Assembly (NCBI RefSeq): GCF_004153455.1
Contig: NZ_SDQE01000004.1
Coordinates: 1-64,000, forward strand
DNA length: 64,000 nt
Direction: 5' to 3'
Origin: Allopusillimonas ginsengisoli
GTDB lineage: Bacteria > Pseudomonadota > Gammaproteobacteria > Burkholderiales > Burkholderiaceae_B
Position numbers and translations under genes: made by a program. Shown one piece after another: positions 1 through 64,000 of this stretch. The notes under the pieces are model-generated. The model saw only the letters and a program-made list of their open reading frames with translations, was not told the origin of the DNA and ran no database searches. The first letter of the stretch is position 1. Every line of letters begins with the position of its first letter.

Positions 1-145
1 CGCGCAAGTCGATTTACCCCGCCAAATACGCCGGCCGCACCCAAAAATACCCTGTCTTTGCAGCAAGCCTTTGAAACATAATTGAAATGTTTTTTTGAGC
101 GAGAGAAAAAATATTTTGGCCGCCCTTGATAATCGGCGCGCCACA

Positions 146-180
146 GGGAGGTTTTAAGGTTTTTTACCCTTAAACCGCCC
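146..180. repeat. Imperfect hairpin near left edge
   Basis: An inverted repeat: GGG, a mismatch, then GGTTTTAAGG pairs with CCTTAAACC, a mismatch and CCC, with one bulged T and a T-rich loop. No run of T follows the stem on either strand, so an intrinsic terminator is only a weak possibility. Bases 1-145 are AT-rich, with no gene that I can support. Confidence 0.4.
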
Positions 181-256
181 CATGAAAATGAATTACCGCG
201 GCAAATCGCGGTGAGTTAACGAGGCAGATCGCGGTGTAGATATGCGACTGATCTCG

Positions 257-355
257 CATATAGCCATATAGTAATCCCGCCATATAGGTATATAGCTATG
301 CGACTTGTCCCTCTATATAGACATAAGACATGCGCCGCCCCTCTCCCGCATATAG
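257..355. repeat. Cluster of six [C/T]ATATAG heptamers
   Basis: Six copies of CATATAG or TATATAG start at 257, 265, 281, 289, 314 and 349, in otherwise GC-rich surroundings. They lie between the left edge and the 3' end of the GMC oxidoreductase gene. Spacing is irregular (8, 16, 8, 25 and 35 bases). No coding sequence fits here. The role is unknown; the AT-rich spacing resembles a protein-binding or curved-DNA patch, but that is inference. Confidence 0.5.
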
Positions 356-462
356 GGACGCCCCATCTCGCCATGCTGTCTCGCCCGCTGTTTTGGCGGC
401 GCTCGTGCAATGCTTGCCCGACAGCGATTCTTCAGGCGAATGTTCGCCCATCTCTTCAGTAG

Positions 463-2289
463 TCAGTTATTCAGCCGGCTTTCTTCCAGTATCCATCCGG
501 CAGCCTTTTCTGCGATCATCAGCGTCGGACTATTGGTATTGCCGCTTGTTATCGTAGGCATGATGCTCGCGTCTACAACCCTAAGCCCTTGCACCCCATA
601 AACACGCAAATGCGGATCCACGACGGCCATGGCATCATCGGGACGGCCCATTTTCGCCGTTCCAACCGGGTGAAAAATCGTGCTTGCGATGTCGCCAGCC
701 AGCCGGGCGAGCTCTTCGTCCGTCTGGAACTGGGTTCCCGGCTTGTGTTCGAATGGCTTGTACGAAGCCAAGGCGGGCTGGGAAACAATATTGCGTGTCA
801 CCCGCAGGGAGTCGGCCGCCACCTTGCGATCTTCCTCTGTACTTAAATAATTGGGCCGAATGGCGGGCGCATCTTCGTGTCGAGGACTCTGGATATGAAC
901 CGTGCCGCGGCTGGTGGGGTTGAGATTGCAGACACTGGCCGTGAAGGCATTGAAATGATGCAATGGGTCGCCGAACGCCTCCAGACTGAGTGGCTGTACG
1001 TGGTACTGGAGATTGGGGTAAGGGCGAGAGGGGTCGCTGCGCGTGAACGCCCCCAACTGGGAGGGCGCCATGCTCATGGGGCCGCTGCGCTTGAACGCAT
1101 ACTCCAGGCCGATCATGGCCTTGCCCCACAGGCTGGCCGCCAGCATATTCAGCGTCTTGACACCCTCCACTTTGTAGACCGTGCGTATTTGCAGATGGTC
1201 CTGCAAGTTGGCGCCCACGCCGGGTTTATCCAGCACAACGTCAATGCCGTGCTTTTGCAGCAGGGGAGCGGGTCCGATACCCGAGCACTGCAGCAACTGG
1301 GGCGTACCAATACTGCCCGCAGCGAGAATCACCTCTCGGCGCACGCGCACATGCTGCTTGCGGCCATTGCGAACAACATCGACGCCTTTGCAGGCCAGCT
1401 CGCCGTCCGGGCGGCGAACGAGATCAAGCTTTGTAACGTGGCTGTCTGACCAAAGCGAAAAATTGGATCTTCCCATGCAAATGGGCCGCAGAAATGCCTT
1501 GGCGGCATTCCAGCGCCAACCGTTCTTCTGATTGACCTCAAAATAGCCCACCCCTTCATTCATGCCGGTATTGAAGTCGTCGGTCGGCGGGATGCCGGCC
1601 TGTTCGGCTGCCTGGGCGAAGGCATCGAGAATGTCCCAATGCAAACGCTGCTTTTCGATGCGCCATTCGCCCCCACCGCCGTGAAAGCGCGAAAACGTGC
1701 TGTCACCCCCTGAGCCCAACCCGGCCGCATCCGGGCCTGAGGGATCCAGGAGGTGGTCCGCCCTCGAGGTGCCTGCCGGCGCAGCGATCTCTGTTGACGC
1801 GCCCACCGCCGACGACGCCCGCGCTGACCTCGCCTTCTCTGCGGCCGAGGTGGACGACATATTATCCATGCGGTAATGACTTTCGTGCTTCTTGAAGTCG
1901 GCCAGGCTGCTCTCCCAGGACCAGGCAGGCTCGCCCGTTTCTTTGGCCCAGCCGTCGTAGTCGCGGGCCTGGCCCCGCATATAGATCATGCCGTTGATGC
2001 TGGAACACCCGCCCAGCGTTTTGCCACGCGGATAGCGCAAGGAGCGGCCGTTCAGCCCAGGCTCGGGCATGGTGCTGTAGAGCCAGTCTGTGCGCGGATT
2101 GCCGATGCAATAAAGATAGCCGACCGGGATGTGTATCCAGTGATAGCTGTCGTTGCCGCCGGCCTCGATGAGCAGCACACGATAAGCGGACCTTGCGCTG
2201 AGGCGATTGGCCAACAGGCAGCCGGCCGTGCCGGCGCCGACAATGATGTAGTCAAACTCCAGATCCGACATTGTTGTGCTCGTCTTCAT
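463..2289 (-). CDS. GMC-family FAD oxidoreductase (choline dehydrogenase-like)
   Basis: Predicted flavoprotein alcohol dehydrogenase of about 608 residues. The FAD-binding dinucleotide fold opens the protein (DYIIVGAGTAGC), followed by the GMC signature region around GGCSSINGMIYMRG. The C-terminal half carries the catalytic His in FHPVGTAKMG and the Asn in GNTNSPTLM. The ATG at 2289 has GGAG seven bases upstream; a TTG at 2304 and an ATG at 2271 are alternatives. The natural alcohol substrate cannot be read from sequence. It is odd in carrying about 55 Ala/Ser/Gly-rich residues (about 145-200) exactly where relatives pass directly from an HYRMDN motif to GGEWR. The reading frame is intact through this insert. 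It lies downstream of and co-directional with the Lrp-type regulator gene, 165 bases away. Confidence 0.9.
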   Translation of the reverse strand: MKTSTTMSDLEFDYIIVGAGTAGCLLANRLSARSAYRVLLIEAGGNDSYHWIHIPVGYLYCIGNPRTDWLYSTMPEPGLNGRSLRYPRGKTLGGCSSINGMIYMRGQARDYDGWAKETGEPAWSWESSLADFKKHESHYRMDNMSSTSAAEKARSARASSAVGASTEIAAPAGTSRADHLLDPSGPDAAGLGSGGDSTFSRFHGGGGEWRIEKQRLHWDILDAFAQAAEQAGIPPTDDFNTGMNEGVGYFEVNQKNGWRWNAAKAFLRPICMGRSNFSLWSDSHVTKLDLVRRPDGELACKGVDVVRNGRKQHVRVRREVILAAGSIGTPQLLQCSGIGPAPLLQKHGIDVVLDKPGVGANLQDHLQIRTVYKVEGVKTLNMLAASLWGKAMIGLEYAFKRSGPMSMAPSQLGAFTRSDPSRPYPNLQYHVQPLSLEAFGDPLHHFNAFTASVCNLNPTSRGTVHIQSPRHEDAPAIRPNYLSTEEDRKVAADSLRVTRNIVSQPALASYKPFEHKPGTQFQTDEELARLAGDIASTIFHPVGTAKMGRPDDAMAVVDPHLRVYGVQGLRVVDASIMPTITSGNTNSPTLMIAEKAAGWILEESRLNN

Positions 2290-2453
2290 GATTTTCTCCA
2301 GCAACCTAGATTATCAGGTGCATCATCAAAAATCCATGTGAGGCGCATACCCAGCCCTTATCGCGTTTAGCGTGCGCACGCGGCAATCACAAGCGCCGGG
2401 GCGAATGCCACCATAGGCCTGGACGCATGCACGCCCGACGCCAACCCCGTGGC

Positions 2454-2930
2454 CTACACCGGTATCTCGGTAATTTCCTTGATCCGCTGCAAGGTAAAGC
2501 TTGAGCGCATATCCACCACGGCGGGATGCTGCATGAGCTTGTCCATGGCGAAGCTGGAGAATCTGGCGAGGTCTTCCACCTGCACTCGCAACAGATAATC
2601 CATGTCGCCAGACATGGCATAGCACTCGACAACCTCGGGCCAATGCTGCACATCCCGGGCGAAATCGGACATGGAAGCATGACTGGATCTCAAAACCTTG
2701 TTCAGGCGTATCGACACATAGGCCATCAACTTGAGCCCTACTTTCTCAGGATCGACCAGCGCAACGTAATTCCTGATATAGCCCGCTTCTTCCAGCCTGC
2801 GCACCCGGCGCAGACAAGGGCTGGGAGACAGCGACACCTTTTCTGCGAGATCTTGATTGCTGAGCCTGCCGTTGCGCTGCAATTCGGCAAGAATGCGCCT
2901 ATCTGTCCGGTCAAGTTCATTTTGAGACAT
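2454..2930 (-). CDS. Lrp/AsnC-family transcriptional regulator
   Basis: A 158-residue protein of normal Lrp length. An N-terminal winged helix-turn-helix (residues about 6-65, with LSNQDLAEKVSLSPSPCLRR as the recognition region) precedes a C-terminal RAM ligand-sensing and oligomerisation domain (CYAMSGDMDYLLRVQVEDL). It is divergent from the 4-hydroxyphenylpyruvate dioxygenase gene, so it may control that gene in response to an amino acid, as Lrp-type local regulators often do. That link is inference from position. The GMC oxidoreductase gene lies downstream in the same direction. A perfect inverted repeat 26 bases upstream of its start is a candidate operator. Confidence 0.92.
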   Translation of the reverse strand: MSQNELDRTDRRILAELQRNGRLSNQDLAEKVSLSPSPCLRRVRRLEEAGYIRNYVALVDPEKVGLKLMAYVSIRLNKVLRSSHASMSDFARDVQHWPEVVECYAMSGDMDYLLRVQVEDLARFSSFAMDKLMQHPAVVDMRSSFTLQRIKEITEIPV

Positions 2931-2955
2931 ATTCCACCCTGATTTGTTTATATAT

Positions 2956-2970
2956 AGCTATTTAATAGCT
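2956..2970. promoter_or_regulatory. Candidate operator in the lrp/hpd intergenic region
   Basis: AGCTATT-T-AATAGCT is a perfect 7-base inverted repeat around one central base, inside an AT-rich stretch between the divergent regulator and dioxygenase genes. Size and symmetry suit binding of an Lrp-family dimer. Binding is inferred. Confidence 0.45.
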
Positions 2971-3158
2971 CGAATATGCCTTTCTAGCGCCATTTTTGCA
3001 ATCTCTTGCCCCCTGATTTTTCTTAAAATTTACTGTTCAAGGCCGGGATGCAAGAAAATATCCATGCGCCGCACAACGCCCTGAGTAATCCAGGGCGCAT
3101 CTGTCTATCGATATTGACGTCAAGCACACTGACGCAGTACTTGTTACTGGAGCGAGCT

Positions 3159-4271
3159 ATGAACACTTCTTTCACTCCCTGGGATAATCCCATGGGCACA
3201 GCAGGTTTTGAATTCATCGAGTACACGGCGCCAGATCCCGTTGCGTTGGGCAAAGTTTTCGAAACGCTGGGCTTCAAGGCGATTGCCCGCCATCGCAACA
3301 AGGATGTGACGCTCTACCGTCAAGGCGGCATCAATTTTCTTATCAACGCCGAACCGGATTCCTTTGCACAGCGCTTTGCCCGCCTGCACGGCCCTTCTAT
3401 CTGTGCCATCGCTTTTCGCGTCGAAGATGCGGCTCAAGCCTACAAACGCGCATTGGAACTGGGCGCGTGGGGTTTTGACTCGGGCAGCGGCCCCATGGAA
3501 CTGAATATTCCGGCCATCAAAGGCATTGGCGACTCGCTCATTTATCTGGTGGATCGCTGGCGCGGCAAGAATGGTCATGGCGGCATCGGTAATATCAGCA
3601 TCTACGACGTAGACTTCGAACCCATAGACAAGACATCCGCCGAGGCTGATCTGGGCTATAAGGGCGCGGGACTTTCACTGGTGGATCACCTGACACATAA
3701 CGTGCACAAAGGTCGCATGGCTGAATGGGCCGAGTTCTACGAACGCCTCTTCAATTTCCGCGAAGCGCGTTATTTCGACATCGAGGGCAAGGTAACAGGG
3801 GTGAAGTCCAAGGCCATGACATCGCCTTGCGGCAATATACGCATCCCCATCAACGAAGAAGGCACTGAAGAAAAAGGCCAAATACAGGAATATCTGGATC
3901 TGTACCGTGGAGAAGGCATTCAGCATATTGCGCTGGCAACGGACAATATCTACGAAACCGTGGAACAGTTGAAGGCCGGCGGTCTGACTTTTCTGGATAC
4001 GCCGGAAACCTATTACGAGCTGCTCGACCGGCGCTTGCCCAATCACGGCGAGGATGTTGCGCGCCTGCAGAAGAATCGCATTTTGCTGGACGGCGCGCCC
4101 GACGGTGGATTGCTGCTGCAGATCTTTACCGAGAATCAGATCGGGCCGATATTCTTCGAGATCATCCAGCGTAAAGGCAATGATGGATTTGGCGAGGGTA
4201 ATTTCAAAGCACTGTTCGAATCCATTGAGCTGGACCAAATGCGGCGTGGTGTCGTGAAATCGGTCGACTGA
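3159..4271 (+). CDS. hpd: 4-hydroxyphenylpyruvate dioxygenase
   Basis: Converts 4-hydroxyphenylpyruvate to homogentisate in tyrosine catabolism, using non-haem Fe(II). From the ATG at 3159 the protein has 370 residues, the usual bacterial length. Two vicinal-oxygen-chelate halves are present. The iron facial triad is visible as His177 (VDHLTHNV), His256 (QHIAL) and Glu334 (FFEIIQRKG). I chose this start because GGAG lies six bases upstream and the family begins near here; an upstream in-frame start at 3048 would add an atypical 37-residue leader. No homogentisate dioxygenase or fumarylacetoacetase gene is nearby, so the rest of the pathway must be elsewhere. The divergent Lrp-type regulator is the likely local controller (inference). 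Confidence 0.97.
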
Positions 4272-4384
4272 CGTCTTTTTCGGCCCCGGCCGCACCGGGG
4301 CCTATAATCCCTCGTTCATCCAAATAACCAATATGGACAACAGGCGCTTCATTCAAGCGCAACATGCTTGCCAAGAGAGGGACT

Positions 4385-5353
4385 ATGCGAGGCAGTTATC
4401 CTGTGATTTTGTTGCAGCGCTGCTGGCGCATGTTCATGACCGTCGCCAAACTCATGGTGCCGGTCATGCTGGTGGTTCATCTGGCGGATCAGTTTGGCCT
4501 GGTCGCCCTTGCCGGCCAATGGATCGCGCCGGCGATGTCTTTGCTGAACCTACCACCCGAGGCAGGTATTATCTGGGCTACCACGGTGTTCACCGGCATC
4601 TTTGGGGGAATCGCCACCCTTGCCACCCTGGCGCCCTCTCTGGACATGACCTCCGCGCAGCTCAGCGCGCTCTGCGCAATGATGCTGTTTTCACATGCCA
4701 TCCCGGTAGAACAGGCCATTGTGCGGAAGGCGGGCGCCAGTTTCTGGGCCACCGCCGCCTTGAGGCTGGGAACGGCCGTTTTCTATGGCGGAATGGTGTC
4801 GTGGGCAAGCCAATGGACTGGCGTGCTGGACTCACGCATTTCTTTTGAATGGATGACCACGTCAGCGTTCGCCGCGGGCGCAGCGCCCAGCGGCATCGTG
4901 GCGTGGATGGCGTCCACCGCCTACTCGATGTTCCTGGTGTTCGTGATCATCACGATTTTGGCGGCCGCCCTGGATGCCCTGGAACGGTTGGGCGTGACGC
5001 GCCGCATCACGGCAGCCATGATGCCGCTGCTCAAGTTCTCGGGGCTGAATGCGCAGGTCGCCCCGGTAACAACTGTGGGAGTATTGCTGGGCCTGACCTA
5101 TGGCGGCGCGCTCATCATTGAAGAAGCCAAGAAACAGAATTTTTCCGCGCGCACGCGGTTTCTGGCCTTGTCCTGGCTGTCGTTGTCACACTCTCTGATC
5201 GAGGACACGCTGCTCGTTCTGGCGCTGGGGGCCAATATCTGGGTGGTACTGGTCGGCAGAGTGATCCTGACGTTGTTGATTGTGGCAGCCCTGGCCAATC
5301 TTACGAACAGTGGAGACTGGCGTGTCGCCGGCTCGGCAGCACGCCAATCCTGA
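4385..5353 (+). CDS. Nucleoside-recognition (Gate) domain membrane protein
   Basis: A hydrophobic protein of about 322 residues with several membrane helices and two Gate-like halves (near VFTGIFGGIATLATLAP and GVLLGLTYGGALIIEEAKK). Families with this domain include SpmA/SpmB-like and nucleoside-transporter-like proteins; the substrate here is unknown. The start at 4385 is preceded closely by GAGAGGG; an ATG at 4364 is an alternative. A GC-rich 8-base-pair hairpin at 4282-4302 separates it from hpd, so it is probably transcribed on its own or by read-through. It is convergent with msrA, ending five bases from that gene's stop. Confidence 0.75.
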   Translation: MRGSYPVILLQRCWRMFMTVAKLMVPVMLVVHLADQFGLVALAGQWIAPAMSLLNLPPEAGIIWATTVFTGIFGGIATLATLAPSLDMTSAQLSALCAMMLFSHAIPVEQAIVRKAGASFWATAALRLGTAVFYGGMVSWASQWTGVLDSRISFEWMTTSAFAAGAAPSGIVAWMASTAYSMFLVFVIITILAAALDALERLGVTRRITAAMMPLLKFSGLNAQVAPVTTVGVLLGLTYGGALIIEEAKKQNFSARTRFLALSWLSLSHSLIEDTLLVLALGANIWVVLVGRVILTLLIVAALANLTNSGDWRVAGSAARQS

Positions 5354-5358
5354 ACGCT

Positions 5359-5886
5359 TCAGGCGGCGAGCAGGCTGGCGTAGCGCTTGCGAAACTTGGC
5401 CAGCTTGGGTGAAATGACCGCCTGGCAATAACCTTGCGTAGGATTGCGCGCATAGAAGTTGTGATGGTATTGCTCGGCCGGCCAGAACAGCGCAGCGTCC
5501 AGCAGGCGTGTCGCAACGGGCTCTTCCAATTGTTGCGCAACCGCGTCGATCACCTTTTGCGCGGTTTCTTTCTGAGCTGCATTCTGGCAAAAAATGGCGG
5601 ATGCGTACTGCGGGCCAACGTCTGCACCCTGCCTGTCGACGGTGGTGGGATCATGCGTTGCAAAAAATACCTGCAACAGGGTTTCGAGGTCGATGATGTT
5701 CGGGTCGAATTCCACGCGCACGACTTCGATGTGCCCCGTCTGCTTGCCACATACCTGTTCGTAACTGGGGTTGTCGACATGGCCGCCGGCATAGCCGGGG
5801 GTAACCTGGAGCACGCCACGCAGCGGCAGGAAAACAGACTCGGTGCACCAGAAACAGCCGCCACCGAGCATCACAGTTTCAGACAT
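5359..5886 (-). CDS. msrA: Peptide methionine sulfoxide reductase MsrA
   Basis: Reduces methionine-S-sulfoxide in oxidised proteins. The 175-residue protein starts almost directly with the MsrA active site, GCFWC (Cys11 nucleophile, Cys14), followed by typical family blocks such as GYAGGHVDNPSYEQVC and EFDPNIIDLETLLQVFF. The start at 5886 has AAGGA about six bases upstream; longer in-frame starts run into the cytochrome gene and are unlikely. It follows a c-type cytochrome gene by 16 bases and is probably co-transcribed with it. That pairing hints at a redox or oxidative-stress role, but the cytochrome is not a known MsrA partner. Confidence 0.96.
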   Translation of the reverse strand: MSETVMLGGGCFWCTESVFLPLRGVLQVTPGYAGGHVDNPSYEQVCGKQTGHIEVVRVEFDPNIIDLETLLQVFFATHDPTTVDRQGADVGPQYASAIFCQNAAQKETAQKVIDAVAQQLEEPVATRLLDAALFWPAEQYHHNFYARNPTQGYCQAVISPKLAKFRKRYASLLAA

Positions 5887-5902
5887 GATCATTCCTTTAT
5901 AG

Positions 5903-6289
5903 TTAGCGCTCATTCCTGGGTGCAGGTTCCGCAATGGCCTGCGCCTGTGTTTCAGGCCTGGAAAGCGACAGTATCCAGTCTGCCAGAAATTGGGCATCTG
6001 ATTGGTTTACCTGCGTTTGGGCTGGCATGGGCACCGCTCCCCAACTGCCACGGCTGCCGCTGCGTATAACGGTGGCCAGATGTTCCTGCGCGCCGGCGAT
6101 GGGCGCGAAGCGCTCGGCAATGGCCGCGAACGGCGGGCCTACGCGTTTTTTGTCAACCTGATGACAGCCCAGACAATTGTTTGCCCTTGCCAGTTCAAGA
6201 CCGGTGGTTTGGGCGGCAAGGGCGATCGCTGACCCTTGACCCGCCAAGGCCGCCAGGCCAAGAAACATTACTGAAAACCTCAAAAACAT
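5903..6289 (-). CDS. Small class I c-type cytochrome (c551/c5-like)
   Basis: A 128-residue periplasmic electron carrier. A signal peptide (residues 1-26, ending in LAA) precedes the haem-binding CLGCH (residues 39-43). The axial Met is most likely Met88 in AVPMPAQ. The spacing and the final DWILSL helix are typical of monohaem c551/c5-like cytochromes. A Pro/Ala-rich tail follows. It lies directly upstream of msrA on the same strand. The physiological electron donor and acceptor cannot be inferred. Confidence 0.9.
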   Translation of the reverse strand: MFLRFSVMFLGLAALAGQGSAIALAAQTTGLELARANNCLGCHQVDKKRVGPPFAAIAERFAPIAGAQEHLATVIRSGSRGSWGAVPMPAQTQVNQSDAQFLADWILSLSRPETQAQAIAEPAPRNER

Positions 6290-6366
6290 GAACTAGACCT
6301 CGATACTTGCATACATGCGCATCAGGTATTATCGACGATATTCGGTCAACAGGACGACAACCCACC

Positions 6367-7164
6367 ATGCTTCAGTATCCCCAATTTGATCCTATTGCGT
6401 TACAGATAGGCCCTATCGCCGTGCATTGGTACGGGCTCATGTACCTGATCGGCTTTGCGCTGGTGTGGGTGCTGGGCCGCTGGCGGATCCGCAACGGCAA
6501 GACCACGCTCACGCTGAGGGACCTCGAAGACATCATTTTTTATTGCGTGCTGGGCGTGGTGATTGGCGGCAGGCTCGGCTACGTGCTGTTTTACAAGCCA
6601 GGGGATTATCTCGCCAATCCGATCGAAATCTTCTACGTATGGCAAGGGGGTATGTCATTCCATGGCGGCCTGATCGGCGTGATCATCGTGCTGCTGATCT
6701 TCGCCCGCAACCGGGGCAGAAAGCTGCTCGAGATCGGCGACTTCGTTGCTCCACTGATTCCGCTTGGCCTGGCCGCGGGCAGGCTGGGCAACTTCATCAA
6801 CGGAGAACTATGGGGCCGCCCCACGTCTTTGCCTTGGGGAATGGTGTTCCCTCAAACCAATGACAGCATTGCGCGCCATCCCTCGCAATTGTACGAAATG
6901 GGCCTGGAAGGTTTTGCGTTGTTTGCGCTGGTGTGGTGGTTCGCCCGCAAACCCAGGCCAGTCGGGCAGGTGAGTGCCGTGTTTCTGATGGGATATGGCC
7001 TCTTCAGATTTCTGGTCGAGTTCACCCGCGAGCCGGATTATTTTCTCGGCCTGCTCGCGGGCGGCCTCACCATGGGGCAACTGCTGTCGTTACCGATGAT
7101 TGTTGTCGGTGCCGTTATTTTTTATCTGAGCGCAAAAAAATCGAACCACGTACCGACACCGTAA
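6367..7164 (+). CDS. lgt: Prolipoprotein diacylglyceryl transferase
   Basis: Transfers a diacylglyceryl group from phosphatidylglycerol to the lipobox cysteine of prolipoproteins in the inner membrane. This is the first step in maturing the lipoproteins encoded in this window (Pal, the TpgA-like protein, the LytM factor). The 265-residue protein has seven or so membrane segments and the family signature [15 protein letters not shown], with HGGLIG before it. The start at 6367 gives the family N-terminus [20 protein letters not shown]. The gene end overlaps the convergent SIMPL-domain gene by 50 bases. Confidence 0.98.
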
Positions 7165-7882
7165 CCATTTCGGTGCCGGATTCCAGTGGCACCTTGGCCT
7201 GGCTGCCTGCCATGGCCATGGCGCGCGGGGCTGCCGATTCGTATCGCGCCCCCGCGCCGCCCAGATCGATTTCCTTGATATCGTAGCCGGCGTAACCGAA
7301 GGCGTCGGTCAGCGCTTGCGCACGATCACGAAAAGCCTGCGCAGCCTGCTCCAGCAGCGCTGCTTCTTTCTGCGCACGTACCTTGGGCGACACCGAGAAT
7401 ACGAGATTGGCAATCGGCATGCGATCGCTCAATGACGACGCAATATCGGAGGCAGCAGCAAAATCGGTGGACTCCAGAATGATTTCGCCGCGGCCACGCC
7501 AGTTGGTGATCTGGCCATCCCGATCATTCATTGGCCAGACATGATAATTGCCTGAGCTGATTTTGATCTTGTCGTTGGCGCCGACCTTGTCCTTGGCTTG
7601 CTGCATGACCTCTTCCAGTGTTTTGCTCAATGCCTGCGCAACCGCGGACTGTGTCGCGTCGCTGACCTCAGTCGCCAGGGTGATGCGCACCGTATCCTGC
7701 GATATTTCCGCGACAGCTTCGGCCTGCAGCGACGCCTGCGGCCATTTCTGATGGCGCTCCACGCGCTGTTGACCAGACCCGCCCTCGTGAGCATATGCGG
7801 GCAGCGCAAGTGCCGCAGAGCAGGCGGCCAGGGCCACGGCTAACACCCAATTACTTTTCTGCCTGGAAAGATACATATTCAT
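7115..7882 (-). CDS. SIMPL (DUF541) domain periplasmic protein
   Basis: A 255-residue secreted protein. A signal peptide ends near residue 31 (ALPAYA), followed by the SIMPL domain with its usual pattern of [20 protein letters not shown] near the start and a [10 protein letters not shown] segment later. Proteins of this family are periplasmic or outer-membrane associated and linked to stress tolerance, but their biochemical role is not settled. It lies downstream of the 6S RNA gene, separated by a strong terminator, so it needs its own promoter in the narrow gap. Its last 50 bases overlap the lgt 3' end on the other strand. Confidence 0.85.
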
Positions 7883-7894
7883 CCCTCGTAAAGG

Positions 7895-7923
7895 AAAAAG
7901 CTCGTCCGAAGACGAGCTTTTTT
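7895..7923. terminator. Bidirectional intrinsic terminator after 6S RNA
   Basis: GCTCGTC (7900-7906) pairs with GACGAGC (7911-7917) around a CGAA tetraloop. A run of five A precedes it and a run of T follows it, so it works on both strands. On the minus strand it ends the 6S RNA transcript just before the SIMPL gene start. Confidence 0.85.
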
Positions 7924-7925
7924 GG

Positions 7926-8112
7926 AAATGCCCCGCATGTGCCGTCTAGGCCGGCATCCTGGAACCTGAGGTTCAAGGTGGTCGCCTTCAGTCAAGCTTC
8001 GGGTTCTCCACCGAGGTGGAGATCTCTCCTACTTGTCAATCCAGCAACCTTATGCCAATAGCATTGGTTCAAGGAATGTATGGCCAGGTCACGAACACGG
8101 CAGGGACAAACG
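7926..8112 (-). ncRNA. ssrS: 6S RNA
   Basis: A regulatory RNA that mimics an open promoter and binds sigma70-RNA polymerase in stationary phase. On the minus strand the 3' half contains CACCTTGAACC, then AGGTTCCAGG, closely matching the corresponding part of E. coli 6S RNA. A closing stem forms between TGTCCC and TGCCGT near 8108-8097 and ACGGCA and GGGGCA near the 3' end. The length of about 187 nt is normal. The position just downstream of zapA is also the classical one. The ends are set by the closing stem and the terminator and may be off by several bases. Confidence 0.88.
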
Positions 8113-8183
8113 GTTGGGCGCCCACAAAAGCAAACACCCCAAAACGATGCAGCAAGCTGCTTATTGAATGGCGCCGAGTTAAA

Positions 8184-8495
8184 TCAGCGAGATTGTTGAA
8201 CAACCGGCTGGACTTGGTCAAGCATGTCGTTCATGGCATCAATTTTACGCTTGAAATCGCCAAGTGCAACTCCACCGAGCGGACCATCGGGTGCGCGCAT
8301 GGATAAAAGCTCGTTAGCGATCTGTATAGCGGCCATAACTGCTATACGCTCATTGCTGGTTACTTTGCCGGAACCCTTGACGCCCAGCATGCGCTGGTCG
8401 ACATGACGTACCGCAGCCAGCAGAGCGTCTTTTTCCGACGGAGGGCATGCCAGGGAGTAGTCACGGCCCAAAATGGAGACATCGATGCGTTCCAT
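8184..8495 (-). CDS. zapA: Cell division protein ZapA
   Basis: A 103-residue cytoplasmic protein that bundles FtsZ filaments at the division site. The N-terminal ZapA domain (MERIDVSILGRDYSLACPP) and the C-terminal coiled coil (NDMLDQVQPVVQ) are both present, and the length is usual. It begins four bases after the stop of a ZapB-like coiled-coil gene and lies just upstream of 6S RNA, as in many proteobacteria. Confidence 0.96.
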   Translation of the reverse strand: MERIDVSILGRDYSLACPPSEKDALLAAVRHVDQRMLGVKGSGKVTSNERIAVMAAIQIANELLSMRAPDGPLGGVALGDFKRKIDAMNDMLDQVQPVVQQSR

Positions 8496-8499
8496 GGCT

Positions 8500-8904
8500 T
8501 TACTCCTGCGCTGCGCCGGGCAGGCGCATCAAGATTGAGTCGATTTGTGTGCGCGCCTTGTCTGCCGCACCGCGAAGGCGAGACGAATCATTTTGACTGG
8601 CCTGCAGCTGCTGCCTGATGGTTTCGTAGTCGGCCTTGTAGCGGACGACATCCTGCTGCAGCTGAGACTGGGCGGCCAAGGCCTCGGCACGCAGCGCTTC
8701 GAGCTGCGTTTCGTGGTCGGCGCTGACTTCTGCGACAGAAGCGATTTCGGCTTCGCGAAGCTGTAATTGATCGCGCAAGACGTCGCGCTCTTGCTCAAGG
8801 CTTTTGAGGCGCGCCTGCATGGCAGCGCGTTCGCCCTGCAATTGCTGAGTGAACTGCACTAATTGCCCGATGCGGGCTGCGAGGGAGTCAAGATCTTGCA
8901 ACAT
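8500..8904 (-). CDS. ZapB-like coiled-coil protein
   Basis: A 134-residue protein that is almost wholly predicted coiled coil, with long Gln/Glu/Leu/Arg heptads from residue 1 to about 120 (for example LQGERAAMQARLKSLEQER). It is co-transcribed with zapA, with a gap of four bases. Small coiled-coil proteins in this place are annotated as ZapB-like or TIGR02449-type division factors. The pairing supports a role in Z-ring organisation, but sequence likeness to E. coli ZapB is limited to coiled-coil character. Confidence 0.7.
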   Translation of the reverse strand: MLQDLDSLAARIGQLVQFTQQLQGERAAMQARLKSLEQERDVLRDQLQLREAEIASVAEVSADHETQLEALRAEALAAQSQLQQDVVRYKADYETIRQQLQASQNDSSRLRGAADKARTQIDSILMRLPGAAQE

Positions 8905-9230
8905 GGGCGTTATCGTAAACCATCCAGACTGAGCATGGGGTGTAAAAATGAAAAGCTATCATAACCTTTCATGGCTCTTTCCAGTACCTTTCATTATTCT
9001 TTCATTTTCCATACCTCCAGCTATTTTTATCGACCTCGTTATCAAAAAAACACCCGCTTCGGGGGTAAACCCTGAACGACTGCGGGGAAATCGGGGTTTT
9101 CAGCCCCCCATGTGTCCATTACCATTTCTCACCTTTTAAGCCCTCACCATTGCCACGCATGTTCCGCAGGCGGTGACCAAGAGAGCCTGAAAAATTCAAT
9201 CGAAAAAGCCATAAGGGAGAATTCGCCAAC
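8905..9230. promoter_or_regulatory. Divergent intergenic region between zapB-like and tctB genes
   Basis: A 326-base non-coding region that must hold the promoters for the zapB-like/zapA operon and for tctBA. A G/C-rich stretch around 9075-9110 could form weak stems. An AAGGGAG ribosome-binding site lies 12-18 bases before tctB. No operator of known consensus was recognised. A 63-codon frame inside (8948-9139) has no coding character. Confidence 0.5.
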
Positions 9231-9692
9231 ATGCAGCTCAAAAATCAACAGGACTTCTGGTCGGGGGTGATGTTCATTGCCTTGGGTGCCGGATTCGCGT
9301 TGGGTGCAACAAATTATTCGATGGGCACCGCAGCGCGCATGGGACCGGGTTACTTTCCTTTCTGGCTCGGCATCTGTCTGGCCGTGCTTGGCGTAGTGGT
9401 GGCGCTGGGCGGAATATCCAGCAAAGCGACCGAAGCCAAACTGGAAAAATTTGACTACAAAATAGCAATCATCGTGATTGGTTCAGTCGCGCTGTCAGGC
9501 AGCCTGCTTGATTACCTGGGCGTATATGTCACTGTCTTCCTGCTGGTCGTCATGAGCAGTTTTGCCAGTCACGAATTCAGCTGGAAAATCGCGATCATTA
9601 CCGCCGTCGGTCTTGTCGCATTTGTCTGGCTGGCCTTTATCAAGGGGCTTGGTCTGATTTTTCCGCTGTGGCCCAGCTTTATCGGAAACTGA
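9231..9692 (+). CDS. tctB: Tripartite tricarboxylate transporter small membrane subunit TctB
   Basis: A 153-residue membrane protein with four predicted helices, the small permease subunit of a TTT importer. It has the family features: a first helix beginning DFWSGVMFIALGAGFALG and the motif ARMGPGYFPFWLG. It is 13 bases before tctA and surely co-transcribed. No periplasmic binding protein gene accompanies the pair, so the partner must come from elsewhere. The nearest is the Bug-family gene at 61.7-62.6 kb, which has its own tctAB next to it. Confidence 0.93.
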   Translation: MQLKNQQDFWSGVMFIALGAGFALGATNYSMGTAARMGPGYFPFWLGICLAVLGVVVALGGISSKATEAKLEKFDYKIAIIVIGSVALSGSLLDYLGVYVTVFLLVVMSSFASHEFSWKIAIITAVGLVAFVWLAFIKGLGLIFPLWPSFIGN

Positions 9693-9705
9693 GGGAATAT
9701 AAGAA

Positions 9706-11211
9706 ATGGAAATTTTTGAACATTTGGCCCTCGGCTTTTCGGTTGCGCTAACGATCGAAAATCTCGCGTATTGCTTGCTGGGCTGTTTGCTTGGCACGCT
9801 GATTGGTGTGCTACCTGGCATCGGCCCGGTTCCCACTATCGCCATGCTGCTGCCTATTACCTATGTGTTGCCGCCCGTGGCCGGCCTGATCATGCTGGCA
9901 GGTATTTATTACGGCGCTGCCTATGGCGGATCCACCACGGCAATTCTTGTTGCCTTGCCCGGTGAGACGTCCGCAGTGGTGACCGTTCTGGATGGCCACC
10001 AGATGGCGCGCAATGGGCGCGCCGGGGCTGCCCTGGCCATTGCTGCCCTGGGTTCGTTCTTTGCAGGCTGCGTAGCCACTGTCGTGATTGCAGGCTTCGC
10101 GCCACCGCTGGCGGAGGTTGCCTTCAAGTTTGGCCCTGCCGAGTACTTCTCGCTGATGGTGCTGGGCCTGATCGGGGCCGTGGTGCTGGCCTCTGGCTCG
10201 TTGCCCAAGGCCATCTGCATGATTCTGCTGGGTCTGTTGCTGGGTATGGTGGGCACCGACGTGAACTCGGGCGTTGCGCGCTACGACTTCGGCATCCCTG
10301 AATTGCAGGACGGTATCGACTTCGCTGTCGTCGCGATGGGCGTGTTCGGCTTTGCCGAAATCATGGCCAATCTGGAATTGCGCGACCAGCGCGTGGACAT
10401 CACCGGCAAGGTTGGCACGCTGTATCCGAACAAGCAGGAATTCAAAGAAGCATGGCCCGCCGTTGTTCGTGGAACAGCAATCGGCTGCGCGCTCGGTATT
10501 CTTCCTGGTGGCGGTGCGGTGCTGTCGTCGTTTGCTTCCTACACCGTTGAGAAAAAGGTCTCCAAGAACCCCGAGCGTTTCGGCAAGGGGCACCCCGCCG
10601 GTCTGGCAGGCCCAGAATCCGCCAACAACGCAGGGTCGCAGGCGTCCTTTATCCCGCTGCTCACACTGGGTATTCCCGGCAACGCCGTGACAGCGCTGAT
10701 GATCGGCGCGATGACCATCCACAATATTCAGCCTGGCCCCCAGGTGATGACCAGTCACCCTGATCTGTTCTGGGGTCTGATTGTTTCGATGTGGATCGGC
10801 AACCTGATGCTGGTGATTCTGAACCTGCCGCTGGTCGGCTTGTGGGTCAAGCTGCTTAAAGTGCCTTATCGCATTCTGTTCCCGGCCATTCTGGTGTTCT
10901 GCACGATCGGTGTGTATTCATTGAACTACAACGTGTTCGATATCTGGATGACGGCGGCTTTTGGTCTGATCGGCTACATCTGGGCAAAGCTCAAGTGCGA
11001 AGGCGCCCCGCTGCTGCTCGGCCTGGTGCTCGGCCCCATGATGGAAGAAAACTTCCGCCGGGCCCTGCTGCTGGCACGAGGCGACTACACGACCTTTGTC
11101 ACGCGCCCGCTCTCGCTGTCGCTGCTGGTCATGGCGCTGATCCTGGTGGTGCTCGTTGCGCTGCCCTCGGTCAAGAAAAAACGCGAAGAAGCTTTCGTCG
11201 AGGAAGACTGA
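9706..11211 (+). CDS. tctA: Tripartite tricarboxylate transporter large permease TctA
   Basis: A 501-residue, roughly 12-helix permease that uses an ion gradient to import carboxylates delivered by a TctC-type binding protein. Family motifs are GVLPGIGPVPTIAMLLPITY, YYGAAYGGSTTAIL and the second-half repeat LGILPGGGAVLSSF. It is followed by a strong terminator, so the unit is probably tctB-tctA only. The convergent tctE/tctD genes two kilobases downstream may control it (inference from the Salmonella tctD/tctE precedent). Confidence 0.95.
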   Translation: MEIFEHLALGFSVALTIENLAYCLLGCLLGTLIGVLPGIGPVPTIAMLLPITYVLPPVAGLIMLAGIYYGAAYGGSTTAILVALPGETSAVVTVLDGHQMARNGRAGAALAIAALGSFFAGCVATVVIAGFAPPLAEVAFKFGPAEYFSLMVLGLIGAVVLASGSLPKAICMILLGLLLGMVGTDVNSGVARYDFGIPELQDGIDFAVVAMGVFGFAEIMANLELRDQRVDITGKVGTLYPNKQEFKEAWPAVVRGTAIGCALGILPGGGAVLSSFASYTVEKKVSKNPERFGKGHPAGLAGPESANNAGSQASFIPLLTLGIPGNAVTALMIGAMTIHNIQPGPQVMTSHPDLFWGLIVSMWIGNLMLVILNLPLVGLWVKLLKVPYRILFPAILVFCTIGVYSLNYNVFDIWMTAAFGLIGYIWAKLKCEGAPLLLGLVLGPMMEENFRRALLLARGDYTTFVTRPLSLSLLVMALILVVLVALPSVKKKREEAFVEED

Positions 11212-11279
11212 AGCAACACCGCCCGGTGGCCCGCCAGGGCCTCGGGCGCAGCGTCGTACGCCGCTGGATCGCGTCCGGA

Positions 11280-11307
11280 AACCACTGCTCAGGCGGTGGT
11301 TTTTTTT
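11280..11307 (+). terminator. Intrinsic terminator after tctA
   Basis: AACCACTGC pairs with GCGGTGGTT (one T·G wobble) around a TCAG loop, followed by six T. It lies 69 bases after the tctA stop. Confidence 0.88.
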
Positions 11308-11450
11308 ACAAGCACAACAGTAAACTGCCTCGGCGCCTTGCGGCAACGTGCTGAAGCTTTACGTTTGGGCATCACGTCAAAACGCCATCGGTTAATCTAT
11401 AAGGCGTCGCAGACGATTACGCATTGCAGTTTTCTATGGAGATACACACT

Positions 11451-12353
11451 ATGGCTTCCATCAATGCCAGAGATTACGAACCCCAACCCTCAAAGCGCAC
11501 GGCCTTTCTCGGCATGGGTGTCATGGGATTCCCCATGGCCGGCCATCTGGCCAAAGCAGGCCATCAGGTCACCGTCTACAACCGCACGTTCTCCAAGGCG
11601 CAGGCCTGGGCCAAAGAGTTCGGCGGCGACGCCGCCCGCACGCCCCGCGAGGCAGCCAAGGATGCAGACGTGGTTTTCTGCTGCGTGGGCAACGATGATG
11701 ACCTGCGCAGCGTCGTACTGGGTGACGATGGGGCGCTGGCAGGCATGAAGGCCGGCGCGATCTTTGTCGACCACACGACCGCTTCGGCCGAGGTGGCGCG
11801 CGAGCTGCACAAAGAGGCCGCCAGCCGCCAGATAGGTTTTGTCGATGCGCCGGTGTCCGGCGGCCAGGCGGGTGCCGAAAACGGCAAGCTTACGGTGATG
11901 TGTGGTGGCGAGCAGGCGCACTTTGATGTTGTTCGTCCACTGGCATTTAACTTCGCCCAGGCAGTAACCTTGCTCGGCGGACCGGGCGCCGGCCAGCTCT
12001 GCAAAATGGTCAACCAGATCTGCATCGCCGGCCTGGTCCAGGGCCTGTCCGAAGCGATCGCCTTTGGTGAGGCTGCCGATCTGGATATGAACCAGGTGCT
12101 GCAGGTGATCAGCAAAGGGGCGGCGCAAAGCTGGCAAATGGAAAATCGCGGCAGTACCATGGTCGAAGACAAATTTGACTTTGGTTTTGCGGTGGACTGG
12201 ATGCGCAAGGATCTGGGGCTGGTCATGGATGAAGCCCGCCGTAATGGCGCGCGCGTGCCCGTAACGGCGCTGGTGGACCAGTTTTACGCCGATGTGCAGA
12301 AGATGGGAGGAAATCGCTGGGATACGTCCAGCCTCATCAAGCGGCTGCGCTAG
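11451..12353 (+). CDS. Beta-hydroxyacid dehydrogenase (tartronate semialdehyde / 3-hydroxyisobutyrate type)
   Basis: A 300-residue NAD(P)-dependent oxidoreductase. The Rossmann motif GMGVMG is at residues 21-26, the substrate-binding signature is DAPVSGGQAGAENGKL, and the catalytic Lys lies in GAGQLCKMVNQ. The start at 11451 has GGAG nine bases upstream; longer starts at 11436 (ATG) or 11424 (TTG) are possible. The family includes GarR, GlxR and 3-hydroxyisobutyrate dehydrogenase, and the exact substrate is not clear. It lies between tctBA and the tctDE regulators, so it may act on an imported hydroxy-acid. A terminator separates it from tctA, giving it its own promoter. Confidence 0.88.
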   Translation: MASINARDYEPQPSKRTAFLGMGVMGFPMAGHLAKAGHQVTVYNRTFSKAQAWAKEFGGDAARTPREAAKDADVVFCCVGNDDDLRSVVLGDDGALAGMKAGAIFVDHTTASAEVARELHKEAASRQIGFVDAPVSGGQAGAENGKLTVMCGGEQAHFDVVRPLAFNFAQAVTLLGGPGAGQLCKMVNQICIAGLVQGLSEAIAFGEAADLDMNQVLQVISKGAAQSWQMENRGSTMVEDKFDFGFAVDWMRKDLGLVMDEARRNGARVPVTALVDQFYADVQKMGGNRWDTSSLIKRLR

Positions 12354-12480
12354 GCGAATCCAGGGCTCGGAAGGGGCAGGCAGATCCTGCCCTGCCCACT
12401 GACCGACAACGTGTTCCACCCGCAAGCCGTCTTGCCGCCTCGTTCCACGACAGCCCTGCACGCGGAAACAGGGCGCGCCG

Positions 12481-14001
12481 CTATGTCTTGTGGCGAGGCA
12501 AGCGCAGCATGGCGCAAAGGCCCACCCCGCCCCCCGGCGAGGCATCCCCATCGCTCAGCACGATGGTACCGCGGTTGCGCTCGGCATAAGCCAGCGCAAT
12601 GGCCAATCCCAGTCCAGAACCGCTGCCCCGCGCGCCTTTTCGCGCCGGACCGCCGCGGTCGAAGCGTACAAACACACTTTCTCTGAATGAAGGGTCCAGG
12701 CCCACCCCGTTGTCGCACACGCTGATCCAGGCATAGTCGTCTTCAAGGCCGGACGAGACGGTAATCGTGCTGCCATCGCCTGCGTGATTGATGGCGTTGT
12801 GCACCAGATTGGCGACTGCCTCGTGAATTTCGGCGTCGCTGGCCAGCACCCATACACCAGAAGAAATACCGCCGCCGTTATCCCTGCAATCTATCCACCC
12901 GAGATCCTGACGCCGCTCGCGCGCCAGCGGGAGATACTGCAACACTACCTCGCGCGCCAGAACGTTGAGATCCAGCCTTGCCTGGGGTGTGACATCTTTG
13001 CGGCTGGCGTGTGCGAGCGACAGCAGTTGCTCAGTGAGGCGGGAGGTCTGGCCCAGCTGGCGGATAATGGCCTCGAGGCTTTCGCGAACGCGTCCTATGT
13101 CAGGCTCGCGTTTGGCATATTGCGCTTGCGTTCGCATGATGGCCAAGGGAGTGCGCAACTGGTGGGAGGCATCGGCCAGGAACTGCGCCTGCTTGTCGAG
13201 CACCTGCCGATACAATTCGATGTGGTGATTGACCGCTCGCACCAGCGGAACAATTTCCCGGGGCACTTGCTCGACATCAAGCGGCGTCAGGTCGTCCACA
13301 TCGCGGGCCTTGATCTCCCGCCGCAGCTCAACCAGTGGCCGCAGCGCCCACTCCACGCTGAACCACACCAGCAGCACTGCCAGAATCAGCATGCGGCCAT
13401 CCCGAAACAGCCCTTGCCGCCAAGCGTCCTGTTGCGTGCGCAGGCGCATGTCGACGCTCTCGCCGACCATGATCAACACCTGTTTGTGCAAGCCTTCGTA
13501 ATACAGGTCTCGCCACAAGGCAACCATGCGAACTTCGTCGTTACGATAAATTGCCGTGTAAAAAACCGGCATGCTTTCGTTGTCGGCCAATGCAGGCGGC
13601 CTCGGCAGCCCGCGCATGCCTATCATCGTGCGCCCATTGATCTGCTGCCCTGCAACACCCGCAAGATTGAGCAACGGCGGATCAATCTCCTCTACACGGA
13701 AATACTTGCGATTGCCGGCCCGAGATTCCAGCATAACCTGCGCATAAAAGGGCGGGTCGATGCGCAGACTGCCATCGCTATTGAACTCGACGCTGGTCTC
13801 GAGCACCTTGGCAGGCTCGAGCAAGGCGCTGTCATAGACCTGCTGCGTAACCTTACTGACGGCCTTGTAGTCGTTCCAGCTGTCGATCAACAGCAAGGCG
13901 ATGGTGCCTGGTATGAGCAATACCAGCAGCCAGAAGTGCATGCTGCCCCGCGGCTTGCGGGTTAGGCGGACCATGCCTGCGTCGCCAGAACGGAAAGGCA
14001 T
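12481..14001 (-). CDS. tctE: Sensor histidine kinase, TctE-like
   Basis: A 506-residue inner-membrane kinase. A first membrane helix (residues about 22-40) and a second (about 203-220) bracket a periplasmic sensor of about 160 residues. The dimerisation/phosphoacceptor box is FLADASHQLRTPL with His280. The ATPase domain shows the N box (ANLVHNAINHAG), DNGVGLD and GSGSGLGLA. This is the arrangement of TctE-type carboxylate sensors. The gene follows tctD on the same strand, 21 bases after it. The start is uncertain: 14001 or an ATG at 13974. Confidence 0.88.
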   Translation of the reverse strand: MPFRSGDAGMVRLTRKPRGSMHFWLLVLLIPGTIALLLIDSWNDYKAVSKVTQQVYDSALLEPAKVLETSVEFNSDGSLRIDPPFYAQVMLESRAGNRKYFRVEEIDPPLLNLAGVAGQQINGRTMIGMRGLPRPPALADNESMPVFYTAIYRNDEVRMVALWRDLYYEGLHKQVLIMVGESVDMRLRTQQDAWRQGLFRDGRMLILAVLLVWFSVEWALRPLVELRREIKARDVDDLTPLDVEQVPREIVPLVRAVNHHIELYRQVLDKQAQFLADASHQLRTPLAIMRTQAQYAKREPDIGRVRESLEAIIRQLGQTSRLTEQLLSLAHASRKDVTPQARLDLNVLAREVVLQYLPLARERRQDLGWIDCRDNGGGISSGVWVLASDAEIHEAVANLVHNAINHAGDGSTITVSSGLEDDYAWISVCDNGVGLDPSFRESVFVRFDRGGPARKGARGSGSGLGLAIALAYAERNRGTIVLSDGDASPGGGVGLCAMLRLPRHKT

Positions 14002-14022
14002 GCGACAGGCATCATGGCGCGA

Positions 14023-14700
14023 TCACGATGAGCCATCGATACCTTCCAGCATATAGCCCAAGCCTCTTACAGTCACGATACGCACATCGCTGCCTGTGAG
14101 TTTTTTTCGCAGGCGATGCAATACGACCTCGATGGCATCCAGGCTGGTCTCGCTGTCGTGATCGAAGACGCGGCTGTAGAGCTGGCTTTTCTCGACAGGC
14201 GCACCACTACGGGTGATGAGCACGGCAAGCGCTGCCTGTTCCCGAGGCGTCAGATGCAGCAAGGATCCATCAAGCGAAAAGGCGCGGCTTTCGCTGTCGT
14301 AGACGAGCGTACCGCAACGCATGTGCAATGTCTTGCGGCTGCGGCTGCGCCTGACAAGCGCCGTCAGCCGGGCTTCGAGTTCCTCCAGGGCAAAGGGCTT
14401 GGTGAGAAAGTCGTCCGCCCCCAGATTGAGCCCGCGCACGCGATCCTGCAGCGCGCCTTGCGCCGTCAGGATCAGGACGGGCGTGACGTCGCCGCGATTG
14501 CGCATTTCGCGCAACAGCACCAGCCCGTGCTTGTCCGGAAGCCGCAGATCCATGATGACCGCGTCGTATGCGTTTTCGGCCAGCATGTGCTCCGCCGTGG
14601 CCGCATCGAACGCGGGCTCTGGCAGAAAGCCGCTTTGCGCAAGCGCGCGCTCAAGCCAGGCGGACATATCCCGCTCGTCTTCAACCAGCAGTACGCGCAT
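14023..14700 (-). CDS. tctD: OmpR-family response regulator, TctD-like
   Basis: A 225-residue two-domain regulator. The receiver domain has the acidic pair near residues 8-9, phosphoacceptor Asp51 ([10 protein letters not shown]) and the conserved Lys in TKPF. The C-terminal winged helix ([19 protein letters not shown] to RGLGYMLEG) binds DNA. Its first 20 bases overlap the end of rppH, so rppH, tctD and tctE read as one operon. By analogy with Salmonella TctD it probably controls carboxylate transport, here most simply tctBA two kilobases away. Confidence 0.88.
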
Positions 14701-15244
14701 GTGGCTTGCCGTTAGTTAACAACGCCCGCTGGTGCTGCACGCGCTGACGCAGATAACGGGACTCGTGACCGCGCCTGAACAGAATGTTGGCCAGCTCGTT
14801 CAGCGCGAGGGTGTAGACTTCGCGTTTGAACTCGATCACGACATCCAAGGGCACCCAGTAGGGGCTCCAGCGCCAGGCATCGAACTCGGGGCTGTCGCTG
14901 GCCCTGAGGCTGACGTCGGAGTCGCGACCCAGCATCCGCAGCAGAAACCAGATTTGTTTCTGTCCTTTATAGTGGCCACGCGATTCGCGCCGAATAAAAT
15001 TATTCGGTACGTTATAGCGCAGCCAATCACGCGTCCGGCCTAATATGCGAACATGCTCTGGCAGCAGCCCGACTTCTTCGTGGAGCTCGCGGAACATGGC
15101 CTGTACCGGACTTTCCCCGTACTTGATGCCCCCTTGGGGGAATTGCCAAGCGTGCTCACGGATACGTTTACCCCAGAATACCTCGTTCTTTTGATTTACG
15201 AGGATAATGCCGACATTAGGACGGTAGCCTTCTCGGTCCAGCAT
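14681..15244 (-). CDS. rppH: RNA pyrophosphohydrolase RppH
   Basis: Removes pyrophosphate from 5'-triphosphate mRNA ends and so triggers RNase E decay. The 187-residue Nudix hydrolase starts [14 protein letters not shown], exactly as the family does, and holds the Nudix box [20 protein letters not shown]. It lies divergent from proS with a 64-base gap that must contain both promoters. Its end overlaps tctD by 20 bases, an unusual link between a housekeeping RNA enzyme and a transport regulator. Confidence 0.95.
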
Positions 15245-15308
15245 GGGCCACCTCAAGCGAATTCAATACAATTACCACTGATTATACGTATCTGCAGAGA
15301 TCCTCACC

Positions 15309-17042
15309 ATGCATGCAAGCAAGTATCACATCAACACACTAAAAGAAGCACCCGCAGAAGCCGAAGTCGTGAGCCACCAGCTCATGACGCGGGCCGGAAT
15401 GATCCGGAAAGCGGCTGGGGGCATATACACCTATATGCCCCTGGGCCTCAGGGTTCTCCACAAGATCGAAGCCATCGTGCGCGAAGAAATGAACCGCGCC
15501 GGCGCCATTGAGCTGCTGATGCCAGTGGTGCAGCCTGCCGAGCTCTGGGTGGAGTCCGGTCGCTGGGAACAATACGGCGCCGAACTGTTGCGCATGAAGG
15601 ACAGGCATCAGCGCGATTTCGTGCTCCAGCCCACATCCGAAGAGTTGATCACGGACATCGCGCGCAACGAAATCCACAGTTGGCGCCAGTTGCCGCTGAA
15701 TTTTTATCATATCCAGACCAAGTTCCGCGATGAACGCCGCCCTCGCTTCGGGCTGATGCGCGGACGCGAGTTCACCATGAAGGACGCTTATTCCTTCGAC
15801 CGCGACGAAGCCTCTGCGCAGGCCAGCTACGACGCCATGTACGATGCCTATATGCGCATTTTCACGCGCCTGGGCCTGGAATTCCGAGCCGTGGCCGCGG
15901 ATACGGGCGCCATAGGCGGCTCACGCAGCCATGAGTTTCAGGTGATTGCAGATACCGGAGAAGATCTGATTGTCTACAATCCGGACTCTGCCTATGCGGC
16001 GAACATCGAGCTTGCCGAAGCGCCTTGCCTGCTGAACGAGCGCGCGGCACCGGCAGGGGCGCTGGTCAAAGCGGCGACGCCCGACGCGCCCAAGTGCGAA
16101 CTGGTTGCGGCGCAACTCGAGCGCCCGCTGTCCGACACGGTTAAGTCTATCGTGCTGGCCACCGAGAACGCGGATGCGCCGGGATCAGCGACGATCTGGC
16201 TGCTCCTGCTGCGGGGCGACCATGAACTCAATGAAATCAAGGCCAGCAAGATTCCAGGGCTGGACGCCGGCTTCCGGTTTGCCACCGAAGCCGAAATCCT
16301 CGATACCTTCGGCTGCGTGCCGGGCTATCTCGGCCCCGTCAATCCTGTGCGCCCGATCACTATCGTCGCGGACCGTACCGTAGCCCACATGAGTGATTTC
16401 ATCTGTGGCGCAAACGAGGAAGGTTTCCACTACACGGGCGTGAACTGGGGAAGAGATCTGCCTGAACCCGTCGTTGCAGACCTTCGCAACGTCGTGGCGG
16501 GCGACCCGGATCCTCAGGGTGGCCATTTGGCCATACAACGCGGTATCGAGGTCGGGCACGTGTTTTTCCTGGGCGACAAGTACTCCAAGGCCTTGAACGC
16601 CACCTTTCTGGAAACGGACGGCAAACCCGCCGTGATGCAAATGGGCTGCTACGGCATCGGCATCAGCCGCATCGCCGCAGCCGCCATCGAGCAGAACCAC
16701 GACGCAAAGGGCATCATCTGGCCACGCGCCATCGCACCCTATGAAATTGTCATCTGTCCCATGGGCTGGCATAAAAGTGAAACGGTTCGCAACACGGCCG
16801 AAAGCCTGTACAAAGCATTGTCGGAAAAAGGCGTGGATGTCATGCTTGACGATCGCGACACCCGGCCTGGCATCATGTTCGCCGACTGGGAGTTGATTGG
16901 GGTACCGCTGCGCATTACCGTCGGCGACCGGGGGCTCAAGGATGGCGTGGTTGAGATCCAGACGCGGCGCCAGGACGAGGCAGCCAGGGTCGCTGTAGAA
17001 TCAGCAGCCCAGTACGCGCTGGAACAACTAGAATTGCTGTAG
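15309..17042 (+). CDS. proS: Prolyl-tRNA synthetase (bacterial type)
   Basis: Charges tRNA-Pro. The 577-residue class II enzyme begins with the family opening (residues about 10-30 contain [18 protein letters not shown]). It carries motif 2 around [17 protein letters not shown], an internal editing (INS/YbaK-like) domain at about residues 225-390, motif 3 in GCYGIGISR, and an anticodon-binding domain at the end. The length is typical of the bacterial form with the editing insert. It is divergent from rppH, and an 11-base-pair GC-rich hairpin follows it. Confidence 0.98.
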
Positions 17043-17049
17043 TCGTCCG

Positions 17050-17083
17050 GTAGCCCGGCCGGGCTGGGCGCTGGCCGGGCTAC
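17050..17083 (+). terminator. GC-rich hairpin after proS without a T-run
   Basis: GTAGCCCGGCC and GGCCGGGCTAC form a perfect 11-base-pair stem with a 12-base loop, 8 bases after the proS stop. No run of T follows. It may weaken read-through into ybgC or stabilise the proS mRNA end. Confidence 0.55.
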
Positions 17084-17106
17084 TGTCACACCACTTAACG
17101 AAACTC

Positions 17107-17532
17107 ATGTCGACAGATACACGGGCGATGCCTTTCCAGATGGATATTCGCGTATATTACGAGGACACCGATGCCGGTGGCGTCGTCTACTACGCCAATT
17201 ACCTGAAGTTCTTTGAACGCGCCAGGACAGAATGGCTACGCCAGCTTGGTATCAATCAATCGGAACTTGCCGCAAGGGAACATCGTATATTTGTTGTCAA
17301 GGATGTTGAATTACACTATCGCAAGCCGGCAAGGCTCGACGACCTGCTTGCCCTGCGCAGCGCAGTTACCCGTGTTGGCCCCGCTTCGATACGCTTCAGG
17401 CAATCCGCCATGTGCGGTGGGGAACTGTTGTGCGAAAGCAATATCCAAGTCTGTTGCGTCGACGTCGATACGCTGCGGCCAACCCCTTTCTCTACTGAAT
17501 TAAGAACCCTACTGGAAAAGGCCAAGAATTAA
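17107..17532 (+). CDS. ybgC: Tol-Pal-associated acyl-CoA thioesterase YbgC
   Basis: A 141-residue hotdog-fold acyl-CoA thioesterase, first gene of the tol-pal cluster. The active-site region YYEDTDAGGVVYYANYLKFF is intact with its catalytic Asp. YbgC proteins act on phospholipid-linked acyl groups near the inner membrane. tolQ starts two bases after its stop. Confidence 0.96.
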   Translation: MSTDTRAMPFQMDIRVYYEDTDAGGVVYYANYLKFFERARTEWLRQLGINQSELAAREHRIFVVKDVELHYRKPARLDDLLALRSAVTRVGPASIRFRQSAMCGGELLCESNIQVCCVDVDTLRPTPFSTELRTLLEKAKN

Positions 17533-17534
17533 CC

Positions 17535-18209
17535 ATGCAAGCTTCTAGCGACCTTTCGTTGCTTACCCTGGTCACCCATGCCAGCGTACCGGTTCAGCTC
17601 GTCATGCTGCTATTGCTGGGCATTTCCGTGCTGTCCTGGACCTACATTTTCAGCAAGTATACGGCGCTCAAGCGCGCAAACGACCAGACACGCCGCTTCG
17701 AAGACGACTTCTGGGCGGGCGGCGATCTCACCGTGCTGCAACAGGCCGTGGCGTCGCGCCGCGCAGAGCACGGTGCGCTGGCCCGTATCTTCGATGCCGG
17801 CATGACAGAATTCATCAAGGCGCGCCGCGGCGCCGCCAGCAACGATGCCATACTGGACGGTCCCCGCCGGGCCATGCGCGCGGCTTACCAGCGCGAAATG
17901 GACGGCCTGGAATCCCATCTGAACTTCCTGGCATCCGCAGGCTCAGTCAGCCCGTACATAGGCTTGCTGGGTACTGTTTGGGGGATCATGCATGCCTTTA
18001 TCGGGCTGTCTTCCATGCAGCAGGCAACCCTGGCCGCCGTGGCGCCCGGTATTGCAGAGGCGCTGATCGCAACCGCCATTGGCCTTTTCGCGGCCATCCC
18101 TGCCGTGATCGCCTATAACCGATACACCAACGAAATCGACAGGCTGTCGCTGCGGTTCGACAGCTTTGTCGACGAATTCCTCAATATTCTCCAACGGCAG
18201 GTGCGCTGA
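17535..18209 (+). CDS. tolQ: Tol-Pal system protein TolQ
   Basis: A 224-residue, three-helix inner-membrane protein of the ExbB/MotA family. With TolR it forms the proton channel that energises TolA during outer-membrane constriction. Conserved blocks include FLASAGSVSPYIGLLGTVWG and ATAIGLFAAIPAVIAYNRY. Its stop overlaps the tolR start by one base. Confidence 0.97.
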   Translation: MQASSDLSLLTLVTHASVPVQLVMLLLLGISVLSWTYIFSKYTALKRANDQTRRFEDDFWAGGDLTVLQQAVASRRAEHGALARIFDAGMTEFIKARRGAASNDAILDGPRRAMRAAYQREMDGLESHLNFLASAGSVSPYIGLLGTVWGIMHAFIGLSSMQQATLAAVAPGIAEALIATAIGLFAAIPAVIAYNRYTNEIDRLSLRFDSFVDEFLNILQRQVR

Positions 18210-18652
18210 TGCCATCCGTTCGCGGCACGTCAGGCCGCTCCCGCCGCCTGAAAAATGATATCAACGTCGTTCCCTACATCGACGTTATGCTGGTGCTGCT
18301 GGTCATTTTCATGGTCACAGCCCCGATGATCACACCTGGTCTCATCGAGCTGCCGACCGTCGGCCAGGCCTCCGAAGTCCAGAGCAAACCCGTGGAAGTC
18401 CAGCTGGACAAGGATGGCATTACGTCCATACGCGTTCGCGATGCCGGCGCCGACTTCCAGCAGATCAACAGCGAGAATCTGGTCGCCGAGGTTCAGTCGC
18501 TTATTACGGCTGATACACCCGTGGTAATCTCGGCCGACGGCCGTGTGCCCTATGAAACCGTCATGAAGGTCATGGACGAACTGCGCAGCGCCGGCGTCAG
18601 CAGGCTGGGGCTGCTGGTCGATCAGAAGTCGGCCCCCAATGCCCAGCAATGA
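18209..18652 (+). CDS. tolR: Tol-Pal system protein TolR
   Basis: A 147-residue protein of the ExbD family with one membrane helix (about residues 22-42). It carries the proton-path Asp in NVVPYIDVMLVLLVIF. The rest is a periplasmic domain (VVISADGRVPYETVMKVMDE). It overlaps tolA by four bases (ATGA). Confidence 0.97.
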   Translation: MPSVRGTSGRSRRLKNDINVVPYIDVMLVLLVIFMVTAPMITPGLIELPTVGQASEVQSKPVEVQLDKDGITSIRVRDAGADFQQINSENLVAEVQSLITADTPVVISADGRVPYETVMKVMDELRSAGVSRLGLLVDQKSAPNAQQ

Positions 18653-19953
18653 AGCCGAAACATAACCGCAACGTCAAGAAACGCATACGCACACCCGAGC
18701 AGCGCGACGATCGTCGCGGCCTCGGGTTTGCCGTCGGTATACATGCCGCCCTGATTTTGCTGATGCTGGCAGGGCTGGTTTCGTCCCCCAAGACACCCAA
18801 CCCGGTGCAGGTCGAGCTATGGGCAGAAGGCACCACGCGAACCGCGGCTGAGCCAGAAACCCAGCCAGAACCCGATGTGGTCGAAGAGCCTACGCCCCCG
18901 GAGCCGGAACCCGAGGTAGAGCCGGAGCCCGAGCCGGAACCTCAACCCCAGGCAACCCCGCCTCAGCCCCAAGAGCCGCCCACGCCTCCTGCGGAGCCCC
19001 AGACGCAGCCTGCGCCGCCTCCCGAGCCCGAGGTCGATCCCGACATCGCGCTCGAAGAAGCACGCAAGAAACGCGAAAAGCAAGAAGAGGAAGAGCGCAA
19101 GGCTGCCCAATTGGCTGCCGAACAACAGGCCAAGGAAGAGGCTGAACGCAAAGCCGCCGAGAAGGCTGCGGCGGAAAAAGCGGCGGCAGAGAAAGCCGAG
19201 GCCGAGCGAAAAGCCGAAGAGGCAGCGCAGAAAAAGGCCGAGGCCGAAGAAAAAGCACGCCAGGAAAAGGAAGCTGCGGCGCTGGCTGCGGCCAAAGCCG
19301 CCGCGGAAAAGGCCGAGGCTGAAGAAAAAGCCAAGGAAGAAGCCGCCAAAAAAGCCGCGGCAGAGAAAGCCGCCGCTGAAAAGGCTGCGGCGGAAAAAGC
19401 GGCGGCAGAGAAAAAGGCCAAGGAAGAGGCGGCCAAGAAGGCTGCCGCAGAAAAAGCCGAGGCTGAAAAGAAAGCCAAGGAAGAAGCCGCCAAAAAGGCA
19501 GCGGCAAAAGCCGCGGCCGAGAAAAAGGCCAAAGAAGAAGCCGCCAAGAAGGCTGCTGCAGAGAAAGCGGCGGCTGCCAAGCGGGAAGCACTGCGCCAAG
19601 CCATGCGCAGCGACGCCTTGGGCGCGGCGGGCATTGCGGGCGGCACCGCGGATCGCAACCAGGCCGGCGGCGGTGGTGGCGATGGCGGCTATGCCGCAAA
19701 GGTCAGGGCATGTGTGCGTCCTGGCGTTATCTACAACGTCCCGCCGCGCCGTTCCGCCAACCCCACGGTAAAATATCAGGTACAACTGAACTCGGACGGC
19801 ACCGTAAAGAATGTAAGCATCAGGCGTTCCTCGGGTATTCCCGGCTTTGACGATGCCGTGAGGAAAGGCCTCCAGGCCTGCTCGCCCTTCCCCAAACCGC
19901 CGTCAGGCAAGTATCCTTCGGAAATCGAGGGCGACTATCGGATGTACGATTAA
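18649..19953 (+). CDS. tolA: Tol-Pal system protein TolA
   Basis: A 434-residue inner-membrane anchored protein that spans the periplasm and transmits energy from TolQR to TolB-Pal. Domains in order: one membrane helix (about residues 28-46), a Pro/Glu-rich stretch (about 60-125), a long Ala/Lys/Glu-rich helix (about 135-320, imperfect repeats of [11 protein letters not shown] and [10 protein letters not shown]), and a C-terminal domain with the usual [19 protein letters not shown] and [10 protein letters not shown]. The repetitive helix comes from many short GCx/AAG/GAx codon repeats (19060-19590), a site where length may vary between strains. tolB follows 13 bases later with its ribosome-binding site overlapping the tolA stop. 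Confidence 0.96.
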
Positions 19954-19966
19954 GGAGATACCAGTT

Positions 19967-21277
19967 ATGGCAGTTGTCACTTCACTAAAACGCGCCCCCA
20001 TGCGCAACTGGAAGGCAATCGCCTGCGGGTTGCTGATGGCTGCGACCGGGCTGCTTGCGGGCCGCAGCGCGCAGGCGCAGTTACGGGTAGACATCTCCGG
20101 CGTCGGAGCCACCCAATACCCCATCGCCATCGCTGACTTCGCCGGCGATGCGCACGGACAAGCGATTGCCGAAGTCATTCGGGCTGACCTGACCCGCTCC
20201 GGGCAGTTCAAGCTCATCAACGCAACAGGCGCCAATCTGGACGTCAACAGCAGCATCGCCTTTGACGACTGGCGCAACCGGGGCGCCGATTACCTCGCCT
20301 ACGGCTCGATTACACAGTCCGGGGGCCAGTACAACGTCAACTACCGGCTGGTGGATTCCGTCCGGCGCACTCAGATGGATGGCGTCGCCTTCTCGGGCAC
20401 CGAAAAGGAGCTCCGACGCATTTCGCATCAAATCGCAGACCGCATCTATGAAAAAATCACTGGCGTAAGGGGTGTTTTTTCAACCCGTATCGCGTATGTG
20501 TTGCAGACCGGCAACACTTATGAGTTACAAATTGCTGACGCTGACGGCCAGAATCCACAGGTGATGTTGCGTTCAAAACAGTCGATCATCTCGCCTGCAT
20601 GGTCCCCCGACGGCACGCGTCTTGCCTACGTCAGCTTCGAGCTGGGCAAGCCTGTGGTCTATGTCCAAACCCTTGCCTCAGGCCAGCGGGTGCCGCTTGC
20701 GAACTTCAAAGGCAACAACAGCGCGCCTGCGTGGGCACCCAATGGTCAGCAACTGGCGCTGGTGCTGTCGCGCGACGGTATCTCCCAAATCTATACCATA
20801 GGGGCGGATGGGTCCGGGCTGCGTCGCATCATGCGCTCTCCCCTGATCGATACCGAGCCGCAATTTACGGCCGACGGCGGCTCTTTGATCTTCACCAGCG
20901 ATCGTGGCGGCAACCCCCAGATATATAAAGTTGCTGTCGGTGGCGGCGATGCACAGCGCCTGACCTTTAACGGGAGTTACAATATCTCACCCGCCCTATC
21001 GCCAGATGGAAACAAGCTGGTGTACGTTACAAGAAGAGATGGTGCATTCCGTATTGCATTACAGGACATGGGGGCAGGCTCTGAACAACTGCTTACTGCC
21101 GGTCCCGATGACGAGTCGCCCAGTTTTGCGCCTAACGGAATGCAAATCCTCTATAGTTCCGTACAAGGCGGTCGTAGTGTATTGGCCGTCACTTCTGTAG
21201 ATGGTCGAGTGCGCCAAACGCTTTCGGCTCTCAATGGCAAGGTACGTGAACCGACGTGGGGACCATTTACAAATTAG
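19967..21277 (+). CDS. tolB: Tol-Pal system protein TolB
   Basis: A 436-residue periplasmic beta-propeller protein that links Pal to TolA. A long signal peptide (cleavage near residue 37, after GRSAQA) precedes the N-terminal domain ([18 protein letters not shown]). The propeller repeats show the pattern [17 protein letters not shown] and [24 protein letters not shown] lies just inside the tolA stop region, well placed for the start at 19967. Confidence 0.97.
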
Positions 21278-21309
21278 TTTTCGTGTGACTCTTTCTCAAA
21301 GGAACCTTA

Positions 21310-21816
21310 ATGAGCTCGCGCATCGCAAAATCACTTACCGTAGTCGCTTTCGCAGCCTCGCTGGCTGCCTGCAGCTCGGTACCCCTGGACGAATCGGCCA
21401 ATGGGTCCGGTACCGCTGGCACGGGTGGTGGATCCGCCTCCACTGGCCAGGTCATGGATCCATTCAATCCGCAAAGCCCGCTGGCACAGCAACGCTCTGT
21501 TTACTTCGAGTTCGATAGCTACACTGTGCCTGAACAATACCGCAGCCTGGTGGAAATGCACTCGTCCTACCTGACTAGCCACGCACAACAGAAAATCCGC
21601 ATCGAAGGCAATGCGGATGCCCGTGGCGGCGCCGAGTACAACCTTGCTCTGGGCCAGCGCCGTTCCGATGCGGTCTCCCGCATGATGACGCTGCTGGGTG
21701 TCAACAGCAACCAGATCGAAGCCATCAGCTTCGGTAAGGAACGTCCTCGCGCAACGGGTAACACCGAAGCCGACTATGCTGAAAACCGTCGTGCGGATAT
21801 CGTCTATCAGCGATAA
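21310..21816 (+). CDS. pal: Peptidoglycan-associated lipoprotein Pal
   Basis: A 168-residue outer-membrane lipoprotein that binds peptidoglycan and TolB. The lipobox ends at Cys21 (SLAAC). A Gly/Ser-rich linker leads to the OmpA-like domain, whose diaminopimelate-binding motif is EGNADARGGAEYNLALGQRR. A strong terminator follows it, so cpoB is at least partly uncoupled from the rest of the cluster. Confidence 0.97.
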   Translation: MSSRIAKSLTVVAFAASLAACSSVPLDESANGSGTAGTGGGSASTGQVMDPFNPQSPLAQQRSVYFEFDSYTVPEQYRSLVEMHSSYLTSHAQQKIRIEGNADARGGAEYNLALGQRRSDAVSRMMTLLGVNSNQIEAISFGKERPRATGNTEADYAENRRADIVYQR

Positions 21817-21839
21817 TATCCACTAAGGGATACAGCTAC

Positions 21840-21870
21840 GCCGTGGCGGCTCCCCGCCGCGGCTTTTTTA
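21840..21870 (+). terminator. Intrinsic terminator between pal and cpoB
   Basis: GCCGTGGCGG pairs with CCGCCGCGGC (one wobble) around CTCC, followed by a run of T (21864-21869). Confidence 0.88.
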
Positions 21871-21886
21871 TTTGACGGGACCGAAA

Positions 21887-22570
21887 ATGAGCGTTTACTC
21901 TCTGTCGCTACGTACCAAGGTACTCAGCGCTGCCCTCTCGCTATCCGCCTTGATTGCGTCGCCTGCCCATGCGTTTGCCGATGATGAGGCGCGCCGCGCC
22001 ATTCTGGACATGCGCGAACAGATCAAGCAGCTTACCGACCAAAGCCGCCGCGTGCGCCTGCAACAGGCCGACCAGATCGAAATGCTGCAGCAGGAAGTGG
22101 CCAAAATGCGAGGGCAGCTGGAACAGCTCAATTGGCAACAGAGCCTGCAGCAGCGCGCCGGCCAGGATCAATCGGCTGTCAAACAGGTTGCCGATCCCCA
22201 GGAACAGGCGGCATTCGAAGGTCCGATGGACCTGTTTCGCAACGGCAAGTACAAAGAAGCCGTGTCCAGCTTCGAACAGTTTCTGCAGTCTTACCCCGAC
22301 AGCCAGCTCGGTCCTGAAGCACGCTTTTATCAAGGCAGCAGCCGCTACGCGAGCAAAGACTTCAAAGGCTCCATACAAGGTTTGCAGCAAATGGTTCGCG
22401 ACTCGCCCGACGACCCTCGCGCGCCCGACGCCCTCCTGGTCATCGCAGCCAGCCAGATCGAACTTAACGATATGGCGGGCGCACAGGCCAGCCTGCAGCG
22501 CATCGTCAAGCAGTATCCGGATACCTCCGCCGCCGAAACCGCAAAAAGCCGCCTGCAACTGTTGCAGTAA
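21887..22570 (+). CDS. cpoB: Cell division coordinator CpoB (YbgF)
   Basis: A 227-residue periplasmic protein that coordinates Tol-Pal action with peptidoglycan synthesis at the septum. It has a signal peptide ending near residue 29, a trimerising coiled coil (MREQIKQLTDQSRRVRLQQ onward to about residue 90), and C-terminal TPR repeats from PMDLFRNGKYKEAVSSFEQF. The ATG at 21887 is preferred over a TTG at 21872. Its stop overlaps the next gene's ATG by one base, so the downstream hydrolase is translationally coupled to it. Confidence 0.95.
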   Translation: MSVYSLSLRTKVLSAALSLSALIASPAHAFADDEARRAILDMREQIKQLTDQSRRVRLQQADQIEMLQQEVAKMRGQLEQLNWQQSLQQRAGQDQSAVKQVADPQEQAAFEGPMDLFRNGKYKEAVSSFEQFLQSYPDSQLGPEARFYQGSSRYASKDFKGSIQGLQQMVRDSPDDPRAPDALLVIAASQIELNDMAGAQASLQRIVKQYPDTSAAETAKSRLQLLQ

Positions 22571-23379
22571 TGGAGTTTCCGCCCACCGATTACGCCTGTG
22601 CGCTTGAGGACCACACGGTTCATTACGCCCAGGCGGGCGCCGGCGATATGCTGGTCTTCATTCACGGCTCCCTGTGCGATTATCGCTATTGGCGCTGGCA
22701 ATTGCCGGCGCTCAGTGCGCAGTGGCATGTGGTTGCCCCCAGCCTGCGTGGGTATTGGCCGCAGGCTTCACAGCAGGCAGACCCTCGGTTCAGTGTTGCG
22801 CGGCACGCACAGGACATGGCCGCCTTCATCCAGAACTTGGGAAACGGGCGCCCCGCGCACATACTGGGCCATTCGCGTGGCGCTCAGGTGGCGCTGGAAC
22901 TGGCCTTGCAGGCCCCAGCATTGGTTCGCACACTGACGCTGGCAGACCCTGGTTTTCGTCTTGAAGGCGAACCCGCCGCGCCCGCGTTTCATGGCGACAT
23001 GGCAACCCTCCTCCGGCAGGGGAACATCGAAGCGGCCGTATCGGGCTTTGTCGACAAGGCGAACGGCGCTGGCACCTGGCGACAAATGACCAGTTGGTTC
23101 AAAACCATGGTGAAAGACAATAGCCGCACCCTGCTGTCGCAGGCGCAGGAGCCTCATCCCGCTGTAAACATGGATCAGGTGCAGGCCCTCGATGCGCCGT
23201 TATTGCTGATCGGCGGCGCTCACAGCCCTGAACGTTATGCGAGCCGCCTGAGGGCGTTGCAGGATGCGCTTCCGCAGGCGACTCGCGTCACGATACCGAT
23301 GGCGGCGCACGGCATGAATCTTGCCAATCCGCGCGCCTTTAATCAAACCGTGACAGACTTCCTGATCAATGCGGGATAA
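22570..23379 (+). CDS. Alpha/beta hydrolase coupled to cpoB
   Basis: A 269-residue alpha/beta-fold hydrolase. The oxyanion-hole HG is at residues 32-33 (VFIHGSLCDYRYW), the nucleophile elbow is GHSRGA (Ser102), and the catalytic His is probably in MAAHGMN near residue 250. No signal peptide is visible, so it should be cytoplasmic. Its ATG overlaps the cpoB stop (TAATG). The substrate is unknown; being coupled to a Tol-Pal gene does not prove an envelope role. Confidence 0.85.
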   Translation: MEFPPTDYACALEDHTVHYAQAGAGDMLVFIHGSLCDYRYWRWQLPALSAQWHVVAPSLRGYWPQASQQADPRFSVARHAQDMAAFIQNLGNGRPAHILGHSRGAQVALELALQAPALVRTLTLADPGFRLEGEPAAPAFHGDMATLLRQGNIEAAVSGFVDKANGAGTWRQMTSWFKTMVKDNSRTLLSQAQEPHPAVNMDQVQALDAPLLLIGGAHSPERYASRLRALQDALPQATRVTIPMAAHGMNLANPRAFNQTVTDFLINAG

Positions 23380-23384
23380 GACGG

Positions 23385-23981
23385 TCAGCGCACCAGTGTG
23401 TTGGCCGGTTTGACCTCGCACTGGGCACTGGCTTTCTTGCCATTGTCAAAGAGAAAATCCAGCGTCACCTGGCTGCCGATGGCAGGCGCCTTGGCTGCCT
23501 GTTCCAGCATGGCGTGATAGCCGCCAGGCTTGAACGCCAACGTGCCGCCCGACGCAATTGTGATGTCCTCGGCTTCTGACATTCTGCTCATGCCTTCATG
23601 TTGTGTGGTCTGATGCAGCATGACCATGCCATAAGCAGGCGAGGCGGCCCCTATGAGTTTGATTGCGTCCTGGCCCTTGTTGTGCACAACAAAATAACCG
23701 CCCGAGGGGGCGGGGGCCGGTATGGAACGTATCCAGCATTCCGTTACGGCGATCGTGTCCGAGACCTTGGCGCTGTCCCAATCAAGGGCCTGGTGCTGAG
23801 GCATGTGATGACCGCCGGGCATGTCATGTCCGGCGGCGGGTTGATCGGCGCTGGCATGCGCTGCGCCGCCATGACCCGCGTGTGCATCGTTTTTTGCATG
23901 GCCATCGCCCGATGCGAACGCGATCGTGGTCAACGACGCGCCGCTCAGCGCCAATATGCCTGCTAGCATAAGCTTCTTCAT
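23385..23981 (-). CDS. Periplasmic copper chaperone PCu(A)C with His-rich extension
   Basis: A 198-residue secreted protein. A signal peptide (1-24) is followed by a His/Ala/Gly-rich stretch (about residues 28-63, eight His). The PCuAC domain carries the Cu(I) site in the canonical spacing H-x10-M-x21-H-x-M: His123, Met134, His156, Met158. Such proteins deliver copper to cytochrome oxidase or buffer it in the periplasm. The start at 23981 gives a proper signal peptide; the frame stays open farther upstream but that part has no family likeness. It follows a DUF2946 gene by 44 bases. Confidence 0.92.
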   Translation of the reverse strand: MKKLMLAGILALSGASLTTIAFASGDGHAKNDAHAGHGGAAHASADQPAAGHDMPGGHHMPQHQALDWDSAKVSDTIAVTECWIRSIPAPAPSGGYFVVHNKGQDAIKLIGAASPAYGMVMLHQTTQHEGMSRMSEAEDITIASGGTLAFKPGGYHAMLEQAAKAPAIGSQVTLDFLFDNGKKASAQCEVKPANTLVR

Positions 23982-24025
23982 GATGAACCTCTTGTTCGAT
24001 ATATGGATTGGTAATGCTCGAATGC

Positions 24026-24454
24026 TCAGTGTCTGGCAAGACTCGACCAGGACGGAGGCGCTCTCGAACCAACAGGAGGGCCGTGGATCATGGGTTCGCT
24101 GCCTGCATCCACCACGCGCCGCGGCAGCCAACTGCTGTAACCTAAAACAAGAATGAGGCCCAGGACGGCAAACAACAAGAATGCCTGGCTTGAGACGCTG
24201 CCGAACGCGCAGTGCAGCATCACCGGTTCGGCATGATCATCCTGACCCTGAAAGCCCAGTGTAGTGACGACCGGCAATGGCAGGCCCGACACACAGAGTG
24301 TCATGCCTCCCAGGCCCGCCATGTTCGAATCAGCCCCCTGTGAAGGCATATAGCCTGCAGGAATCACGGCACGCAAAAGAAACGCGCACAAGAGGGCCAG
24401 CACAGCGATCGTGTGCTGTTTTCGCGAAAGAAGGGAGCCCATGTGCCTGCTCAT
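24026..24454 (-). CDS. DUF2946-family membrane-associated protein
   Basis: About 142 residues, or 138 if started at 24442. A first hydrophobic helix (about 13-34, ending RAVIPAGYMP) precedes a Cys- and His-containing segment (MTLCVSGLPL to MLHCAF). A second helix follows (about 90-108). This is the DUF2946 pattern, a family often next to copper-handling genes and proposed to act in metal homeostasis. The PCuAC chaperone gene downstream supports this. The frame extends upstream past the divergent thioesterase start, but that part is not coding. Confidence 0.7.
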   Translation of the reverse strand: MSRHMGSLLSRKQHTIAVLALLCAFLLRAVIPAGYMPSQGADSNMAGLGGMTLCVSGLPLPVVTTLGFQGQDDHAEPVMLHCAFGSVSSQAFLLFAVLGLILVLGYSSWLPRRVVDAGSEPMIHGPPVGSRAPPSWSSLARH

Positions 24455-24502
24455 TGAGTCGAAGTGTACTATGTCAGCATCCAGTCTCTTTTGCGCTTCA
24501 TC

Positions 24503-24946
24503 ATGAATACAACCAGCACTGCCATGACTCCCGCCATCAGTGTGGATGGCTTTCAGCAATTGCTGCAGTCTCATCATCCTTTCGCATCGATTCTCGCGAT
24601 CGACATTCTGGACATCGGACACGGCACCGCCACGCTCAGGCTGCCGGACCGCAGCGAGCATCAGCGCCTGGGCGGCATGATCGCCGGCCCCATGCTCATG
24701 GGTCTGGCCGACCTCGCGCTTTATGCCGCGATCGTGGGTGCAACCGGCAATGAGCACGCCGTTACGGCCAGCCTGACCATGAATTTTCTGCGTAAGACGC
24801 CGTCCGGCGGGGTGCTGGCCCATGCCAAGATACTCAAAACCGGCCGGCTCGCCGCCGGCGAGGTGTTATTGGTGCCCGCCACGGGTGGAGACCCTGTCGC
24901 ACAAGCTATTAGCACCTGGGCGCTCCCCACAGCAAAGCAGGCGTAA
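24503..24946 (+). CDS. PaaI-type hotdog-fold thioesterase
   Basis: A 147-residue protein with the hotdog thioesterase core: a HQRLGGMIAGPMLMGLADLA region over the central helix and VTASLTMNFLRKTPSGG on the following strand. Members hydrolyse acyl- or aryl-CoA thioesters; the substrate is not known here. The start is 24503 or the later ATG at 24524. It is divergent from the DUF2946 gene and 76 bases upstream of the aldo/keto reductase. Confidence 0.85.
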   Translation: MNTTSTAMTPAISVDGFQQLLQSHHPFASILAIDILDIGHGTATLRLPDRSEHQRLGGMIAGPMLMGLADLALYAAIVGATGNEHAVTASLTMNFLRKTPSGGVLAHAKILKTGRLAAGEVLLVPATGGDPVAQAISTWALPTAKQA

Positions 24947-25022
24947 CCACTCCCGGCCATGGCTGGACAGACTCAAGTCAGTACAACACAATAATACTTC
25001 CCGTACGCACTAAGGAATCGTC

Positions 25023-26018
25023 ATGCAATATCGCCGCCTGGGCAATAGCAATCTGCGCGTCTCGGCTTTGTGCCTGGGCACCATGATGTTCAGCGACCAA
25101 ACCCCTCTTGATGTCGCCCGCGACATGGTTGCCTCTGCCCGCGAACATGGATTGAATTTCATCGACACAGCGGATGTCTACAGCACGGGCGGCTCCGAAG
25201 AAATGGTCGGCCAGGTGCTGGGCGACCAGCGCAACGAATGGATATTGGCAACCAAACTGGGCAACCGCATGAGCGATCGGCCCAATCATTCCCATTATTC
25301 GCGTCACTGGATCATGCAAGCGGTCGACGACAGCCTGCGCCGCCTGGGCACCTCTCATATTGATATCCTGTATCTGCATCGCGATTTCAGCGACGAAAAC
25401 CTGGATGAGGCGGTCCGCGCCCTGGGCGACCTGATCAGCGCGGGCAAGATACGTGCTTTTGGGCTGTCCAACTTCCGTGGCTGGCGCATCGCCGAAATCA
25501 TCCGGCTCTGCCAGCTTGCCACCGTGCCGCAGCCTATTGTTTGCCAACCCTATTACAACCTGCTCAATCGCGGGCCAGAAGTCGAAATCCTGCCTGCCTG
25601 TGGGCATTACGGGCTTGGCGTCGTGCCATATAGCCCGATCGCTCGGGGTGTATTGACCGGCAAGTATCCGCCTGGGCGGCAACCTCCCGGCGATACCCGG
25701 GCCGGACGCGGCGACCGGCGTATTCTGCAGACGGAGTTTCGCGAAGAGTCCTTGCAGATCGCGCAAACGCTGCAACAGTATTGCGAAGAACGAGACATCA
25801 AACTAGGCCACTTCGCCACGGCCTGGGTGCTGGCCAACAAGCATGTAAGCGCCGTGATTGCAGGCCCGCGTACTCTGGCCCAACTGGAAGACTACTATCC
25901 TGCGCTCGAGGTGCAAATCTCAACCGAAGACGAGTCACTGGTAGACAGCCTGGTCCCTCCCGGACATGCTTCCACCCACGGCTACATTGACCCCAACTAT
26001 CCTTTTCATGGGCGCTAA
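25023..26018 (+). CDS. Aldo/keto reductase
   Basis: A 331-residue NADPH-dependent reductase with a TIM-barrel fold. The catalytic tetrad is visible: Asp48 (FIDTADVY), Tyr53, Lys78 (ATKLG) and His119 (LYLHRDF). The coenzyme-binding end is present as AVIAGPRTLAQLEDY. It is similar to the YajO/general-stress branch of the superfamily. The natural substrate is unknown. It is convergent with the ABC importer operon across a strong bidirectional terminator. Confidence 0.92.
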   Translation: MQYRRLGNSNLRVSALCLGTMMFSDQTPLDVARDMVASAREHGLNFIDTADVYSTGGSEEMVGQVLGDQRNEWILATKLGNRMSDRPNHSHYSRHWIMQAVDDSLRRLGTSHIDILYLHRDFSDENLDEAVRALGDLISAGKIRAFGLSNFRGWRIAEIIRLCQLATVPQPIVCQPYYNLLNRGPEVEILPACGHYGLGVVPYSPIARGVLTGKYPPGRQPPGDTRAGRGDRRILQTEFREESLQIAQTLQQYCEERDIKLGHFATAWVLANKHVSAVIAGPRTLAQLEDYYPALEVQISTEDESLVDSLVPPGHASTHGYIDPNYPFHGR

Positions 26019-26084
26019 CAATAGCAGCCTGTCCTGATCAACCGGCGCCGGGCGGCCATAACACGTCTCATGATCCCCGCCGCC

Positions 26085-26126
26085 AACAACAAAGGCCAGC
26101 GACACAGGACGCTGGCCTTTGTTGTT
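26085..26126. terminator. Strong bidirectional terminator, 17-base-pair stem
   Basis: The arms at 26085-26101 and 26110-26126 are perfectly complementary over 17 bases around an 8-base loop. The outer part is A-rich on one side and T-rich on the other. It serves both the aldo/keto reductase and the ABC importer operon. Confidence 0.85.
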
Positions 26127-26167
26127 GCGCTGGACGGTCTGGACAGCAGCCATCCTGTGGCGCTGGC

Positions 26168-27253
26168 TTATTTGGTGGGCAGGCTGCCCGCCACGCCTTG
26201 CACGTAATAATTCATTTTGTTCAATCCGGCGTCATCCAACACGCCGGATTCAAGCACAACCTTGCCGGTGTTGTCGTGGATGGGCGCCGCAAAGGGCGCC
26301 AGGGTACCGGCGATGATTTCGGCTTCCTTTTCTTTGACGAGCTTGAGCACGTCTTCAGGCAATGCTGCATTGAAACCTTCGATCGCCGCCATGTCTGACT
26401 TCAGGCCGCCCCAGGTTTGATCGGACTTCCAGCTGCCGTCCAGGACGTCCTGTGCCTCTTTGGTAAAGTACTTGCCCCAATGGTGCGTCACCGCAGCCAA
26501 CTGCGCATGCGGCCCGAACTTGCTCATGTCCGAGTGGTAGGCAATGGCGTATTTGCCTTTTTCTTCCGCAGCCTGGACGGTGGCCGTGGAATCGGTGTGG
26601 TGCGTGACGATATCGGCGCCCTGCCCCATGAGCGCCAATGCGGCGTCACGTTCCTTGCCTGGATCAAACCAGCTGTTGACCCAGATGACCCTGATCTCTG
26701 CCTTGGGATTGACACTGCGCATGCCGCGTGTGAATGCGTTGATGCCTTGCAGCACTTCAGGGATAGGGTAGGCTCCTACATAGCCTGCGATATTGGACTT
26801 GGTCATCTTGCCGGCAATGATGCCAGCGAGATAACGCGCTTCGTAGAAGCGGGCATTGGTGGTGGCGACGTTAGGCGCTGTCTTGTACCCCGTGGAATGC
26901 ACGAACTTGACGTCTGGAAACTGCTTGGCCACCTTGATGGTGGGGTTCATGTAGCCGAAAGAGGTTGTGAAGATCAGCTTGTTTCCCTGTTGCGCCAGGT
27001 CGCGAATTACGCGCTCGGCGTCTGCGCCTTCCGGCACATCTTCAACGTATTGTGTTTTGACCTTGTCGCCCAGCGCCTTTTCCATTTCGAGACGGCCCAG
27101 ATCCTGTTGCCAGGTCCAGCCTGCGTCGCCAATGGGGCTGACATACACAAAGCCAATTTTAAGCGGCTCATCGGCCATTGCGGTGAACGAGCAAGCCATG
27201 GCCGGTGCCAGCACCATCCATTGCAACGCTTTGCGGAGCAGTTTTGCAGACAT
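26168..27253 (-). CDS. BMP-family ABC transporter substrate-binding protein
   Basis: A 361-residue periplasmic binding protein. A signal peptide (1-27, ending TAMA) precedes the basic-membrane-protein (PnrA/Med) domain: KIGFVYVSPIGDAGWTWQ, then LIFTTSFGYMNPTIKVA and ADIVTHHTDSTATVQAAEEKG. Relatives bind nucleosides or purines. It is the last gene of a four-gene operon (ATPase, two permeases, binding protein), ten bases after the second permease. Confidence 0.94.
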   Translation of the reverse strand: MSAKLLRKALQWMVLAPAMACSFTAMADEPLKIGFVYVSPIGDAGWTWQQDLGRLEMEKALGDKVKTQYVEDVPEGADAERVIRDLAQQGNKLIFTTSFGYMNPTIKVAKQFPDVKFVHSTGYKTAPNVATTNARFYEARYLAGIIAGKMTKSNIAGYVGAYPIPEVLQGINAFTRGMRSVNPKAEIRVIWVNSWFDPGKERDAALALMGQGADIVTHHTDSTATVQAAEEKGKYAIAYHSDMSKFGPHAQLAAVTHHWGKYFTKEAQDVLDGSWKSDQTWGGLKSDMAAIEGFNAALPEDVLKLVKEKEAEIIAGTLAPFAAPIHDNTGKVVLESGVLDDAGLNKMNYYVQGVAGSLPTK

Positions 27254-27262
27254 GTGAATTCC

Positions 27263-28180
27263 TCAGGTATGGGGATTGAAGTTCTTGCCGAGGGATGCAG
27301 GCATGTTCAGCCTTATCCATATGGCGTTACGAGAAATAAGCACCAGCACCAGTATCGTTGCAAGATAAGGTAGCATGGAAAGCAACTGCGAGGCGATGGG
27401 TACGCCCAGCGCCTGCATGTGGAAAGTAAGTATCGTGATCCCGCCAAAAAGATAGGCGCCGATCAGCACGCGCGCGGGCCGCCAGGTGGCGAAGGTGGTC
27501 AATGCCAGCGCGATCCACCCGCGCCCGGCCACCATGTTCTCGACCCACATCGGCGTATAGACCAGCGACATGAACGCCCCGGCCAACCCACAGCAGGCGC
27601 CGCCGAACAGCAGCGCGCCAAGGCGTATGCGCCTGACGTTGTAGCCCAGGGCATGCGCGGATGCCGGCGACTCGCCGACAGCGCGAAGCACCAGACCGGC
27701 GCGCGTGCGATGAAGAAACCAGGCAATGGACGCGCACAACAGCAAGGACAAATACACCATGGGATGATGCCGGAACAGCGCGGCCCCCACGAATGGCAGG
27801 TCTTTCAGGACGGGAATACCGAACGCGTGCACCTGCAGCGTTGCGCCAACATAGGACAGACCCATGTACGCCGATGCCCCCACACCGAACAGCGACAGCG
27901 CCAAACCTGTGGCAACCTGGTTGGCGCCCAGCCACACTGTGAGCCAGGCGAAAAAACCGGCCATCGCCATCCCGGCCAGCGCGCCCGCCGCAAAGCCCAG
28001 GGCCGGGCTGCCCGAATCCAGCGCAACCGCAAATCCAGATACCGCGGCAACCAGCATGATGCCTTCGGAACCCAGGTTGATGACACCGGACTTCTCATTG
28101 ATCAACAAGCCCAGCGCGGCCAGCATCAACGGCGTGCCTGCGATAATGGACGATGCGATCAGAGGGGCAAGCGCATCCAT
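27263..28180 (-). CDS. ABC transporter permease, BMP/nucleoside type (second subunit)
   Basis: A 305-residue permease with about eight to ten membrane helices and the family opening MDALAPLIASSIIAGTPLML, then the loop INEKSGVINLGSEGIMLV. The start at 28180 overlaps the stop of the first permease (TAATG). A reading frame open farther upstream lies inside the first permease and is not real. It resembles the smaller YufQ/NupC-like subunit of nucleoside importers. Confidence 0.93.
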   Translation of the reverse strand: MDALAPLIASSIIAGTPLMLAALGLLINEKSGVINLGSEGIMLVAAVSGFAVALDSGSPALGFAAGALAGMAMAGFFAWLTVWLGANQVATGLALSLFGVGASAYMGLSYVGATLQVHAFGIPVLKDLPFVGAALFRHHPMVYLSLLLCASIAWFLHRTRAGLVLRAVGESPASAHALGYNVRRIRLGALLFGGACCGLAGAFMSLVYTPMWVENMVAGRGWIALALTTFATWRPARVLIGAYLFGGITILTFHMQALGVPIASQLLSMLPYLATILVLVLISRNAIWIRLNMPASLGKNFNPHT

Positions 28181-29241
28181 TATTTTCTCCAGCGCACGCG
28201 GTTGTGAATGAGCACGTCGCAAGCCAGCAAGGCGAACAGCAATATGCCCTGAAAGATGCCGGTGATGGCGCTGGGCATGCCGAGACGGCTCTGGGACAGC
28301 TCTCCGCCAATATAGAGCAAGGCCATGATGAAGCTGGAAAACACAACGCCCAACGGATGCAGCCTGCCAACAAAGGCGACAATAATGGCCGCAAACCCGT
28401 AGCCCGGTGAGATGGATGGCGTCAATTGCCCAATGGGGCCGATAATCTCGCAGGCGCCGGCCAGGCCAGCCAAGCCGCCGGATACCAGCATGGCCAGCCA
28501 AAGTGACGCGCGCGATGAGAATCCGGCATAGCGCGCCGCCAGTGGCGCCATGCCGCCTACCTGCAGCCTGAAGCCGGAAAAGCTTCGGGACAGGTACAGC
28601 CATCCTGCCAGCGCAGCCGCCAGCGCGATCAGAATACCCGGATGCAAACGCGTGCCCGGCAGAATGGACGGGAACAAAAAGCCATCCGAGAACAGACGCG
28701 ATTGGGGGAATCCAAAGCCGTCCGGGTCCATGAGCACGCCGTGCACCAGGTAGCTCAGCAGTAACTGCGCCACATACACCAGCATCAGAGAAACAAGAAT
28801 TTCGTTCGCGTGAAAACGATCCCGCAACCATGCTGTAATCGCGGCCCAAAACATGCCTCCTGCGATACCCGCTAGCAGTGCCAGCGTCATGAGCCAGAAG
28901 CCACCATTGGTGTCATTGTCGAAATAAAGAATCAGTGCGCCAGCGGCGATGGCCCCCACGACGAACTGACCTTCGGCGCCGATATTGAACACGTTGGCGC
29001 GAAAGCATAAGGCCAGCCCGACAGAGATCATCAACAGCGGTGCCATTTTCACACCGACTTCGGACCAGCCATGCAGACTGCTCAACGGCTGCAGAAAAAA
29101 CACCGCAAGACTGGCCAGAGGGTCTTTGCCTACCGCCAAAAACAGCACGAAACCGCAGACCAGCGTCAGCAGCACCGCAAAAACGGGCGAAAGCCAGGCC
29201 ATCCAGGGCGAAGGCGCCGCGCGCGGCTCAAGCCTGAGCAT
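28180..29241 (-). CDS. ABC transporter permease, BMP/nucleoside type (first subunit)
   Basis: A 353-residue permease with about ten membrane helices. The cytoplasmic coupling region CFRANVFNIGAEGQFVVGA matches the YufP-like subunit of BMP-dependent importers. It overlaps the ATPase gene by 14 bases and the second permease by one. Confidence 0.93.
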   Translation of the reverse strand: MLRLEPRAAPSPWMAWLSPVFAVLLTLVCGFVLFLAVGKDPLASLAVFFLQPLSSLHGWSEVGVKMAPLLMISVGLALCFRANVFNIGAEGQFVVGAIAAGALILYFDNDTNGGFWLMTLALLAGIAGGMFWAAITAWLRDRFHANEILVSLMLVYVAQLLLSYLVHGVLMDPDGFGFPQSRLFSDGFLFPSILPGTRLHPGILIALAAALAGWLYLSRSFSGFRLQVGGMAPLAARYAGFSSRASLWLAMLVSGGLAGLAGACEIIGPIGQLTPSISPGYGFAAIIVAFVGRLHPLGVVFSSFIMALLYIGGELSQSRLGMPSAITGIFQGILLFALLACDVLIHNRVRWRK

Positions 29242-30766
29242 ACGCCTGTCCTCCCGTGCCGGCTGCTTCTTGCGGCCAAAGCCCGCTCATCCATTGACCT
29301 ATCTGATCCCGGGTCGCTTCAGCCCGCGAGACTGAAGGCGATACCTTGCCTTTGGCGATCACGACAAGACGGTCTGAGATCTCGAACAATTCGTCCAGCT
29401 CTTCGGAGATGACCAGCAAGGCACAACCCGAATCGCGCAATGCCAGCAGTTCGGCGCGTATGCGCGCGGCAGCGCTGACATCCACACCCCAGGTGGGTTG
29501 CGCCACCAGCAATAGACGGGGCTTGCGGGTGATCTCGCGGCCAATGATGTATTTCTGCAGATTGCCGCCGGAAAGGCTGGCCGCCGCCGCCATCGGCCCG
29601 GACGCCCGGACACCGAAGCGGGCAATGATGTCGCCCGCCAGGGCAAGAAGCGCTTTGCGTCGTACCATCCCGTGGCGCACCGTGGCGCCGCCCTGGTGCG
29701 ACAGCAGAATATTCTGGGCCAACGAGAGTTCCGGCACGGCACCGCGCCCCAACCGCTCTTCGGGCACAATGCCAATGCCCCGCGCACGCCGCCATGCTGT
29801 AGACCGCCGCCCTATCGGGAGCGTATCCAGCAAAATGGCGTCGTTCCGCGCGCGCGTATCTTCGCCGGACAGCACAGCCAGCAATTCTTGCTGGCCGTTG
29901 CCGGAAACCCCGGCCACGCCCAATATCTCTCCCGCCCTCACGTCGAAATGAATATGATTGAGCTCTGTGGCATAAGGATGCGCCCGAGGCAGGCTGAGGT
30001 TGCGCACCGTCAGTATCGCTTTGCCGGGCTGCTGGTCCCGGTGTTGGAGCGCGGGCGGTTCAGCGCCTGTCATCATGCGAGACAGGCTGGCAGCACTTTC
30101 ATTGCGCGGATCGCATACGCCCGAGACCTTGCCGGCGCGCATGACGGTACAGGTTTGACAGAGCGCGCGGATTTCATCGAGTTTGTGGCTGATGTACAAA
30201 ATACTGCAACCCTCTGCGGCGAGCTGGCGCAGGGTATCGAACAGACGCTGCACCGCCTGCGGCGTGAGCACCGACGTTGGCTCATCCAGAATCAGCAACT
30301 GAGGCTTGCCCAGCAGGGCTCGCACAATCTCGACACGTTGCCGTTCGCCCACCGACAAGGTGTGAACATGACGCTGCGGCTCGAGATCCAGCCCATACTG
30401 ATGGGCAGTCTCCGTGATGCGGCGCGCAAGCTCGTCCAGGCGTGTGCCGCCGGGCAGGCCCAAGGCGATATTCTCGGCGACCGTCAGCGTATCGAACAGG
30501 GAAAAGTGCTGGAACACCATGCCTATGCCCAGCTCTCTCGCGGCGGATGGGCTCGCGATGAGGGTTTCCTGGCCATTCCAGTACAGGCGGCCCATGTCAG
30601 GCCTTACCACGCCATAAATGATTTTCATCAGCGTGGATTTGCCTGCGCCGTTCTCGCCCAACACGGCGTGAATTTCGCCGGGCAATACCGTCAGATCGAC
30701 AGCGTCGTTGGCAACGACGGCCGGATACTGCTTGGTGATCTGCTGCAGCGCGAGGCGAGGGCTCAT
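29228..30766 (-). CDS. ABC transporter ATPase with two nucleotide-binding domains
   Basis: A 512-residue fused ATPase of the RbsA/YufO type. The first domain has Walker A GENGAGKST (residues 37-45) and the signature LSVGERQRVEI. The second has the relaxed P-loop GVSGNGQQE and the signature LSGGNLQK, a degenerate second site typical of this family. It is the promoter-proximal gene of the operon. Adjacent purine-catabolism genes, which would support a nucleobase substrate, are not present. Confidence 0.94.
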   Translation of the reverse strand: MSPRLALQQITKQYPAVVANDAVDLTVLPGEIHAVLGENGAGKSTLMKIIYGVVRPDMGRLYWNGQETLIASPSAARELGIGMVFQHFSLFDTLTVAENIALGLPGGTRLDELARRITETAHQYGLDLEPQRHVHTLSVGERQRVEIVRALLGKPQLLILDEPTSVLTPQAVQRLFDTLRQLAAEGCSILYISHKLDEIRALCQTCTVMRAGKVSGVCDPRNESAASLSRMMTGAEPPALQHRDQQPGKAILTVRNLSLPRAHPYATELNHIHFDVRAGEILGVAGVSGNGQQELLAVLSGEDTRARNDAILLDTLPIGRRSTAWRRARGIGIVPEERLGRGAVPELSLAQNILLSHQGGATVRHGMVRRKALLALAGDIIARFGVRASGPMAAAASLSGGNLQKYIIGREITRKPRLLLVAQPTWGVDVSAAARIRAELLALRDSGCALLVISEELDELFEISDRLVVIAKGKVSPSVSRAEATRDQIGQWMSGLWPQEAAGTGGQAYAQA

Positions 30767-30902
30767 GCCGGACGTATGCTCATGTTGGTATTGTTATGCG
30801 TGGTTGCCGCCCATGACGGCGCGGCGCCTGTGGGCCCAGGAAAATTCTAGCCTCAAACCGCGGCACGGCAAGGCGGGGATTACCCCGATGCCGCGTTCCG
30901 CG

Positions 30903-31094
30903 TCAGCGCTGTTGGAGCGCTTTTTCGATTTTTTTGTCTGTCTTGTATTGGCTGAGCGCATAGACCGCCCAGATGGCAGCCGGCACCCAACCTATCAGCG
31001 TGAGTTGCAGAGCCAGGCAGATAATGCCGGCGATGGGGCGTCCGATGGTGAAAAAGGCCAGCCAAGGCAGCAGCAGAGCAATGAGCAGTCTCAT
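30903..31094 (-). CDS. Pmp3/YqaE-family small membrane protein
   Basis: A 63-residue peptide with two hydrophobic helices. The family core is visible as RPIAGIICLALQLTLIGW, followed by PAAIWAVYALSQYKTDKKIE. Such peptides affect membrane potential and stress tolerance in yeast and plants; the bacterial role is unclear. It lies alone between the ABC importer promoter and the AsmA gene, on the minus strand. Confidence 0.9.
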   Translation of the reverse strand: MRLLIALLLPWLAFFTIGRPIAGIICLALQLTLIGWVPAAIWAVYALSQYKTDKKIEKALQQR

Positions 31095-31215
31095 AATGTG
31101 TCAACGAGCACGTTCAGTATGGAAAGACCGCTATTCTAACCGCTACCGCCGGAGAAATAATGGCCGCTGCTGGACGCTGGCCCGATCTGGTCACCGCACG
31201 CATCGCCGTCAAGGC

Positions 31216-33426
31216 TCAGGGCTTAGCCTGGGACGACGGCCAGCTTTCACGTTCTTTTCGCTCTTTCTCCTGTTGCTGCTCGCGCGCCGACTTATCGTTG
31301 GCCTGCGCACCGCCCTTGCCCTCCGTTTTCGCGGGCGATGCGCGCAGGGACTGGCAACCCGTTTCGTCGTTGGAACCGACATTAAGCAGCGGCAACAGGG
31401 CGGCAAAAGGCGTGGCTACGATGCCCAGCGCTACCGCGGCGCCCGCCCGTACCGCCAAGGGGCCTTTTTCGACCCCCACATCAGGATTGGCCAGGGTGCC
31501 CTTGGCATAGAGCGGCGATCGCAGCGTAAAAATACGCACTGTCTTGTTTTCGGGGCGTACCTCCAGGTTGATGGTTTCATTGCGCAGATTGATCTGGCCC
31601 GACATATCGACAGTAGTGTCGTCTGTCTCCAGCCTGAATGTCCGCACGGTGGCAATACCATTCTTGACGCCGAAATCGCTGGCCATGCAGTTGAGCACGA
31701 TTTGCTCATCGCCAAACAACTTGAGCATGATCATGTTGGCAACATTGAGTCCAGCCGCCTCCAGCAGAAAATGACTGATCGTGCCGCGGCTGACAACCGC
31801 CGAGAGCTGCCCATCCGCCGTACCCAGCATTTGAGCGATGGATTCACCGTGTCCGGCGAGCTGTGCGTCCCCATGCAGTTCACCAAAACTGGCATTCATG
31901 GACTCCGCCCCCGGAAAGAGCTTTTTAAGCTGGAGATGCCGTGCTTCTGTCTTCAGCTTCGCGGTGATCTGCTTGCCGCTGCCGTCCAGAGTGATCACAT
32001 TGGCCATCGTTCCGCCGGCCACACCAAAGTTCAACGGTGTGAACGTCAACACTTTGTTCTCGAGCTTGACCTGCGCGTCGATATTATCGAGAGGAAGATC
32101 CTTGTCGCGGATGATTTTTTCGCCCTTGAAATGGATTTGAGCATCCATGGCGCCCCAGGCATCCGTATTGATCGGCGACACGGGCAGCACCCTGCCTTTT
32201 GGCTGAGCTTTACCTTCCTTGCTGGCCGCGTCGGATTTCACATCGCTCGTATCCGCGCCGATGAGCGGCCCCAAGTCCTTGAAGGTGAGCAGATGCGAGG
32301 TGAGACTGCCGGTGAGCTTAGGACGCGGTTTGCTGCGCCTGAACTCGATCGAGCCCTCCAGATCGCTCTCGCCCACGCGTCCTTTGAAGTTCTGGTAACG
32401 CCATACATCCACATCGCCTTCGAGCGCCGCACTGAGCCGGCCTTCGGTGGCGTAGGGCGGCGTCACGGGCAATGCCACGCCTATGAGCGGCAGGAGATCA
32501 GACATGCTGTCGCCGGAAAGCTTCATGTTTACGTCCAGCGCAGCCAGACTCTGCGGACGTGTGACCGAGCCTTCCAGTTCGACCGAGGTTTTGCCTATGC
32601 CCAGCGTGCCCTGCAGCGGAAAGGGTTTGCTTCCTTCACGCAAGGAAAGAATACCGCCCATACGCCCCTGCCCGTCAACATCGGCCTCGTTGTAGGTGCC
32701 AGAGGCTTTCCAGCCGATGCCATACTCCGGAGACGGCGCATCCTGCGCTGGTGGCGCGCTGCGCTGCCCTGCGGCAGAAGAATTCTCTCCGGCCGGGCTG
32801 TCTGCCTTCGTTGCGGCCTTGCCTGTTGTGGTTGCAGCGCTATCGCCGGCACGATCTCTCAGGGTATCCAGCTGTGTCGTGACGTCCAGCTTACTGGCCG
32901 CATCCACCACCTGGGCTTTGACGCTGTTCAGGGTCAACTGTTGCAGATCGAATGTCCAGTCCGAAGGCGGTGTCTGTTGTTCATCGGCGCGCTCGAATGT
33001 CCAATTGGCGTCACCCTTCTGGTTGCGCTCAAGGAAAATATCGGCCTTGTCGATATCCAGTTCAGCGAGCTGGACGGTATGCCCCAACAGCGCCACTGGA
33101 TTGATGACGGCGGACAGCCGCGACACCTGGGCCATGTTTCTATCTGCCGTACTCCATTGGGAATTGCCGATGACCAGATCACTGGCGGTGATGCGCGGCC
33201 ATGGAATCCAGCCGCGCCAGCCCTGCGCGGCTTCGCCCGAGCGCTGCCACTGAACATCCAGGTCGCCACGCACCTCCACTTGTCGCCCCGCAAGCTCTGT
33301 GGCCTGCCGGTTGATCCAGGGCTTTGCGTGATTCCAGTTGAATGTTGCGAGCAGAACAAAGGCCAGCACGGCCGACGCGACCAGACAAAACAGCACCCAC
33401 AGGGTAATCTTGAGATATCGTGGCAT
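31216..33426 (-). CDS. AsmA-family protein
   Basis: A 736-residue envelope protein. A single N-terminal membrane anchor (YLKITLWVLFCLVASAVLAF) is followed by an AsmA domain and a large beta-rich periplasmic part. The AsmA C-terminal signature appears around MNASFGELHGDAQLAGHGES and GLNVANMIMLKLFGDEQIVL. AsmA-like proteins are thought to bridge the periplasm and move phospholipid to the outer membrane. A charged tail (KSAREQQQEKERKERES) ends the protein. The start at 33426 has GAGGAG seven bases upstream; an earlier start at 33450 is less likely. A long open frame on the other strand here is a shadow. Confidence 0.92.
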   Translation of the reverse strand: MPRYLKITLWVLFCLVASAVLAFVLLATFNWNHAKPWINRQATELAGRQVEVRGDLDVQWQRSGEAAQGWRGWIPWPRITASDLVIGNSQWSTADRNMAQVSRLSAVINPVALLGHTVQLAELDIDKADIFLERNQKGDANWTFERADEQQTPPSDWTFDLQQLTLNSVKAQVVDAASKLDVTTQLDTLRDRAGDSAATTTGKAATKADSPAGENSSAAGQRSAPPAQDAPSPEYGIGWKASGTYNEADVDGQGRMGGILSLREGSKPFPLQGTLGIGKTSVELEGSVTRPQSLAALDVNMKLSGDSMSDLLPLIGVALPVTPPYATEGRLSAALEGDVDVWRYQNFKGRVGESDLEGSIEFRRSKPRPKLTGSLTSHLLTFKDLGPLIGADTSDVKSDAASKEGKAQPKGRVLPVSPINTDAWGAMDAQIHFKGEKIIRDKDLPLDNIDAQVKLENKVLTFTPLNFGVAGGTMANVITLDGSGKQITAKLKTEARHLQLKKLFPGAESMNASFGELHGDAQLAGHGESIAQMLGTADGQLSAVVSRGTISHFLLEAAGLNVANMIMLKLFGDEQIVLNCMASDFGVKNGIATVRTFRLETDDTTVDMSGQINLRNETINLEVRPENKTVRIFTLRSPLYAKGTLANPDVGVEKGPLAVRAGAAVALGIVATPFAALLPLLNVGSNDETGCQSLRASPAKTEGKGGAQANDKSAREQQQEKERKERESWPSSQAKP

Positions 33427-33642
33427 GATTTCTCCTCTTTGTGTGGGCAACCGGCGCTGCGCAACCGCTTGGATTATTGTAGAGAGGATTCCGGGAGACC
33501 TCGATACCGGGCTATACCAAACGCAACCAAATGCGCGTTTGTGTCATGCGCAAAGCGCAAGTCACTATCTTACGTGCAAAGACAGCCTGACTCGCAAGAG
33601 GCATCTACCACGACAGTCACGACCGCATCAAGACCAAACCAA

Positions 33643-33679
33643 AAGGCCTGAGCCCGGTACAGTACCGGGCTCAGGCCTT
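33643..33679 (-). terminator. Long hairpin downstream of ahpF
   Basis: Two perfect 18-base arms (33643-33660 and 33662-33679) sit around a single base. In practice the GTAC centre opens as a small loop. On the minus strand TTTT GG TTT follows, so it should terminate the ahpC-ahpF message 82 bases after the ahpF stop. The rest of 33427-33760 holds only the AsmA upstream region. Confidence 0.75.
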
Positions 33680-33760
33680 GGTTTCGTTGCGTTGAACTGT
33701 CCACTTCTTGGAGCCAGTTCAAAAGCCCAGGCTTTGAACGTGCAAGCTAGTGACGTTGTG

Positions 33761-35356
33761 TCAGGCTGCGGCGGCCTTGGGTGACGCCACGTCTTCCTCG
33801 TCTTCGACCGATGAGCGGATAAGATGGTCGAACGCGCTCAGGGCCGCCTTGGCGCCATCGCCGGCAGAGATGATGATCTGCTTGTACGGCACCGTGGTAC
33901 AGTCACCCGCCGCGAATACGCCCGGCAGGGAAGTCTGGCCTCGTGCATCCACTTCGACTTCGCCATGCCTGGAAAGATCGAGCGTTCCCTTGAGCCATTC
34001 GGTATTGGGTACCAGGCCAATCTGGACAAACACCCCCTCGAGCGCCACGTTATGCATGGATCCGGTTTGACGGTCTTTATAAGAAAGCCCCGTCACCTTT
34101 TGGCCATCACCGTGGATTTCGGTGGTTTGCGCCGACTTGATAACCGTGACGTTGTTCAGACTGAGCAACTTGCGCTGCAGCACGGCGTCTGCACGCAACG
34201 CATCGCCAAACTCGATCAGTGTGACGTGCTGCACCAGGCCGGCGAGATCAATCGCGGCCTCGACACCGGAGTTGCCCCCGCCGATTACCGCCACACGCTT
34301 GCCCTTGAACAACGGCCCGTCGCAATGAGGGCAGTATGCCACGCCCTTGTTACGGTATTCTTGCTCGCCCGGCACATTGACCTCGCGCCAGCGTGCGCCT
34401 GTGGACAGGATGACCGTCTTGCCCTTGAGCACGCCGCCGCTGGCCAGCTGGACTTCCGTCAGCTTGCCGTTGGCCTTGAGACTGTCGGCACGCTGCAGAT
34501 TGATAATGTCGACCCCGTATTCCTTGACATGCTGTTCCAGCGCCACGGCGAATTTGGGGCCTTCGGTCTCGGTAATGGAGATGTAGTTCTCTATGGCCAT
34601 GGTATCGAGCACCTGCCCGCCAAAGCGTTCGGCCACGATGCCTGTGCGGATGCCTTTGCGCGCCGCGTAGACGGCCGCCGCCGCGCCTGCGGGGCCACCG
34701 CCAACGATCAATACGTCGTAGGGTTCGCGCTCGCTGAGTTCTTCGGCCTTGCGGCAGGAGGCGCCGGTATCCAGTTTGGAGAGGATTTCTTCAACCCCGC
34801 TGCGGCCCTGCCCGAAGACTTCGCCGTTCAGGAACATGGTCGGCACGGACATGATCTGCCTGGACTCGACTTCATCCTTGTACAGCGCCCCATCAATCGC
34901 CGTATGCTTGATGCGCGGATTGATGATGGACATCACATTCAGCGCCTGCACGACATCAGGACAGTTCTGGCAGGACAATGAAAAATAAGTCTCGAAGTTA
35001 TAGTCGCCATCGAGATTGCGGATTTGTTCGATCTGGGACGCATCCAGTTTGATGGGATGGCCGCCGACCTGCAGCAGCGCCAGCACGAGCGACGTGAACT
35101 CGTGGCCCATGGGAATGCCAGCGAACGTGACGCTGATATCGGTGCCGCTGCGCTTGATGCTGAAGGAAGGGATGCGTTCGTTCGCATCGGTGCGTTCTGT
35201 CAGCGTAATGCGATCGGACATCAGTTGGATTTCCTGCAGCAACTCGCGCAGCTCCGCCGACTTGGCGCCGCTGTCGAGGTTGGCAACCAGCTCGATAGGC
35301 TGGGAAACCATTGCCATATAGGATTGCAACTGTGTCTTGAGATTAGCGTCCAACAT
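33761..35356 (-). CDS. ahpF: Alkyl hydroperoxide reductase subunit F
   Basis: A 531-residue NADH-dependent flavoprotein that reduces AhpC. The N-terminal double-thioredoxin domain has its redox pair in SCQNCPD. An FAD/NAD(P) thioredoxin-reductase-like part starts [17 protein letters not shown] and contains the second disulfide CPHC and the NADH motif [14 protein letters not shown]. It follows ahpC by 109 bases on the same strand. Confidence 0.97.
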
Positions 35357-35465
35357 AACGTATCTACCTTCATGGATAAGATGAATCGGACCGCTGGCCG
35401 GCTTGTGGCCGGCTCGCGGTATTTTTTTACTGCGTCGCTACCTGCCTATCGCAGGCGGGCAGTAC

Positions 35466-36029
35466 TTAGATCTTGCCGACCAGATCCAGAGAGGGCGTCA
35501 GCGTTTTGGCACCCTCTTCCCACTTGGCGGGGCACACTTCGCCGGGGTGAGCAGCGATGTATTGGGCTGCCTTGACCTTGCGCAGCAGTTCGGACGCGAC
35601 GCGACCAATGCCGTTGTCGTGAATCTCGAGAACCTTGATTTCGCCTTCGGGGTTGATCACGAAGGTGCCGCGCAGGGCGATGCCCTCTTCTTCGATCAGC
35701 ACTTCGAAGTTGCGGGCCAGCGCGTGAGTGGGGTCTGCCAGCATGGGATAAGTCACCTTGCTGATCGCATCAGAGGTGTCATGCCATGCTTTGTGCGAGA
35801 AATGCGTGTCGGTGGATACGCTGTAGATCTCAACACCCAGTTTCTGGAATTCTGCATATTGCTCGGCCAGATCTTCGAGTTCAGTCGGGCATACAAAGGT
35901 GAAATCGGCGGGATAGAAAACGAAGACCGACCACTTGCCGGCGATGGATTCGTCAGTCACATCGATGAACTTGCCGTTATGGTAGGCGGTAGCTTTGAAC
36001 GGCTTGATTTTGGTGTTGATCAAGGACAT
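35466..36029 (-). CDS. ahpC: Alkyl hydroperoxide reductase subunit C (peroxiredoxin)
   Basis: A 187-residue typical 2-Cys peroxiredoxin that reduces hydrogen peroxide and organic peroxides. The peroxidatic Cys lies in [16 protein letters not shown] and the resolving Cys in [11 protein letters not shown]. It is the first gene of ahpC-ahpF and has a near-consensus promoter with an OxyR-type site upstream. Confidence 0.98.
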
Positions 36030-36074
36030 TGCGTTTCCTTATAAAAGTGTTGATGAAAACCAAGTACAAGTGCC

Positions 36075-36103
36075 AGTATAGGCAGACACTATTGATTTGT
36101 AAA
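36075..36103 (-). promoter_or_regulatory. ahpC promoter (-35/-10)
   Basis: On the minus strand TTTACA (36098-36103) and TATACT (36075-36080) are separated by 17 bases, a good sigma70 promoter. The -10 ends 46 bases before the ahpC start codon. Confidence 0.75.
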
Positions 36104-36140
36104 ATTGATTAATATTATTGATGCGATAGCTATTAGCTAT
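36104..36140 (-). promoter_or_regulatory. OxyR-type binding site upstream of ahpC
   Basis: Read on the minus strand, four tetrads at exact spacing: ATAG-N7-CTAT-N7-ATAA-N7-CAAT. The OxyR consensus is ATAG-N7-CTAT-N7-ATAG-N7-CTAT, so the distal half is perfect and the proximal half has one mismatch per tetrad. It abuts the -35 box, the normal activating position for OxyR. No oxyR gene is in this window. Confidence 0.75.
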
Positions 36141-36346
36141 GCGCCTGGCTCAATAAAACGAGGCTTGGCCTCGGGAGAATGTGGCGGCGCTGCGCCTGCC
36201 ACAATGTTTATTTTAACCGCCCGCACGCGGCTTTCCAAGCCCACGCGCGCGCGGCGGCGGGACGATAAGTAACAAAGAATTTTCCTTGCGGCGCCAGGAA
36301 CCGCTTTATATTGATGGGAATATATTCTGCCTAACGAGGATGCAGT

Positions 36347-36799
36347 ATGAGCGCCCTGTTTGCCTTTTTGCACCATTTTGCCGCTTTCTTGCTGGTCGCC
36401 ACACTCTGTATCGAGTTCGTCCTGATCCGGGAGCCTTTTTCAGAAACCATCGCGCGCAAGCTGCTCAAAACGGACGCGCTGTTTGGCATGGCCGCAGGTG
36501 CAGTACTGATTGTTGGCTTTTTGCGTGTCATCTATTTCGAAAAAGGCGCCAGCTTTTATTTCAGCAATGTCTTTTTTATTGCCAAGCTTGCGCTTTTCGC
36601 GCTGGTTGGCGTGTTGTCCATACGGCCCACGAAAGAGTTTCTGTCGTGGCGCGCCTCGCTCAAGGCTGGCAGGCTGCCCGTGGTGGAACCCGCCCGTATC
36701 CGAAAGATTCGCAGTACGATCAATCTCGAACTGGTGGGCGTCGCCTTGCTGGTTCTTTGCGCCGCGCTTATGGCCAGAGGCGTAGGCAGCGTTGCCTGA
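36347..36799 (+). CDS. DUF2214-family membrane protein
   Basis: A 150-residue protein with four predicted membrane helices. The DUF2214 pattern is clear: an opening FLHHFAAFLLVATLCIEFVL, then KTDALFGMAAGAVLIVGFLR and FYFSNVFFIAKLALFALVG. The function is unknown. A GAGG ribosome-binding site lies about eight bases upstream. It is divergent from ahpC and overlaps the next gene's start. Confidence 0.85.
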   Translation: MSALFAFLHHFAAFLLVATLCIEFVLIREPFSETIARKLLKTDALFGMAAGAVLIVGFLRVIYFEKGASFYFSNVFFIAKLALFALVGVLSIRPTKEFLSWRASLKAGRLPVVEPARIRKIRSTINLELVGVALLVLCAALMARGVGSVA

Positions 36800-37697
36800 A
36801 CCCGTGCGGGAGATCCACGCGGCGTCGAACAATCCGGCGCCTGCCTGGCTCAGGGCAGGCCCGGCGCTGTTCGTGCTGCTCTGGTCACTGGGATTCGTCT
36901 TTCTCAAGCTTGGCCTTGCCTATGCCGACCCCCTGACCTTCCTGGCCTTGCGCTATGCCTGTGTTGTGCTGCTGCTTCTGCTGCCTTTTCTTTGGCTGCG
37001 CGCGCCCATGCCCAACGGATGGCCCGCATGGCGGCATCTGCTCGTGGTGGGTCTGCTGTTGCAGGCTGGCTATTTTTCGTTTGCCTACCTGAGCCTCAAG
37101 CTGGGCATGTCGGCCGGCACACTGGCGCTGATTACTTCTCAACAGCCGATTCTGGTCGGGCTGCTGGCGCCGATGCTGGCTGGCGAAACGGTGGGGCGCG
37201 TGCGGTGGGCAGGGCTGGTACTGGGGGTGGCGGGCGCCTCTATCGTCATCCTGGCCAACTCGATCACCGGCAGTGGCACTTCCTGGGCAATCACCTTCGC
37301 CGTGATGGCGCTGCTGACGCTGGCTGGCAGCACCCTGTGGGAAAAGCGTTATGGCGCGGAAACCCACCCCGTAACAGCCAATCTGGTGCAATACACGGTC
37401 GGACTCCTGGTCACCGCGCCATTAGCCTTCTGGCTCGAGCCCATGCGCATCAGCTGGACACCCGGCCTGCTTGTGTCGTTAAGCTATCTGGTGCTGGGCA
37501 ACTCGATTATCGCAATTTCGCTGCTGCTGGCGATGATACGCCATGGCGAAGCCTCGCGGGTGTCTGCGCTGTTCTTCATGGTGCCGCCCGCCACCGCCAT
37601 ACTGGCCTTCATCGCGCTTGGCGAGACGCTGGCCTGGGCCGCATGGCCCGGCATCGCGCTGGCGGTGGCGGGTATCTATCTGGTCATGCGCCGCTGA
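36792..37697 (+). CDS. EamA/DMT-family transporter
   Basis: A 301-residue, ten-helix inner-membrane protein with two EamA halves (starting ALFVLLWSLGFVFLKLGLAY and MALLTLAGSTLWEKRYG). It is a likely exporter of metabolites or amino acids; the substrate is unknown. The start is uncertain: TTG at 36792 overlapping the DUF2214 gene, or GTG at 36804. It ends inside the convergent MFS gene by 14 bases. Confidence 0.88.
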   Translation: MPEPVREIHAASNNPAPAWLRAGPALFVLLWSLGFVFLKLGLAYADPLTFLALRYACVVLLLLLPFLWLRAPMPNGWPAWRHLLVVGLLLQAGYFSFAYLSLKLGMSAGTLALITSQQPILVGLLAPMLAGETVGRVRWAGLVLGVAGASIVILANSITGSGTSWAITFAVMALLTLAGSTLWEKRYGAETHPVTANLVQYTVGLLVTAPLAFWLEPMRISWTPGLLVSLSYLVLGNSIIAISLLLAMIRHGEASRVSALFFMVPPATAILAFIALGETLAWAAWPGIALAVAGIYLVMRR

Positions 37698-38946
37698 CGG
37701 GCGTGTTGTCCTGGGACACACTTCGCGCCTTGACCAGCGCAGAGCGGCCTGCCCCCCAACCGTTAAATGCCGTTGCCAGGCCCACGGCGGCAAACACCCA
37801 TACCGTGGCTTCAAAGCTGCCCGTGGCGCTGTGAAGAATACCGACAAGAAGCGGACCGCTGGCGGCTAGCACATAACCGATGCCTTGTGCCATACCGGAA
37901 AGATGGGCTGCCACATGGGAATCGGGTGAACGCAGCACGATGACGGTCATGGCCATCGCAAACAGCCCGCCTTGCCCAACGCCCTGTATCACCGCCCAGA
38001 ACCATAATGTCGAGACCGGAGCGAACAACAGGCCAATGAGTGCAGCGCTTGCAATGAGCGCCAAAGCGGCGTTCAGCATGCGTTGGTCTCGCAAGCGCAC
38101 TGCTAGCGCAGGCACCAGCAAACAGGTGGCAACTTGCAGCATGACAGAGACTGAAGTCATGAAGCCGGCGTGCACGCCATCCAGACCGCGTGCGCGCAAA
38201 ATAGGCGCCATCCATCCCATGACGCAATAGGCCAGCGCGGACTGCAGGCCCATGAACAGCGACACCTGCCAGGCCAGCGGATCGCGCGACAGGCCGCGGA
38301 CCGAATACCGGATATGCCGCGAAGGCGCCTTGCTGCGCAGCGACTGAGGCGCCCACATGAAAAACACCACGGCGGCCGGCAGGCCCCAGATGGCAAGACC
38401 CAGGCGCCAGGCGTCGTTGAAATAATGGGCAATGGGCAAGGTAAGCGCAGCGCCGAACGCCGCACCGCCACACAGCGCCATCGTATAGAGGCCAGTCATC
38501 AGCGCCGCGCGCTGCGGGAAATCTCGCTTGACCACGCTGGGCAACAATACATTGCCCGTGGCAATGGCGGCACCCGCCAGCGCCGATCCGGCAAACAAGC
38601 CATACAGCCCGCCCATGCCCCGCAGCCCGGTGCCTATCGCCAGCAGCAACAGAACCAGCAAAAGGCAGCGCTCGGGCCCAATGCGCTGCGAAAGGCGTGG
38701 CGCCACTGGCGCGAACAAACCGAGACACAGCACAGGCAATGTTGTCAGGTAGCCGGCGCCAGCCGAGGTGAGTGGCGTGGCCTGGATGATCTCGGGCAAC
38801 AGTACTGACAGACTGGAAAAAAGCGGACGCAGGTTGAAGGCGATCAGAACCAGGCTGGCGCCAAGCAGGAGGTGAGCGGCAACGCTGCGGGCTGGGACGG
38901 CGCTGGCGCTCAGCGAGGGGTTCTGGCCAGATTCAGGAGAGGGCAT
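37684..38946 (-). CDS. MFS transporter, CynX/NimT-like
   Basis: A 420-residue, twelve-helix major-facilitator protein. The first helix region (LLLGASLVLIAFNLRPLFSS) and the loop RLSQRIGPERCLLLVLLL are typical of the CynX/NimT (cyanate or nitroimidazole) branch. The substrate is unknown. Its start lies at 38946 on the minus strand, divergent from nothing recognisable: 285 bases separate it from the end of tpgA. Confidence 0.85.
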   Translation of the reverse strand: MPSPESGQNPSLSASAVPARSVAAHLLLGASLVLIAFNLRPLFSSLSVLLPEIIQATPLTSAGAGYLTTLPVLCLGLFAPVAPRLSQRIGPERCLLLVLLLLAIGTGLRGMGGLYGLFAGSALAGAAIATGNVLLPSVVKRDFPQRAALMTGLYTMALCGGAAFGAALTLPIAHYFNDAWRLGLAIWGLPAAVVFFMWAPQSLRSKAPSRHIRYSVRGLSRDPLAWQVSLFMGLQSALAYCVMGWMAPILRARGLDGVHAGFMTSVSVMLQVATCLLVPALAVRLRDQRMLNAALALIASAALIGLLFAPVSTLWFWAVIQGVGQGGLFAMAMTVIVLRSPDSHVAAHLSGMAQGIGYVLAASGPLLVGILHSATGSFEATVWVFAAVGLATAFNGWGAGRSALVKARSVSQDNTPVSGA

Positions 38947-39068
38947 GGAATAACGAGCTCGGCAATCTACCGTAAAGCCAAGATCATACTCGCGACCCTG
39001 AAAAAGCCGAAGCAGTGTCCGGACAGCACCGATCAGCCCTGTCTGGTTTCACGCCAGGCAAACGACGA

Positions 39069-39231
39069 TCAACCCGCCTTCGCCTGGCCCGCGACACGGC
39101 GCGCAATGTCCAGGGCCTGCGCATCGCTAGCGACCGGAATGTTGAACACGCCCTTGGTCACTGGGCCTTCAATGCGCGGCGCGGCCTGCGAAAGGCCGCG
39201 CTTGATGTCGTGGCGGATAGTCGCTGCCGGG
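39069..39231 (-). pseudogene. Coding-like fragment after tpgA (possible gene remnant)
   Basis: Directly after the tpgA stop, in the frame shifted by one base, runs a stretch of about 54 sense codons ending in TGA at 39069. Its codon use is as GC3-rich as the real genes around it, for example RIEGPVTKGVFNIPVASDAQ. No ATG lies in it and the frame is closed by TAG just upstream, inside tpgA. It may be the decayed C-terminal part of a gene, or an original tail of the TpgA-like protein cut off by a frameshift. I do not recognise the family. Confidence 0.35.
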
Positions 39232-40020
39232 CTAGCCGCGATGCGCTACCGTTATGTCAACGCGGCGATTGGGCGCAAGACATTCAATCAAGGCCGCACG
39301 CGGCCCGTTCGCACACTGGACAACAGGCTGGCGCTCGCCCATGCCATGCGCCTGGATACTGGAAGCGGGAATGCCCTGCGAGATCATCTGATTGCGCACG
39401 GCCTGTGCCCGTCTGTCGGAGAGCGCCAGATTGCTGGCGTCGCTGCCGATATGATCGGTGTGGCCGGTGACCACGATGGACGCCTCGCCCTGGCGAGGCA
39501 AAGCGCCGGCCACTCGATTGACTTCGGCCACCCCGGCCGCCGTCAGTGTTGCGCTGCCAAACGCAAACAGCACATCGCCTTTCAGAGACAAGGCCTGAGG
39601 CGCAGGCGCCGGCTTTCTCGGATTGAGCAGATCGGCGCAAGCCTCGGGCTTCCACAAGAAAGTCTGGGCATGCTTGTCCTTGTCGAACAAAACCTTGTAC
39701 TGGCAAGTCAGGTCGCCCCGCGGCGTACGAAAATGGAAGAGATAGTCCCATTCGCGCACGCCGGCCAAGCCTTCGCTGAAATGCGGGCGGCCGATCAGGC
39801 TGTAGACCTGATCCTTGGTCATGCCCGGGCCCATGAGACGCAGGCTATCAAGCGTGGGGTATGCGCCTGTGTCAAACGTTGTATCCACTGGATCCGGCCA
39901 GACGGGCTCATCCGTTGTGCCCTTGTCGCTGATCTGGCTCAGGTTGCCGCAGGCAGCCAGGGCCAGCACCGCGGCAAGGCCGCTTGCGCGCAGAGCGCAG
40001 GTTTTCAATGTCTTAAACAT
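39232..40020 (-). CDS. tpgA: TpgA-like lipoprotein (BamE/SmpA-like + OmpA-like domains)
   Basis: A 262-residue outer-membrane lipoprotein. The lipobox ends at Cys24 (LAAC). A SmpA/BamE-like domain follows (about residues 60-115, LMGPGMTKDQVYSLIGRPHF), then an OmpA-like peptidoglycan-binding domain (about 145-262, with TGHTDHIGSDASNLALSDRR). In Acinetobacter, TpgA with this domain order is encoded next to the trimeric autotransporter AtaA and helps hold it in the outer membrane and to peptidoglycan. Here the gene starts 85 bases after the giant adhesin on the same strand, so the same role is likely. The intergenic hairpin may set the ratio of the two products. Confidence 0.88.
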   Translation of the reverse strand: MFKTLKTCALRASGLAAVLALAACGNLSQISDKGTTDEPVWPDPVDTTFDTGAYPTLDSLRLMGPGMTKDQVYSLIGRPHFSEGLAGVREWDYLFHFRTPRGDLTCQYKVLFDKDKHAQTFLWKPEACADLLNPRKPAPAPQALSLKGDVLFAFGSATLTAAGVAEVNRVAGALPRQGEASIVVTGHTDHIGSDASNLALSDRRAQAVRNQMISQGIPASSIQAHGMGERQPVVQCANGPRAALIECLAPNRRVDITVAHRG

Positions 40021-40042
40021 AGCTTCTTATCCTTGGATTCTC

Positions 40043-40072
40043 GCTGTGGCCGGTGAAGGCACCGGCCACAGC
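40043..40072 (-). repeat. Intercistronic hairpin between adhesin and tpgA
   Basis: Perfect 13-base arms (40043-40055 and 40060-40072) around AAGG. No T-run follows on the minus strand. It may protect the 3' end of the adhesin message or reduce read-through rather than end transcription outright. Confidence 0.6.
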
Positions 40073-40105
40073 ATGCATGCACTCGGTCGTTTCAACAGAA
40101 CACGG

Positions 40106-43100
40106 TTACCACTGGTAGCCCACGCCAACCGAGCCGCCGTAGTCTCCACGCGATGAGCCGCTGGCGGTACCCTTGACGACCCATTTGCCGTTATCCGAGA
40201 TGGTCGACAGGCCCATGGCGTAACCGCTTTCACCGCGCCATGTACCGCCTCCCAGGCTGAGCATGCTCTTGCCCGGCAGGTAAGCCTGAGGCAGACCCGC
40301 TGTTGCCAGCGCCGCCGCCACACCCGCACTGGCGCGATTGTCCACGCGATCGATACGGCTATCCAGACGATTGATGTGGTTGGCAACGTTGCCTGCCACC
40401 CTGTTCAACTGCCCCAGGTTGACTGCGTCGCTGTCCTGTTTGCCGTCGGCAAGGTTGGTGATCTGCTTGTCACCCATGTCGATACCGTCCTGATTGATGG
40501 TCGGTCCGTTTTCAATGACAACCTCCTTGGCCGATACGGTATTGGTCGTCACACTGTCGACCTTGATATCCTTGGCCATGCCTACCGTGATATTGGTGCC
40601 ATCGCGGGTGATTTCGACGTTATCGCCGTTGACGAACTGCACGGTGTCGCCCGGTCCGACCTTGCTTGCGGTGTCGCCGTTGGTCTGAACGTTCCAGCCC
40701 ATGTTGGCAATATCCGCAACATTGTCGATATCGGTCTGTACGCCGTTGAGCGCATCATTAACGTTGTTGTAGGTGTTGCCGCCCACATTCAATTCCGTCA
40801 CCAGCTTGCCATCGACAAACGTGGAGTTGCCACCCATGCCATCGGCGATGCTGTTGCCCATGTCGTGGATCTGGCTGCCGTTGACTGCGTCGGTGCTGTT
40901 TTCGGAGATTTCGCCGCGCGCCAGATTGGTGATTGTCGTGCCGCCAGTGCGCCCGCCATCGGTGGAGACATCGCCCTCCAGCGTGACCCTGTTCTTGGGA
41001 TCGCCCACGTTGCCGTCGTACTTCACCGCGCGGTCGCTGAGATTATCGACATTGTCCTGGACACCCTTGAGCTGGCTGACGTTCACCGCGTCTGTATCGG
41101 CCACGCCCGCCTTGACGTTCGTGATCTGGAAACCGCCGGCGTTAATGCCGGTAACAGACGAGATGATTACCGTGCCCGCCGTAAGCCCCGTGTTGTTCAG
41201 CACGATGGGACCATTGGGACCGCCGTTGATGGTGACGCCATCGGTATTGAGCACCGTATCGCCAGTCGTGACAGAATCTACGGCGATGTCCTTGGCCAGA
41301 TTGAACTGCACGTCGTTGCCAGCCTTGGTGATGTCGATATTGCCATCGGTATTGGCCAGGTCCACCGTGTCGCCGGGTGCGACGTTGCTGCTGTTCGCGC
41401 CATTGGCTGTCAGGTTCCAGCCCTTGTTGGCCACATCGCTGACTTCCGTCAGTTGGTCGACGTTGACCGCATCGGTGCCGTCAATGCCCTTGGCAAGATT
41501 ACGGATTCTGTTGCCATTCATGTCGATGCCGTCCTTGCTGATCACCGGACCGCCATGGTTGATCGTCAGGCTGTCGGCTGTCAGGTTATTGGCCAGCAGA
41601 ATCTCCATCTCGCCGTCGGCATTGACCTGAGTACGAATGTTGCTGGACGAGGCTGGCTGCGCGACATCCAGCGACCCGCGGATCACCTGCGTTTCGCCAA
41701 GCTTGCGCTCGACCGACCCCTCGTTGCCCGCGAAGGTGATGGGCCTGCTCGCAACCCCGTACAGTTGCGAACCATTAATCGCTTCCGTGCTCGTACTGCT
41801 GATTTCTCCATCCGCGACACCGCTCACTTTGTTGTTGCCGAAATTCACAGTCGTGCCCGGCGTGACCGTAAACTGAGAGCTGACCAGGACGCCGCCATTG
41901 AGCGCGGCCAGACCATCCACCGCGAAAGCGCCGCCTACCGACAGATTGTTCTTGATGCCCACATCATCCGCCAGGTTGAACTGCACATCGTTGCCTGTCT
42001 TGGCCACGACGATGTTGCCATCCGTGTTGGCCAGATCAACGGTCGCGCCTGGCGCGACGTTGCTGCTGTTCGCGCCGTTGGCTGTCAAGTTCCAGCCCTG
42101 GTTCGCCACATTGCTGACTTCGGTCAACTGATCGACATTGACCGCATCAGAGCCATCGATACCTTTGGCAAGATGAGTGATCCGCTTGCCCTTCATGTCG
42201 ATGCCGCCCTGGTTGATCACCGGCCCACCGTTGTTGATCGTCAGGCTGTCTGCCGTCAGGTTGTTGGCCAGCAGGATTTCCATCTCGCCCGCGGGATTGA
42301 CCTGCGTGCGGATGTTGCCCGACGAAGCGGCCGCACCGCTGTCCAGCGAGCCACGAATGACCTGCGTTTCGCCCAGCTTGCGCGCCACGCTGCCGGTGTT
42401 GCCGGCAAACGTGATCGGCGTATTGGCCAGTTCGTAAAGTTGCGCGCCATTGACAACGTCAGTGCTGGTATTGGTAACGTCGCCCGCCTTGACGTTGGTG
42501 ATTTTGTTGCCACCAAAGTCGACGTTGGTGCTCGGCCTGACCGTCAGATTATTGCTAATCACCGCACCGCCATTCATATTGGTCACGCCAACGATGGTCG
42601 TATCGCCGCCTACATTCAGATTTTGCGCAATGCTGGTATTGCCGCCCACCGTGAAGTTGTTGGTGACGTTCACATTGTCTGCCAGGCCAAACGTTACCTT
42701 GTGGTCGGCATCGCCCTTGCTCACCACGATGTTGTCGTCAGCCGCACTGGCCAGATCAACCACTTCGCCGGGCTTCACATTGGTCTGATTGGCGTTGTTG
42801 GCCGTCAGTCTCCAGCCCTGGCTCGCCACGTTGCTGACTTCGGTCAACTGATCGACATTGACCGCATCAGAGCCATCGATACCCTTGGCAAGATGAGTGA
42901 TCCGCTTGCCCTTCATGTCGATGCCGCCCTGGTTGATCACCGGCCCGCCGTTGTTGATCGTCAGGCTGTCTGCTGTCAGATTGTTGGCCAGCAGGATTTC
43001 CATCTCGCCTGCGGGATTGACCTGCGTGCGGATGTTGCTCGACGACGCAGCTGCGCCACTGCCCAGCGAGCCACGAATGACCTGCGTCTCGCCCAGCTTA

Positions 43101-46100
43101 CGCGCCACGCTGCCGGTATTGCCGGCAAACGTGATCGGCGAGTTCTTCACGCTGTACAACTGGCTGCCATTGACCGCATCCTTGCTGGTATCGCTGATCG
43201 TACCTTCAGCCACGCTGGTAATCTTCCTGCCACCCATATCGGCGCCCTTGAACTGCGGCGTTTCCGCAAACTGGATCTCAATCCTGCCGCCCTCGTAGAC
43301 GACGTCGCCATCGCTATTGGTCCGCTTGGTGCCGCCGGTAACCACGGTCTTGACGTTCTGTGCGGAAGTCGCGCCGGTGTTGGCGCCGACAATGGCAACC
43401 GCAGAGCCCATGGTCTGATTGGTCTGGCCGCTGTTGCCCGTGTATGTCCAGGGTGTATCGCGCACCGCGCGAAGTTGCTTCACGTTCACCGCATCGGTGT
43501 CCGCCATGCCGCCCGCCAGATTGGTGATGCGGCGTTCGATACTGCCCGTGCGATCCTGGCCGCCATGATTGCCCACAGACACCACCCCTGTTTCCGCATC
43601 GTTGTGGTCAACCTTGGAATAGCGCGCGACCGTCGCGCCATAGGCAGATTCGGTATTGGAATCCGACCCGAGTGCGACCGAGTTCATGGCCTGAGCATGA
43701 GCACGGGTACCAATGGCGATGGTATTGGTGTTCTTGTCTTCTTCACCGGGCTTGGGCGAGGCAATACCCGCCACCGCATCCCTGCCCAGCGCAATCCCGT
43801 TGGACGCATAGCCGCGCGCATTTGTGCCCGACGCTATGCTGTTCGCGCCCATGGCGCGCGCACCGGTGCCGCTGGCCGCAGCGTTGATGCCGTGCGCCTG
43901 GGCATTGGAGCCAAAAGCCTGGGAGTCGAGTCCGCGAGCCGCAGCATGGTAGCCAACCGCCGCGCCACGTTTGGCGGATGACACCGAATGCTCACCCATC
44001 GCGATACCGTTGTCTGCCGTTACATCGGCATCAGTACCGATCACGATCGCGTTATCAACGGTGACATTGCCTTCTTTGGCGTCCGACTCGGCACGCGTGC
44101 CGATCACGATGGAATTCTCTCCACGGCTTTGCGCTGCGTTCCCGATGGCGATGGTGCTCTCGTGATAAGCGATGCTGCCGTGCCCGATCGCTGTCGCGCT
44201 ATCGGCATCAGCCTTGACCGCGTTGCCTAGCGCGATGGCGCTCTGTCCCGTGGACAGTGCCGAATTCCCCAAGGCCAGGCCGGAAGCACCGGACGCCGCG
44301 GCAGCCGGACCGATCGCCATGGCGTCGAGACCCGTTGCGCCTGTGTTGTCCTCATTGGCGCTCACTGTCGAGTTGACATCGAAGTATCGCGTTTTTTCAG
44401 CATCTACCAGGGATTTGACCTGGCCCACGTTGGCCGCATCGGTATCGTCGACACCCGCCTTCAGGTTTTTTATCGTGGTGCCGCCAGCGCCGCCCAGCGT
44501 GACGACTTGCTGGCTGCTGCCGCCATCGTAGAGCACCGCGCCTACGTCGTTGATGACCGTGCCCGTGCCGCCATTGCCAAGTTCGGTCAAGGCCATGGCC
44601 ACTGAGCTGTATTTCTTGCCACCCACTTCAAACTCGGTGACCTTGCCGTCTACCAGCGTCCCATTGCCCAGCACTTGTGCCAGGTTCTGTTGCGCGGCGG
44701 TCAATTGCCTCACGTTCACGGCATCGGTGCCTGCGCTACCGTCGGCAACGTTGACAATGCGGCGCTCGCCGCCCGAGCGGCCGACGGACACCACGGCGAT
44801 TGGATTGCCGGCCGCATTGGAGCCGGTGAGAAACCCTACGCCACTGGAGGACGCAGCCTGAGAATTCGTTCCCAGAGCGACACTGTCGCCCTGGGCCCTG
44901 CTGTTGGCGCCCAGTGCCACGCCCCAGTCGCCGCTAGTCTGAGCGTTAGCGCCCAGGACCGTGGACAAGGTCCCCTGCGCCTTCGCTTTATTGCCGACAG
45001 CCACCGAATGACTTTCGGCGCTGCTCTCCCCGCCAATTGCTACTGCATGTTCTACCGTCTTTCTGACTGCGCTTTCATTGGCCTTGTAGCCAATGGAAAT
45101 GTTTTGATTGCCATTCAGACGGGTACCCGCGTCGTTGCCGATGGAAACGGTGTAATCGCCGGACACGTCTGAGCCCGCCCCATAACCGATGGCAGTGCTC
45201 TGATTGCCGGAGACCCGTTGACCCGCATTGGTGCCGATCGCAATATGCGAGGTCTTGTCCAGCCCGGGATTGACCGGCCCCTCGATCGTGCCTATGCCTG
45301 CACCGGTTCCCAGTGCAATGCTGTTCAGGGTCGATGATTGCGCACCTTTGCCCACCGCGATGCCATTCGTCGAACTGGCTTTGGCCTGGGTGCCCAAGGC
45401 AATGCCGTCGTCGCCATCAGCCGAAGCGCTGCTGCCAATGGCGGTTGCATTGCCTGCACCCGCAGTCGCCTGGTTGCCCAGGGCGATCGCGCCGCTGCTG
45501 TATTGTCCAGACACTGTGGCCTTGGTGCCGATCGCAACTGAGTTCGACACGAATTCCGAGGCCACCGTGGCTTGATCGCCCATGGCGATACTGCCCGCGC
45601 CATTGGCTTGAGCCTTGCGCCCGACGGCCACGGCGCCTATGCCCTTCTCGCCGACGGTTGCAGCTTGGCCAAGCGCCATGCCAGCTTCTGCCTGCTCTGC
45701 TACGGTGGCGCCATCGCCCGCCGCCAGGCTGCCTTTGCCTGCGGCAATGGATTCGGGCCCTATGGCCACGGAATCCTGGCCCGAGGCATCAGAGTCGGCC
45801 TTGGTCGATGTTGCATGAAAATACTTGATGCCCTTGCCATCTTCATAGAGATCTTTTTGCATCGTGTACAGCTGGTCGCCTGTGACCGCTTCAGTGCTGC
45901 CGGCGGCAACGTCGCCGTTGGCCAGATTGCTGATTTTCTTGCCGCCCATGTTCAGGCCGCCGTTCAGCGTGGCTTGTCCGTTGACAACAAGCGGGCCGCC
46001 AATGGTTGCCGCGCCTGTGCTCGTTAACGTCTGCGCCTGAATCTGGTCCTTAGTCTTGACGGTAATCGTGCCGTCACTGCGCGTCACATCAATGTTCGAG

Positions 46101-46672
46101 CCGCCCACAATGGTGACCGCGTCGCCCGGCTTGATCGCCTTTCCGGCATCGGCGGCGCCACCTTTCAGCGTCCAGCCTTTATTCACATCGGTACTCAGCG
46201 TACCGACCGTGCCGCTCAGATCATTTACCGTGCCAGTCAGCGTGTTCACGGAGTTCACCGCCGATTGGGCAGTGTTCTGCACCGAAAACAACTGACGGCC
46301 GTTAACCGCGTCCGTGCTGCCCGCATTGACCGCGCCATCGTTCAGCCCGGCCACCCGGCCTCCATTCACAAACTCGATCTTTCCGACGCCATTCGAAAAG
46401 ATGATGTCATTGCCGTCAGCATGAATAGGCGAGGTGGAATCTGCGATGTCGACATCCGCCCAGGCCTGGCCGCCCAATCCCAACATGCCGGTGGCAACGA
46501 ACAATGCGGTTCCCATGAGCCGGCGAGCCTGGCCTGCGCCACGCAACGCGTTTGTTTCCATTCCCCCGTCTACGCTGGAACCCGAGCGCTTTCCTCGTCC
46601 CCGCGCGTTCTCTGAAACGGCGACAAAAGTCCCCGTCTGTTCATTCCATACCGTCTTGTAGATACGATTCAC
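40106..46672 (-). CDS. Giant trimeric autotransporter adhesin (YadA-like, type Vc)
   Basis: A 2188-residue surface adhesin. It opens with an extended signal peptide (MNRIYKTVWNEQTGTFVAVS) and a hydrophobic core, with cleavage near residue 72 (GGQAWA). Two YadA-type head regions follow (about residues 295-640 and 785-1085), made of 14-residue left-handed-helix repeats such as AVAIGGESSAESHS. Necks with the DAVNGRQL/DAVNVRQL motif join them to stalk segments. From about residue 1150 to 1830 the stalk has near-identical modules. The C-terminal anchor (AGLPQAYLPGKSMLSLGG to final Trp) forms the 12-strand barrel when trimerised. Trimeric autotransporters bind host or abiotic surfaces and promote autoaggregation; the ligand here is unknown. 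tpgA is downstream, and two AraC-type regulators lie upstream. Confidence 0.97.
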   Translation of the reverse strand: MNRIYKTVWNEQTGTFVAVSENARGRGKRSGSSVDGGMETNALRGAGQARRLMGTALFVATGMLGLGGQAWADVDIADSTSPIHADGNDIIFSNGVGKIEFVNGGRVAGLNDGAVNAGSTDAVNGRQLFSVQNTAQSAVNSVNTLTGTVNDLSGTVGTLSTDVNKGWTLKGGAADAGKAIKPGDAVTIVGGSNIDVTRSDGTITVKTKDQIQAQTLTSTGAATIGGPLVVNGQATLNGGLNMGGKKISNLANGDVAAGSTEAVTGDQLYTMQKDLYEDGKGIKYFHATSTKADSDASGQDSVAIGPESIAAGKGSLAAGDGATVAEQAEAGMALGQAATVGEKGIGAVAVGRKAQANGAGSIAMGDQATVASEFVSNSVAIGTKATVSGQYSSGAIALGNQATAGAGNATAIGSSASADGDDGIALGTQAKASSTNGIAVGKGAQSSTLNSIALGTGAGIGTIEGPVNPGLDKTSHIAIGTNAGQRVSGNQSTAIGYGAGSDVSGDYTVSIGNDAGTRLNGNQNISIGYKANESAVRKTVEHAVAIGGESSAESHSVAVGNKAKAQGTLSTVLGANAQTSGDWGVALGANSRAQGDSVALGTNSQAASSSGVGFLTGSNAAGNPIAVVSVGRSGGERRIVNVADGSAGTDAVNVRQLTAAQQNLAQVLGNGTLVDGKVTEFEVGGKKYSSVAMALTELGNGGTGTVINDVGAVLYDGGSSQQVVTLGGAGGTTIKNLKAGVDDTDAANVGQVKSLVDAEKTRYFDVNSTVSANEDNTGATGLDAMAIGPAAAASGASGLALGNSALSTGQSAIALGNAVKADADSATAIGHGSIAYHESTIAIGNAAQSRGENSIVIGTRAESDAKEGNVTVDNAIVIGTDADVTADNGIAMGEHSVSSAKRGAAVGYHAAARGLDSQAFGSNAQAHGINAAASGTGARAMGANSIASGTNARGYASNGIALGRDAVAGIASPKPGEEDKNTNTIAIGTRAHAQAMNSVALGSDSNTESAYGATVARYSKVDHNDAETGVVSVGNHGGQDRTGSIERRITNLAGGMADTDAVNVKQLRAVRDTPWTYTGNSGQTNQTMGSAVAIVGANTGATSAQNVKTVVTGGTKRTNSDGDVVYEGGRIEIQFAETPQFKGADMGGRKITSVAEGTISDTSKDAVNGSQLYSVKNSPITFAGNTGSVARKLGETQVIRGSLGSGAAASSSNIRTQVNPAGEMEILLANNLTADSLTINNGGPVINQGGIDMKGKRITHLAKGIDGSDAVNVDQLTEVSNVASQGWRLTANNANQTNVKPGEVVDLASAADDNIVVSKGDADHKVTFGLADNVNVTNNFTVGGNTSIAQNLNVGGDTTIVGVTNMNGGAVISNNLTVRPSTNVDFGGNKITNVKAGDVTNTSTDVVNGAQLYELANTPITFAGNTGSVARKLGETQVIRGSLDSGAAASSGNIRTQVNPAGEMEILLANNLTADSLTINNGGPVINQGGIDMKGKRITHLAKGIDGSDAVNVDQLTEVSNVANQGWNLTANGANSSNVAPGATVDLANTDGNIVVAKTGNDVQFNLADDVGIKNNLSVGGAFAVDGLAALNGGVLVSSQFTVTPGTTVNFGNNKVSGVADGEISSTSTEAINGSQLYGVASRPITFAGNEGSVERKLGETQVIRGSLDVAQPASSSNIRTQVNADGEMEILLANNLTADSLTINHGGPVISKDGIDMNGNRIRNLAKGIDGTDAVNVDQLTEVSDVANKGWNLTANGANSSNVAPGDTVDLANTDGNIDITKAGNDVQFNLAKDIAVDSVTTGDTVLNTDGVTINGGPNGPIVLNNTGLTAGTVIISSVTGINAGGFQITNVKAGVADTDAVNVSQLKGVQDNVDNLSDRAVKYDGNVGDPKNRVTLEGDVSTDGGRTGGTTITNLARGEISENSTDAVNGSQIHDMGNSIADGMGGNSTFVDGKLVTELNVGGNTYNNVNDALNGVQTDIDNVADIANMGWNVQTNGDTASKVGPGDTVQFVNGDNVEITRDGTNITVGMAKDIKVDSVTTNTVSAKEVVIENGPTINQDGIDMGDKQITNLADGKQDSDAVNLGQLNRVAGNVANHINRLDSRIDRVDNRASAGVAAALATAGLPQAYLPGKSMLSLGGGTWRGESGYAMGLSTISDNGKWVVKGTASGSSRGDYGGSVGVGYQW
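41445..41750 (-). repeat. Adhesin stalk repeat, diverged copy
   Basis: Encodes the same module as the two copies at 42115 and 42835 (EMEILLANNLTADSLTINHG, then a DAVNVDQLTEVSDVAN neck), with more differences in DNA and a few in protein (MNGNRIRNLAKG against MKGKRITHLAKG). Confidence 0.75.
42115..42420 (-). repeat. Adhesin stalk repeat, copy A
   Basis: Matches 42835-43140 at an offset of exactly 720 bases with only scattered, mostly silent differences. It encodes a stalk module with TFAGNTGSVARKLGETQVIR, MEILLANNLTADSLTINNGG and a neck. The two copies differ in protein at a couple of positions only (GSLDSGAAASSGN against GSLGSGAAASSSN). Confidence 0.88.
42835..43140 (-). repeat. Adhesin stalk repeat, copy B
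   Basis: Partner of the copy at 42115-42420. The long near-identity makes this a site for recombination that could delete or add a 720-base, 240-residue stalk unit in frame. Confidence 0.88.
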
Positions 46673-46975
46673 AAATGTTCCCCAATAATCGATCGTGCTT
46701 ACGTGCTGGAATGACCTTTTCTGACTAGAGGTGGTCGGGCAGTACGTAAGAAGTTATTCGCAAATATGTAACCAAACCCCATAACGAGTGACACTTTGCG
46801 GCAGACCCAATATCAGAGCTTTTGTTTTTCCGGCAAAAACATTTGAAAATCGTTTTTTTGGATAATTGAAATGTAAACAATGAAAAAGAAGGCTAAATAG
46901 GCACAAATAAGGGAATATAAATGTTCGATCGAACCTGGCAATTCCGCAGCCCGGCAACAAACGTTCCAGCATAAA
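46673..46975. promoter_or_regulatory. Upstream region of the adhesin gene
   Basis: About 300 bases, AT-richer than the surroundings, between the adhesin start and the terminator of the araC-type gene. It must hold the adhesin promoter. A GGGGAAC ribosome-binding site lies about eight bases before the ATG. No -35/-10 pair of good quality was picked out, and no coding frame fits. Confidence 0.5.
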
Positions 46976-47007
46976 AAAAGCCGCAACAATTGCAGCGGCC
47001 TTTTTTT
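46975..47007 (-). terminator. Bidirectional terminator after the AraC-type gene
   Basis: GCCGC (46980-46984) and GCGGC (46995-46999) form a short stem with seven A before it and seven T after it. On the minus strand it ends the araC-type message and insulates the adhesin gene from read-through. Confidence 0.78.
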
Positions 47008-47041
47008 GCATAATTACAACTAATTGTTTAATCGAAAATAC

Positions 47042-47512
47042 CTAGATATTCAGGTTCTCTATGGCTGCAATTTGTTCGCCATAGGAAAGCTGGCGAAACG
47101 ACCAGGGGCTGATGCCAACGTGCTCCCGAAATGCCGTCACGAATCGGGCCGGATGGGTATACCCCACCCTTGCCGCAATATCAGGAAGACCAAGAGATGT
47201 TTCAACCAGAAGCCGCTGAGCCCATCTGAACTTTTCCTGCAGAATCCAGGTATTTATGCGAGCGCCATAAATCGCCATGAAGGCCCGCTCCAGCTTCGCG
47301 GCATCCACGACGAGGGTGGCGGCAAGGTCATCCACCGACGAGAACTTGGCCACATGCCGTCCGATCATCGTCTTGGCAAGCCGCGCCAGAGATCCGTCAT
47401 CCATATGCCTGGGGTCTGCCCCACCGTACCCGATTAGCCTCCTGGCGGGATAATCATCCGTATCCTGGCCGGCATCGGGCCAAGATACATCATCCATGGT
47501 TCGCGTCGACAT
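47042..47512 (-). CDS. AraC-type DNA-binding protein without sensor domain
   Basis: A 156-residue protein, mostly a single AraC/XylS DNA-binding domain at about residues 45-145. The second helix-turn-helix is clear (LPDIAARVGYTHPARFVTAF, then REHVGISPWSFRQ). There is only a short N-terminal stretch and no ligand-binding domain. It lies 116 bases after a receiver-AraC gene on the same strand and upstream of the adhesin, so it may act on the adhesin or form a cascade with its neighbour. That is inference. Confidence 0.85.
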   Translation of the reverse strand: MSTRTMDDVSWPDAGQDTDDYPARRLIGYGGADPRHMDDGSLARLAKTMIGRHVAKFSSVDDLAATLVVDAAKLERAFMAIYGARINTWILQEKFRWAQRLLVETSLGLPDIAARVGYTHPARFVTAFREHVGISPWSFRQLSYGEQIAAIENLNI

Positions 47513-47628
47513 GGCGCCTGCTGATATTCATATGATTAATGAGTTAAGTGCTTGTCGAGATATGCTTACATGGGTGTTGAGCCCTTGCCTTTGATATCTC
47601 GGCAACTTTTTTTCAATCCGGCCCGGTG

Positions 47629-48471
47629 CTAATTACTTTTACGCATATTTTTCCGGAATGAAGAAGGGGATTCGCCAAGGTAATCCCGAAAGGCTGTCGA
47701 AAAATTGGCAGCACTTGAGTATCCAAGCTCGGCGGCGATCTCGACAATATTCAGCGACGTGCGTTGCAGCAGAGACTGCGCCTTGAGCATGCGCTCGCGC
47801 CGAACAAATTCGAACAAGGTCATGCCTAGACAGGATTCAAATACATGGGCAATCCGTCGCTCGGAAACGCCCAGCATCCGTGCCAGGTCTGCAGCCTTGG
47901 GCGGGTCATCCAGCGCATCGATGATGGACCGCTGAGCCGCCCTCAACAGCACCATGTCGCCCTCGGAGAAACGGCTGGCGGAATCGCCGGCCGCTTGCGC
48001 ACCCGACTGCTCCGGACCGGAACGCGCGGAAGTTTCGGCTTCCATGGCAGGCCACGCCGTCGCATCGGACCAACGCCGATCGCGAGCAAGCCCCAAATGT
48101 ATGCGGACACGCTCGATAACTTCCAGCGCCTGAAACGGTTTGAGGATGTAATCCACGGCCCCAGCCCGCAGGCCAGTAAGCCGGTCCTGGATATCTGCGG
48201 ATGCGGACAGAAACAATACCGGAATATGCGCGGTGATCGCATCGGCCTTGAGCAGCCGCGCAACCGCGAACCCGTCTTTCTTGGGCATTTGAACATCAAG
48301 CAGGATCAGGTCCGGAATCATGGCCACCGCCCTGGCATACCCTTGGGCGCCATCGAAGGCGATGGTCAGACGGTAACCCTCTTCTCGTAAGGCCTCTACA
48401 AGCAAACGAAGCTGATCGGGGTTATCGTCCACCAACAAAATGTGCTGGACTTTTGTGGTGACTTTTTTCAC
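47629..48471 (-). CDS. Response regulator with AraC-type output domain (orphan)
   Basis: A 280-residue regulator. The N-terminal receiver domain has the phosphoacceptor Asp59 (DLILLDVQMPKKDG) and the acidic pair and Lys (ILKPF) in place. A linker of about 35 residues leads to a full AraC domain (about 175-280, with IVEIAAELGYSSAANFSTAF). No histidine kinase gene is next to it, so it is an orphan receiver controlled by a distant kinase. The receiver-AraC architecture is less common in Gram-negatives than OmpR- or NarL-type outputs. Confidence 0.9.
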   Translation of the reverse strand: MKKVTTKVQHILLVDDNPDQLRLLVEALREEGYRLTIAFDGAQGYARAVAMIPDLILLDVQMPKKDGFAVARLLKADAITAHIPVLFLSASADIQDRLTGLRAGAVDYILKPFQALEVIERVRIHLGLARDRRWSDATAWPAMEAETSARSGPEQSGAQAAGDSASRFSEGDMVLLRAAQRSIIDALDDPPKAADLARMLGVSERRIAHVFESCLGMTLFEFVRRERMLKAQSLLQRTSLNIVEIAAELGYSSAANFSTAFRDYLGESPSSFRKNMRKSN

Positions 48472-48573
48472 TTCATGCCGATGAATATGCGTAACTTATT
48501 ATTACGATATTGCACGCATGAACATATGTCTATTTAATACCCGGATATTTGTCAAAGCTTGACAATGCTGGCA

Positions 48574-49377
48574 TCAAAGTACGCCAAATCCTTTGGCGAG
48601 AATAATAAATGCAACACCTACACACACTATTGCAAACGCCATTTGCAGCGTTCTTGCCGGTAAATGCGGAGAAACCGCTCGACCGGCGAACATTCCAACC
48701 AACGCGAAGACCACAAACCAGGTGAGATGAGTCGGCCACTGAAGCCCCAGAGAAACGGCCTGGCTGACGGTCACAGCGGAGATCAGGCCAATAACCATCA
48801 AAGAAGTTGCAACAATTCCATGCATACTCACGTTGCTGAATCGTTGGAGCGCCGGGACAATAATAAAACCGCCTCCCACGCCCAACATGCCGGTAAACAG
48901 CCCCGATACGGCACCGATACCGGCCAACGTCAGCGCCGAGCGGCGATTCCAGATGAACCTGCCTGTGCTGGGTGACAGCATGCATGCCTTGTTTGCGTTC
49001 TCGCAGTTTTCGCTATCGGCAGAACAGGTCGCCTTCTGATAGCTGCGGAACGCGACAACCAGCATCACGCAGCCGAAAATGATCATCAACAAACCCACCG
49101 GCAGAAGCCGTGCGATAGCCGCGCCCAGCGGAGAAAGCAGACCTCCCACGACTGACATGAGCATGGCTGCCTTGTAGCGGACCCAGCCACGGCGAAGCCC
49201 ATCTATCGCGCCAAGCATGGCCGACAGCCCCACCGCAATCAATGCAACGGGCGCCGCCGTGACCATATCAACCCCAAGGGCGACAACCAGCGCCGGCACC
49301 GCGAGAATGCCGCCGCCCGCGCCTGTCAGCCCCATTACCAATCCAATTGCAGTACCTAAAACACTTTCCAGAACCAT
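48574..49377 (-). CDS. TauE/SafE-family sulfite/organosulfonate exporter-like permease
   Basis: A 267-residue membrane protein with about seven to eight helices in two repeated halves (GLVMGLTGAGGGILAVPALV and SGLFTGMLGVGGGFIIVPAL). The paired G-x-GGG motifs mark the TauE/SafE family, which exports sulfite, sulfoacetate or similar anions. It lies 165 bases downstream of arsB on the same strand, but no sulfur genes are adjacent. Confidence 0.9.
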   Translation of the reverse strand: MVLESVLGTAIGLVMGLTGAGGGILAVPALVVALGVDMVTAAPVALIAVGLSAMLGAIDGLRRGWVRYKAAMLMSVVGGLLSPLGAAIARLLPVGLLMIIFGCVMLVVAFRSYQKATCSADSENCENANKACMLSPSTGRFIWNRRSALTLAGIGAVSGLFTGMLGVGGGFIIVPALQRFSNVSMHGIVATSLMVIGLISAVTVSQAVSLGLQWPTHLTWFVVFALVGMFAGRAVSPHLPARTLQMAFAIVCVGVAFIILAKGFGVL

Positions 49378-49542
49378 TGCATTCCCAGGTTGGGTAAACG
49401 CTGCCGTCGTCGCTACACACGCCGTGAGCAGAGCCGCATCGCTTCCTTATTACAGATAACAATAAGCTAATGGCTATTATTCATAATGAACACCGGAATG
49501 GCAAGCCCCCGACCGCGTTTCGCGCGGCCCGGCGCGCGGGAT

Positions 49543-50823
49543 TCAACTGAGCCTGAAAACGAGTGCCACCAACGTGGCAACCAAGACAGGCAAGGTCAGC
49601 ACCAAACCTGTTCTGAAATAATAGGCCCAACTGATTTTCAGGCCCTTGCCCTGCAACACATGCAGCCACAGCAGCGTTGCCAGACTGCCGATGGGGGTGA
49701 TCTTGGGGCCCAAATCGCTGCCGATGATGTTTGCGTATGCCATGGCCTCGCGGACAACCCCATCGGCCTGGCTGGCATCGATCGACAGAACGCCGACCAG
49801 CACTGCAGGCAAATTGTTCATGATCGATGAAAGAAAAGCGGACAGCAGGCCCATGCCTAGCGTCGCCGCCCAGAGCCCCTGCCCGGCCAGGCTATTGAGC
49901 AGTTGCGCAAGATAATGCACCAGACCCGCATTGCGCAAGCCGTACACGACAAGGTACATGCCCAGGGAAAAGATCACGATCTGCCAAGGCGCGCTTTTTA
50001 TCACGCGTGTCGTATTGATGACTTTGCCACGGGAAGCGATCAACAAAAGCAGCAGCGCGCATGTCATTGCAATGGCACTCACCGGCACGCCAAGCGGTTC
50101 CAGGCCAAAAAAGCCTGCGAGCAACAGGCCAAGCACGGCCCATCCCGCCTTGAAGGTTTTGGGATCACGAATGGCGAGCGCAGGCTGCCGGAGCAGATTT
50201 GCATGATAGCGGCGCGGTATGCTGCGACGAAAGTACAGCATCAATATCAGCAACGTAGCCACGACCGAGACAATATTCACCGGGATCATGACCGCCGCAT
50301 AGCGGTTAAAGCCGATCTCGAAAAAGTCTGCCGACACAATATTGACGAGATTGGAGATCACCAGCGGCAGACTCGCCGTATCGGCGATGAACCCCGCAGC
50401 CATCACAAAGGCCAGCGTCGCAGCCGGCCCAAATCGCAAAGCCGTGAGCATGGCCATGACAATGGGCGTCAAAATCAATGCCGCGCCATCATTGGCAAAA
50501 AGCGCCGAAACCACTGCGCCCAGCAGGACGATCAGGACAAACAGCTTTTTTCCATGCCCTGCGCCCCAGCGCCCGACATGCAGCGCCGCCCACTCGAACA
50601 GCCCTGCCTCGTCCAGCAAAACACTGATGATGATAATGGCGACAAAGGCGATCGTTGCATTCCACACCAACTGCCAGACAACAACGATATCCGGCGGATG
50701 CACCACACCGGTAGCCAGCGCCAGCGCAGCGCCCAGACAGGCGCTCCAGCCTATGCCCAGCCCCCGCGGCTGCCAGATGACAAGCACAAGGGTAAAAACA
50801 AAAATGGCAGCGGCGGTCAGCAT
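49543..50823 (-). CDS. arsB: Arsenite efflux permease ArsB
   Basis: A 426-residue, twelve-helix arsenite/antimonite exporter, closely resembling E. coli ArsB throughout (for example [20 protein letters not shown] and [19 protein letters not shown]). Length is usual. No arsR, arsC or arsA is visible in the neighbourhood, which is unusual for an ars determinant; control must come from a distant ArsR or be constitutive. A TauE/SafE-like gene follows on the same strand. Confidence 0.94.
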
Positions 50824-51073
50824 AAGTGGCGAACAGAGAAGCGAATGAGGCGACGAAAAATCAACACGTTCAGAAAAGGCAGTGAATGATGAGTCACTTT
50901 ATCGATCAGTGCAATCTGTAACCCAATGGCATCAGAATCGATACAGAACTATTACAGAATAGCCCGCCTATCCGCCAATTATTTCAGTTCACTGCAAATA
51001 CACGGGTAATGCTTGCGCGGGCCAAACCACCCTACTACGCTGGAGTTCAGAAATACTTTTCAGGAGCTTGGCC

Positions 51074-51553
51074 ATGAAAGCACGACACAATCTCGCACGA
51101 CTTCTTGCCGTGGGTGTAGCAGTCGTCGCACTGGCAGGGTGTACGACTTATGACCGACGTGCCGACAATACGCTATTGGGCGCTGGCTTGGGAACTGCAG
51201 CAGGCGGCGTCATCTCCGGCGGAGACCCGCTGTACATGCTGGGCGGCGCGGCAGCAGGTGGCTTGCTGGGCAATGTACTGACCAGCGATGATCGAAGCTA
51301 CCGTCGAGGACGGGGCTGGGATCGCCGTTACGATCAGGATCGCGGCTGGAAACGTAGCAGAGGTCATGATCGCCACCGTAATGTCAATCGCAGCAAGCGT
51401 CATGATCGCGGCCACAACTGGAACAATAACAACCGTAGCCGCAGCTGGAATGATAGCAACCGGGGGCGCGGCTGGAGCAGCCGCCCCAGCAATAGAAGCT
51501 TTCCGATAGGCGGCTGGGGACACTCAAGCGGCGCCAGCTCCAACAACAACTAA
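51074..51553 (+). CDS. Glycine-zipper lipoprotein with Arg/Asn/Trp-rich tail
   Basis: A 159-residue lipoprotein. The lipobox ends at Cys23 (LAGC). A glycine-zipper helix pair follows (LLGAGLGTAAGGVISGGDP and LYMLGGAAAGGLLGNVL). The second half (about residues 75-159) is a low-complexity stretch rich in Arg, Asp, Asn, His, Trp and Gly (RGRGWDRRYDQDRGWKRSRG). The ATG at 51074 has AGGAG seven bases upstream; a TTG at 51068 is less likely. The role is unknown; the positively charged, surface- or periplasm-exposed tail might bind nucleic acid or lipid, but nothing here proves it. Confidence 0.85.
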   Translation: MKARHNLARLLAVGVAVVALAGCTTYDRRADNTLLGAGLGTAAGGVISGGDPLYMLGGAAAGGLLGNVLTSDDRSYRRGRGWDRRYDQDRGWKRSRGHDRHRNVNRSKRHDRGHNWNNNNRSRSWNDSNRGRGWSSRPSNRSFPIGGWGHSSGASSNNN

Positions 51554-51567
51554 TCCTCTTCGGGCAA

Positions 51568-51599
51568 CGCACAAGGGCGGGTGCACCCGCCCTTGTGCG
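51568..51599. terminator. Palindromic hairpin between convergent genes
   Basis: A 32-base perfect palindrome centred on GTGCAC, between the lipoprotein gene and the convergent TRAP transporter operon. No T-run flanks it. It probably acts as a transcription end signal for both sides. Confidence 0.6.
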
Positions 51600-51620
51600 T
51601 CTGGCAAAGACCTTGCATGC

Positions 51621-53366
51621 TTACTTGAACAAGTTGTTGTACTCCTCGTCCGGCGTTGCGGATTGGCCAGCATGCGACACGCCTTCAGGCCCCGGATCGA
51701 CAGTCACGTCGTTGTAATACCCATTATCCGCGTTGTACCCGCCCTCACCGCCGTAGGCGCCTTCTACATCAATGGATATGGTGTCAATATCAACCTTGAC
51801 CACGCCTTGCTTATAGTGCGTGACGATGCCCGGCACCAGCAACACCATAACGACCATTACCAGCTGGATGCAGATGAAGGGAATGGACCCCCAGTAGATT
51901 TCGCCTGTCGTGACCTTGGCTATTGTCTTGCCGGTGACCTTGTCGCGATAGTCATCCTTGGGCGCCACGGATCGCAAGTAAAACAAGGCGAATCCGAACG
52001 GCGGATGCATGAACGAGGTCTGCATGTTGACAGCCAGCAGCACGCCGAACCAGATCAGGTCGATACCCATTTTGTCCGCTACAGGGCCCAACAGCGGCAC
52101 GATAATGAACGCTAGTTCAAAGAAATCCAGGAAGAAGGCCAGCACAAAAGTCATCAGGCTGACGACGATCAGAAAGCCCATCTGCCCACCAGGCAGACCG
52201 ATCAGCAGATGCTCTACCCACAGATCGCCGCTCACGCCCCGGAAAGTCAATCCAAACACTGTGGAGCCTATCAGGATGAAAACCACAAAGCACGACAGCG
52301 TCGCGGTGGTATCCATCGCCTGGCGCAGCAGGCTCAGGCTGAGTCGCCGCCTCAGGACGGCCATGATGATGGCGCCGACCGCCCCCATTGCACCACCTTC
52401 GGTGGGTGTCGCCACGCCAATAAAGATGGTGCCCAATACCAGGAAGATCAATGCAAGCGGCGGGATCATGACAAAGGTGACCCGTTCGGCGATCTGCGAC
52501 AGCATGCCCAGACGGAGTACCTTGTTGATGATGGCCACGATAAACGCCACCAACCCCCAGATCAGAATCCCCAGCACGATCCGTTCATCCACGGGAGCAT
52601 CATCGGGCATGATCAGCTTGACATAGGCCAGTGAACACACAACCGAGAACCCCATCAAGGCCAGTAAAGACGGCAATCCTCGACCGCCATTGGGCTCGAC
52701 AAAGCTGCGAGCCTCTTCAGGCAGCGCGGGCGCCGCTTTGGGGCGTATCCAGGATACCAGGACGACATACCCAATATAGAGACCTGTCAGGATAAAGCCT
52801 GGCAGAATTGCGCCACGATACATATCACCGATAGAGCGGCCCAACTGATCCGCCAGGATAATCAACACCAGCGACGGCGGAATAATCTGCGATAAAGTTC
52901 CTGATGCCGCAATGACTCCTGTCGCCAGCCGCCTGTCATAGCCATAGCGCAGCATAATTGGCAACGAAATAAGCCCCATCGAAATCACCGATGCCGATAC
53001 CACGCCCGTGGTCGCAGCGAGCATGGCCCCCACCAAAATTACGGCAATCGCCAACCCGCCGCGCAGCGGACCGAACAACTGGCCGACCGTTTCAAGCAAA
53101 TCCTCGGCCATCCCGGACCGCTCCAGAATCAGCCCCATAAAGGTGAAGAAAGGCACCGCCAGCAAGGTATCGTTGGCCATAATGCCGAACACACGCTGCG
53201 GCAAGGCCTGGAACAATGCCGGTGAAAACAGTCCCAGCTCAATGCCGATCAAGCCGTAGAAAATGCCATTGGCAGCCAGTGCGAACGCTACCGGAAAGCC
53301 CAACAAAAGAAACAGCACTAGCGTCCCGAACATGATCGGGGCCATGTTTGTAATGAAGAAATCCAT
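51621..53366 (-). CDS. TRAP transporter large permease (DctM-type)
   Basis: A 581-residue multi-helix membrane protein, the ion-coupled permease of a TRAP importer. Family blocks are MFGTLVLFLLLGFPVAFALA and AAKTGVVSASVISMGL-like TTGVVSASVISMGLISLPIM. It is longer than the usual ~430 residues because of an extra loop and an acidic, Gly/Tyr/Asn-rich tail after about residue 530 (containing YGGEGGYNADNGYYNDV). It is the last gene of the dctP-dctQ-dctM operon, two bases after the small permease. Confidence 0.93.
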   Translation of the reverse strand: MDFFITNMAPIMFGTLVLFLLLGFPVAFALAANGIFYGLIGIELGLFSPALFQALPQRVFGIMANDTLLAVPFFTFMGLILERSGMAEDLLETVGQLFGPLRGGLAIAVILVGAMLAATTGVVSASVISMGLISLPIMLRYGYDRRLATGVIAASGTLSQIIPPSLVLIILADQLGRSIGDMYRGAILPGFILTGLYIGYVVLVSWIRPKAAPALPEEARSFVEPNGGRGLPSLLALMGFSVVCSLAYVKLIMPDDAPVDERIVLGILIWGLVAFIVAIINKVLRLGMLSQIAERVTFVMIPPLALIFLVLGTIFIGVATPTEGGAMGAVGAIIMAVLRRRLSLSLLRQAMDTTATLSCFVVFILIGSTVFGLTFRGVSGDLWVEHLLIGLPGGQMGFLIVVSLMTFVLAFFLDFFELAFIIVPLLGPVADKMGIDLIWFGVLLAVNMQTSFMHPPFGFALFYLRSVAPKDDYRDKVTGKTIAKVTTGEIYWGSIPFICIQLVMVVMVLLVPGIVTHYKQGVVKVDIDTISIDVEGAYGGEGGYNADNGYYNDVTVDPGPEGVSHAGQSATPDEEYNNLFK

Positions 53367-53368
53367 GA

Positions 53369-53995
53369 TCAGTGCCCCGTGGTTGTGCCAGTGTGCCGAG
53401 CTGCCGCATCGCGTTCGGCTGCTTCGCGCGCGATCTCTTCCGCCAGCAACGCTTCCGCCGACTTTTCAGACAGTTTTTCCATGGGATCCGGGCCGTCTCC
53501 GGTCAGGAAGGCAATGCACTTGATCAGGTGGGAAATACCAGCGGCAATCAGAAAAAAGAACCCAACTGGTATCAACAGCTTGGCCGGCCAGCGAATCAGC
53601 CCGCCCGAATTGGACGAATACTCCTGTGTGACCCAGGAGTCCGCGAACATGAACCAGGACAAATAGGCAATGAGCACAGACGCCGGAAGCAAAAAAAACA
53701 GGATGCCGAAAATTTCTATCTTGATCTGCGTGCGACGGGACAAGCGCTGTGCCACGACATCGACACGCACGTGTTCATTCTTGAGGAGCGTATAGCCGGC
53801 ACAAAGCAGAAAGATGGCGCCAAACATATACCATTGAAGTTCCAGCCATGCGTTGGAGCTGACATTGAAGAATTTTCGCACGACGGCGTTGGTTGCGCTG
53901 ACGACAACAACGACCAGGATCAGCCAGGTGACGGCACGCCCAAGACACCGGTTCACGGTATCGATCAGGCGCGACAAAGCGAGTAAAGATTTCAT
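53369..53995 (-). CDS. TRAP transporter small permease (DctQ-type)
   Basis: A 208-residue membrane protein with four helices, the small subunit that pairs with DctM. The typical opening (VNRCLGRAVTWLILVVVVVS) and the central LQWYMFGAIFLLCAGYTLLK are present. A charged C-terminal tail (EEIAREAAERDAAARH) extends into the cytoplasm. Confidence 0.92.
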   Translation of the reverse strand: MKSLLALSRLIDTVNRCLGRAVTWLILVVVVVSATNAVVRKFFNVSSNAWLELQWYMFGAIFLLCAGYTLLKNEHVRVDVVAQRLSRRTQIKIEIFGILFFLLPASVLIAYLSWFMFADSWVTQEYSSNSGGLIRWPAKLLIPVGFFFLIAAGISHLIKCIAFLTGDGPDPMEKLSEKSAEALLAEEIAREAAERDAAARHTGTTTGH

Positions 53996-54111
53996 TGATG
54001 TACTTCTTTGTAGAAGAAGAAAACCTCAGGAACGAGGCCGCGCAGAGAAGCGGATAGCTTCTCCGGCGGTCTCGCCTGTCAGGGGGGCGCGGTACACCCC
54101 TACGCCCGGAA

Positions 54112-55203
54112 TCAGCGATGCGTTGCGCTGGCCATGAATTGGTCGAAGCTGCCCTCGCCCACACGGAACCATGGGATCTCGTGATCGCGAAAGCCCTTAT
54201 AGCTCTCGTAGAGCTTTTTGAACGCGGGATCTTTTGCTGACAGGTCGGCGTAAACCTTGTTGGCCTCGTTGTACGAAGCCTCCATGACTTCTTTTGGAAA
54301 TGCGCGCAGTTTCGCGCCTTCGCTGATCAAGCGTTTGAGCGCCTTGGGATTTTCGGCATCGTAAGTGGCTATCATCTGGTTGGTTGCCATTGCGCTGGCC
54401 TGCGCCAGAACTGCCTGGTATTGCTTGGGCAGACTGTTGTACTTGTCCTGATTCACATACAAAGAAACCTGGAGCGTACCTTCCCACCATCCCGGAAAAT
54501 AGTAGTAGGGCGCCACACGGTGAAAGCCCAGCTTTTCATCGTCATAAGGGCCGATCCACTCAGCCGCGTCGATGGTGCCTTTTTCCAGCGAGGGATAAAT
54601 ATCGCCGCCGGCGATCTGTTGCGGCACGACGCCAAGGCGGGACAATACTTCGCCAGCAAATGCGCTGCATCGAAACTTGAGGCCATCCAGGTCGCCCACC
54701 GTTTTGATTTCCTTGCGAAACCAGCCCCCCATTTGCGTGCCGGTATAACCGCAGGGGAAATTGACGATGTTGTAAGCCTTGTACATTTCGCGCAACAGAT
54801 CCATGCCGCCGCCATGATTCACCCAGGCGTTCATCTGGCGTGTATTCAGGCCGAATGGCACGGCACTGTCAAAGCACAAGGCCGGATTCTTGCCGAAATA
54901 GTAATAAGACGCTGTGTGGCCGCATTCGATGGTGCCGTTCTGCACGCCGTCAAGCACCGCCAGCGCCGGCACGATCTCTCCCGCCGGAAAAGCGCGAATG
55001 GAAAACTTGCCATCCGTGGCCTCAGAAACGAATTTGGTCAGGTTCTCGCCGCCGCTGTAGATCGCGTCGGCGCTGCGCGGAAAGCTTGATGCAAGACGCC
55101 AGGAGATGGTGGGCGTGTCCTGGGCGAACGCGGGCGCCGCCAGCGTGGCGCCTCCGGCTGCCGCGCCCAGGGCGGCCTTCTTGAGAAATGAACGTCGCTG
55201 CAT
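54112..55203 (-). CDS. TRAP transporter substrate-binding protein (DctP-type)
   Basis: A 363-residue periplasmic binding protein. The N-terminus MQRRSFLKKAALGAAAGG resembles a Tat signal (RRSFLKK). The DctP domain contains AVLDGVQNGTIECGHTASYY and KGTIDAAEWIGPYDDEKLGF, typical of the branch that binds 2-oxo-acids or aromatic-type carboxylates. GGAGGAG lies before the start at 55203; longer frames upstream are rejected. It is 116 bases upstream of the small permease. Confidence 0.93.
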   Translation of the reverse strand: MQRRSFLKKAALGAAAGGATLAAPAFAQDTPTISWRLASSFPRSADAIYSGGENLTKFVSEATDGKFSIRAFPAGEIVPALAVLDGVQNGTIECGHTASYYYFGKNPALCFDSAVPFGLNTRQMNAWVNHGGGMDLLREMYKAYNIVNFPCGYTGTQMGGWFRKEIKTVGDLDGLKFRCSAFAGEVLSRLGVVPQQIAGGDIYPSLEKGTIDAAEWIGPYDDEKLGFHRVAPYYYFPGWWEGTLQVSLYVNQDKYNSLPKQYQAVLAQASAMATNQMIATYDAENPKALKRLISEGAKLRAFPKEVMEASYNEANKVYADLSAKDPAFKKLYESYKGFRDHEIPWFRVGEGSFDQFMASATHR

Positions 55204-55440
55204 AATTGGGTACTCCTCCTTGATAGGGAAAACGAAGTCTTGATCTTGCCGCTGCGTCATTCCGGATCGGAAAACGGCAGGCAATACAAGTCACAACCCG
55301 CGGATCACGATAATGATGCGGGCGAGCCAAAATATTGTTTGAAACTGACGTGAGGCTTACGCAGCCCAGTACTTCGTCAGGAAATTCGGGAAAATCCGAA
55401 TGAGGCAGACGGTGTCGCCGAGCGGTTCTTCAGCTTTTTT

Positions 55441-56079
55441 TCAGGAAGACGTGTTGTGAACGGTGTCCAACATGGCCTGCCCAAGCGCAGTGCATCCGTT
55501 TTGCATGAGCGCATTGCCCGCGCCCAGGCGGTCGCCTGCGTCCTTGTTCTGGCTCAACTTGCGTTTGCCGACCAAACGCGAGATGTTTATTTCGATGCCG
55601 ACGATCAGCGTCAACAACATATCGATGTGTTCGCGGGGCGAGTCTGACATTTTCCATGGCACAGGCTGGCCGGCCTCGTGCGCGCGTGTCAGGCGCGCAA
55701 CCAGTCCACGCACAAAGCGCTCATTGTCGTGAACAACGATTTGTCCGTGCGCATGGACAGCCTCGTAATTCCACGTGGGCACCTGTTTGTGAAACGCGTG
55801 CTTGCTCGGATACCAGTTCGGTGAGATATAGGCATCGGCCCCCCGAAAAACCACCAGCACATCATCGCCGTTGCGCACATCTTGCCAGACTGGATTGGCG
55901 CGGGCCACATGCCCGCGCAAACAGCCTAGCGTTCCTTCTTCGGCATCGCACTCGAACGGAAGATGGTTGGCGTCCAGCCCATTTTCCCCATGCGTCACCA
56001 GCGTGCCCAGCGGGTAGCGGCCCATCAGCTGCCAAAGTACCTGCGTATCGTGTTCGGCAAAATGTTCGGGGTTATACAT
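55441..56079 (-). CDS. PaiB-like FMN-binding protein
   Basis: A 212-residue protein of the PaiB family (FMN-binding split-barrel), known in Bacillus as a negative regulator of sporulation and protease genes. The start MYNPEHFAEHDTQVLWQLM and the core HGENGLDANHLPFECD, then RGADAYISPNWYPSKHAF, match the family closely. The molecular role in proteobacteria is not established. The start at 56079 has GGAG eight bases upstream. It is divergent from the LytM-factor gene. Confidence 0.9.
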   Translation of the reverse strand: MYNPEHFAEHDTQVLWQLMGRYPLGTLVTHGENGLDANHLPFECDAEEGTLGCLRGHVARANPVWQDVRNGDDVLVVFRGADAYISPNWYPSKHAFHKQVPTWNYEAVHAHGQIVVHDNERFVRGLVARLTRAHEAGQPVPWKMSDSPREHIDMLLTLIVGIEINISRLVGKRKLSQNKDAGDRLGAGNALMQNGCTALGQAMLDTVHNTSS

Positions 56080-56221
56080 GGCGGCTCCGTTCCGGGGGGA
56101 ACTCATATCATAATCAAACACCACTGCGCGCGCTGGTGCGGGCCGTCAAGCCGTCAGGCGACGCTGGCATGCCAATCGCGGCCACACTGCACAACTCGGC
56201 ATTTCTTGGTACGCTTGCGTC

Positions 56222-56980
56222 ATGATGCCAGGCCTGCCTACCAATCAAACTGTGCTGTCGAACTTGCCTTACCCAACCAACGCGGCTGGAACGCCGCCAC
56301 GCCTCTCGACCCTTTTTCGTCTATTTATCATCGCTGCGCTGATGTCGCTGCTGGTTGCCTGCGGCACCACCAAGCCCGTAGGGCCCGGCCAGTATCGCGT
56401 TGCGGCGGGCGACACGCTTACGAAGATTGCCCGCCAGCATGGGCAAAGTGTCAGCTCGCTGATGCGCATGAACAATATCAGCAATCCCAATCGTATCAAG
56501 GTCGGGCAAGTGCTGCGCGTGCAGAAAAGCACTGGCAGCGCGTCCGCCAGCGGTTCAACCGCCGGCTCCACGCCTTCCGCGAGCTATCCGCCGCCAGGGC
56601 CGAGGCCGGCCAACGCCATCAATCTCATTTGGCCGGCCGATGGCAATCCCGACCGCAGCATCAAGGGTCCAAGCCCTCAAGGCATCTTTATCGTCAACAA
56701 GGCGGGAACACCCGTCAAGGCCGTGGCAGAAGGCAAGGTCGTCTATGCGGGCAACAGTCTTCGCGGCTACGGCAACCTTGTTATCGTGCACCATGCCTCC
56801 GAATTCCTGAGCGTGTATGCGCACAATCGCGCCCTTGCCGTGAAAGAAGGCCAAAGGGTTAAGCAAGGGCAAAGAATTGCCGATATGGGCAATTCAGAGA
56901 GCAAACAGGTAGGGCTGTACTTTGAGCTCAGGCACAATGGCAAACCGGTGAGCGCCCTGAGCTATCTGCCCAGACGTTAA
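56222..56980 (+). CDS. LysM/degenerate-LytM lipoprotein (amidase-activator-like)
   Basis: A 252-residue outer-membrane lipoprotein. The lipobox ends at Cys47 (LLVAC). A LysM peptidoglycan-binding domain follows (about residues 55-100, VAAGDTLTKIARQHGQSVSS). A Pro/Ser-rich linker leads to a LytM (M23) domain. The zinc ligands are lost: the usual HxxxD is GIFIVNK, and the final HxH-type motif reads GLYFELRHN. Such catalytically dead LytM proteins (NlpD, EnvC) activate peptidoglycan amidases during cell separation. Unlike nlpD, it is not next to rpoS or pcm. Confidence 0.9.
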   Translation: MMPGLPTNQTVLSNLPYPTNAAGTPPRLSTLFRLFIIAALMSLLVACGTTKPVGPGQYRVAAGDTLTKIARQHGQSVSSLMRMNNISNPNRIKVGQVLRVQKSTGSASASGSTAGSTPSASYPPPGPRPANAINLIWPADGNPDRSIKGPSPQGIFIVNKAGTPVKAVAEGKVVYAGNSLRGYGNLVIVHHASEFLSVYAHNRALAVKEGQRVKQGQRIADMGNSESKQVGLYFELRHNGKPVSALSYLPRR

Positions 56981-57112
56981 ATCAACTCAAGCGACTCCCG
57001 GCATACGCATACATGAAACGCGGGCATGTATGCGTGCAACCCGAAAGGGTTGAATGTCTGTCCAGAGCGATGAGCAAGCCAACGCTCTGGCTGACTGGGT
57101 ACTTCATGGCGG

Positions 57113-58654
57113 CTAAGCCTCGCCTTGTGACGCCGTGGCCAGGGCTTCAGATTCCACAGCCTTGCGCCCCTGCGTCGCGCTTCTCAAGCGCTTGTAGGCG
57201 ATCACTGCCAGCATGAGCAGCGTAATGGCCATGCAGACGGCGCTGATGGGTCGGCTGAAGAATACCAGCATGTCACCCCGCGACAGCAATAATGCGCGGC
57301 GGAAATTTTCTTCAACCATAGGGCCAAGCACAAATCCCAGCAACAATGGCGCAGGCTGAAATCCCAGCGATGACGCGAGATAGCCGAACCCGCCGATTGC
57401 CAGCACCATGCCAACGTCGAACAGGTTATTGTTCGAGCTGTACACGCCTATGCAGATCAGGAACAGCACCGTTGGATAGATCAAGCGATAGGGCACGGAC
57501 AGCAGCTTGACCCACATGCCGATCAAGGGGATGTTCAATAACAGCAGCAACAGGTTACCCACCCAGAAACTGACCAGCAGCCCCCAGAACAGCGAAGGGT
57601 GCTCCACCATCATCTGCGGGCCGGGGGTGATGTTGTGTATCATCAACGCCCCCAGCATCAAAGCCATGACTGCATCGCCTGGAATGCCTAAAGTCAGCGT
57701 TGGAATGAAGGCAGTGATGGCCGCTGAACTGTTCGCCGCCTCCGGCCCGGCAACCCCTTCGATCGCGCCACGACCAAAACGTTTTGGCGTTTTCGATATC
57801 TTTTTCTCCATCGCGTAGCTCATGAAAGAAGCAATGGTGCCGCCAGCGCCAGGCAGGATGCCAAAGAAAGACCCGAGCCCGGCACCGCGCCCAATCGCAG
57901 GCATGGACTGCCTCACCTCTCCTTTGGCTGGGCGGATCGAGCCGCCCCGCACCTTGGAGTTGGTAATGATGGTTCCCTTGCCCAGGCGTCCGGCATTGGC
58001 CAGGACATCCGCCACGCCAAACAGACCCATGGCCAGCGCCACCAGCGACAGCCCGTCCTGGAGTTCGGGAATGCCAAAGTCGAAACGCGCCACCCCGCTG
58101 TTCACATCGGTGCCTATCACACCAAAGATCAGCCCCAGCAACACAGAAGCGATACCCTTGAGCGGCGAGCCACTGGTCAATGCGGAAGCCGCCAGCAAAC
58201 CCATCAGCATGAGCGAGAAGTACTCCGCAGGCCCGAACAAAAAGGCCACGTCGGTAAGCATGGGACTGAACAACATCATCAACACAATACCGGCGCACAC
58301 GCCAAGAAAGGATGCGAACATGGCAATAAAAATTGCCGACCCGCCACGCCCCTGCTTGGCCATGGGATTGCCGTCGACACAGACCACCGCATGCGAGGCG
58401 GTGCCTGGCAAGTTCAACAGTATGGACGTGGTTGCGCCACCGAAGCTGGTGCCGTAATACAGGCCCGCAAGCATCATGAGCGCACCGGTTGGATCCAGCC
58501 CATAGGTGATGGGCAGCAGCATGGAAATCGCAGCCAGCGCCCCGATGCCAGGCAGGACACCGATCAGGTTTCCAAAAAATACCCCGACCAATGAATAGAA
58601 CAGATTATGCAGTGAGAATGCGGTCTCAAAGCCCAGAATCAGATTGTCCAACAT
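57113..58654 (-). CDS. tctA: Tripartite tricarboxylate transporter large permease TctA (second locus)
   Basis: A 513-residue, twelve-helix permease, with GVLPGIGALAAISMLLPITY and YYGTSFGGATTSILLNLPG. It is clearly a paralogue of the tctA at 9.7 kb but well diverged. It follows tctB by three bases and ends the operon. Beyond its stop at 57113 only a short hairpin-containing gap precedes the convergent LytM-factor gene. Confidence 0.95.
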   Translation of the reverse strand: MLDNLILGFETAFSLHNLFYSLVGVFFGNLIGVLPGIGALAAISMLLPITYGLDPTGALMMLAGLYYGTSFGGATTSILLNLPGTASHAVVCVDGNPMAKQGRGGSAIFIAMFASFLGVCAGIVLMMLFSPMLTDVAFLFGPAEYFSLMLMGLLAASALTSGSPLKGIASVLLGLIFGVIGTDVNSGVARFDFGIPELQDGLSLVALAMGLFGVADVLANAGRLGKGTIITNSKVRGGSIRPAKGEVRQSMPAIGRGAGLGSFFGILPGAGGTIASFMSYAMEKKISKTPKRFGRGAIEGVAGPEAANSSAAITAFIPTLTLGIPGDAVMALMLGALMIHNITPGPQMMVEHPSLFWGLLVSFWVGNLLLLLLNIPLIGMWVKLLSVPYRLIYPTVLFLICIGVYSSNNNLFDVGMVLAIGGFGYLASSLGFQPAPLLLGFVLGPMVEENFRRALLLSRGDMLVFFSRPISAVCMAITLLMLAVIAYKRLRSATQGRKAVESEALATASQGEA

Positions 58655-58657
58655 ATC

Positions 58658-59137
58658 TCAACCCCAATTGAACAAGGGAAACTGCATTTGCATGCCGTAG
58701 TGGAAAATGCCAACTGCGGCGGCGGTGACGCCTGCCGCCAGCAATAGCGTTGCTTTGAGTGTTGTGGTGCGATCTCCCAGCGCGGATATAAAAATCAGAA
58801 TGAACGTCGCGGGCACCAAGCCGCCATACTTGCCGAAGACGATAAAGGCGAGCATGCCAATCACCGTCGCAAGAACAGGCCGCACATGCCTAAGATAACG
58901 CGCTTCCGACGTTGAGCCATGGCTGTCGCTCTCTGCCTGCTCTTCGGGATAGGCTGGCGTGACCAGAATCAATACACCAACAAAGGTCAGCACTATGCCC
59001 AGCAGCATGGGAAAGTACCCTGGCCCCATGCGACCCAACGTCCCCACGTTGTAGTCCAGGCTGCCCCAGGCCGTGCCTATGCCTATCAGTATCATCAGTA
59101 ACGCGGCATACCACTCGCGCTTTTTGTCCTCTCTCAT
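58658..59137 (-). CDS. tctB: Tripartite tricarboxylate transporter small subunit TctB (second locus)
   Basis: A 159-residue, four-helix membrane subunit. The family motif is present as LGRMGPGYFPMLLGIVL. The start at 59137 has GAGGGTGG upstream and removes an unlikely N-terminal extension. It lies 127 bases downstream of the histidine kinase gene on the same strand. Confidence 0.92.
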   Translation of the reverse strand: MREDKKREWYAALLMILIGIGTAWGSLDYNVGTLGRMGPGYFPMLLGIVLTFVGVLILVTPAYPEEQAESDSHGSTSEARYLRHVRPVLATVIGMLAFIVFGKYGGLVPATFILIFISALGDRTTTLKATLLLAAGVTAAAVGIFHYGMQMQFPLFNWG

Positions 59138-59264
59138 GCCCACCCTCTGATTATCATTTTTATCCCGGCACAACTGGGTGCAAGACGTCGTCTGCCCAGC
59201 GCCGAAAAGGCAAAGTGTAGGCAAGCGCAATAACGTTCGGGGTGACAATCAGATTACGATCTGT

Positions 59265-60674
59265 TCATGTATCGTGGGGCGCTTGCACGGGTGCAGACGG
59301 CAGGCACAGGCAGGCGCTGAGCCCTCGCGCTTCGCGAAGCGGATAGGCGTCAGACAGCGCCAGACGGCCATCATGCAAGGCAACAATGGCCCGGACACTG
59401 GTCAGCCCCAGACCGTGCCCTTCTTTCTCGGAACTCAGACGATAAAAATATTCCCCCAGGCGTTCGCGCTCGTGGGGCGCAATTCCTGCGCCATCATCTT
59501 TCAGCACGACGCACGCATGGCCGCCAGAGCGCGCCACAACCTCAATCACCACTGACGTCCTGGCGTATTTGATTGCATTGTCAAGCAGATTCGCACACGC
59601 GCTGGCGAGCAGATCCGCATCGCCATAGACGCTGACCGGGCCGCAGTCATGAAGTATCAACTCAACATGCGCATCCTCCGCCAGCGCACCGTACATATCC
59701 ACCACATCGGCGACGATCACATCCAGTCTGCAAACGCGGAACGCGCGCCGCCGCACGCCTGCCTCCATTTCGGCGATTTGCAAAAGCTTGCCGAAAAGGG
59801 TGTTCAGCCTGTCGATTTCTTCAATAGCGTAACGGTTTGCCTCCAGCACTTCCCGACGCTGAGCATCGGGATGCTGCGCCATACGCAGCCGTCCGACAAT
59901 ACGCGTGAGCGGAGTACGAAGATTATGAGCGATCGTGTCCGAGACATGTCGGACGCCTTTCATCAAGAGCTCAATCTGATCCAGCATTGCATTGATGTCC
60001 CGGCTCAGATGTGTGAACTCATCCTCTGCTTCAGATGGCGGGATGCGGTGCGACAATTGGCCCGCGCTGATTTTGAGCGCAGTGCCACGTATCCTGCTGA
60101 CTCGATACTCGAGTTCACGCCTGAAAATATAGGTGCCAAGCAAGACCAACAGCAAAGCCAACACAATGGCGGTAAGTATGCCTTGGACGATGAGGCTGGA
60201 AACGCCTTCGATCTCACTGGTGTCCTGTCCCACCACGAGCGTTGAGCCGTCGGGCAACAGCAAGGCTCTGAAATAACCCTGTTCGGGCTTTCCCGCCAAC
60301 ATCATATTGGCCTCGAAGATGCCCATATCGTTTGACGGGGAAAACGACGCATCCAGATTGCCGGCCAGCTTGCGCCCCGTTTCATCAAGCAAGAGATACG
60401 CTTCGCGGTCGGAATCGACGAGGTCGGACAGCGTCAGATTGATGGCCTCCACCAATCCTTTGCGGCCATCCTGCTCGAACATCAGCGTCAGCCGCTGGGT
60501 CGCGCTGTTGATCTGCTGATATTGCTGGGTGCGCAAGGCGCCCATCATCTGAAAGTAGATGAACAACAGCAGAATCAGCGTGGTCAGGATAGCCAGCAAC
60601 CCGTAATTCAGCGTGAGGCGAAAGGAGACCGAATGCCAAAGACGCGCAAAACTCTGCCGGACTACAGCGATCAC
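59265..60674 (-). CDS. Sensor histidine kinase of the second TTT locus
   Basis: A 469-residue membrane kinase. Helices at about residues 18-43 and 162-183 enclose a periplasmic sensor. A HAMP domain (about 184-235, GTALKISAGQLSHRIPPSEA) follows. The phosphoacceptor box is VSDTIAHNLRTPLTRI (His250). The ATPase domain has the N box (NLLDNAIKYA), DDGAGIAP and GHGLGLTSV. It overlaps the response regulator by four bases, forming a pair that sits between the binding protein and tctB. Confidence 0.93.
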   Translation of the reverse strand: MIAVVRQSFARLWHSVSFRLTLNYGLLAILTTLILLLFIYFQMMGALRTQQYQQINSATQRLTLMFEQDGRKGLVEAINLTLSDLVDSDREAYLLLDETGRKLAGNLDASFSPSNDMGIFEANMMLAGKPEQGYFRALLLPDGSTLVVGQDTSEIEGVSSLIVQGILTAIVLALLLVLLGTYIFRRELEYRVSRIRGTALKISAGQLSHRIPPSEAEDEFTHLSRDINAMLDQIELLMKGVRHVSDTIAHNLRTPLTRIVGRLRMAQHPDAQRREVLEANRYAIEEIDRLNTLFGKLLQIAEMEAGVRRRAFRVCRLDVIVADVVDMYGALAEDAHVELILHDCGPVSVYGDADLLASACANLLDNAIKYARTSVVIEVVARSGGHACVVLKDDGAGIAPHERERLGEYFYRLSSEKEGHGLGLTSVRAIVALHDGRLALSDAYPLREARGLSACLCLPSAPVQAPHDT

Positions 60675-61390
60675 GGAAGCCGCGACGCCGTGACGCTATC
60701 GCACCGGTCAGACAGCATGTAGCCTGCCCCCCTGACCGTATGAATCAGCGCGGTCGAGAATTCGCTGTCAACCTTGCGGCGCAGCCGACTCACCTGCACA
60801 TCGATCACATTGGATTGAGGATCAAAACGGTAATCCCACACCTCTTCGAGCAGCATGGTGCGGGTGACGACATTGTGCGCATTGAGCATGAGGTAGGCCA
60901 GGAGGCGAAACTCGCGCGGCTGCAGCACGATCGCCCGGCCTGCCCGCTCCACCTTGCTCGCGGAAAGGTCCACATTCAGATCCGCTACCTGTAATGTGCG
61001 ACGCTCGCCTTCTGCGCGCGATCGCCGCACCAGCGCCTTGAGGCGGGCCAGCAACTCCGAAAATGCAAACGGCTTGACCAGGTAATCGTCGCCCCCCGCG
61101 TCCAGGCCACTTATCCTGTCATCCAGGGCCGTCAATGCGCTCAACACCAGTACGGGCGTCTTCTTGCCCAGCGAGCGCAACGTCGCGAGAATGGACAAGC
61201 CATCAACGCCATGGGGCAACATGCGATCCAGAATAATGACATCCCAGGATGACTTGATGGCGCGGTCCAGCGCCTCGACACCCTCGTGGCAGACAACCGC
61301 CACATGGCCCAGCTCGCTCAGACCGCTGGCGACATAGCGTGCGTTCTCGCGGTCGTCTTCTATGACGAGGCAACGCCACATACCATTCAT
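60671..61390 (-). CDS. OmpR-family response regulator of the second TTT locus
   Basis: A 239-residue regulator, from the ATG at 61390 (ATG at 61381 is an alternative). The receiver domain has Asp55 (WDVIILDRMLPHGVDG) and LVKPF. The C-terminal winged helix (LQPREFRLLAYLMLNAHNVV to VRGAGYMLSD) binds DNA. It is co-transcribed with the kinase. It probably controls this locus in response to its carboxylate, as TctD does (inference). Confidence 0.93.
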   Translation of the reverse strand: MNGMWRCLVIEDDRENARYVASGLSELGHVAVVCHEGVEALDRAIKSSWDVIILDRMLPHGVDGLSILATLRSLGKKTPVLVLSALTALDDRISGLDAGGDDYLVKPFAFSELLARLKALVRRSRAEGERRTLQVADLNVDLSASKVERAGRAIVLQPREFRLLAYLMLNAHNVVTRTMLLEEVWDYRFDPQSNVIDVQVSRLRRKVDSEFSTALIHTVRGAGYMLSDRCDSVTASRLP

Positions 61391-61683
61391 TACCATCTTG
61401 CTCATCCATGCCAAGTGCCACAGAACACATCACACCGTGTGGCGAGCGGGGCTTTGCGTGCCCCATTGCCAGGCACCATATCATCGCCGCTGAGGCGCTT
61501 CAATGTCATGCTTGATGAGGGTAATGATCTACTACAGGCAGCGCATAGCCTGAGTATCGCAGCAATTCACCCCAAACCATACAAACATGGGCATCCTGGG
61601 CACTTTGCCTTGGAGTCGTGCCGCCAGCTTGCCGATATCAGATTGCAAAAAGGTAATCTAGCGGTAATGGATGCAAAGCACCG
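61391..61683. promoter_or_regulatory. Intergenic region upstream of the response regulator
   Basis: A 293-base region without a coding frame, between the Bug-family gene and the regulator. It may hold a promoter for the two-component/tctBA part of the locus. No specific site was recognised. Confidence 0.4.
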
Positions 61684-62649
61684 CTACTGTTGTCCTATTC
61701 CGGTTTCTTGAACAATCTTGCTGTACTTTTCCATCTCGTTCTCCAAGAACGCCTTGAACGCATCGCCCTTCAGCGGTGTCGCCGTCAAACCCTTGGCCTC
61801 CAGCGACTCGACAAACGAAGGCTGTGCCAGGATATCCATCACGTCATGACTGACTTGTTCGATAATGGGAGCAGGAAGCTGCGCAGGGCCGAATACGCCA
61901 AACCAGTTTGTGAGCTGCAACGCCGGCATGCCAAGCTCTACCGAAGTAGGAACATCGGGCAACAGCTTTTCACGCTTATCTCCGGCCACCAGAATCGGGG
62001 TAAGTTTGCCAGCCCGAATATTCCCAAGTAACGGCGGCGTGGTTGCGAAGAACAGATCTATTTGGCCACCGACAAGATCCTGCACCGCCAGAGACGTGCC
62101 ACGATACGGAATATGGGCCAATGGCAAACCCGTCAGGCTTTTAAGCAATTCACCCGCCATATGCTGTTGCCCTCCCACGCCGGGGGAGCCATAGGCAATC
62201 TGCTGTTGCTTTCCCCCCAGCGCTCGCAATGCTTCCAGGTTTTTCGCAGGAAGCTTGGGGCCAGCGGCGAGCACCAACGGCGCCGAGGCGACAAGTGCAA
62301 GCGCGGTAAAATCCGTGATCGGATCGTAGCGCATGTCCTTGAATACCAGCTTATTGATCGACACCTCGGGCGTGTAGCCCAAAAGTAGCGTATAGCCATC
62401 GGGCTTGGCGCGGACAACCTGCTCCGCACCGATCATGCCACTCGCACCCGTCTTGTTCTCCACGACAACGGTCTGATTCCATTTATTGCTTAGCGCCTCG
62501 GCCAACAAGCGAGCAACGATATCGGTCGAACCTCCAGGTGCGTAGGCGACGACCAATGTGACGGGCCTTTCGGGATAAGCGGCCTGCGTGGCCGGTGCGA
62601 CAAGCATAGCGGCGAGTGCCAACGTCATCAGCTTTTTTTTGATGCTCAT
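61684..62649 (-). CDS. tctC: Bug/TctC-family periplasmic solute-binding protein
   Basis: A 321-residue binding protein of the TTT family. A signal peptide (1-23, PATQA) precedes the mature domain: YPERPVTLVVAYAPGGSTDI, TGASGMIGAEQVVRAKPDGY, and the carboxylate-binding loops around GSPGVGGQQHMAGELL. It is upstream of, and co-directional with, a two-component pair and tctBA, giving a complete TTT system. The ligand cannot be read directly; Bug proteins bind diverse carboxylates, amides and amino acids. Confidence 0.93.
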   Translation of the reverse strand: MSIKKKLMTLALAAMLVAPATQAAYPERPVTLVVAYAPGGSTDIVARLLAEALSNKWNQTVVVENKTGASGMIGAEQVVRAKPDGYTLLLGYTPEVSINKLVFKDMRYDPITDFTALALVASAPLVLAAGPKLPAKNLEALRALGGKQQQIAYGSPGVGGQQHMAGELLKSLTGLPLAHIPYRGTSLAVQDLVGGQIDLFFATTPPLLGNIRAGKLTPILVAGDKREKLLPDVPTSVELGMPALQLTNWFGVFGPAQLPAPIIEQVSHDVMDILAQPSFVESLEAKGLTATPLKGDAFKAFLENEMEKYSKIVQETGIGQQ

Positions 62650-62680
62650 TGTTATGTCTCCTCGGTTGGTTGTAGTCTGA

Positions 62681-64000
62681 CTATTCGAGTGTGATTAAAA
62701 CGGTCTGCAACACGTAGTCGCCCGGGTGGGCGTGGAACTCTGCTAAAAGTTGTTGTACCGTCTGTCGTATACCGGTACCCAGGTTATGTACGACACAACT
62801 GATTGGGCAACTGCTCAGAAACGCAATCATCCGATCGGTCTGCGCGCAGACCAACAAATATGTGTTTTTCTCTGTACGAAACTTGATGATTCCCTTGCTG
62901 CCATCTTCCGTATCGATAAGTTCGATACGCTTCGCAGGCGACAGCAAGGCGTTCAGACAAGCGTAGGCCTTGGCCATGGGACGAGGGTTGAAGTGCCTGT
63001 CTATAAATGCATTTCGAGGGAAATAGCCACGATCCACATCCATGAATGTGTCATAGACATAGGAAATGTCCTCCGACAGCCGCGACAGCACGATCACTTG
63101 TGCAACGCTGGCTACATTTTCATCATCGGCCGTCCGTGACGCTGCCAAGCTCGAACCGCTCAGTTTCAGGGAAACCAGAACCTTGCAACCGGTGGCCTCC
63201 GAGAAGGCCCTTAATCTGTTCGCTACGTCAGGCAAATATTCATCTGGCGTAACCCGGACTGTGATGCCGTCAATCTCACCGGCCTGCAATGCGCCGGTGA
63301 TGATGAGTTTATCGGTTTCCAGATCCGCCAGCGTGAATCCGGCTTTGACGAAGTGATTGAAGTGTTTGCCGTCGTAATGCGACGGGTCGTTTGTGTGTAT
63401 TTTGGCGTAATAGATTCGCGTATTGCCGGATTTGCGCACACGCTTCAGGGCGCTGCGATGCTGCTCAAACTGATCCGCAATAAGATTGACTTCGAACGCG
63501 GCAACACCACAATCGGCAAGTCCTCTGTCCAACAGTTTTGCCGAAGGTACGCCTAGCGTTGTAACGATGTAGCGATGCCCCATCTGCGCCATGAGGCGCA
63601 TTCTGGCGCGAGACTCTTCCTCGTCCAGATCGAGTGCAGGCACCTTCGATAGGCGCGCCCCCATTTCCCACAACCCCAGCAGCGGATAGTCATTGCGAGC
63701 CCACTTGCGTCCGAACTCCTGCACACCGCCCGTGGCGGTGATCTGCATGCTTTCCGCCCACGGATGGCGCAGTTCGACTCCGACGTTATCAAGCGTAGAG
63801 GTTTTGGGGTGAATCAATTGATGCGCGGCACCAGACGCTTTGGTCGCTCCTTCAGTAGCCTGCGCGCCCATTGTGCGAACTGAGTGCGCAACATGACCGC
63901 GGGCATACACATCCACAACGAAGTAGCCAAATTTTTCGGCATCACCGCGCCCGAACTCAACGTCGGGTGCTGTACGGTAGAACTCTGTGAAGTCGTGCCG
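62681..64000 (-). CDS. Unrecognised protein, 5' part outside the window
   Basis: The frame runs without a stop from the right edge to 62681, giving at least 439 residues; the true start lies outside the window. A GTG at 63916 is one possible internal start, but the coding character continues upstream of it. The sequence contains alternating helix and strand segments like a barrel or alpha/beta protein (for example MGHRYIVTTLGVPSAKLLD and GKHFNHFVKAGFTLADLETD). I do not recognise the family. It is on the same strand as the Bug-family gene, 31 bases before it, so it is probably the first known gene of the transport operon and may act on the imported compound (inference). Confidence 0.8.
   Translation of the reverse strand, partial: RHDFTEFYRTAPDVEFGRGDAEKFGYFVVDVYARGHVAHSVRTMGAQATEGATKASGAAHQLIHPKTSTLDNVGVELRHPWAESMQITATGGVQEFGRKWARNDYPLLGLWEMGARLSKVPALDLDEEESRARMRLMAQMGHRYIVTTLGVPSAKLLDRGLADCGVAAFEVNLIADQFEQHRSALKRVRKSGNTRIYYAKIHTNDPSHYDGKHFNHFVKAGFTLADLETDKLIITGALQAGEIDGITVRVTPDEYLPDVANRLRAFSEATGCKVLVSLKLSGSSLAASRTADDENVASVAQVIVLSRLSEDISYVYDTFMDVDRGYFPRNAFIDRHFNPRPMAKAYACLNALLSPAKRIELIDTEDGSKGIIKFRTEKNTYLLVCAQTDRMIAFLSSCPISCVVHNLGTGIRQTVQQLLAEFHAHPGDYVLQTVLITLE

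Follow-up and report, generated by a model that had tools for sequence, protein, structure and literature searches.

The closest described systems are AtaA–TpgA of Acinetobacter sp. Tol 5 (PDB 9vnj) and Ata–TpgA of A. baumannii, in which a trimeric autotransporter adhesin (TAA) and its partner share with the pair described here the gene order, the BamE-like and OmpA-like domains, the fold of the N-domain and two salt-bridge residue pairs. The Tol 5 crystal structure places the TpgA N-domain on the mature barrel, simulations point to mechanical reinforcement, and salt-bridge roles are assigned to AtaA K3576 and D3601 and their TpgA partner residues (PMC13082670). Loss of TpgA in Tol 5 reduces the surface display of AtaA (PMC5861075 and PMC8151025, both in excerpt), and joint absence of partner and adhesin is described for Acinetobacter (PMC6363060, in excerpt). 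Tol 5 TpgA itself is no lipoprotein; according to the excerpted text of PMC5861075, its signal peptide has no lipidation cysteine and is cleaved at Ala24.

TAA–TpgA-like pairs are in print for many genera, Burkholderia included (PMC13082670; PMC5861075, in excerpt), and their wide spread is also covered in the excerpt of PMC8151025. For Burkholderia, the YadA-type gene of the BMAA1324/BMAA1323 pair was listed in 2007 as adjoining an OmpA/SmpA-family gene (PMC1847439, in excerpt), and BCAM0219/BCAM0220, a TAA and a lipoprotein gene, are co-transcribed by RT-PCR (PMC3404963, in excerpt); the excerpted text of these two papers does not name TpgA for either pair. SadA–SadB of Salmonella is alike in that a TAA is encoded with a lipoprotein helper (PMC8151025 and PMC6604945, both in excerpt). 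SadB, however, is a trimeric inner-membrane lipoprotein, and the excerpt of PMC8151025 describes TpgA as having no similarity to it. With such pairs and the Burkholderia YadA neighbour already published (PMC13082670; PMC5861075 and PMC1847439, both in excerpt), the pair reported here, from the betaproteobacterium Allopusillimonas ginsengisoli, is not new in kind.

Organization of the locus

Within the window, the whole 64,000-nucleotide stretch of DNA that was analysed, open reading frames and Pfam searches agree with the first-pass annotation of a YadA-type adhesin followed on the same strand by a protein with BamE and OmpA domains (Table 1). The adhesin has Pfam matches over the curated cut-offs to ESPR, 13 YadA_head, 14 YadA_stalk and one YadA_anchor, and the combination of a C-terminal anchor with head and stalk repeats identifies it as a type Vc TAA. 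Its anchor, which aligns to the AtaA transmembrane domain (9vnj_A, E 3.2e-12), is the sole YadA anchor detected in the 4.5-Mb source genome. Tandem Repeats Finder reported zero arrays on the adhesin gene. A 1201-aa open reading frame on the opposite strand (40376-43981, +) and other antisense frames within the adhesin were set aside as probable by-products of its composition.

The tpgA-like gene lies directly downstream of the TAA gene on the same strand, 85 nt from adhesin stop to partner start. This gap folds strongly (z -4.28) and its perfect stem, which is not followed by a T-run, reaches a length seen in 0/2000 shuffles. The terminator scan listed no terminator-like site on the coding strand of the gap, and the promoter and terminator scans yielded no more sites than shuffled sequence. 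The strong hairpin is a putative difference from AtaA–TpgA.

Table 1. Coordinates of the adhesin–partner locus in the window
Feature	Position	Strand	Basis and remarks
TAA gene	40106..46672	(-)	ORF, 2188 aa, GTG start; Pfam domains
ESPR extended signal peptide, adhesin residues 2-48	46529..46669	(-)	PF13018 E 1.9e-15
YadA_anchor beta-barrel domain, residues 2128-2188	40109..40291	(-)	PF03895 E 2e-18
K2135, LPGK turn (AtaA K3576 equivalent)	40268..40270	(-)	Alignment to 9vnj_A, column counts
D2160, SDNG turn (AtaA D3601 equivalent)	40193..40195	(-)	Alignment to 9vnj_A, column counts
Perfect stem, 13 bp, 4-nt loop, in the 85-nt gap	40043..40072	(-)	Stem scan
tpgA-like gene	39232..40020	(-)	ORF, 262 aa, ATG start; BamE-like and OmpA-like domains, predicted lipoprotein
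Cys24, lipobox LAAC, +2 residue Gly	39949..39951	(-)	Translation; invariant in 30 aligned full-length relatives
BamE-like domain, residues 52-118	39667..39867	(-)	PF04355 E 2.2e-15; alignment and fold match to 9vnj_B
K69-D70 (TpgA K64-D65 equivalents)	39811-39816	(-)	Alignment to 9vnj_B
OmpA-like domain, residues 151-240	39301..39570	(-)	PF00691 E 3.2e-21, over curated cut-off

The partner is TpgA-like and a predicted lipoprotein

The SmpA/BamE assignment is well above threshold, at 56.6 bits against a cut-off of 23.2. Because whole-protein fold searches gave OmpA-domain rows alone among the matches listed, the BamE-like N-domain was modelled and searched by itself. The model matches the TpgA N-domain (9vnj_B) with a Foldseek E of 2.5e-7 and a Z of 13.0 over 90 residues at 2.1 Å, at an identity of about 30%. 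BamE of the BAM complex shares the fold and the TKDQ motif with the partner; among the matches listed, however, it is the weaker structural match, with Z at most 9.2. Nor is the protein the ordinary BamE of this genome, a candidate that was rejected, as that protein is encoded at a separate locus (C27) scoring 100.8 versus 59.1 bits. The OmpA-like domain has a fold match to the OmpA C-domain 4rha_A (Z 20.9), and D189 and R204 are invariant across 30 aligned rows; residues such as these bind peptidoglycan in Acinetobacter OmpA.

The top NCBIfam model for the protein is TpgA (NF047726), but the score of 141.6 bits falls under the curated cut-off of 350, for which reason we call it TpgA-like rather than TpgA; that cut-off is passed by 0/268 genomes of the family. 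The protein departs from strict Acinetobacter-type TpgA on a second count, since it carries a lipobox. This element is present in 120/121 relatives, unlike in Tol 5 TpgA, and is new in the present survey. The label of a TpgA-type lipoprotein given at first pass thus holds for the domains, the fold and the interface, while Tol 5 TpgA provides no precedent for the lipid (PMC5861075, in excerpt). Judged by its domains, modelled fold and aligned interface residues, the partner is TpgA-like. The low NF047726 score, the predicted lipidation and the non-diagnostic nature of the interface residues described below are points against the AtaA–TpgA-type reading proposed below.

Linkage to the adhesin across genomes

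The family survey covered 268 genomes from the same family as the source and used 66 of 72 TpgA rows (of the six left out, five had OmpA only and one had BamE only) and 150 listed YadA anchor rows. Among the anchor matches listed, a same-strand YadA anchor ends 49-247 nt upstream of the partner in at least 51/66 TpgA rows, and because of this the adjacency is not due to chance. All 52 genomes in the family TpgA list also have a listed YadA anchor (52/52). Five genomes represent the source genus: three, the source included, have both genes side by side, and two have neither, a joint absence that parallels the one in Acinetobacter. In genome G075, matches to the transporter and the regulator flanking the locus lie about 100 nt apart.

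Linked genera include Bordetella, Alcaligenes, Burkholderia, Cupriavidus, Variovorax, Neisseria, Pseudoxanthomonas, Luteimonas and Testudinibacter. The earlier proposal of a wider feature of giant adhesins described a spread that was already in print and was too narrow about size, since six Neisseria loci have complete TAA frames of only 379-454 aa followed by BamE-only partners. A B. cenocepacia record (L116) likewise has a TAA adjoined by a BamE-only partner, and in 24/88 distinct linked partners an OmpA match is absent from the same frame, which is also new in the present survey.

Separation in close relatives had been named at first pass as a refuting condition, and the outcome is mixed. 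The genes are adjacent in 3/3 same-genus genomes that have the pair; farther afield, some Burkholderiales carry extra, unlinked TpgA-like copies, and 13 Pasteurellaceae genomes have a single unlinked TpgA each against 2-10 TAA anchors, again new in the present survey. Unlinked genes amount to 15/66 family rows, among the anchor matches listed, and, with the anchor HMM run on C-terminal ends, to 17/82 genes in named loci, two of those at contig ends. Such copies would suit a general OmpA/BamE envelope lipoprotein that neighbours the adhesin for historical reasons alone, without binding to it. We regard this as very improbable in view of the linkage across many genera, the joint absence of both genes within the source genus and the interface residues conserved in linked pairs. 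YadA anchors are also encoded in each of the 13 Pasteurellaceae genomes whose copy is unlinked, but this is a weak argument against it, since every one of the 140 genomes examined from Pasteurellaceae has them.

Conservation of the interface residues

By alignment, the salt-bridge residues of Tol 5 have counterparts in both partners, K69-D70 in the TpgA-like protein and K2135 and D2160 in the adhesin. In 88 linked pairs, all distinct and with each gene counted once, the D3601 site is acidic and the K64 site basic without exception (88/88 each), and the 3576 site is lysine in 73/88. Same-family anchors from genomes without a detected TpgA are acidic in 16/39 cases, carry the lysine in 9/39 and both in 7/39; the uniformly acidic adhesin turn opposite a basic TpgA residue, set against 16/39, is a further new result of the survey. 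Within a single genus, lysine plus acid occurs in 6/6 linked anchors and, by hand count, in 2/26 anchors from genomes without a detected TpgA.

When linked and TpgA-less anchors were compared over 62 columns, with sequence weighting and with the TpgA-less anchors restricted to those keeping the PG turn, D2160 ranked first and K2135 16th; without the PG-turn filter they ranked second and tenth of 62. An independent-pairs test on a 116-row anchor tree had three supported pairs, too few for significance to be reachable; for lysine plus acid, the average over pairings was 1.4 agreeing with expectation and 0.0 opposing it. Arginine at the 3576 site is linked to loss of D65 (0/68 versus 6/20; Fisher 7e-5, kinship ignored).

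We considered the K/D turn signature as a diagnostic of TpgA and rejected it, because Hia and anchors of genomes without a detected TpgA also have these residues; besides the 7/39 family anchors, these include most TpgA-less Pasteurellaceae anchors (lysine in 4/5, acidic in 5/5). The TKDQ motif occurs in ordinary BamE as well.

Proposed mechanism

YadA-type proteins are exported by Sec via an extended signal peptide and form a trimeric 12-stranded barrel from a 60-residue C-terminal anchor. We interpret the two genes, with high confidence, as an adhesin–anchor unit of the AtaA–TpgA type that most likely fixes the barrel to the outer membrane and the peptidoglycan. Once expressed, the adhesin would pass through Sec and insert as such a barrel, and the small protein, predicted to be lipidated at Cys24, would be delivered to the outer membrane's inner leaflet. 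There, the BamE-like domain would most likely cap the barrel on its periplasmic side, K69 lying opposite D2160 and D70 opposite K2135, probably as three partner copies per adhesin trimer as in Tol 5. The OmpA-like domain most likely grips the peptidoglycan. Barrel insertion, the clamp behind the barrel, the lipid and the cell wall would together hold the adhesin in place, and the clamp may additionally aid passenger display.

This last role leads to a second reading, in which the BamE-like domain mainly helps BAM to fold and insert the trimeric barrel and wall contact is secondary. The BamE ancestry of the domain (Pfam, fold), the decrease in AtaA display without TpgA in Tol 5 (PMC5861075 and PMC8151025, both in excerpt) and the OmpA-less linked partners are all consistent with such an assembly factor. 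We nevertheless consider it rather unlikely as the main role, since the Tol 5 crystal structure shows the N-domain attached to the mature barrel and simulations point to mechanical reinforcement (PMC13082670), and the source genome has a separate BamE of its own. The partner may also serve both roles, assembly and anchoring.

Discussion

Our comparison suggests that a betaproteobacterium employs the AtaA–TpgA solution, sharing its interface and adding a predicted lipid anchor that is absent from the model system. More tentatively, and with doubt outweighing confidence, we envision the TpgA-type N-domain as an interchangeable periplasmic clamp of general use for Hia-type barrels of Beta- and Gammaproteobacteria, whether or not its gene adjoins an adhesin gene and whether or not a wall-binding domain accompanies it. 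A single such gene would then act in trans on several distinct adhesins in many Pasteurellaceae, and the residues in the two periplasmic turns of a barrel would reflect dependence on the clamp. Genomes in which many adhesins occur with a single unlinked partner offer a test of whether one clamp serves several barrels, and the OmpA-less partners offer a way to separate clamping from wall attachment. Both bear on the broader mechanical question of how a thin outer membrane keeps hold of fibres that are pulled hard.

Identity of the partner protein

The adhesin and its TpgA-like neighbour belong to a known kind of pair, the AtaA–TpgA type of Acinetobacter sp. Tol 5, and this assignment is well supported. 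Profile search confirmed the BamE and OmpA domains that the first-pass annotation had proposed for the partner. The locus lies on contig C28 of the host genome (4.5 Mb, 33 contigs).

Features of the adhesin locus (window coordinates)
Feature	Position	Strand	Evidence
AraC-type response regulator	47629-48471	-	ORF and match
Small AraC-type protein	47042-47512	-	ORF and match
Adhesin (trimeric autotransporter adhesin, TAA)	40106-46672	-	ESPR, 13 head matches, 14 stalk matches, YadA anchor (Pfam)
Perfect 13-bp stem, 4-nt loop	40043-40072	-	In 85-nt gap between adhesin and tpgA-like gene
TpgA-like gene	39232-40020	-	BamE and OmpA domains, both above Pfam cut-offs
MFS transporter	37684-38946	-	ORF and match

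The best NCBIfam model for the partner was TpgA (NF047726; 141.6 bits, model positions 24-267 of 268), below the model cut-off of 350; none of the 268 family genomes reached this cut-off, so the threshold looks like an Acinetobacter-type one. Among solved structures, the partner N-domain matched TpgA of Tol 5 best by sequence (9vnj_B, E 2.6e-14), with BamE chains far behind (E 0.003 and weaker). The predicted model of this domain (pLDDT 83) aligned to 9vnj_B with Z 13.0 (90 residues, 2.1 Å), versus Z 9.2 for the best BamE, from Neisseria gonorrhoeae, and at most 7.5 for E. coli BamE; comparison of the C-terminal half with OmpA C-domains gave Z up to 20.9. A separate BamE gene elsewhere in the host genome outscores the partner as BamE. 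The closest named relative by tpgA-like gene is an Allopusillimonas ginsengisoli record (75% identity across the BamE-like domain); the host probably belongs to this genus, in the family Alcaligenaceae. Antisense to the adhesin runs an open frame of 1201 aa (40376-43981, +), most likely a composition artefact.

Linkage of adhesin and partner

Across the 268 family genomes, a YadA anchor was found in 91 and a TpgA match (E up to 1e-20) in 55. Of the 66 TpgA matches used, 51 follow a listed anchor on the same strand, at 49-247 nt from the anchor's end. Every one of the 52 genomes contributing TpgA matches had a YadA anchor among the matches listed. Of the other 15 TpgA matches, one lay directly upstream of a TAA, one lay 1.8 kb behind a TAA with an intervening gene, and the remainder had no TAA within the stretch fetched. 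Extra tpgA-like copies in one genus (loci L034-L041; genomes G044, G045, G049 and G053) lie close to the termini of two gene clusters that look alike, with no TAA nearby. From named records, the best 80 of 376 relatives gave 79 loci. On their oriented strand these loci carry 82 tpgA-like genes, in some cases several from one genome. A TAA precedes 65 of them; the remaining 17 comprise 13 from Pasteurellaceae, 2 at contig ends and 2 from Xenophilus records that are nearly identical. In Pasteurella testudinis (L164), TAA and tpgA-like genes alternate in an array with three partners in 20 kb.

The expectation that the two genes stay together in relatives held within the genus, where G073 and G076 carry the pair at the same place and neither gene was found in G074 or G075; it failed in the 13 Pasteurellaceae. 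In G075 (L086), matches to the flanking transporter and regulator lie ~100 nt apart. This adhesin-less genome matches both AraC-type regulators from upstream of the adhesin, one of them twice, and the regulators are therefore not specific to the adhesin. For Acinetobacter, PMC6363060 already describes ata and tpgA being lost together, with their flanks closed.

Interface residues

AtaA and TpgA are joined by two salt bridges, K3576-D65 and D3601-K64, as described in PMC13082670. Alignment to the 9vnj chains places the equivalents in the window pair at K2135-D70 and D2160-K69, so that both residue pairs match Tol 5, as does the N-domain fold of the predicted model; AtaA numbering was taken as chain position + 3522, which puts both loops where PMC13082670 has them. 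All 88 distinct linked pairs have an acidic residue (D or E) at the D3601 site and a basic one (K or R) at the K64 site, and 73 of them have K at the 3576 site. Arginine at the 3576 site occurs in 0 of 68 pairs whose TpgA has D65 and in 6 of 20 whose TpgA lacks it.

For comparison, 55 of the 89 family anchors without a listed partner were fetched. Where the genome had no detected TpgA (none among the matches listed, to about E 1e-17; for 40 loci, 1.2 kb downstream was also inspected), 16 of 39 anchors were acidic, 9 had K and 7 had both; where TpgA lay elsewhere in the genome, 10 of 16 were acidic and 11 had K. The TpgA-less anchors come mostly from one genus, g2, within which K plus acid occurs in 6/6 linked anchors read versus 2/26 others (hand count); a tree-corrected paired test of the turn residues with TpgA was without statistical power. 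The K/acid turn signature was rejected as a diagnostic of TpgA, since Pasteurellaceae anchors from genomes without detected TpgA (5 of 21 read) are acidic in 5/5 and have K in 4/5.

Unlinked and BamE-only forms

Among 140 Pasteurellaceae genomes counted, 132 have a TpgA-domain match (E up to 1e-10), exactly one in 106 (hand count). All 140 have a YadA anchor, and TpgA-anchor co-occurrence there is therefore uninformative. Linkage was read in the 13 genomes whose sole TpgA match is unlinked (L147, L151, L152, L154-L157, L160, L162, L166, L169, L128, L135), each with 2 to 10 YadA anchor matches elsewhere; 35 of their 67 anchors were read, 31 being acidic and 27 having K. Outside Gallibacterium, a gene with a SohB-like start precedes the tpgA-like gene in 9 of 11 loci. 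Among the titles and abstracts found in open-licence PubMed Central, none dealt with unlinked TpgA in this family.

An OmpA match is missing from the same ORF in 24 of the 88 distinct linked partners. For two such proteins, L116 and L123, both taken from named records, the TpgA model was hit but none of the NCBIfam models for BamE (E cut-off 1e-5); L047, an unlinked protein without an OmpA match, scores 2.7e-19 for TpgA and 9e-7 for BamE. On a poorly resolved domain tree of 134 rows, with some genes present twice, OmpA-domain presence requires at least 12 changes, each of which could be a gain or a loss. In six Neisseria loci (L108, L114, L123, L125, L127, L138), TAA ORFs of 379-454 aa precede BamE-only proteins of 153-157 aa; the partner is therefore not tied to giant adhesins, the group to which the first-pass annotation had linked it. 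Dorison 2026 (bioRxiv) is cited as having surveyed auxiliary proteins of TAAs on a large scale; it may thus already cover the BamE-only and unlinked forms.

Intercistronic gap and predicted lipidation

The gap hairpin lacks a T-run. The gap has a folding z-score of -4.28, and a 13-bp stem arose in 0 of 2000 shuffled gaps (longest 11). Among 85 distinct linked gaps, 21 have perfect stems of at least 9 bp, which differ in sequence (the shuffle control covers the window gap only), and the other two same-genus genomes with the pair have stems of only 6 and 8 bp. As a guess, the hairpin may set the ratio of adhesin to partner products.

Whereas TpgA of Tol 5 is not a lipoprotein according to PMC5861075, nearly all relatives of the partner have a predicted lipobox: in 121 distinct TpgA-like proteins it is strict in 111, looser in 9 and cut off by a contig end in 1. 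Asp at +2 was found in 0 of 115 strict lipoboxes in a larger count that held some genes twice.

Proposed mechanism

PMC13082670 describes AtaA and TpgA of Tol 5 as assembling into a trimeric complex that contains both proteins. Our best reading of the adhesin–partner pair is a clamp and tether: the adhesin's trimeric barrel would sit in the outer membrane and be capped from behind by the partner's BamE-like domains, with the partner's lipid sitting in the outer membrane and its OmpA-like domain on the cell wall.
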